The position numbers and the translations under genes were made by a program. 24,593 bases of DNA from a virus: the IMG/VR virus record IMGVR_UViG_3300039106_000185, positions 1 through 24,593 of that record; one strand, given 5' to 3'. Below the pieces are notes generated by a model. The model did no database searches, was not told where the DNA came from, and worked only from the letters and a program-made list of their open reading frames with translations. Position 1 is the stretch's first letter, and each line of letters opens with the position of its first letter. This document shows, piece by piece, positions 1 to 24,593 of the stretch.

Positions 1-1
1 C

Positions 2-226
2 CTCTACAAAAATGGTTCAGAATACAAGCGTGGATGGAACGGATCCGGTACACAAATTGCTTCTGGTTTTTGGGCTATGACCGTTAGTTCAGTAGCATAT
101 GCTAATGGCACGAGTGATTATTTTGAAATATACGTTCAACAAACTTCTGGGGCAAGTTTATCTGTTACTGCGGTTGCTGCCCCAGCTATTACTTGGTTTA
201 ACGGTTGTATGATAAGAGGAGCATAA
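2..226 (+). CDS. C-terminal part of a fibre-like virion structural protein (5' end outside window)
   Basis: An open frame enters from the left edge and stops with TAA at 224-226, leaving 74 residues. The fragment reads LYKNGSEYKRG...FWAMTVSS...DYFEIYVQQTSG...TWFNGCMIRGA. It is rich in Ser, Thr, Gly and aromatic beta-strand residues, like the C-terminal C1q/TNF-like or jelly-roll tips I know from phage fibre and whisker proteins. It lies directly before a fibre-repeat ORF and the neck genes, which fits a virion protein. Only the tail of the gene is visible, so the family call rests on composition and context and the exact protein is not identified. Confidence 0.6.
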   Translation, partial: LYKNGSEYKRGWNGSGTQIASGFWAMTVSSVAYANGTSDYFEIYVQQTSGASLSVTAVAAPAITWFNGCMIRGA

Positions 227-230
227 GATA

Positions 231-518
231 ATGTCAACAATTAAGGCAAATAATTATCTTGATGCAGCAGGTGGCAATACAGCCTCACTATCCGGTAATG
301 CCACTACCGCCACAACTTTGCAAACCGCTAGAACTATTGCAATAAGCGGTGATGTGACAGGCACAGCAACATCTTTTAACGGTAGTGCAAACATCGCTAT
401 CAGCGCCGCTATCACGGCGGGATCAATTGTGTCGGCCGACTTCAGCTCCGCAACATCTTTAATTATCTACAACTCAGCAGGCACCGTACTGAAGACAATA
501 TACAGTCCCAGTACATAA
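231..518 (+). CDS. Small free-standing tail-fibre-repeat-like protein (95 aa)
   Basis: The start ATG has a strong ribosome binding site (AAGAGGAG at 213-220), and the gene follows the preceding stop by four bases. The protein is almost entirely low-complexity Ser/Thr/Ala/Gly/Asn. It contains the repeat style of phage long-tail-fibre shafts: SLSGNATTATTLQTARTI, GDVTGTATSFNGSANI, then a short C-terminal strand region (SATSLIIYNSAGTVLKTIY). Such units normally occur as many tandem repeats in proteins of several hundred residues; here about two stand alone. It may be a small fibre-associated virion protein or the remnant of a larger fibre. No catalytic motif or signal peptide is visible. A late promoter for gp13 lies just after its stop codon. 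Confidence 0.65.
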   Translation: MSTIKANNYLDAAGGNTASLSGNATTATTLQTARTIAISGDVTGTATSFNGSANIAISAAITAGSIVSADFSSATSLIIYNSAGTVLKTIYSPST

Positions 519-519
519 G

Positions 520-527
520 TATAAATA
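520..527 (+). promoter_or_regulatory. T4-type late promoter (TATAAATA) upstream of gp13
   Basis: An exact TATAAATA octamer, the -10-like element read by T4 late sigma gp55, lies 24 bases before the gp13 start codon. It sits in the gap between the fibre-repeat gene and gp13. The flanks make it the centre of a short inverted repeat, AGTAT-AA-ATACT (518-529), inside a wider CCAGTA...TACTGG pair (508-531). Confidence 0.75.
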
Positions 528-551
528 CTGGAAACAGTATAGGAAAACAAC

Positions 552-1307
552 ATGGCAATTCCATCATCTAGACAAAGCCTCATCGATTATTGCCTACGCC
601 GTCTAGGCTCTCCAGTAATTGACATCAACGTTGATCCGGATCAAATTGAGGATAAGGTTGATGATGCTTTGTCAAAGTATCACGACTACCACTCAGAAGG
701 CACGTTGAGAACATATCTGCAGCATCAGGTAACTGATTCTAATCTTAGCAGCGGATACATTACTCTAGATCCAAACATCATTTACGTCACAAAGATGTTT
801 CCAATTAGCTCTGGGCTAGGAACATCTCGTGGTATGTTTGACATCAAGTATCAGTTAATGCTAAACGACATCACAAGCATGTACAACTACATTGGCGACC
901 TTGCTTATCACGAGCAGATCAACCAGTATGTTTCTTTGCTTGATATGCAACTAAATGGTACACCACAGATTCGTTTCTCACGCCGTCAGAATAGATTGTA
1001 CATCGATGGTGACTTTGTCGATGGTGATATACAGAGAGGCGACTATGTTGTTGCTGAGGTAATGGCAAAAGTCAATCCAACCACATACAGCTCTGTATGG
1101 AGTGATACATTTATGAAGGACTACACAACTGCTCTGATTAAGCAGCAGTGGGGTATGAACCTTATGAAGTTTGAGGGAATGCAGTTGCCAGGTGGTGTTA
1201 CACTAAACGGCCGTCAGTTCTACGAAGATGCTACAAACGAGATTGAACAAATCCTAACAGAGATGCGATCTGTCCATGAAATGCCAATCGATTTCTACGT
1301 AGGATAA
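552..1307 (+). CDS. gp13: Neck protein gp13 (head completion)
   Basis: This 251-aa protein resembles the gp13 neck protein of T4-like myoviruses. Gp13 joins gp14 on the portal vertex after DNA packaging, closing the head and forming the tail docking site. The N-terminus MAIPSSRQSLIDYCLRRLG followed by VIDINVDPDQIEDKVDDAL is the pattern I associate with marine T4-like gp13. The rest is a mixed alpha/beta protein with no enzyme motif. It is shorter than T4 gp13 (about 309 aa), as is usual outside the T-even group. A late promoter (520-527) and an AGGA ribosome binding site precede the ATG. gp14 follows after one base, so the two are probably translated together. Confidence 0.88.
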   Translation: MAIPSSRQSLIDYCLRRLGSPVIDINVDPDQIEDKVDDALSKYHDYHSEGTLRTYLQHQVTDSNLSSGYITLDPNIIYVTKMFPISSGLGTSRGMFDIKYQLMLNDITSMYNYIGDLAYHEQINQYVSLLDMQLNGTPQIRFSRRQNRLYIDGDFVDGDIQRGDYVVAEVMAKVNPTTYSSVWSDTFMKDYTTALIKQQWGMNLMKFEGMQLPGGVTLNGRQFYEDATNEIEQILTEMRSVHEMPIDFYVG

Positions 1308-1308
1308 C

Positions 1309-2193
1309 ATGGCAACCAATATATATTTTAGCCAAAAAGTTAAGTCTGAACAGAATCTATTCGAGGACATTGTCATTGAGTCGTTGAAGATGTATGGCCA
1401 AGATGTCTACTATCTTCCTCGTGACATTGTCAACAAGGACCCAATTTTTGGTGACGATATTCCATCACGATTTAACTCAGCATACAAGATTGAAATGTAT
1501 ATTGAGAACGTTGATGGGTTTGATGGTGAAGGCGATCTGATGACAAAGTTTGGTGTCGAACTTCGAGACCAAGCAACATTCATTGTCGCTCGTCGTCGTT
1601 GGAACCAAACTGTTAAGAGATATGACAACGAGATCAACTCAGTTCGTCCTCGCGAAGGTGATCTGATCTATCTAACACTCAGCAACACTATGTTTGAGAT
1701 TATGCACGTTGAACACGAGCAGCCATTCTATCAGTTGAGCAACCTGCCAACATACAAGCTGCGTTGTGAGAAGTTTGAATACAACGATGAAGATTTTGAC
1801 ACAAATGTTGCAACTATCGATACGATTGAACAGATCGGATATGTTGTTAAACTAACGCTGCAAGATTCGTCAGCTAAAGGCTTTATCATTGGCAACGCTG
1901 CTACTCAAACGCTAGCATCTGGTGTTATTGTAACTGGAGACATTGTAGACTACAACGACTCTGATAACATTCTACAGCTTGCTCATATTGGATCTGACGA
2001 TAGTGATTACCACGAGTTTGTTTCTTCTAGAGTTATTATCTCGCTAGATAGCGATGGTAACACTCTACGCAGAATGGTAACATCTATTAATGAACAGTTG
2101 AACCAAGCAAGTGCTCAGAATGATGATTTCAGTAACAATGATGATTTTATTGACTTCACAGAAAGCAACCCATTTGGCTCTGTGGAAGGATAA
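1309..2193 (+). CDS. gp14: Neck protein gp14 (head completion)
   Basis: This 294-aa protein matches the gp14 neck family. Gp14 works with gp13 at the portal to complete the head and attach the tail. The N-terminal block includes TNIYFSQKVKSEQNLFEDIV, then YGQDVYYLPR and IFGDDIPSRF, and the central DQATFIVARRRW stretch is also characteristic. The C-terminus is acidic and Asn-rich (NDDFSNNDDFIDFTESNPFG). The start follows the gp13 stop by one base, with AGGATAA as ribosome binding site, and gp15 begins three bases after its stop. The gene order 13-14-15 supports the call. Confidence 0.88.
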   Translation: MATNIYFSQKVKSEQNLFEDIVIESLKMYGQDVYYLPRDIVNKDPIFGDDIPSRFNSAYKIEMYIENVDGFDGEGDLMTKFGVELRDQATFIVARRRWNQTVKRYDNEINSVRPREGDLIYLTLSNTMFEIMHVEHEQPFYQLSNLPTYKLRCEKFEYNDEDFDTNVATIDTIEQIGYVVKLTLQDSSAKGFIIGNAATQTLASGVIVTGDIVDYNDSDNILQLAHIGSDDSDYHEFVSSRVIISLDSDGNTLRRMVTSINEQLNQASAQNDDFSNNDDFIDFTESNPFGSVEG

Positions 2194-2196
2194 GTA

Positions 2197-2979
2197 ATGT
2201 TTGGAACGTATTTTTATAACCAGACGATTCGAAAGAGTGTAGCATTGTTTGGAACAATGTTTAACAATCTTTACATCATGCGCACAGCAGCAAACGGTGA
2301 CGGTGTTAGCACTATTAAGGTTCCATTATCTTATGCCCCCAAGCGCAAGTATATGGAACGCTTGTTAGAAAACCCCGATCTGGATAACGATACTAAGGTT
2401 GCTGTTAAGCTGCCAAGAATGTCGTTTGAGATTATATCAATTGGATATGACCCAACCAGACAGTTGGCAAAGACCAACAATGTCAATTATGTTGGCACAG
2501 CGTCAACCAACAGAACAAAGATCTATACACCTGCCCCATACAACATTGGATTCCAACTTAACATCTATGCAAAATCTCACGATGATGCATTGCAAGTTGT
2601 TGAGCAAATCATTCCATTTTTTAGTCCACAATACACCCTAACAATCAAGCCGCTTGTAGACTTTCCATCAGTGAAAGAAGATGTGCCGCTTGTGTTAAAT
2701 AGCGTCACATTTAGTGATGACTATGAGGGTGCTGTTGAATCTCGTAGAACAATTATCTACACGCTAGATTTTGAAATGAAGATTAGCTTCTATGGTGGTT
2801 CTGCTGCAGGTAAGATCATTAGAAAAGCTATTGTTGATATTCACCAAATTGATAATGGAATGAAAGATTCAGATCAATTTGTTGAAAGCATTCGTGTTAC
2901 TCCAGATCCAGCAAACGCAACTGCTGATAGTGATTATGGATTTACAACTACAATATATGGGGCTTTAGATAGCGCATGA
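2197..2979 (+). CDS. gp15: Tail terminator / sheath stabiliser gp15
   Basis: This 260-aa protein corresponds to T4 gp15 (272 aa), which forms a hexameric ring on the head-proximal end of the finished tail, stabilises the sheath and provides the interface to the neck. The N-terminus MFGTYFYNQTIRKSVALFG, followed by MFNNLYIMR and VPLSYAPKRKYMERL, is the conserved start of the family. The middle holds the alternating beta-strands expected of the terminator fold. The ATG follows GAAGGATAAGTA, a good ribosome binding site. Its stop TGA overlaps the gp16 start as ATGA (2976-2979), implying coupled translation with the terminase small subunit. Confidence 0.9.
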   Translation: MFGTYFYNQTIRKSVALFGTMFNNLYIMRTAANGDGVSTIKVPLSYAPKRKYMERLLENPDLDNDTKVAVKLPRMSFEIISIGYDPTRQLAKTNNVNYVGTASTNRTKIYTPAPYNIGFQLNIYAKSHDDALQVVEQIIPFFSPQYTLTIKPLVDFPSVKEDVPLVLNSVTFSDDYEGAVESRRTIIYTLDFEMKISFYGGSAAGKIIRKAIVDIHQIDNGMKDSDQFVESIRVTPDPANATADSDYGFTTTIYGALDSA

Positions 2980-3308
2980 CCGACTCAGCAGATAATGATT
3001 TTGAATATGCAAGACAAGTCTATCACGATATCCTAGCCAAAGGATCTCAAGCGATGGATGAAATGATTGGAGTTGCTACAGCTACTGAGCACCCTCGAGC
3101 ATTTGAAGTGTTGTCAACAATGATGAAGACCCTTGCTGACGTCAATGGTAACTTGATTGATCTTCACAAGAAGAAAAAAGATTTTAACAAGACAGACGAA
3201 GTAGCAGCGCTTCCAGGCGCAACAACAAACAATGTATTCTTTGGCTCGACAGCGGACTTGCAAAAGATGTTGATCGACAATATGAAAGATGTGACCCCAA
3301 GTGGCTAA
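2976..3308 (+). CDS. gp16: Terminase small subunit gp16
   Basis: The 110-aa, largely helical protein sits immediately before the large terminase gene, where T4-like phages encode gp16. Gp16 forms a ring that recognises replicated concatemeric DNA and regulates the gp17 motor and nuclease. The segment AFEVLSTMMKTLADVNGNLI is a predicted amphipathic helix typical of the central oligomerisation coiled coil, followed by basic DLHKKKKDF. It is much shorter than T4 gp16 (164 aa), as in other marine relatives. It overlaps gp15 by four bases and overlaps the first possible gp17 start by eight. Confidence 0.85.
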   Translation: MTDSADNDFEYARQVYHDILAKGSQAMDEMIGVATATEHPRAFEVLSTMMKTLADVNGNLIDLHKKKKDFNKTDEVAALPGATTNNVFFGSTADLQKMLIDNMKDVTPSG

Positions 3309-4926
3309 TATGAATTATTCGTACAACGGCAACCAAAACGTAAAACGTGATGGCGCGGTTATTGGTTTTACCCAACAACAGATTCAAGAATACGTTAAGT
3401 GCTCTCAGGACCCAGCATACTTTGCCCGAACATATTGTAAGGTAATCAACCTCGACAGAGGTTTAGTTGCGTTTGATTTGTACCCATACCAAGACAAGAT
3501 GTTCCACCACTTTAACAGTGAACGCTTTAACATTGTGCTTGCTTGTCGTCAATCTGGTAAGTCAATCAGCTCGGTTGCGTATCTGTTGTGGTATGCAGTG
3601 TTCAAACCTGAGCAGACAATTGCTATCCTCGCTAACAAGGGTGAAACTGCTCGAGAAATGTTGGGCCGTATCACATTGATGCTTGAGAACCTTCCGTTCT
3701 TCTTACAGCCTGGAACAAAGGCTCTAAACAAAGGTTCGATTGAATTCTCAAACAACAGTCGTATTGTTGCACGTGCTACATCTGGCGCATCGATTCGTGG
3801 TATGTCTGTTAACTTGCTGTACTTGGACGAGTTTGCATTCGTTGAAGATGCCGCAACATTCTACACTTCAACCTACCCTGTTATTACTTCTGGTACAAGC
3901 ACAAAAGTTATCATCACATCTACTGCAAACGGTATTGGAAATATGTACCACAAGTTGTGGGAAGGTGCTGTGCAGGGGACCAACGACTTCAAACCTTTCC
4001 GTGTAGACTGGTGGGACGTTCCAGGCCGTGATGAAAAGTGGAAGATACAAACAATTGCCAACACTTCTCAACTACAGTTTGATCAAGAATTTGGTAACAC
4101 ATTCTTTGGAACGGGCGACACGCTGATTGGTGGCGAAGCTCTTATGAAGCTAAAGATGGTTGAGCCAATTAGAATACTAGAAGATCAGACTGTAAGAATT
4201 TATGAAGAAGTTAAAAAAGACCATGATTACATTATGGCAGTCGATGTTGCTAAAGGAGTTGGCGGTGACTATTCTACGTTCAATATTATTGACATTACAC
4301 AAAAGCCTTTCAAGCAAGTTGCCACTTATCAAAACAATAAAGTATCGCCTATTCTATTTCCAGATTACATTCACAAATATGCTAAGGTATATAACAACGC
4401 TTGGGTTCTAATTGAGAACAATGACCAAGGTGGAGTTGTTTGTAATGGAATGTATTACGACTACGAGTATGAGAATCTTTATGTGCAGTCTGCAGTAAAG
4501 GCAACCGGTCTTGGTATTACAATGGACCGTAAGGTTAAAAGACTTGGGTGTTCAAACATAAAGGACTTAATCGAGGGTGGTAAACTTGAGATTGTCGATC
4601 GTAATACAATTCTCGAGATATCCACATTCGTAGCCAAAGGTCAATCGTATGAAGCATCTGATGGCAACCACGATGACCTTATGATGAACCTAGTGCTGTT
4701 TGGTTACTTTACAGGTCTATCTACTTTTGGCGATATGACTGATATCAATGTTAAGAAATTCTTATTCGAGCAACAGACGAGACACATTGAAGATGATGTT
4801 GTACCATTTGGCTTTATAGACGATGGATCGGACCCAGACCCAGAACCATTAGTCGACCCAAAGAGTGGTTGGTCAGTTGATAAGGACTGGCGTGCCGAAC
4901 ATTGGGATACCAACGCTAATTATTGA
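3301..4926 (+). CDS. gp17: Terminase large subunit gp17 (packaging ATPase and nuclease)
   Basis: The large terminase powers DNA translocation into the prohead and cuts concatemers. In the 541-aa product the Walker A loop is CRQSGKS at residues 82-88, Walker B is LLYLDEF (172-178) and the coupling motif is TSTAN (206-210). The C-terminal RNase H-type nuclease shows AVDVAKG (Asp315), VLIENND (Glu372) and NHDDLMMN (Asp458/459). It is shorter than T4 gp17 (610 aa), mainly at the N-terminus. Two starts are possible: GTG at 3301, overlapping gp16 by eight bases, or ATG at 3310, just after the gp16 stop (product 538 aa). Neither has a clear ribosome binding site, so coupling to gp16 is likely. Confidence 0.95.
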   Translation: MANMNYSYNGNQNVKRDGAVIGFTQQQIQEYVKCSQDPAYFARTYCKVINLDRGLVAFDLYPYQDKMFHHFNSERFNIVLACRQSGKSISSVAYLLWYAVFKPEQTIAILANKGETAREMLGRITLMLENLPFFLQPGTKALNKGSIEFSNNSRIVARATSGASIRGMSVNLLYLDEFAFVEDAATFYTSTYPVITSGTSTKVIITSTANGIGNMYHKLWEGAVQGTNDFKPFRVDWWDVPGRDEKWKIQTIANTSQLQFDQEFGNTFFGTGDTLIGGEALMKLKMVEPIRILEDQTVRIYEEVKKDHDYIMAVDVAKGVGGDYSTFNIIDITQKPFKQVATYQNNKVSPILFPDYIHKYAKVYNNAWVLIENNDQGGVVCNGMYYDYEYENLYVQSAVKATGLGITMDRKVKRLGCSNIKDLIEGGKLEIVDRNTILEISTFVAKGQSYEASDGNHDDLMMNLVLFGYFTGLSTFGDMTDINVKKFLFEQQTRHIEDDVVPFGFIDDGSDPDPEPLVDPKSGWSVDKDWRAEHWDTNANY

Positions 4927-4930
4927 TTGT

Positions 4931-4938
4931 TATAAATA
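4931..4938 (+). promoter_or_regulatory. T4-type late promoter (TATAAATA) upstream of gp18
   Basis: An exact TATAAATA lies between the gp17 stop and gp18, 65 bases before the sheath start. It is the core of a 14-bp inverted repeat, TGTTAT-AA-ATAACA (4928-4941). It would give the abundant sheath and tube proteins their own late transcript. Confidence 0.75.
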
Positions 4939-5003
4939 ACAGTAATTGAAAATAACCGTATCATGGTTAACTTATTATTGGAACACTGGAAAAGGAAACA
5001 GTC

Positions 5004-6776
5004 ATGGCATTATTCACTCCTTCAGAGTCTCCAGCAATTATCATAAAGGAAATTGATTTATCTGGCGTTGTTCCCAACGTACAATCAACTACTGGCGCAA
5101 TTGTTGGAAAATTTCGTTGGGGTCCTGTAGAAGTTGCAACACAAGTCGATAATGAAGCGACTCTGGCTGCAACCTTTGGTACTCCTAACGATTCAAACGC
5201 AGTAGACTTTTTGTCTGCAGCATACTTCTTAAGATATTCAAACAACCTTCAAGTTGTTCGTACAGTAAACACTAGCAATGCTAAAAACGCTCGCTATCCT
5301 CGTAAAGCTGCTGCAGCGCCTCTCGTTAAAAACGATGCAAATTTTGATACATTACTAGGAAATCTAGATAGTGATAAACAAGTGTTTGTCGCAAAGTATC
5401 CTGGCGCGCTAGGCAACAGCTTAAAAATGTCCATCTGTGTTCCTTCAGGACGCGATTCGGGTGGTACATTTGTTTTGACAGATTCGTCTTTCTCGAACTG
5501 GGCTTATAACGATTATTTCGATGGCTCGCCAAGTACTTCAGATTTTGCTGCTGCCAAGGCAGCTAAAAATGATGAAATTCATATTGTAGTTATTGATGAA
5601 GATGGTTTAATTACGGGAACAAAAAACACCGTTCTTGAAACATTCCCATTCCTATCAGTTGGCACAAATGCTAAATTGGCAGATGGTACAACTAACTACG
5701 TTGTTGATGTAATTAATAAAAAATCAAGCTACATTAAGATGGTTGGCTTTGGCACCGCAGGATTATTGTTTGATTCAGCTGCAGGTACAACAATTGATAG
5801 TGGTGATAACTTCTGGAGCCCAGTTGTTTCAGATTCTATTATAACATTCTCATTAGACAGCGGTAACAATGGTGGTGCTTTAACAAATAGTAATTATCTA
5901 ACCAGCAACGCTTTATTTGCAGACAAAGATACAATTACTGTAGACTTCTTAATTGCTCCAGGTCTAACAAACGATTCAGACCATGTTACAGTTGTTAATG
6001 ATTTAATATCAGTCGCAACAGCTCGTAAAGATTGTGTTGTAGTAACTTCTCCTAACCGTGATGCTGTTGTTAATAACGCTGCTGCAAACATTGTTGCAGA
6101 CACTCTATCAACAATGTTTGGCTACACAAACAGCTCTTATCTGTTTGCTGATAACAACTACTTGAAGGTGTACGACAAGTATAATGATAAGTATCGTTAT
6201 ATTCCAGCAGCATCGTCAACAGCAGGTTTGATGGCAGCTACAGATGCAAACGCAGCTCCTTGGTTCTCACCAGCTGGTTCACGTCGTGGTGCATATCTAG
6301 GCATAACCAGCCTTGCTTACACACCATCAAAAGCGCAGCGTGATACTCTGTATAAAGCGTCCGTTAACCCAATCGCAAACATTCCTGGTCAAGGCGTGTT
6401 GTTGTTTGGTGATAAGACTGGTCTTCTACGTCCATCAGCGTTTGATAGAATCAACGTCCGTAGACTGTTCTTGACAATTGAAAGAGCAATTGCACTTGCT
6501 GCAAGAAATGTTCTGTTCGAATTCAACGATGAGTTTACTCGTGCTGAGTTTGTCAACATCATTGAACCTTTCCTTCGTGAAATCCAAGGTCGTCGTGGTA
6601 TCACAGATTTCCGCGTAGTTTGCGACGAGACAAACAACACTCCTGCGGTTGTAGATCGCAATGAGTTCATCGCTAGCATCTTCATCAAGCCAGCTCGTTC
6701 TATTAACTATGTCACTCTAAACTTTGTGGCTGTAAGAACAGGTGTAGACTTTGAAGAAGTTGTTGGTACAGTTTAA
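5004..6776 (+). CDS. gp18: Tail sheath protein gp18
   Basis: This 590-aa protein is the contractile sheath subunit that surrounds the tail tube and shortens during infection. The N-terminus (ALFTPSESPAIIIKEIDLSG, then STTGAIVGKFRWGPVE) and the C-terminal core (INVRRLFLTIERAIALAARN, RGITDFRVVCDETNN, NYVTLNFVAVRTG) are the conserved halves of the myovirus sheath fold that polymerise through strand exchange. The central Asn/Asp/Ser-rich region (about residues 130-330) corresponds to the variable surface-exposed insertion domains. It is somewhat shorter than T4 gp18 (659 aa). AAAAGGA precedes the ATG, with a late promoter further upstream, and the tube gene follows. Confidence 0.95.
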   Translation: MALFTPSESPAIIIKEIDLSGVVPNVQSTTGAIVGKFRWGPVEVATQVDNEATLAATFGTPNDSNAVDFLSAAYFLRYSNNLQVVRTVNTSNAKNARYPRKAAAAPLVKNDANFDTLLGNLDSDKQVFVAKYPGALGNSLKMSICVPSGRDSGGTFVLTDSSFSNWAYNDYFDGSPSTSDFAAAKAAKNDEIHIVVIDEDGLITGTKNTVLETFPFLSVGTNAKLADGTTNYVVDVINKKSSYIKMVGFGTAGLLFDSAAGTTIDSGDNFWSPVVSDSIITFSLDSGNNGGALTNSNYLTSNALFADKDTITVDFLIAPGLTNDSDHVTVVNDLISVATARKDCVVVTSPNRDAVVNNAAANIVADTLSTMFGYTNSSYLFADNNYLKVYDKYNDKYRYIPAASSTAGLMAATDANAAPWFSPAGSRRGAYLGITSLAYTPSKAQRDTLYKASVNPIANIPGQGVLLFGDKTGLLRPSAFDRINVRRLFLTIERAIALAARNVLFEFNDEFTRAEFVNIIEPFLREIQGRRGITDFRVVCDETNNTPAVVDRNEFIASIFIKPARSINYVTLNFVAVRTGVDFEEVVGTV

Positions 6777-6797
6777 TAGCGCTAGAGGAGATATACC

Positions 6798-7325
6798 ATG
6801 GCTATTTTAGGAGTCGATGACTTCAAGTCAAAACTAAAAGGTGGCGGCGCTAGAGCAAACCTGTTCAAAGCGACGATCAACTTTCCAAGATACGCTGGGG
6901 GTGATGTCGAACTGACATCATTCCTCTGCGAGGCAGCTCAGTTGCCTGGTTCAACACTAGGGATGATTGAAGTCCCTTTCCGTGGCCGCCGTCTAAAGAT
7001 TGCTGGTGATCGCACATTTGAATCTTGGACCGTAACTATCATTAACGATACAGATTTCAAAGTCCGTAACGCAATGGAACGCTGGATGAACGGTATGAAC
7101 AATCACCAGCTAAACACTGGTTTGGTCGATCCAATTTCTTATCAGTCTGACCTATTTGTAGAGCAGCTCGATAAGAATGGAAAAGCTCTAAAGAAGTACT
7201 CATTCAAAGGTGCCTTCCCAACAGCGGTTGCTCCAATTGACCTTTCATACGCTACAGAAAATGAAATCGAAAGATTCACAGTGGAATTCCAGTATCAGTA
7301 CTGGACATCAGATACCACTAGTTAA
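6798..7325 (+). CDS. gp19: Tail tube protein gp19
   Basis: The 175-aa product matches gp19 (163 aa in T4), whose stacked hexamers form the inner tube through which DNA and the tape measure pass. Characteristic stretches are DDFKSKLKGGGARANLFKATINFP, quoted here only in part as GGGARANLFKATINFP, then EAAQLPGSTLG, VPFRGRRLKIAGDRTFE and the C-terminal strand ERFTVEFQYQYW. The ATG has an excellent ribosome binding site (AGAGGAGATATACC), which suits a highly expressed protein. It follows the sheath gene by 21 bases and was probably co-transcribed with it. Confidence 0.93.
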   Translation: MAILGVDDFKSKLKGGGARANLFKATINFPRYAGGDVELTSFLCEAAQLPGSTLGMIEVPFRGRRLKIAGDRTFESWTVTIINDTDFKVRNAMERWMNGMNNHQLNTGLVDPISYQSDLFVEQLDKNGKALKKYSFKGAFPTAVAPIDLSYATENEIERFTVEFQYQYWTSDTTS

Positions 7326-7333
7326 TTAACCGT

Positions 7334-7341
7334 ACTAAATA
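7334..7341 (+). promoter_or_regulatory. Weak late-promoter-like element before gp20 (ACTAAATA)
   Basis: ACTAAATA differs from the TATAAATA late consensus at the first two positions and lies 46 bases before the portal gene. It is placed like the other late promoters here, but the match is weaker, and the gene could be served by read-through from gp18-gp19. Confidence 0.35.
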
Positions 7342-7344
7342 ATC

Positions 7345-7367
7345 GGAAGGGGTGAACAGCCCCTTCC
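7345..7367 (+). other. Strong RNA hairpin between gp19 and gp20 without a T-tract
   Basis: GGAAGGGG (7345-7352) pairs perfectly with CCCCTTCC (7360-7367) around a seven-base loop. No run of T follows on either side, so it does not look like a standard intrinsic terminator. It could be an RNA processing or stability element that lets the abundant gp19 message accumulate over gp20. Confidence 0.6.
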
Positions 7368-7387
7368 ATTAATACTTAGGATACACA

Positions 7388-8971
7388 ATGGCTGATGAAG
7401 GTTTAAAGATTTTTGGTTTTGAGATTCGTAGGGCAAAGACCACTGCGAACAATAAATTATTGCCATCTATCGTACCCCCTGTAGATGATGATGGTGCTGG
7501 ATACGTTACCGCCGCTGGTGGATACTACGGCACATATGTTGATATCAATGGTGACACCACAGTTAAAGATGACGCTGTCTTAATTAGACAATATCGTGGT
7601 GTAGCAACACATCCCGAAGTTGATGCCGCAATTGAAGACATTACAAACGAAGCAATCGTAACAAGCGCTAATGAACAATCAGTTGCATTGGTTCTTGATA
7701 AGATTGAAGCACCCGACAATATCAAAAAAGCTATTACAGAAGAGTTTGATAATATCATCTCGATGTTGAACTTTGGTGAATTGGGCCACGATGTTTTCAA
7801 GCGTTGGTACATTGATGGTAGAATGTATCACCATCTTGTTGTTGACGATAAAAACCTCAAGGCTGGTATTCAAGAAATCCGTCCAATTGATGGATCAAAG
7901 ATCCGCAAAGTAAAGCAAGTTAAAAAGAAAAAAGATCCAATAACTGGCGCCGAGATCATCGAGAATATTGATGAGTTCTACATTTATCAAGATAAGCCTG
8001 GTGAGCAGAATAGCGGAATCAAACTAAGCAATGATTCTGTAAGCTATGTTACATCTGGCTTGCTTGATGAAAATAGACGCAAGGTTGTTTCGTATCTACA
8101 CAAGGCTCTAAAGCCTGTTAACCAATTGCGTATGATGGAAGACTCGCTGGTGATCTATCGCCTTGCTAGAGCTCCAGAACGTCGCATCTTTTATATTGAT
8201 GTTGGAAATATGCCTAAAGGTAAGGCAGAAGAGTACATGAAAGGTATCATGGCGCGCTATCGTAACAAGTTAGTTTACGATGCTACCACTGGTCAAATCC
8301 GGGATGACCGTAAGCATATGTCAATGCTAGAGGACTTCTGGCTACCTCGTCGTGAGGGTGGTCGTGGAACCGAGATCACAACTCTTCCAGGCGGTGACAA
8401 CCTAGGACAGATCGAAGATATCCTATACTTCCAAAAGAAGCTATACAGATCACTCAATGTCCCTATCAGCAGAATAGAATCAGAATCACAATTCTCACTG
8501 GGACGCTCTTCAGAGATTTCTAGAGATGAGTTGAAATTCCAGAAGTTTATCGATAGACTTCGTTCACGTTTCAATACTCTGTTCTACAACATTCTCAACA
8601 AGCAGCTAATCCTAAAAGGTATTATTACTCAAGAAGATTGGGATGAGTGGAAGAATGACATTATTGTTGACTACACAAGAGACAACCATTTCACAGAGCT
8701 AAAGAATAACGAACTGCTTCTTGGTCGTCTACAGCTTATGGATGAAATCTCTCAATATGTTGGTCAGTACTTCTCACGTGAGTGGGTAATGAAGAACGTG
8801 TTGCAGTTGGATGATGATGATATTAATGAAATGAAGGGCCAGATGGATACTGAAGGCAAGCAAGGTGAGTATGACAGCATTATTCAACCTGATGCTGGTG
8901 GGGGTGGTGGAGCTGTACAGATTCCACAACGACCTCAACCACCTATTCCAGCCGGTCAAACGCCCCAATAA
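7388..8971 (+). CDS. gp20: Portal vertex protein gp20
   Basis: The 527-aa protein is close in length to T4 gp20 (524 aa). It forms the dodecameric portal through which DNA is packaged, and it nucleates prohead assembly. Diagnostic stretches are VLIRQYRGVATHPEVDAAIE, then DVFKRWYIDGRMYHHLV, IRPIDGSKIRKVK, YRLARAPERRIFYIDVGNMP, DFWLPRREGGRGTEITTLPG and NVPISRIESESQFSLGRSSE. The C-terminus carries a short Gly-run then a Pro/Gln-rich tail, probably flexible. A TAGGA ribosome binding site lies before the ATG. It is followed by prohead core genes, as in T4. Confidence 0.95.
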   Translation: MADEGLKIFGFEIRRAKTTANNKLLPSIVPPVDDDGAGYVTAAGGYYGTYVDINGDTTVKDDAVLIRQYRGVATHPEVDAAIEDITNEAIVTSANEQSVALVLDKIEAPDNIKKAITEEFDNIISMLNFGELGHDVFKRWYIDGRMYHHLVVDDKNLKAGIQEIRPIDGSKIRKVKQVKKKKDPITGAEIIENIDEFYIYQDKPGEQNSGIKLSNDSVSYVTSGLLDENRRKVVSYLHKALKPVNQLRMMEDSLVIYRLARAPERRIFYIDVGNMPKGKAEEYMKGIMARYRNKLVYDATTGQIRDDRKHMSMLEDFWLPRREGGRGTEITTLPGGDNLGQIEDILYFQKKLYRSLNVPISRIESESQFSLGRSSEISRDELKFQKFIDRLRSRFNTLFYNILNKQLILKGIITQEDWDEWKNDIIVDYTRDNHFTELKNNELLLGRLQLMDEISQYVGQYFSREWVMKNVLQLDDDDINEMKGQMDTEGKQGEYDSIIQPDAGGGGGAVQIPQRPQPPIPAGQTPQ

Positions 8972-8979
8972 TTTAATTA

Positions 8980-8987
8980 CATAAATA
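8980..8987 (+). promoter_or_regulatory. Late-promoter-like element before gp67 (CATAAATA)
   Basis: CATAAATA differs from the late consensus only at its first base. It lies 23 bases before the gp67 start, the same distance range as the exact copies before gp13, gp21 and the 13057 gene. Confidence 0.55.
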
Positions 8988-9010
8988 TATGTTATGATAA
9001 GGAGAACACT

Positions 9011-9247
9011 ATGAGTATTGAAGATTTTATTGATAGAGTACAAGTTCAAGATTTTACTAATGCCGCCCCATTGTTTGGTGAGCTGATGGCTAGTAAACTT
9101 GGTGATGCTTTAGATCAAGCTAAAATGAAAATCGCAAATGAAGTTTTTAACTCGGGTGATGAAGACGACGAAGAATTGGAAGATGTTTCCGATGAAGAAG
9201 TTGATGAAATCCTCGATGGTGACGATGAAGAGGACGATGAGGAATAA
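9011..9247 (+). CDS. gp67: Prohead core protein gp67-like (78 aa)
   Basis: The protein matches gp67 in length (80 aa in T4), position directly after the portal gene, and layout. The N-terminal half is helical (FTNAAPLFGELMASKLGDAL, then KMKIANEVF). The second half is almost pure Asp/Glu (EDDEELEDVSDEE...DGDDEEDDEE). In T4, gp67 is part of the scaffold core, affects head shape and is degraded by the gp21 protease during maturation. The start has an AAGGAG ribosome binding site. T4 places gp68 next, but here gp21 follows directly, so gp68 is absent from this position. Confidence 0.85.
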   Translation: MSIEDFIDRVQVQDFTNAAPLFGELMASKLGDALDQAKMKIANEVFNSGDEDDEELEDVSDEEVDEILDGDDEEDDEE

Positions 9248-9269
9248 TATTTCTCAAAGTTAAAAGATT

Positions 9270-9277
9270 TATAAATA
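9270..9277 (+). promoter_or_regulatory. T4-type late promoter (TATAAATA) upstream of gp21
   Basis: An exact TATAAATA lies in the short AT-rich gap after gp67, 31 bases before the gp21 start codon. It could drive gp21-gp22-gp23 as one late unit, since no further match is seen before gp22 or gp23. Confidence 0.75.
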
Positions 9278-9308
9278 AGATTAATAAGTTGATAATACAG
9301 GTATTAAC

Positions 9309-9968
9309 ATGAAGCTGATTGCTGAATTTACAGATAACAAGCTCGAGGTTCTAACCGAGCGTACCGAGAGAGGTGGTAAGAACCACTTCATCGAAGGTGT
9401 GTTTATGCAATCAGAAACAAAGAATCGTAACGGTCGTATCTACCCCAAGTCAGTAATGGAAAGAGCAGTAGATCGATATGTTACAGAACAAGTTAAGACT
9501 GGGCGGGCTGTTGGTGAGTTGAATCACCCAGAAGGCCCAAACATTAACTTGGATAAGGTTTCCCACATTATCGAAAAGCTAGATTGGTCTAGCAATGATG
9601 TTGTGGGTAAAGCACGCATTCTCGAAACTCCAATGGGTAATATTGTAAAAGGTTTGCTCGATGGTGGTGTTCGCTTAGGTGTGTCAACTCGTGGTATGGG
9701 TAGCCTTGAGGAGCGTAATGGCACAATGTTCGTAAAGGACGATTTTATTCTTAGCACAGTTGATATTGTGCAAGATCCATCTGCACCAACAGCCTTTGTT
9801 AATGGAATCATGGAAGGTGTAGAGTGGGTTTGGAATAATGGCATTATTCAACCCCAAGTAATTGAAAAAATGGAGACTGAAATTAAGAAAGCTCCACGCA
9901 GTGGCCTCTATGAGGCTCAGGTCCGTGAGTTCAAAAATTTCCTCTCGTTGCTGAAACAAAATAGATAG
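9309..9968 (+). CDS. gp21: Prohead maturation protease gp21
   Basis: This 219-aa serine protease (herpesvirus assemblin-like fold, U9 family in T4) is packed inside the prohead. It cleaves scaffold and capsid proteins before DNA packaging. The conserved start of the fold is FIEGVFMQSETKNRNGRIYP. The likely catalytic His is His73 in ELNHPEGP, the nucleophile is Ser126 in LGVSTRGMGS, and DIVQDPSAPTAF (about 152-163) is the conserved C-terminal motif. Length is close to T4 gp21 (212 aa). The start has only a weak ribosome binding site (AGG), but a late promoter lies just upstream. gp22 follows after ten bases. Confidence 0.95.
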   Translation: MKLIAEFTDNKLEVLTERTERGGKNHFIEGVFMQSETKNRNGRIYPKSVMERAVDRYVTEQVKTGRAVGELNHPEGPNINLDKVSHIIEKLDWSSNDVVGKARILETPMGNIVKGLLDGGVRLGVSTRGMGSLEERNGTMFVKDDFILSTVDIVQDPSAPTAFVNGIMEGVEWVWNNGIIQPQVIEKMETEIKKAPRSGLYEAQVREFKNFLSLLKQNR

Positions 9969-9978
9969 GAGTCACAAA

Positions 9979-11007
9979 ATGGCTAATACAAATGACCAGG
10001 ATGTTGAGCTCGATGACAACGAAGATGTAGTTGAAGCTCACGATCCTAAAAATGCTGAAAAGCAATCTATTGGTTCTATCAAAACTTCCGAGAAGGCAGG
10101 TCCAACTGCTAAAGCTCGCAAGGGAGATAAAAGCAATGGCGAAGCGCCAAAAACCAAAGCTGGTATGATTAGCGTTGCGCATGACTTGATGTCAGAAATG
10201 TCTGCTGAAAAGCTGTCAAGCATGCTTAATATTCTTATGGGTGAAGAAGCGGAAGCTACTTCAGTTGCCGAAGCTCGTAAAGTGGATATCAATATCGACT
10301 TCACAAGTGACCTTAACGCACTAGTCGAATCTGAAGCTACTCTTTCCGAAGAGTTTAAAGCTAAAACAGCTGTAATTTTTGAAGCAGCAATTAAGTCAAA
10401 ACTTTCAGAAGAAATTGATCGTCTGGAAGAGGCTTATAAGACCGAACTCGAAGAAGAAATTGCTTCTACAAAAGCAGATCTTGTCGAGAAGGTTGACAGC
10501 TACCTCAACTATGTGGTTGAATCTTGGATGGAAGAAAACAAACTCGCAATCCAGAACGGTCTTCGTACCGAGATTGCAGAGACCTTCATGTCAAAACTCA
10601 AGGATCTATTCGTTGAGTCTTATGTCGAGGTTCCAGAGTCTAAGGTAGACCTATTTGACGAACTAACAGCAGCTAATGAAGAGCTCGAAGAGACTGCTAA
10701 CTCTGCTGTTGTAAAAGCTATGAAACTTGCAGAAGAGCTAGAAACTTACAAGCGTGACGCGATCATTCGCGAAGCTGCTAAGGGTCTTGCAGAAACTCAA
10801 GTCGCAAAGCTAGCCGCCCTCGTTGAGGATATCGATTTTGAAGATGTTGCAACCTTTACTCAAAAAGTAAAGACCATCAAAGAATCATATTTCTCAAAGA
10901 AAACCGCTGAGTCAGCAATTGTAGAAGATACCGAAACTGAGCTATCAGAAGACGTATCAAGCACAATGGCTCAGTACCTCAAAGCAATTCGCAAATCCAC
11001 AAACTAA
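9979..11007 (+). CDS. gp22: Prohead scaffold core protein gp22
   Basis: The 342-aa protein is highly charged, rich in Glu, Lys and Ala, and predicted to be mostly alpha-helical, with coiled-coil-like heptads across about residues 115-300. This matches gp22 (269 aa in T4), the main internal scaffold that is digested to small peptides by gp21. The conserved region KTAVIFEAAIKSKLSEEIDR and the SYLNYVVESWMEENKLAIQN segment are typical of the family. Several (Leu/Ile)-X-Glu sites, the gp21 cleavage rule in T4, are visible, for example TLSE. It is longer than the T4 protein, mainly in the acidic N-terminal 90 residues. The AGGAG before its ATG is strong. Confidence 0.92.
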   Translation: MANTNDQDVELDDNEDVVEAHDPKNAEKQSIGSIKTSEKAGPTAKARKGDKSNGEAPKTKAGMISVAHDLMSEMSAEKLSSMLNILMGEEAEATSVAEARKVDINIDFTSDLNALVESEATLSEEFKAKTAVIFEAAIKSKLSEEIDRLEEAYKTELEEEIASTKADLVEKVDSYLNYVVESWMEENKLAIQNGLRTEIAETFMSKLKDLFVESYVEVPESKVDLFDELTAANEELEETANSAVVKAMKLAEELETYKRDAIIREAAKGLAETQVAKLAALVEDIDFEDVATFTQKVKTIKESYFSKKTAESAIVEDTETELSEDVSSTMAQYLKAIRKSTN

Positions 11008-11020
11008 GGAGTCCCATTAA

Positions 11021-12340
11021 ATGACAATGGAATCATACGACAATTTGGTGAAAAAGTGGGCCCCAGTTCTTAATGAAGATACTGCCGGCGCCATTAAAGA
11101 TTCACACCGCCGCGCTGTTACAGCAGTTATCCTAGAGAATACTGAAAAGGCTCTTCGTGAAGAGCGTTCGCAGATGAGCTTCTTGAACGAAGCACCATCT
11201 ACTTCAGTTTCAAACTCTTCAGTTTCTAACTGGGATCCAGTTCTGATCTCGCTAGTTCGTCGTGCAATGCCTAACATGATTGCATACGACATCTGCGGCG
11301 TTCAGCCAATGACTGGTCCAACTGGCTTGATCTTCGCGATGAAGGCTCGTTATGGCACAGGCCAAACTTCTTCAACAGAAGCTCTATTCAACGAAGCTAA
11401 CACTGCATGGTCAGGTAACTCTGACTCAGCACAAGACTCAGACCCAGCTGGTCTATATGGTCTAACTGCTGGTTCAGATAGCAACATCAACGGCGAGCGT
11501 GCAGGTAACCCAGCATTCGCTAAGGGTGTGCGCACCGGTAAAGCTGAAGAAGCAGGTATCTTCCGCAACATGGGCTTCACCATTGAAAAAGCAACCGTTA
11601 CTGCAGTTTCACGTGCGTTGAAGGCTGACTACTCAATCGAACTAGCACAGGACTTGAAGGCAATTCATGGTCTTGACGCTGAGACTGAGCTAGCAAGCAT
11701 TCTGAACACAGAAATTCTTGCAGAGATCAACCGTGAAGTTATCCGTACGATCAACAGCCAAGCTAAGACAGGTGCTCAGCAGACTGGTCTACAAAATCGC
11801 GGTATCTTCAACCTATCAGTTGATGCTGATGGTCGTTGGTCAGCAGAAAAGTTCAAGGGTCTTCTATTCCAACTAGACCGTGAAGCAAACGTGATTTCAA
11901 AAGAAACTCGTCGTGGTAAGGGTAACTTCATCCTTTGCTCAAGCGATGTTGCTTCTGCACTTTCAGCTTCTGGTGCTCTTGACTACGCTCCAGCTTTGTC
12001 AACCAACTTGAATGTTGATGACACTGGTAACACCTTCGCTGGTATCTTGAACGGCCGTATGCGCGTCTACATCGACCCATATGCAGTTTCTGACTTCGTA
12101 ACCGTTGGTTACAAGGGTTCTAACCCATATGACGCTGGTCTATTCTACTGCCCATACGTTCCATTGACCATGGTTCGTGCTGTTGGTGAAGATGACTTCC
12201 AGCCACGTATCGGCTTCAAGACTCGTTACGGCATGGTTTCAAACCCATTCGTTGGTGCTACACCAGCAAACGGTCTTGCAACAGCTCGTACCAACCAGTA
12301 CTACCGTATCTTCCGCGTGGACAACATCCTCGTATCGTAA
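11021..12340 (+). CDS. gp23: Major capsid protein gp23 precursor
   Basis: The 439-aa protein is the HK97-fold major capsid subunit (521 aa in T4). The diagnostic segment is LVRRAMPNMIAYDICGVQPM followed by TGPTGLIFAMKARYG (about residues 78-112). The C-terminal half contains SSDVASAL, GRMRVYIDPYA and YDAGLFYCPYVPL. An N-terminal propeptide is expected. SFLNE-APSTS places an (Leu/Ile)-X-Glu cleavage site after Glu57, corresponding to the gp21 site in T4 gp23. AAGGAG lies nine bases before the ATG. Codon choice in the second half is strikingly uniform, as in a very highly expressed gene. Converging terminators follow the stop. Confidence 0.97.
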   Translation: MTMESYDNLVKKWAPVLNEDTAGAIKDSHRRAVTAVILENTEKALREERSQMSFLNEAPSTSVSNSSVSNWDPVLISLVRRAMPNMIAYDICGVQPMTGPTGLIFAMKARYGTGQTSSTEALFNEANTAWSGNSDSAQDSDPAGLYGLTAGSDSNINGERAGNPAFAKGVRTGKAEEAGIFRNMGFTIEKATVTAVSRALKADYSIELAQDLKAIHGLDAETELASILNTEILAEINREVIRTINSQAKTGAQQTGLQNRGIFNLSVDADGRWSAEKFKGLLFQLDREANVISKETRRGKGNFILCSSDVASALSASGALDYAPALSTNLNVDDTGNTFAGILNGRMRVYIDPYAVSDFVTVGYKGSNPYDAGLFYCPYVPLTMVRAVGEDDFQPRIGFKTRYGMVSNPFVGATPANGLATARTNQYYRIFRVDNILVS

Positions 12341-12345
12341 TCGGT

Positions 12346-12375
12346 ATAAAAATAGGGGGTGGATCAACCACCCCC
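12346..12375 (-). terminator. Intrinsic terminator for leftward transcription (hairpin 12355-12375)
   Basis: GGGGGTGG (12355-12362) pairs perfectly with CCACCCCC (12368-12375) around a five-base loop. Read on the - strand, the hairpin is followed by TATTTTTAT (complement of the A-rich 12346-12354 stretch), which is the T-tract of an intrinsic terminator. It would stop transcripts of the three - strand genes before they run into gp23. On the + strand the same hairpin has no T-tract. Confidence 0.75.
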
Positions 12376-12384
12376 ACACTAACT

Positions 12385-12408
12385 GGGCAGCTTCGGCTGC
12401 CCTTTTTT
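12385..12408 (+). terminator. Intrinsic terminator after gp23
   Basis: GGGCAGC (12385-12391) and GCTGCCC (12396-12402) form a perfect stem closed by a TTCG tetraloop, followed directly by six T (12403-12408). This is a textbook rho-independent terminator 44 bases after the gp23 stop. Its T-tract overlaps the stop codon of the opposing 58-aa gene. Confidence 0.92.
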
Positions 12409-12583
12409 ATTCTAGGGACTCGGTGCAGTCACAATCTGCATAGTACTCGTTCATAACAGAACCGTATGATATATCAAACTGTGCTTTCCATTGCCCAAGA
12501 AACTCTGGGTGATCCCAAGCAAGACCAAACAGAATCAAGAACCAACATTTCAGTACTATGTTCAGGTAGGTGTTAAAGATCAT
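12407..12583 (-). CDS. Small unknown protein with hydrophobic N-terminus (58 aa)
   Basis: On the - strand, ATG at 12583-12581 opens a 58-codon frame ending in TAA at 12409-12407. GAGGGA lies six bases before the ATG, and the gene follows the 26-aa peptide by ten bases in the same direction. The first 23 residues (MIFNTYLNIVLKCWFLILFG then LAW) are strongly hydrophobic and could be one membrane span or an uncleaved signal. The remainder is hydrophilic and acidic, ending in YYADCDCTESLE with two close cysteines. I do not recognise a family. Support is the promoter, ribosome binding site and polycistronic spacing; it may act at the host membrane early in infection (inference). Confidence 0.62.
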   Translation of the reverse strand: MIFNTYLNIVLKCWFLILFGLAWDHPEFLGQWKAQFDISYGSVMNEYYADCDCTESLE

Positions 12584-12593
12584 TCTGTATCCC

Positions 12594-12674
12594 TCACAGA
12601 TTGATAACGTAGATAATCATACCAACTGCAAACATTGCAGCGGCAACTACAGCGACATTTTCAAGAATCTTCAT
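12594..12674 (-). CDS. 26-aa predicted single-span membrane peptide
   Basis: On the - strand, ATG at 12674-12672 starts a 26-codon frame that stops at TGA 12596-12594. AAGGAA sits six bases before the ATG, and a promoter (TTGACT-N17-TATATT, 12730-12702) lies just upstream. After MKILEN the peptide is one hydrophobic run of Val, Ala, Ile, Met, Gly and Phe to the C-terminus (VAVVAAAMFAVGMIIYVINL), the size of one transmembrane helix. It is followed by the 58-aa gene. Small early membrane peptides are common in T4-like phages, but no specific homologue is recognised. Its strongest support is the leader shared with the 77-aa gene. Confidence 0.62.
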   Translation of the reverse strand: MKILENVAVVAAAMFAVGMIIYVINL

Positions 12675-12730
12675 GGCGTGTTCCTTCGTTTCCATACACT
12701 TAATATAGTACATCTTTGCAGTAAAGTCAA
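12672..12730 (-). repeat. Promoter/leader cassette, copy 2 (before the 26-aa peptide)
   Basis: This 59-base stretch, read on the - strand from -35 box to start codon, matches 12958-13016 at roughly 50 positions when a single base is shifted. The -35, the last ten bases of the spacer, the -10 and the AGGAACAC ribosome binding site are all shared, so the whole control unit is duplicated rather than the boxes alone. The coding sequences that follow are unrelated. Confidence 0.85.
12702..12730 (-). promoter_or_regulatory. Host-sigma70-like leftward promoter for the 26-aa and 58-aa genes
   Basis: Read on the - strand, TTGACT (12730-12725) and TATATT (12707-12702) are separated by 17 bases. The TGA stop codon of the preceding 77-aa gene lies inside the -35 box. 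The start codon of the 26-aa peptide is 27 bases downstream of the -10. Confidence 0.8.
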
Positions 12731-12960
12731 CGGGGCCAGTTCATGTTAAAGCCAACATTTGCCTCAGCATCGCGGCGAGCAGCATCAAAAGATGCAAACG
12801 GACCGGAAGAAATAACCATATCATCCAGACGACCTTTCGGAGTGTAAACCATCCACTCGTTACGATCAAACTCGTCAGTGACAATCCGGTCAATGTAAAC
12901 TTCGCGAAGAGCGTTTGTTGCCATTGCGGTGATTTCGTTAACTGATGTGAAGGTCATCAT
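12727..12960 (-). CDS. Unknown 77-aa early protein
   Basis: The frame runs leftward from ATG at 12960-12958 to TGA at 12729-12727. A longer frame extends up to 13005, but that start lies upstream of the expected transcription start of the promoter at 13016-12988. ATG 12960 also has GAGGAA seven bases before it, so I choose it. The protein is soluble, with an N-terminal helix (VNEITAMATNALREVYIDRI) and then a short strand-rich part (NEWMVYTPKGRLDDMVIS) and a helix (FASFDAARRDAEANVG). I recognise no family; the W-x-V-Y...G...F-x-S-x-x-x-A pattern is seen in various tiny phage proteins of unknown function. Confidence 0.78.
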   Translation of the reverse strand: MMTFTSVNEITAMATNALREVYIDRIVTDEFDRNEWMVYTPKGRLDDMVISSGPFASFDAARRDAEANVGFNMNWPR

Positions 12961-13016
12961 GGTTGTGTTCCTCTTTTCCATACTATAAATATAGTACATC
13001 TTCATAGTAAAGTCAA
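12958..13016 (-). repeat. Promoter/leader cassette, copy 1 (before the 77-aa gene)
   Basis: This is the partner of the 12672-12730 cassette. It runs from the -35 box to the first start codon on the - strand, with the same order of TTGACTTTACT, AAGATGTAC, TATATT, GTATGGAAA and AGGAACAC blocks. Confidence 0.85.
12988..13016 (-). promoter_or_regulatory. Host-sigma70-like leftward promoter for the 77-aa gene
   Basis: On the - strand, TTGACT (13016-13011) and TATATT (12993-12988) are 17 bases apart, near-ideal for host housekeeping sigma. The leader to the start codon is 27 bases. It lies back-to-back with the rightward late promoter at 13021-13028, four bases away. Confidence 0.82.
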
Positions 13017-13020
13017 CAGA

Positions 13021-13028
13021 TATAAATA
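13021..13028 (+). promoter_or_regulatory. T4-type late promoter (TATAAATA) before the tail-tube-fold gene
   Basis: An exact TATAAATA lies 28 bases before the start of the 13057 gene, right next to the leftward early-type promoter. Its presence argues that the downstream gene is a late virion gene, even though recombination genes follow it. Confidence 0.75.
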
Positions 13029-13056
13029 GAAGAAACGAAACTTTTGGGATTTTTTT

Positions 13057-13557
13057 ATGGCAGAGCTTACCACAAATATCAACTACTTACAACCGACTGG
13101 GTTTAAGGTTGTCATCGACCGCAAGAAGTTTGGTAACCTAGAGTTCTTTGCTCAGTCTGTTGATCACCCAAATGTCTCTATTCCAACAGCAGAGCTGCCA
13201 TACAGCCGCCTTGGATTGCACGCTGCGGGTGATCGGTTGACTTTTGGACAACTATCAGCTACAATCATTCTTGATGAGAATATGTCAGCATACACAGAAA
13301 TGTATGACTGGGTCAAACGTTTGGTTGAGGAAGAAAACACTACAAAGTTTAGCACTAGATACAACAATGGTGAAACCACTGCAGTTGACATCACTGTCTC
13401 TATATTATCAAGCAGCAACAACGCTGTCAAGAGAATTAGATACTTAGATTGTATTCCAACAGACATTGGCACTATCAACTTTATGTCTAACACATCTGAT
13501 CTTCAATACCTAACCTTTACAGCATCGTTCTCGTTCTCGTACTTTGAAATAGTCTAA
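13057..13557 (+). CDS. Tail-tube-fold protein, probably gp3-like tail completion protein
   Basis: The 166-aa protein has the pattern of the phage tail-tube fold family, which includes gp19 and gp54. The N-terminus LQPTGFKVVIDRKKFGNLEF is followed by a strand-rich core and YTEMYDWVKRLVE, and the C-terminus DCIPTDIGTINF...LQYLTFTASFSFSYFEI matches the family's last strands. In the marine T4-like gene order I recall, the gene between gp23 and uvsY/uvsW is annotated as gp3, the ring capping the tube at the head end; that assignment rests on position and memory, so gp54-type or a second tube protein remain possible. A late promoter precedes it. No good ribosome binding site is seen before the ATG. 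Confidence 0.65.
   Translation: MAELTTNINYLQPTGFKVVIDRKKFGNLEFFAQSVDHPNVSIPTAELPYSRLGLHAAGDRLTFGQLSATIILDENMSAYTEMYDWVKRLVEEENTTKFSTRYNNGETTAVDITVSILSSSNNAVKRIRYLDCIPTDIGTINFMSNTSDLQYLTFTASFSFSYFEIV
13237..13265 (+). promoter_or_regulatory. Internal sigma70-like promoter upstream of uvsY-uvsW
   Basis: TTGACT (13237-13242) and TACAAT (13260-13265) are separated by exactly 17 bases inside the tail-tube-fold gene. The TTGACTTT block is shared with the leftward promoters and the gp44 promoter. It could give uvsY and uvsW, which act before late genes, a transcript independent of the late promoter at 13021. It is inside coding sequence, so codon constraint could produce part of the match. Confidence 0.5.
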
Positions 13558-13572
13558 CAATAGGACTTCGTT

Positions 13573-14016
13573 ATGAAAGAACTGATCTTGATCCACAATA
13601 TGTGGAAAGAAGACTGCGTTATTGGTCGTAAGCTAGATGAGGCTTCTCACCAAACACCTATGCTGCATGCAAAGTATCTACAACTGCTATCAGAAGCAAA
13701 GATGACTCTGAAGAGTCTTGAGCTAAAGCAAAAGAACCTTCTGAAAGACAAATGGTTGTACTACAACGGCAAGATGGATAAGGAACAGCTCGATAAAAAA
13801 GGTTGGGAGCCTGACCCATTCAACGGTCTTCGTATTATGAAGGGTGATATGGATTACTACTATGATTCTGATCCAGAGATCCAGGCATCAATTGAGAAAA
13901 TTGCGGCGTGGAAGAACATTATAGATACCCTAAGTGAAATTATGGAAAACATTAAATGGCGCCACCAAACGATAGGTAACATTATCAAGTGGAAGGCATT
14001 TGAAAGTGGGGGCTGA
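13573..14016 (+). CDS. uvsY: Recombination mediator UvsY
   Basis: This 147-aa protein matches T4 UvsY (137 aa). UvsY loads the UvsX recombinase onto single-stranded DNA coated with gp32 and is needed for recombination-dependent replication. The family pattern is clear: KLDEASHQTPMLHAKYLQLL, then a helix of basic and acidic residues, LLKDKWLYYNGKMDKEQL, DPFNGLRIMKGDMDYYYDSD and a final helix. TAGGA lies before the ATG. The stop TGA overlaps the uvsW start as TGATG (14014-14018), so mediator and helicase are probably translated in tandem. An internal promoter candidate lies about 300 bases upstream. Confidence 0.9.
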   Translation: MKELILIHNMWKEDCVIGRKLDEASHQTPMLHAKYLQLLSEAKMTLKSLELKQKNLLKDKWLYYNGKMDKEQLDKKGWEPDPFNGLRIMKGDMDYYYDSDPEIQASIEKIAAWKNIIDTLSEIMENIKWRHQTIGNIIKWKAFESGG

Positions 14017-15488
14017 TGGCAGATGTAACTGCTCGTCTTAAAGACTATAGTATGATGCAGGTAATCTGCGATAGAGGAATAGCCGCTGAACTCAGCGAAT
14101 ATTTCTCTTTTTTTGTACCTGGATACAAGTTCATGCCAGCGTTCAAGAACCGTGCATGGGATGGTAAGATTCGTTTGTTCAACGCTCTTGCAGGAGAGCT
14201 AAACGCTGGGCTGTTTGTCTATCTGATAGAGTTCTGCAAGAATAGCAACTACACCATTGACATCGAAGAAACTGAGTATGGGTTCCCATTTGCATCAAAG
14301 CAGATCGATCGCGAAGGCTTACATGAATTCTACAAGCACCTCAAGCTACCGTATGAGGTAAGAGATTACCAGCACGATGCAATCGCAACAGCATTAGATC
14401 GTCAGCGTGGGGTATTTGTTAGCCCAACTGGATCGGGTAAGTCTCTTATCATATACGGTTTGACTCGCCATATCCTTGGTACAGACAAAGGCAAGGTGCT
14501 GATCATTGTTCCCACAACTTCGCTGGTTGAGCAAATGCACAAAGACTTTGTTGACTATGGTTGGGATGGTGAGAAGGTTCACAAGATCTATTCTGGCAAG
14601 GATAAGACAACCAACAAGCGTGTAATTGTTTCAACTTGGCAGTCAATCTATAAGTTTCCAAAGGCTTGGTTTGAGCAGTTCATTGCTGTGATTGGCGATG
14701 AGTGTCACGGGTTCAAATCTAAGTCACTATCGTCTATTATGAACAAGGCTACAGAGGCTAAGTACCGTTTTGGTGCCACTGGAACGCTCGACGGGACGCA
14801 GACCCACAAGTTAGTGTTGGAGGGCTTGTTTGGGCCCGTATATCAAGTGACACACACAAAGAAACTACAGGATGACGGAACACTTGCACCTTTAGAGATC
14901 ACTGTACTAAACTTGTTGTATAGTGAAACAACTCGTGAGAACTTTGGGTCACAAACCTACCAAGATGAGATCAGCTTCATTATCAAACATGAGAAGCGCA
15001 ATAATTTTATTCGTAATTTAGCACTGGCACAAAAAGGAAATACACTGGTTCTATTCCACCGTGTTGAAAAGCATGGAGAGGTGCTGCGAGATCTGATTCA
15101 AGATAAAGCAGCAGAAGGACGCAAAGTATTTTTTGTGGCAGGTAAGGTGGACACTGATGATCGTGAAGCTATTCGTCGTATTGTTGAAACTCAGCAGGAC
15201 TCTATCATCGTGGCTTCGATGGGCACGTTTTCAACGGGGATAAATATACGAAACCTCCACAACATTATCTTTGCATCACCAAGCAAATCTCAGATCAAAG
15301 TGTTGCAGTCTATTGGAAGAGGTTTACGTAAATCAGATGATGGATCAACTACTCAACTATTTGATATAGCTGACGATCTGCACTGGAGAACTAGAAAGAA
15401 CTTTACACTATTACATTGCTTTGAACGTGTTAAGATATACCAACAAGAACAATTCAATTATAAAGTCACGCAGGTAAATATAGAATGA
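14016..15488 (+). CDS. uvsW: Recombination DNA/RNA helicase UvsW
   Basis: The 490-aa protein is a superfamily 2 helicase like T4 UvsW (503 aa). UvsW unwinds R-loops and branched DNA and shifts replication from origin-dependent to recombination-dependent mode. An N-terminal domain (about 1-110) precedes the motor. Visible motifs are Walker A SPTGSGKS (136-143), TxxLVEQ (168-173), DECH (228-231), GATGT (253-257), LFHRVEKH (347-354) and QSIGRGLR (431-438). In T4, UvsW is a late protein. The coding sequence ends in ATGA shared with the next gene. Confidence 0.94.
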   Translation: MADVTARLKDYSMMQVICDRGIAAELSEYFSFFVPGYKFMPAFKNRAWDGKIRLFNALAGELNAGLFVYLIEFCKNSNYTIDIEETEYGFPFASKQIDREGLHEFYKHLKLPYEVRDYQHDAIATALDRQRGVFVSPTGSGKSLIIYGLTRHILGTDKGKVLIIVPTTSLVEQMHKDFVDYGWDGEKVHKIYSGKDKTTNKRVIVSTWQSIYKFPKAWFEQFIAVIGDECHGFKSKSLSSIMNKATEAKYRFGATGTLDGTQTHKLVLEGLFGPVYQVTHTKKLQDDGTLAPLEITVLNLLYSETTRENFGSQTYQDEISFIIKHEKRNNFIRNLALAQKGNTLVLFHRVEKHGEVLRDLIQDKAAEGRKVFFVAGKVDTDDREAIRRIVETQQDSIIVASMGTFSTGINIRNLHNIIFASPSKSQIKVLQSIGRGLRKSDDGSTTQLFDIADDLHWRTRKNFTLLHCFERVKIYQQEQFNYKVTQVNIE

Positions 15489-15913
15489 ATGATATTAAAC
15501 AATTCAAATTGACGTCGGGCGAAGAGATTATCTGCGATGTCTTGGAATATCCAGACGAAGATGTCGCTGACATGGTTGTTAAGAATGCGTATGTGATCTT
15601 CATGTATGGTCAAACACCTGATGGCACAAGAACGTATTCGATGCGACCTTGGATGATGATGCAAGACGAGCCTGACAACATGATGGTATTAAACTCTAAC
15701 CATGTAGTTGGTGAAGCAAACCCATCAGAAAAACTTATTGAACATTACGCTAAAGTTGTGATGCACGATCATGCTCCTGAAAGTAGCACCGAAGAAATGG
15801 CTGCAAAAATGGCAAACTTCATTAAACAGTTGAGAGAAGCAGCCAATGAACCATCCTCTGATAGTGACACACCAACAAACATTGTAAAGTTTACTGGGAG
15901 AGTCATTCATTGA
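15485..15913 (+). CDS. Conserved-looking unknown protein, possible Sm-like N-terminal domain (142 aa)
   Basis: The start overlaps the uvsW stop as ATGA, so it is translationally coupled to the helicase. The N-terminal part (KQFKLTSGEEIICDVLEY, VVKNAYVIF, YSMRPWMMM) shows a strand pattern and a hydrophobic-x-Gly-Glu-x-Ile-x-x motif resembling the small Sm/LSm-type barrels seen in other marine phages. That is a resemblance only. The C-terminal half contains a helix (AKMANFIKQLREA) and an acidic Ser/Thr-rich linker. No catalytic motif is visible. If Sm-like, it would suggest RNA binding or a small structural ring. I do not assign a function. Confidence 0.75.
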   Translation: MNDIKQFKLTSGEEIICDVLEYPDEDVADMVVKNAYVIFMYGQTPDGTRTYSMRPWMMMQDEPDNMMVLNSNHVVGEANPSEKLIEHYAKVVMHDHAPESSTEEMAAKMANFIKQLREAANEPSSDSDTPTNIVKFTGRVIH

Positions 15914-16536
15914 CAGAAGACTACGAAGCCTGGGAAAAATATCCTCAACACCACAATTGGTTTAATAAGTTGTATCTTGCTGAGCTGATGGGATACAAAT
16001 GTGGTCCTACTGGCACAGCTCCTGACGTTACAGACCACTATGTTGTTCGGCCGATATATAATCTGGGTGGAATGGGTGTAGGAGCTAAGATCGTAAAGAT
16101 TGACGCTGGAGACTTTACTAAGGTCCCTCCTGGATACTTCTGGTGTGAGTTTATTCCAGGCATTCAATACTCTGCTACATATCAATGGTTAGAAGGTCGC
16201 TGGGCACCAAAATCTTGCTGGCAAGGAATACAAAGCATTGAAAGCCTTTCAAAGTTTGTTTCTTGGACTAGATCGCCTCACAAGCCAAAGGTCCCTTCAC
16301 AATTCAATCAACTGCAAGATGTTGGTGTAATCAATGTTGAATTCAAAGGTGACAAGCCTATCGAGGTTCACTTGAGAGAATCCCCTGATCCCAACTATGA
16401 TGAGCTTATTCCTGTGTGGGCTGATAACTCTGTTAACAAAGAAGCGTATCTAAGTCGTGGATATCGGTACATCGAAGCATACGATGACGCAAATGGCTTC
16501 TTGGAAACCGCTCGCTTAGGTTTTCTGGTTAAGTAA
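15910..16536 (+). CDS. Unknown protein with ATP-grasp-like motifs (208 aa), TTG start
   Basis: The reading frame opens with TTG at 15910-15912, overlapping the previous stop as TTGA, with GGGAG nine bases upstream; no nearer ATG keeps the conserved-looking N-terminus. ATP-grasp-like features appear in order: a glycine-rich YVVRPIYNLGGMGVGA loop (44-59), CEFIPG (79-84) and INVEFKGDKPIEVHLR (141-156), whose Glu-x-His/Asn-x-Arg ending resembles the metal-binding strand of ATP-grasp ligases. It is short for that family (usually over 300 aa), so it may be a minimal or degenerate member. Substrate and partner are unknown. It precedes the promoter of gp55. Confidence 0.8.
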   Translation: MTEDYEAWEKYPQHHNWFNKLYLAELMGYKCGPTGTAPDVTDHYVVRPIYNLGGMGVGAKIVKIDAGDFTKVPPGYFWCEFIPGIQYSATYQWLEGRWAPKSCWQGIQSIESLSKFVSWTRSPHKPKVPSQFNQLQDVGVINVEFKGDKPIEVHLRESPDPNYDELIPVWADNSVNKEAYLSRGYRYIEAYDDANGFLETARLGFLVK

Positions 16537-16588
16537 TATACCCACTGCTAACAACCGCAGATTTATTATACCCCGATTCTCAGAAAGA

Positions 16589-16611
16589 TCAACAGTTATT
16601 TTTGTTGTTGA
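16589..16611. repeat. Inverted repeat overlapping the gp55 -35 box
   Basis: TCAACA (16589-16594) and TGTTGA (16606-16611) are exact inverted copies around 11 bases. The right arm covers most of the -35 box TTGACT at 16608. It could be an operator, or a weak hairpin at the end of the preceding message; the arms are short, so chance is possible. Confidence 0.4.
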
Positions 16612-16636
16612 CTAATATAATTTTATCTACTATACT
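16608..16636 (+). promoter_or_regulatory. Sigma70-like promoter for gp55
   Basis: TTGACT (16608-16613) and TATACT (16631-16636) are separated by 17 bases in an AT-rich 118-base gap. The -10 ends 30 bases before the chosen gp55 start at 16667. It has the same architecture as the two leftward promoters and the gp44 promoter. Confidence 0.75.
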
Positions 16637-16666
16637 TAACATATTATTAATAAAGTGAGACCATTA

Positions 16667-17260
16667 ATGGCTAAACGTGAAAGTATTCATTACGTCAACA
16701 ACGCTGATTTTTCACGAGCTGTTGTTGCATACTGTACAGAACTTCAAGCGGCTAAAGCTGAACGAAAGAATGACCTACCCAAGGTTCCAAACTACATTGC
16801 CACATGCTTCCTAAAGATCTGTGAAGGACTATCTCACAAGGTCAACTTCATCCGTTACACCTATCGTGAAGAGATGGTTATGGATGCGGTTGAGAATTGC
16901 CTTCGTGCGATTGAGAACTACAATATTGAGGCTGCAACGCGTTCAGGTAACCCTAACGCGTTTGCTTATTTTACACAGATCGCTTGGTACGCATTCTTAC
17001 GACGAATAGCTAAAGAGAAGAAGCAACAAGATATTAAGCTGCGATACTTGTCTCAAAGTGGCATTGAAGAATATATCATTAATGAGACTGGAGATGTCGC
17101 CGCAACTCAAGTGTTGCAAGCATTTGTCGATCAGCTAAAAGATCGTATTGATAAAGTTAAAGAAAAGGATACTGAATTTACCCAATTTGCTCGCGAAGAA
17201 AAGGTTCGCCGCAAATATCAGATTAGTGTTGACTCAGACTTGCAGGATTTTATGGAATGA
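16667..17260 (+). CDS. gp55: Late transcription sigma factor gp55
   Basis: This 197-aa protein is the divergent sigma factor that directs host RNA polymerase to TATAAATA late promoters, together with the sliding clamp. The segment NYIATCFLKICEGLSHKVNF, then YREEMVMDAVENCLRAIENY (about 62-82) and NAFAYFTQIAWYAFLRRI, matches the gp55/sigma region 2 pattern that contacts core polymerase and the promoter. The C-terminal tail SVDSDLQDFME resembles the clamp-binding tail of T4 gp55. I choose ATG 16667, four codons after an in-frame GTG at 16655, because the N-terminus MAKRESIHYVNN then aligns with T4 and GAGA lies before it. T4 gp55 is 185 aa. It overlaps the epimerase gene as ATGA. Confidence 0.92.
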   Translation: MAKRESIHYVNNADFSRAVVAYCTELQAAKAERKNDLPKVPNYIATCFLKICEGLSHKVNFIRYTYREEMVMDAVENCLRAIENYNIEAATRSGNPNAFAYFTQIAWYAFLRRIAKEKKQQDIKLRYLSQSGIEEYIINETGDVAATQVLQAFVDQLKDRIDKVKEKDTEFTQFAREEKVRRKYQISVDSDLQDFME

Positions 17261-17976
17261 AGACAGTTCTTTTAACAGGCGCGGAGGGAATGATTGGATC
17301 CCATCTAAAGGTGTTTCTTAGAGACAAAGGGTTTGCCATTGTTGAATTTGAAGGAGATGTTTGTAGTTACAACGACTGGAACAAATATCACTCAGCAGAT
17401 TATTTAATCCATCTTGCCGCGTTTGCTGGAGTTCGTGCTTCAATTACTGAACCAGAGTTGTTTTATAATAATAATGTCGATGGTATGGATTGTGCTATCA
17501 ACTTTGCTAAGCGTAGTAAGTGTGCGTTTCTATATGCATCTTCATCTAATGCAAAAGAGTGGTGGACTAATCCATATGCTACCACAAAGAAAATGAACGA
17601 ACTGCAAGCTCGAGTATTGAACACATCAGTTGGTATGAGATTCCATACAGTATGGCCAGGTCGCGATGATATGTTGTATAAACTGCTTGCCGCTGGTAAC
17701 GTAAAGTACATCAACGGCGATCACTACAGAGACTTCATTCATATTGATGATTTGTGCACAGCCATCTTGACTATTATGGAAAACTATAGTAATATGAGTA
17801 AGGTAGTGGATATTGGTACAGGTCACGCTACACCTGTGCTTGAAGTCGCTAAGAGATTTGGCTTTGATGGTGAGGTGAGGTTTGATTCTGCTCCCCACGA
17901 AAGAACAATCACTAAGGCCGACATTGAATATCTACTGCGCCTCGGTTGGACCCCCACACGGAACATTTTAGTATGA
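17257..17976 (+). CDS. NAD-dependent sugar-nucleotide epimerase/dehydratase (short extended-SDR)
   Basis: The 239-aa protein is an extended short-chain dehydrogenase. Its Rossmann motif is TGAEGMIG (7-14), followed by IHLAAFAGVR (51-60), a Ser cluster YASSSNAK (93-100), the catalytic pair Tyr107 and Lys111 in YATTK, and DHYRDFIHIDDLC (155-167), the usual sugar-binding side. The family interconverts UDP- or GDP-linked sugars, so it may supply modified sugars for virion, DNA or host surface glycans. It is shorter than typical members (over 300 aa), chiefly in the C-terminal sugar-specificity lobe. It is locked between gp55 and gp47 by ATGA overlaps at both ends, an unusual place for a metabolic gene. 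Confidence 0.9.
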   Translation: MKTVLLTGAEGMIGSHLKVFLRDKGFAIVEFEGDVCSYNDWNKYHSADYLIHLAAFAGVRASITEPELFYNNNVDGMDCAINFAKRSKCAFLYASSSNAKEWWTNPYATTKKMNELQARVLNTSVGMRFHTVWPGRDDMLYKLLAAGNVKYINGDHYRDFIHIDDLCTAILTIMENYSNMSKVVDIGTGHATPVLEVAKRFGFDGEVRFDSAPHERTITKADIEYLLRLGWTPTRNILV

Positions 17977-19034
17977 AATTTGCTATTCTAAACGACACAC
18001 ACGCTGGTATTCGTAACTCATCGGAGATCTTTCTAGACAATGCTGAAAAATTCTACAGCACTGTGTTCTTTCCCTACCTCGAGGAAGCGGGCATTAACCA
18101 CATCGTCCATCTCGGCGACTTCTTCGACAACAGAAAGTTTATCAACTTTAGAGCCCTACATCGCAACCGAAAGATGTTCCTATCTCAGTTACGAGATCGC
18201 TCTATCACGATGGATATCATCTGTGGGAACCACGACACGTTTTATAAGAACACAAACGAGCTAAACAGCTTGAAGGAGCTGCTTGGTCACTATATGAATG
18301 AGGTTCGTATTATTCACGAGCCAACTGAGATCCAGTATGGTGACATGACTTGGGCTTTGGTTCCTTGGATTGCTCCTGACAACGAAGTACAAACGCTTGA
18401 GTTTCTCAAGACAACAAAAGCTACCCACATTGGTGGGCATTTTGAGCTAACCGGCTTCGAAGTGATGAAGGGTGTGGAGATGCAGCATGGAATGGAAACT
18501 AACTTTCTCGAAAGATTTGACGCAGTCTACAGCGGACACTTCCACACTAAATCTTCCAGAAACAACATTCACTATCTTGGAACCCAACTGGAATTCTTCT
18601 GGAACGATGCCCACGACCCAAAGCACTTCCATGTTTTTGACACTGAGTCGAAAGAGATAACAGCTATCCATAACCCACATACGCTGTTCAAACGGATCTA
18701 CTATGACGACTCGCAGACAGATTACTTGCAGTATGACCTAAGCGACATTGATGGTAAGTTTGTTAAGATTATTGTAATCAACAAGAGAGATCTGTTTACG
18801 TTTGATAGGTTCATTGATCGGATCCAAAGCAAGAAGATCCATGAGCTGAAAATTGCTGAGAGTTTCAATGAGTTTGTTGGAGAAGCTGTTGACGATGAGA
18901 CGATTTCATTGGAAGATACAACATCTCTACTCAACAGCTACATTGATGCTGTCGACACCGACCTAGACAAAGATCGCATTAAAACTCAGATGCATGATCT
19001 AATGATTGAAGCTCAGACAATGGAAATTGTATGA
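17973..19034 (+). CDS. gp47: Recombination nuclease subunit gp47 (Mre11/SbcD-like)
   Basis: This 353-aa metallophosphoesterase pairs with gp46 to resect DNA ends for recombination-dependent replication and to degrade host DNA. Metal ligands appear in the family order: Asp8 and His10 in LNDTHAG, Asp49 in HLGDFFDNR, Asn86-His87 in CGNHDTF, His156 in GGHFE, and His189/His191 in SGHFHTKS. The C-terminal third would bind gp46. I choose ATG 17973, which overlaps the epimerase stop as ATGA and gives the expected MKFAILNDTHAG start; an earlier in-frame TTG would only add a non-conserved leader. T4 gp47 is 339 aa. Confidence 0.95.
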   Translation: MKFAILNDTHAGIRNSSEIFLDNAEKFYSTVFFPYLEEAGINHIVHLGDFFDNRKFINFRALHRNRKMFLSQLRDRSITMDIICGNHDTFYKNTNELNSLKELLGHYMNEVRIIHEPTEIQYGDMTWALVPWIAPDNEVQTLEFLKTTKATHIGGHFELTGFEVMKGVEMQHGMETNFLERFDAVYSGHFHTKSSRNNIHYLGTQLEFFWNDAHDPKHFHVFDTESKEITAIHNPHTLFKRIYYDDSQTDYLQYDLSDIDGKFVKIIVINKRDLFTFDRFIDRIQSKKIHELKIAESFNEFVGEAVDDETISLEDTTSLLNSYIDAVDTDLDKDRIKTQMHDLMIEAQTMEIV

Positions 19035-20755
19035 TTGTATTTGAAAAACTAAAATGGAAAAACTTTCTCAGTACTGGGAATGCGTTTACCGATGTTAACT
19101 TTAGAGAATTTCCCACTAACCTAGTCGTAGGACATAACGGGGCAGGTAAGTCGACAATGCTTGATGCGCTGTCGTTTGCGTTGTTTGGACGTCCTCACCG
19201 TAACATTTCCAAGCCTCAACTCGTCAACTCAATCAATAATAAAGATTGCGTTGTCGAAGTTGTCTTCACAGTAGCAGGATCAGCATACAAGATCATTCGT
19301 GGTATCAAACCGGCTGTGTTTGAGATCTGGAAGAATGATCTAATGATCAATCAAGATTCTCACGCTAAAGAGTATCAGAAGATCCTTGAGCAAAATATTC
19401 TCAAGCTGAATCACAAGTCGTTCCATCAGATCGTTGTGCTTGGCAGCTCCTCGTTTGTTCCGTTTATGCAACTAACTGCTCAACACCGTAGAGAAGTTAT
19501 TGAGGACCTTCTTGACATCAACGTGTTCTCTAAGATGAACCAGCTTCTGAAAATGAAAAATAGCGATCTAAAGGATGCTATTAAGGACATTCAATATCGC
19601 ATCGATCTGCAATCAAATAGGATTGATACACAGCGCAAGTACATCCAAGACATTAACAGAATCAACAAAGATTTGAAGTCGCAGAAAGAAACTGCGATTA
19701 CTACTCTACGTAAAGAGATGAGTGACATTAGTCACGACAACTCTGCATTGACTCTAAAGATTCAGCATCAGAATGCTATCTGGCCAACTAAAGAACACAA
19801 AGCTCGCCAGAAGAGTATGCAGCTAATGCAATACAATACTCAATTCAAAACTGATATAAAGTCTGTAGTCAAGGATGCAAAGTTCTTTGAAGAGAACTGC
19901 ACTTGCCCAACATGCACTCAAGATATTAGCGATGAGATCAAAAAGGATAAGATTTCTAAAGCTACTGCACGTGCTCGTGAGTTGAACTCTGCACTGAATA
20001 AGCTGACAGAAGAGATTGCCGCTAGTGAGCTGGAGCTGTCGACAATTAGTAAGAACATCGAAGAGATTCGTACTTGGCAGACTGACCTCAATGTCAATAC
20101 TCAAGCGATTATCCGTATTGAGCGTTCTATCAAAGAGCTTGAGAATGAGATTGACAACCTAACAGATACCACTAGCGACATCACCAAGGCTAAAGAAGAT
20201 CTGGATCAGTACATCGACGATAAAGACACTATGATCGAAGAGAAGCTGACTCTGAACGATAAGTTTCAATACAACCAAGTGATTGGTGAGATGTTGAAGG
20301 ATACAGGGATCAAGACTAAGATCGTTCGGCAGTATCTGCCTGTAATCAACAAGCTGGTCAATCAGTATTTGCAAGTGTTGGACTTCTTTGTGTCGTTCAA
20401 CCTTGATGAGTCGTTTGTCGAGACAATCAAGTCTCGCCACCGTGATGGTTTCTCGTATGACTCGTTCTCTGAGGGTGAGAAGCAGCGTATTGACTTAGCA
20501 CTGTTGTTTACATGGCGAATGATCGCTAAGATGAAGAATTCAGTAGCAACCAATCTACTGATCCTAGATGAAACCTTTGACTCCTCGTTGGATTACGAAG
20601 GTGTTGACAACCTTATGAAAATCATCTATACTTTGGGAGACGATACAAATGTCTTCGTTATTTCTCACAAAGGTGATATCTTAGATGGCAAGTTTGCCAA
20701 TAAGATTGAATTTCATAAGGAGAAAAACTTTAGCAAGATTAAAGGATCTATATAA
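19031..20755 (+). CDS. gp46: Recombination ATPase subunit gp46 (Rad50/SbcC-like)
   Basis: The 574-aa protein (T4 gp46 is 560) is the ABC-type ATPase of the gp46/47 resection complex. Walker A is GHNGAGKS (34-41). Two long coiled-coil arms (about 165-285 and 300-410) flank a zinc hook CTCPTC (290-295) that joins two arms. The signature motif is SFSEGEKQR (478-486), and Walker B is LLILDETFD (509-517). The gene starts with ATG overlapping the gp47 stop as ATGA, as expected for subunits made together. Its stop overlaps the gp45 start as TAATG. Confidence 0.95.
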   Translation: MIVFEKLKWKNFLSTGNAFTDVNFREFPTNLVVGHNGAGKSTMLDALSFALFGRPHRNISKPQLVNSINNKDCVVEVVFTVAGSAYKIIRGIKPAVFEIWKNDLMINQDSHAKEYQKILEQNILKLNHKSFHQIVVLGSSSFVPFMQLTAQHRREVIEDLLDINVFSKMNQLLKMKNSDLKDAIKDIQYRIDLQSNRIDTQRKYIQDINRINKDLKSQKETAITTLRKEMSDISHDNSALTLKIQHQNAIWPTKEHKARQKSMQLMQYNTQFKTDIKSVVKDAKFFEENCTCPTCTQDISDEIKKDKISKATARARELNSALNKLTEEIAASELELSTISKNIEEIRTWQTDLNVNTQAIIRIERSIKELENEIDNLTDTTSDITKAKEDLDQYIDDKDTMIEEKLTLNDKFQYNQVIGEMLKDTGIKTKIVRQYLPVINKLVNQYLQVLDFFVSFNLDESFVETIKSRHRDGFSYDSFSEGEKQRIDLALLFTWRMIAKMKNSVATNLLILDETFDSSLDYEGVDNLMKIIYTLGDDTNVFVISHKGDILDGKFANKIEFHKEKNFSKIKGSI

Positions 20756-21450
20756 TGGAACTATCCAACTTTACTATGCAAGTGTTGAAGAACTTTGCTT
20801 CGATTAACTCGAACATCGTTATTCATCCTGGTAATACGATTATGACGGTCGCAGAAGCTAAGAACATCTTGGCTAGTGCAACTGTAGAAGAAACTTTTCC
20901 TCAAGAGATGGGCATCTATGACCTAGCAGAATTTCTATCTGTGCTTGGCCTTGTTGGCTCACCAACTCTACGATTCACAGATAAGTATGTGCAGATCGGT
21001 GATGCATCAGGACGTGCGCAGATTAAGTACTTCTTCTCTGACCCCGAGAACCTAACTCAACCTTCTGCTAAGAACGTAGCTGATAAGGGGATTGTGATGC
21101 CCCCCGCCAACGTTTCGTTTACTCTTGATCAAGGCACTCTGAATAACCTCAAGCGTGCTGCAAGTGCTCTTGGTCATAGTCAGGTGTCTATTACCGGAAC
21201 GACAAAGCTGATTACTCTCAGCATTGTTGATCAAGACAATTCTACCTCGAATACATACTCTATCGATGTTGATGGAGAAGCTGATACTGATCAGTTTAAC
21301 TTCATCTATAACATTGGCAACTTGAAGGTTATCCCAGCAGACTACAAGGTCGACCTCACCTCCAAGTTAATCTCCCAGTTCACCAGCCTTAATCTTGAGA
21401 AAGAGCTCAAGTATTGGGTTGCGCTTGAAAAATCGTCAACATACAAATAA
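20755..21450 (+). CDS. gp45: DNA polymerase sliding clamp gp45
   Basis: At 231 aa it is nearly the length of T4 gp45 (228). Trimers encircle DNA, tether the gp43 polymerase and act as a mobile enhancer for late transcription by contacting gp55. The sequence has the two-domain clamp layout: an N-terminal LSNFTMQVLKNFASINSN start, DLAEFLSVLGLVGSPTLRF, then the second domain with FTLDQGTLNNLKRAASALG and FNFIYNIGNLKVIPADYKVD. AAAGGA lies before the ATG, which overlaps the gp46 stop by one base. A small unknown gene separates it from the clamp loader gene gp44, which T4 does not have at this exact junction. Confidence 0.94.
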   Translation: MELSNFTMQVLKNFASINSNIVIHPGNTIMTVAEAKNILASATVEETFPQEMGIYDLAEFLSVLGLVGSPTLRFTDKYVQIGDASGRAQIKYFFSDPENLTQPSAKNVADKGIVMPPANVSFTLDQGTLNNLKRAASALGHSQVSITGTTKLITLSIVDQDNSTSNTYSIDVDGEADTDQFNFIYNIGNLKVIPADYKVDLTSKLISQFTSLNLEKELKYWVALEKSSTYK

Positions 21451-21460
21451 GGATTATATT

Positions 21461-21667
21461 ATGTCCCAGACTCGTCTTAACCAACTTGCAAACCAAGCAT
21501 CGCGTAGCACCATTGCGGTAATCGATGCTATTACTCAACGTGGTGGCTTCCGCGGCGAAGAGCTATCGACAATTGGTGGCCTGCGCGACCAATGTGTGCA
21601 GATCGTTCAACTTGCAGAATCTGTTCAAGAAGAAGCAGCTCTTGCTGAGGAACCAGCTAAGAAGTAA
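21461..21667 (+). CDS. Unknown 68-aa protein between clamp and clamp loader
   Basis: The ATG at 21461 has AAGGA nine bases upstream, overlapping the gp45 stop codon; a longer frame starting inside gp45 lacks such support. The protein is soluble and mostly helical: TRLNQLANQASRSTIAVIDA, then GGFRGEELSTIGGLRDQCVQ (about 27-46), a further helix and a Glu/Ala-rich tail EEAALAEEPAKK. No motif or family is recognised. T4 encodes the RNA polymerase-binding protein RpbA near gp45, but this protein is about half that length and shows no clear likeness. Its position suggests a role with clamp, loader or late transcription (inference). The gp44 promoter begins right after its stop. Confidence 0.78.
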   Translation: MSQTRLNQLANQASRSTIAVIDAITQRGGFRGEELSTIGGLRDQCVQIVQLAESVQEEAALAEEPAKK

Positions 21668-21696
21668 TTGACTTTCTGCTCTAATTGAACTACACT
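21668..21696 (+). promoter_or_regulatory. Sigma70-like promoter for gp44-gp62-regA
   Basis: TTGACT (21668-21673) starts immediately after the preceding stop codon. TACACT (21691-21696) follows after 17 bases, and the gp44 start is 23 bases downstream with GGAGAG as ribosome binding site. The block TTGACTTT matches the leftward promoters and the internal uvsY promoter. Confidence 0.65.
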
Positions 21697-21719
21697 TATA
21701 TTTTATTATGGAGAGCTAA

Positions 21720-22661
21720 ATGTCTAATGACTTCCTTTGGGTTGAAAAGTATCGTCCTCGTAAGATTGCAGAGACGATCCTTCCTAAGCAGTTGAAAGAG
21801 ACCTTCCAAGCCATCGTAGACTCTGGACAGATGCAGAACATGCTGTTCACAGGAACCGCTGGCTTGGGAAAGACTACTGTAGCTCGAGCCCTGTGTAATG
21901 AGATGGGGCTTGACTATATCGTAGTAAACGGATCGGAAGAAGGTAACATCGACACACTGCGTGGCAAGATCAAGCAGTTTGCTTCTTCTATCTCGTTGTC
22001 GGGTGGATACAAGGTTGTGATCCTTGATGAGGCTGACTACCTCAACCCTCAGTCCACTCAACCAGCTCTTCGTGCATTCATTGAAGAGTTTAGCAATAAC
22101 TGTCGATTCATCCTCACCTGCAACTTCAAGAACCGTGTGATCGAACCTCTTCACTCTCGTTGTAGCGTGTACGAGTTCAATACGACTAAGAAGGATCTAG
22201 CTGGCTTAGCTGGTCAGTTTATGAAGCGTCTTGAGTTCATCCTCACTACTGAGGGTGTTAAGTATGAACAGCAAGCTCTAGTCGATCTGATTATGAAGTA
22301 TGCACCCGATTGGCGGAGAACTATCAATGAGATTCAGCGAATGGGACGTTCTCCTCGCGGTGTATCTACTGTTACTGACGGTAAATCTACTACGGATAGC
22401 TTTAGCGATCTTGCACTAGCACTGAAAACAAAAGACTTCAAGAAGATGCGTTCTTGGGTGGTCAATAATCAAGATATTGATACTGCTACTGTCTATCGTG
22501 GGATCTATGATCGCATGAACGATCTTGTACAGCCTCAAAGCATTCCTCAGTTGGTTCTGATCCTTGCTGACTATCAGTACAAGGATGCGTTCGTAGCTGA
22601 CCATGAACTGAACATGGTTGCTTGTATGACTGAGATCATGGCTGGGGTTGCATTCAAGTGA
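21720..22661 (+). CDS. gp44: Clamp loader ATPase subunit gp44
   Basis: This 313-aa AAA+ ATPase (T4 gp44 is 319) forms a tetramer that opens and loads the gp45 clamp together with one gp62 subunit. The start FLWVEKYRPRKIAETILP is the usual loader N-terminus. Walker A is GTAGLGKT (45-52), Walker B/DEAD is VVILDEADYL (99-108), sensor 1 lies near ILTCNFKN (131-138), and the trans-acting arginine motif is SRC (146-148). The C-terminal helices form the collar. It has its own promoter just upstream. Its stop overlaps the GTG start of gp62 as GTGA, a classic coupling for subunits needed in fixed ratio. Confidence 0.95.
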   Translation: MSNDFLWVEKYRPRKIAETILPKQLKETFQAIVDSGQMQNMLFTGTAGLGKTTVARALCNEMGLDYIVVNGSEEGNIDTLRGKIKQFASSISLSGGYKVVILDEADYLNPQSTQPALRAFIEEFSNNCRFILTCNFKNRVIEPLHSRCSVYEFNTTKKDLAGLAGQFMKRLEFILTTEGVKYEQQALVDLIMKYAPDWRRTINEIQRMGRSPRGVSTVTDGKSTTDSFSDLALALKTKDFKKMRSWVVNNQDIDTATVYRGIYDRMNDLVQPQSIPQLVLILADYQYKDAFVADHELNMVACMTEIMAGVAFK

Positions 22662-23035
22662 CCCCATTTGATTATCTCAATACAATCAACGACACCAAGC
22701 AAGATATTATGGGGAGTGAAGAGGATGAGCGTAGCTACGTTCCTTTTGTTATCAATCGCAGTTTGTCTTATTTTGCTGATACTGTTGGTATGGCCAACGT
22801 AGTCAATCAGCACCACCACCTCGATAAAAAGCTACAATATCACTTCCTTATAAATATCATACGAAAGCGGAAACGCTTCTCGAAATGGATTAAACCTGAC
22901 TTAGTTAGTGATATGGAAGTGGTGAAACAATATTATGGCTATAGCAACGATAAAGCTCGCCAAGTTTTCCATCTTCTATCACCTGAGCAAATAGAAGAAT
23001 TAAGAAAAAAGGTGAGCAAAGGTGGAAGAAAGTAA
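22658..23035 (+). CDS. gp62: Clamp loader small subunit gp62 (short form)
   Basis: The 125-aa protein starts with GTG, overlapping the gp44 stop by four bases. The N-terminal PFDYLNTINDTKQDIM, then YVPFVINRSLSYFADTVGMA (about 27-46), and the HHLDKKLQYHFLINIIRKRKR helix match the gp62 family. In T4 it is the single 'A' position subunit of the loader and has 187 residues. The present protein ends soon after SPEQIEELRKKV, so it lacks most of the C-terminal part. Similar short gp62 proteins occur in marine relatives as I recall. The last 14 bases overlap the first possible regA start. Confidence 0.88.
   Translation: MTPFDYLNTINDTKQDIMGSEEDERSYVPFVINRSLSYFADTVGMANVVNQHHHLDKKLQYHFLINIIRKRKRFSKWIKPDLVSDMEVVKQYYGYSNDKARQVFHLLSPEQIEELRKKVSKGGRK
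22849..22856 (+). promoter_or_regulatory. TATAAATA octamer inside gp62 (possible late promoter)
   Basis: An exact late-promoter octamer lies within the gp62 coding sequence, about 170 bases before regA. It could drive late regA and oxygenase expression, but being inside a gene it may be chance. It is the only exact copy not in an intergenic gap. Confidence 0.3.
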
Positions 23036-23429
23036 CATTGTATCATGGTCACCAGCTGATATGCTGGAGATCACACTTAATGAACCGGATGATTTTTTAA
23101 AGGTTCGTGAAACGCTGACTCGCATTGGAGTAGCGTCAAGAAAAGACAAAAAGCTATATCAATCATGTCATATCCTGCACAAGCAGGGTAGATACTTCAT
23201 TGTGCACTTCAAAGAGCTATTCATGCTGGATGGTAAGAAGGCTAATCTCGAAGAGAATGATGTACTAAGACGTAATACAATCACAACATTGATTAGTGAC
23301 TGGGGGTTGGTTAATATCCAATCTGGTAAGCCATTACAATGTGCGCCATTACGTCAGATTAAGATCATCTCATTCAAAGAGAAGGATGAGTGGGAACTTT
23401 GTCCAAAGTACAACATTGGTAACAAGTAA
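23022..23429 (+). CDS. regA: Translational repressor RegA
   Basis: RegA binds ribosome-binding regions of early phage mRNAs and shuts down their translation. The region DDFLKVRETLTRIGVASRKD, followed by KLYQSCHILHKQGRYFIVHF (about 46-65), is nearly identical to the family core, and EWELCPKYNIGNK is the conserved end. I list GTG 23022 (135 aa), which has AAAAGG and GGTGAG upstream and overlaps gp62 by 14 bases. ATG 23061 gives MLEITLNEPDD and 122 aa, exactly the T4 length and alignment, but has no visible ribosome binding site; homology favours it. Its stop overlaps the next start as TAATG. Confidence 0.93.
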   Translation: MEESNIVSWSPADMLEITLNEPDDFLKVRETLTRIGVASRKDKKLYQSCHILHKQGRYFIVHFKELFMLDGKKANLEENDVLRRNTITTLISDWGLVNIQSGKPLQCAPLRQIKIISFKEKDEWELCPKYNIGNK

Positions 23430-24034
23430 TGTTCATTAAGACTGTTGACAATGCACTAGATGCAGCTACATTATCAGCTCTTGAACAAGAAGTTGAATCA
23501 CTGACGCGTTTAAACAAATGGCAAAAGACATTTGAACGGGCTGGGTCGTATATGCTAGAGGCTAATGATCTCACAGCATTACCTGCACTGCAGAATCTAT
23601 ACCATATTGTTTCGAATGCAGAGGGTTTGGAATTCATCGAATCAAACATTGGAATCGCCGGAGTGATCTGCGATCCTCATATGGTTGGTGCTGGATACAG
23701 CCAGATAAAAGATCATGGAGATCTTAAACCGCACATTGACTTCAACTGGAACGATAGATTAAAATTGCATCGCGTTGCATCCTTAATCATCTATCTGTCG
23801 ACTCCAGAAGAAGGTGGTGAGATTGAGTTTGAGAATACTGCTAAGATTGAAGTAAAGAAGAATCGCGCTGTCGTTTTTGAACACAGTGAAACAATTCGGC
23901 ACTTTGTTCATCCAGTAAAAGGTATTCGTAATGCTGTTAGATTTTTCTACTATGCATCTAAACTTCGCCCGCCAAAAGGATACCACAGAAGTTTATATGG
24001 ATTGAAAAATGGAAAACCAACAGACGTTAAATGA
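23429..24034 (+). CDS. 2-oxoglutarate/Fe(II)-dependent oxygenase (prolyl-hydroxylase-like)
   Basis: The 201-aa protein has the prolyl-4-hydroxylase-type double-stranded beta-helix. The iron ligands would be His102 and Asp104 in LKPHIDFNWN and His161 in RHFVHPVKG. Arg171 in NAVRFFYY, ten residues after the distal His, fits the 2-oxoglutarate-binding residue. LIIYLSTPEEGGEIEFEN is the typical strand between them. The substrate is unknown; phage members may hydroxylate a protein side chain or a nucleic acid base. It follows regA by TAATG overlap, where T4 places the gene 43 polymerase (after small genes), so it is an accessory insertion into the replisome operon. Confidence 0.9.
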   Translation: MFIKTVDNALDAATLSALEQEVESLTRLNKWQKTFERAGSYMLEANDLTALPALQNLYHIVSNAEGLEFIESNIGIAGVICDPHMVGAGYSQIKDHGDLKPHIDFNWNDRLKLHRVASLIIYLSTPEEGGEIEFENTAKIEVKKNRAVVFEHSETIRHFVHPVKGIRNAVRFFYYASKLRPPKGYHRSLYGLKNGKPTDVK

Positions 24035-24593
24035 TTTTCCAACTATTGATGTTTGGGTTAATACAGATGGCAGTCCACTTATAAAGATGGACTACAGTTA
24101 TCAATTTCAGGGAAAGACTCTTAGCTATGATAGTGATTATATCTTTAAGGGTTTATTTGTCTATCATTTTAAGAATTATACAAAAAGTATTAATATAAAA
24201 AAAATTGGCCAGGATATTGTTAACCAGGAAAATATTAACCTAGTTGTAGTGGGGTGTCCAGATTTTAACAATGTTGTTGATGCTCTAGAACATATTACAT
24301 CAGAAGTATATCATTGGTGTAGAAGTAATAATGTGAGAATCGTTGTGTGTCTCACAAGAGAAGCCATTTCCACATTTAGTTCACAGCAACTCCATACAGT
24401 AATACAAAATTCTTTAATTAATCGTGGATTTGATTCATCTGTAGTAAAAATTGTTTACAACGCATATGATTTTTGTGATAATATTATGTACGCTGATTAT
24501 CTCATCCCCATTGATACTATGAGAAGAACATTGAAGTTTATGGTTGCTGGCACAATTAATGATCCAGACAATATAAAACTGTCTAAAGATAGA
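24009..24593 (+). CDS. Unknown protein, 3' end outside window (at least 195 aa)
   Basis: An uninterrupted frame runs from ATG 24009 to the right edge without a stop, overlapping the oxygenase gene by 26 bases. The start is uncertain because the ribosome binding site is weak; the next in-frame Met is at residue 28. The protein begins MENQQTLNDFPTIDVWVNTD and alternates strands and helices: NLVVVGCPDFNNVVDAL and NNVRIVVCLTREA look like Rossmann-type beta-alpha units, followed by YLIPIDTMRRTLKFMVAG. Base use is visibly more AT-rich than the genes before it, which suggests a recently acquired or fast-evolving gene. I do not recognise a family. Confidence 0.75.
   Translation, partial: MENQQTLNDFPTIDVWVNTDGSPLIKMDYSYQFQGKTLSYDSDYIFKGLFVYHFKNYTKSINIKKIGQDIVNQENINLVVVGCPDFNNVVDALEHITSEVYHWCRSNNVRIVVCLTREAISTFSSQQLHTVIQNSLINRGFDSSVVKIVYNAYDFCDNIMYADYLIPIDTMRRTLKFMVAGTINDPDNIKLSKDR

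Follow-up and report, generated by a model that had tools for sequence, protein, structure and literature searches.

The early genes with which T4 takes over its host or excludes other phages, such as asiA and imm, encode small proteins, some of them membrane-directed, and are read from host sigma70-type promoters. T4-type phages also possess promoter early stem-loop cassettes (PeSLs), which are reportedly the subject of work by Arbiol in 2010 and Comeau in 2014. A PeSL is a composite motif, in which a stem-loop directly adjoins an early promoter. Variable regions between core modules are described for T4-type phages (PMC4503421, PMC7029224), as are the promoter/stem-loop cassettes (PMC4503421). 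Many of the genes carried on early T4 transcripts have no known function (PMC2988021).

The locus analyzed here belongs to a 24.6-kb virus record of a T4-type phage (IMG/VR record IMGVR_UViG_3300039106_000185; the whole stretch of 24,593 nt is referred to below as the window). Its gp23 shares 65% identity with the homolog in phage C48C1, and ~58–60% with the homologs in Methylophilales phage Melnitz and Pelagibacter phage HTVC008M; a literature search for phage C48C1 or comparable early islands returned no papers. The original prediction, made from the sequence of the window, placed three leftward open reading frames of 77, 26 and 58 aa between the gp23 major capsid gene (11021..12340, + strand) and a gene with the tail-tube fold (phrog_45; 13057..13557, + strand; followed by uvsY), and all three are present there. 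The tube-fold gene at 13057–13557 is one of two in this phage; the other, a tail-tube gene, lies at 6798–7325, and the two are weak paralogs (~24% identity). The gene at 13057–13557 is itself mosaic: it shares 67% identity with its counterpart in L081, despite 100% for the flanking gp23 and 93% for uvsY, and it is 92% identical to those of L149 and L150, but 66% to those of L151 and L152. Elsewhere in the window we noted a gene for an NAD-dependent epimerase/dehydratase amid the replication genes (17257–17976) and, further on, one for a 2OG-Fe(II) oxygenase (23429–24034).

The promoter-proximal gene of the island, p77, occupies 12960..12727 on the - strand; mechanically its ORF extends to 92 aa from 13005, and the start with the ribosome-binding site AGAGGAAC gives the MMTF N-terminus. 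It is followed by p26 (12674..12594, - strand; mechanical ORF of 39 aa from 12713), which encodes a single-helix micropeptide, and by p58 (12583..12407, - strand), which encodes an N-terminal hydrophobic helix and a conserved tail ending in EYYADCDCTESLE. Each of the three has a ribosome-binding site, as had been claimed. Substitutions were counted against the nearest relative, L081, whose gp23 is 100% identical over the part compared. The p77 gene shows 9 synonymous and 2 nonsynonymous changes, with 9 of the 11 at third codon positions (dN/dS 0.056), and p58 shows 9 synonymous and 5 nonsynonymous changes, with 9/14 at third positions (dN/dS ~0.11). By these counts, p77 and p58 are real genes under purifying selection. 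The frame of p26 is intact in L081, with 2 synonymous changes and 1 nonsynonymous change, a gene too short for judgement by dN/dS. Frame-breaking mutations, named in the original prediction as a sign that the two shorter frames are not genes, were sought in close relatives and not found, either for the 58-aa gene or, in the one relative in which it could be compared, for the 26-aa gene. The support for p26 consists of its ribosome-binding site, promoter, hydrophobicity, intact frame in L081, and the analogous micropeptides at the equivalent place elsewhere.

Searches of Pfam and PHROGs with the p77, p26 and p58 sequences of the window gave nothing above noise. When p77 and p58 were compared by tblastn with 50,697 phage records, cultured phage records included, no real match emerged. 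The earlier view that these proteins match no family thus holds for the curated libraries (Pfam, PHROGs), but not among uncultured phages, where both p77 and p58 have families. The p77 family is encoded at 60 IMG/VR loci, from which 31 distinct homologs were aligned; they have in common the motifs MMTF, P.G.L and GPF..F..A.R.AE..VG, usually with MNW near the end. Matches of these 31 homologs to Pfam and PHROGs were scattered and weak. Some other contigs have a member of the family as the leading gene of an operon that is not next to gp23. All 10 matching long contigs carry it in a single copy, which rules out a multi-copy paralog family. The predicted structure comprises a beta-sheet and a C-terminal helix (pLDDT 78.5), and on this model p77 would be a small soluble protein; comparison of the fold revealed no convincing match (Foldseek best E 0.02 to an uncharacterized viral protein and 1.6 in the PDB; VIA-align best Z 5.0). 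The p58 family, encoded at 19 IMG/VR loci, is represented in our alignment by 18 distinct homologs, in which a variable hydrophobic helix precedes a conserved tail, typically EYYADCDCTE.LE. For p58 two helices are predicted with moderate confidence, of which the first is hydrophobic. Among PHROGs the 18 homologs have only scattered weak matches, the best being to phrog_8923, a family of unknown function that 3 members match with E 0.001. Bacterial and archaeal genomes yielded no confirmed homolog of p77 or p58, and linkage therefore points to no host. In L153–L157, p58-family genes occur where no core gene of the window was recognized nearby. Several of these come after a stretch resembling a 42-aa micropeptide gene, and because of this the two may move together as a pair.

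Two of the three products had been described as hydrophobic, and these are p26 (Kyte-Doolittle 2.36 over 19 residues) and, moderately, p58 (1.68–1.93 over 19 residues); hydrophobic helices occur in both, as well as in the analogous micropeptides of other phages. A search for distant homologs with the p26 core pattern found it only in the contig of L081, which leaves p26 with one homolog. The place that it occupies is variable: L081 keeps p26 itself, and many other relatives have different single-helix micropeptides. One of these, a conserved 29-aa peptide of the typical pattern MTAAIIPVVFLVVIVF.GAIIETF.EE.N, is present in 23 contigs, starts within the p77 stop codon in most of them, and shows pN/pS of 0.41 (14 distinct full-length sequences). 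Other occupants are a 42-aa or a second kind of 29-aa single-helix peptide, and in some relatives the place holds soluble-looking genes.

The expectation of small leftward genes with sigma70-type promoters within a late region was borne out at two sites. The first early-like promoter (TTGACT-N17-TATATT) lies at 13016..12988 on the - strand, and its near-copy at 12730..12702 (- strand) contains the stop codon of p77 inside its -35 box. The 29-nt pattern common to both has 2 matches in the window, as compared to 0.01 expected by chance, and no third match. The first promoter stands back to back with a T4-type late promoter box of the tube gene, TATAAATA (13021..13028, + strand), a box present ahead of this gene at 49/53 loci regardless of the cargo. 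At the other end of the operon, the leftward intrinsic terminator hairpin GGGGGTGGTTGATCCACCCCC with its T-run (12355..12375, - strand) converges with the rightward terminator of gp23, GGGCAGCTTCGGCTGCCC, likewise followed by a T-run (12385..12402, + strand). Terminator-like hairpins are confined to 12355–12402, except for a weak match of 5 pairs within p58, and none lies beside either promoter. The signals recur in relatives. A -10 box is located 24–38 nt upstream of the p77 ATG in 21/24 non-redundant loci, and 58% of the p77 upstream regions, vs 3.6% of shuffles, reach a sigma70-type promoter score of at least 9.5 of 12. In the same contigs no region upstream of gp23 or of the tube gene reaches 9.5 of 12; 40% of ten uvsY upstream regions do. 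Since the uvsY upstream regions score fairly high too, sigma70-type promoters are no clean mark of early timing. The leftward terminator, counted if within 130 nt of the gp23 stop, was found in 22/29 loci with leftward cargo vs 5/26 without; the corresponding Fisher p of 4e-5 is a rough guide only, as the loci were assigned to the two groups manually and related loci do not count as independent.

Across related contigs the gp23-tube interval ranges from 73 bp to ~4.5 kb, with differing contents, and many relatives have the slot without the island. An empty slot measures ~73–150 bp, and in the 73-bp case holds little beyond the gp23 terminator and the late box; the interval from gp23 to the next gene is 88 bp in cultured C48C1 and 95 bp in Melnitz-3. 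The cargo comprises leftward operons of small genes, larger genes, and rightward genes (the latter e.g. in HTVC008M and DLP_6), and is often leftward. In L007, L020 and L075, genes for 2OG-Fe(II) oxygenases and for a D12 DNA adenine methyltransferase are among the leftward cargo. The succession of p77, a single-helix micropeptide and p58 is kept in that order in several lineages. L149–L152 (gp23 91–98% identical) lack p77 and retain p58 together with the gp23 terminator. Their slot also holds genes for a 29-aa micropeptide and for a 159-aa protein in which an HExxH motif occurs, besides further small genes. The 159-aa gene has its own sigma70-type promoter and looks SprT-like by eye, with no Pfam match. 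Judged from these comparisons, the gp23/tube junction serves repeatedly as an insertion slot, with fast exchange of cargo. The original prediction spoke of genes that had entered a late region; the island does lie in one, but in place of a simple single entry we find a slot that is reused.

Segment-by-segment identities are mosaic. L001 and the window are 86% identical in gp23, 89% in the promoter region and 97% in the terminators, and 61% in both p77 and p58. Compared with the distant L130, L001 has 75% identity in gp23 and 51% in the promoter region, yet 94% in p77 and 89% in p58. L001 and L084 share 98% in gp23, 95% in the promoter region, 99% in the terminators and 94% in p58, and p77, at 72%, is the sole differing segment among those compared from the promoter to gp23. 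Thus, the alignments indicate that the coding cargo is replaced, en bloc or gene by gene, while the promoter and the terminators stay with the resident phage. Promoter copy 1 in the window and copy 2 in L081 agree at 30/30 nt, and the adjoining 30 nt follow position (first copy of the window equal to first copy of L081, 30/30); the promoter cores look as if they had been exchanged between the two copies by recombination.

We regard the island as probably a small accessory operon, likely expressed early, which an uncultured T4-type phage carries in a recurrent slot, with the late genes gp23 on one side and tube/uvsY on the other. The reality of p77 and p58, their families, the slot, the exchange of cargo and the layout of signals are shown by the sequences themselves; the early timing, membrane location and function of the island genes are what we infer. 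In the mechanism that we propose, the host RNA polymerase would read leftward soon after entry from the promoter at 13016, and again from the copy at 12730, through p77, p26 and p58, and the transcript would stop at the hairpin at 12375–12355. The phage late polymerase would later read rightward, end gp23 at its own hairpin and restart at the late box at 13021, with the convergent terminators and back-to-back promoters holding the two programmes apart. Recombination with other phages would swap the coding cargo, and the promoter and paired terminators would remain. The p26 and p58 products are predicted to go to the host inner membrane, and the likeliest role that we can suggest, tentatively, is early conditioning of that membrane, e.g. 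superinfection exclusion or a block of a membrane-linked defence, varying with the host. Such a role is not general to leftward islands, because some of them encode soluble proteins. More speculatively still, p77, the single-helix micropeptide and p58 could form one early membrane-directed system, with the acidic, conserved CxC tail of p58 carried on an exchangeable membrane helix, p77 acting as a soluble partner or regulator, and the micropeptide tuned to the membrane target of each host; if this doubtful idea were true, the phage would possess a membrane effector that is modular, specific to the host and without known relative.

The slot might instead be a passive one, in which a gap between a terminator and a promoter accepts any insert, and the genes are moron-type, weakly useful, quickly turned over and devoid of a common membrane role. 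The diversity of the contents (2OG-Fe(II) oxygenase, D12 methyltransferase, HExxH protein, unknown soluble genes) and the lack of the island in many relatives fit this explanation, which we nevertheless consider rather unlikely, given the purifying selection on p77 and p58 and the joint recurrence of p77, a single-helix micropeptide and p58 in a fixed order. Short, hydrophobic, single-helix products could also suggest small holin- or antiholin-like proteins encoded outside the lysis cassette, but the genes lie behind a leftward sigma70-type promoter and not a late box, and the Pfam and PHROG searches returned no holin matches; we consider a function in lysis very improbable. Finally, a leftward promoter that faces a late gene and abuts its late box might produce an RNA that is functional by itself, an antisense or interfering transcript restraining gp23 or the tube gene early, with the reading frames incidental. 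Selection on p77 and p58 acts at the protein level, however, the transcript should end at its terminator before gp23, and the whole island is missing in many relatives, so we give this idea equally little credence.

With the T4 asiA/imm-type genes the island shares, by analogy, small proteins, some of them predicted to be membrane-directed, and host sigma70-type promoters, one of which lies upstream as in T4-type early genes. Unlike them, it is found between gp23 and uvsY and not in the early gene clusters, and no sequence relation was detected; in particular, no Pfam family, and no convincing PHROG family, of the Imm exclusion type or otherwise, was found for p26 or p58. With the PeSLs (PMC4503421), the likeness consists in repeated early-type promoters and hairpins bordering shuffled small genes in a T4-type phage: the early sigma70-type promoter of the island is present in more than one copy (two near-copies), and there is a sign of recombination between them. 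The island differs in having no hairpin beside the second promoter copy, since its two hairpins lie beyond the last gene and converge there, and in that the promoter and terminator are resident and the coding cargo is mobile. With neither promoter accompanied by a hairpin, the composite promoter and stem-loop feature is absent, and we do not class the island as a PeSL.

T4-type cyanophages and pelagimyophages have hyperplastic or hypervariable regions, in which variable accessory genes likewise lie between conserved core modules (PMC7029224, PMC4503421), and variable gene content between syntenic core genes of related phages is what we observe at gp23-tube. The slot differs from them in being small, tightly bounded (gp23 to uvsY), and often leftward and early-type, and it differs in place from the gp15-gp18 and VrlC-gp14 regions described for such phages. 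Libraries built largely on cultured phages lack the two protein families and the conserved 29-aa micropeptide described here, and the comparisons show natural phages swapping cargo, even single genes, between fixed regulatory ends. The gp23-to-uvsY slot is a simple handle by which metagenomes can be searched for micropeptides that are candidates for early, host-directed action. It also lends itself to a natural test of how early genes are placed in late regions of T4-type phages without disturbing either programme. In kind, the island is akin to the hyperplastic regions and promoter cassettes already described for T4-type phages, and the protein families that it carries are new.
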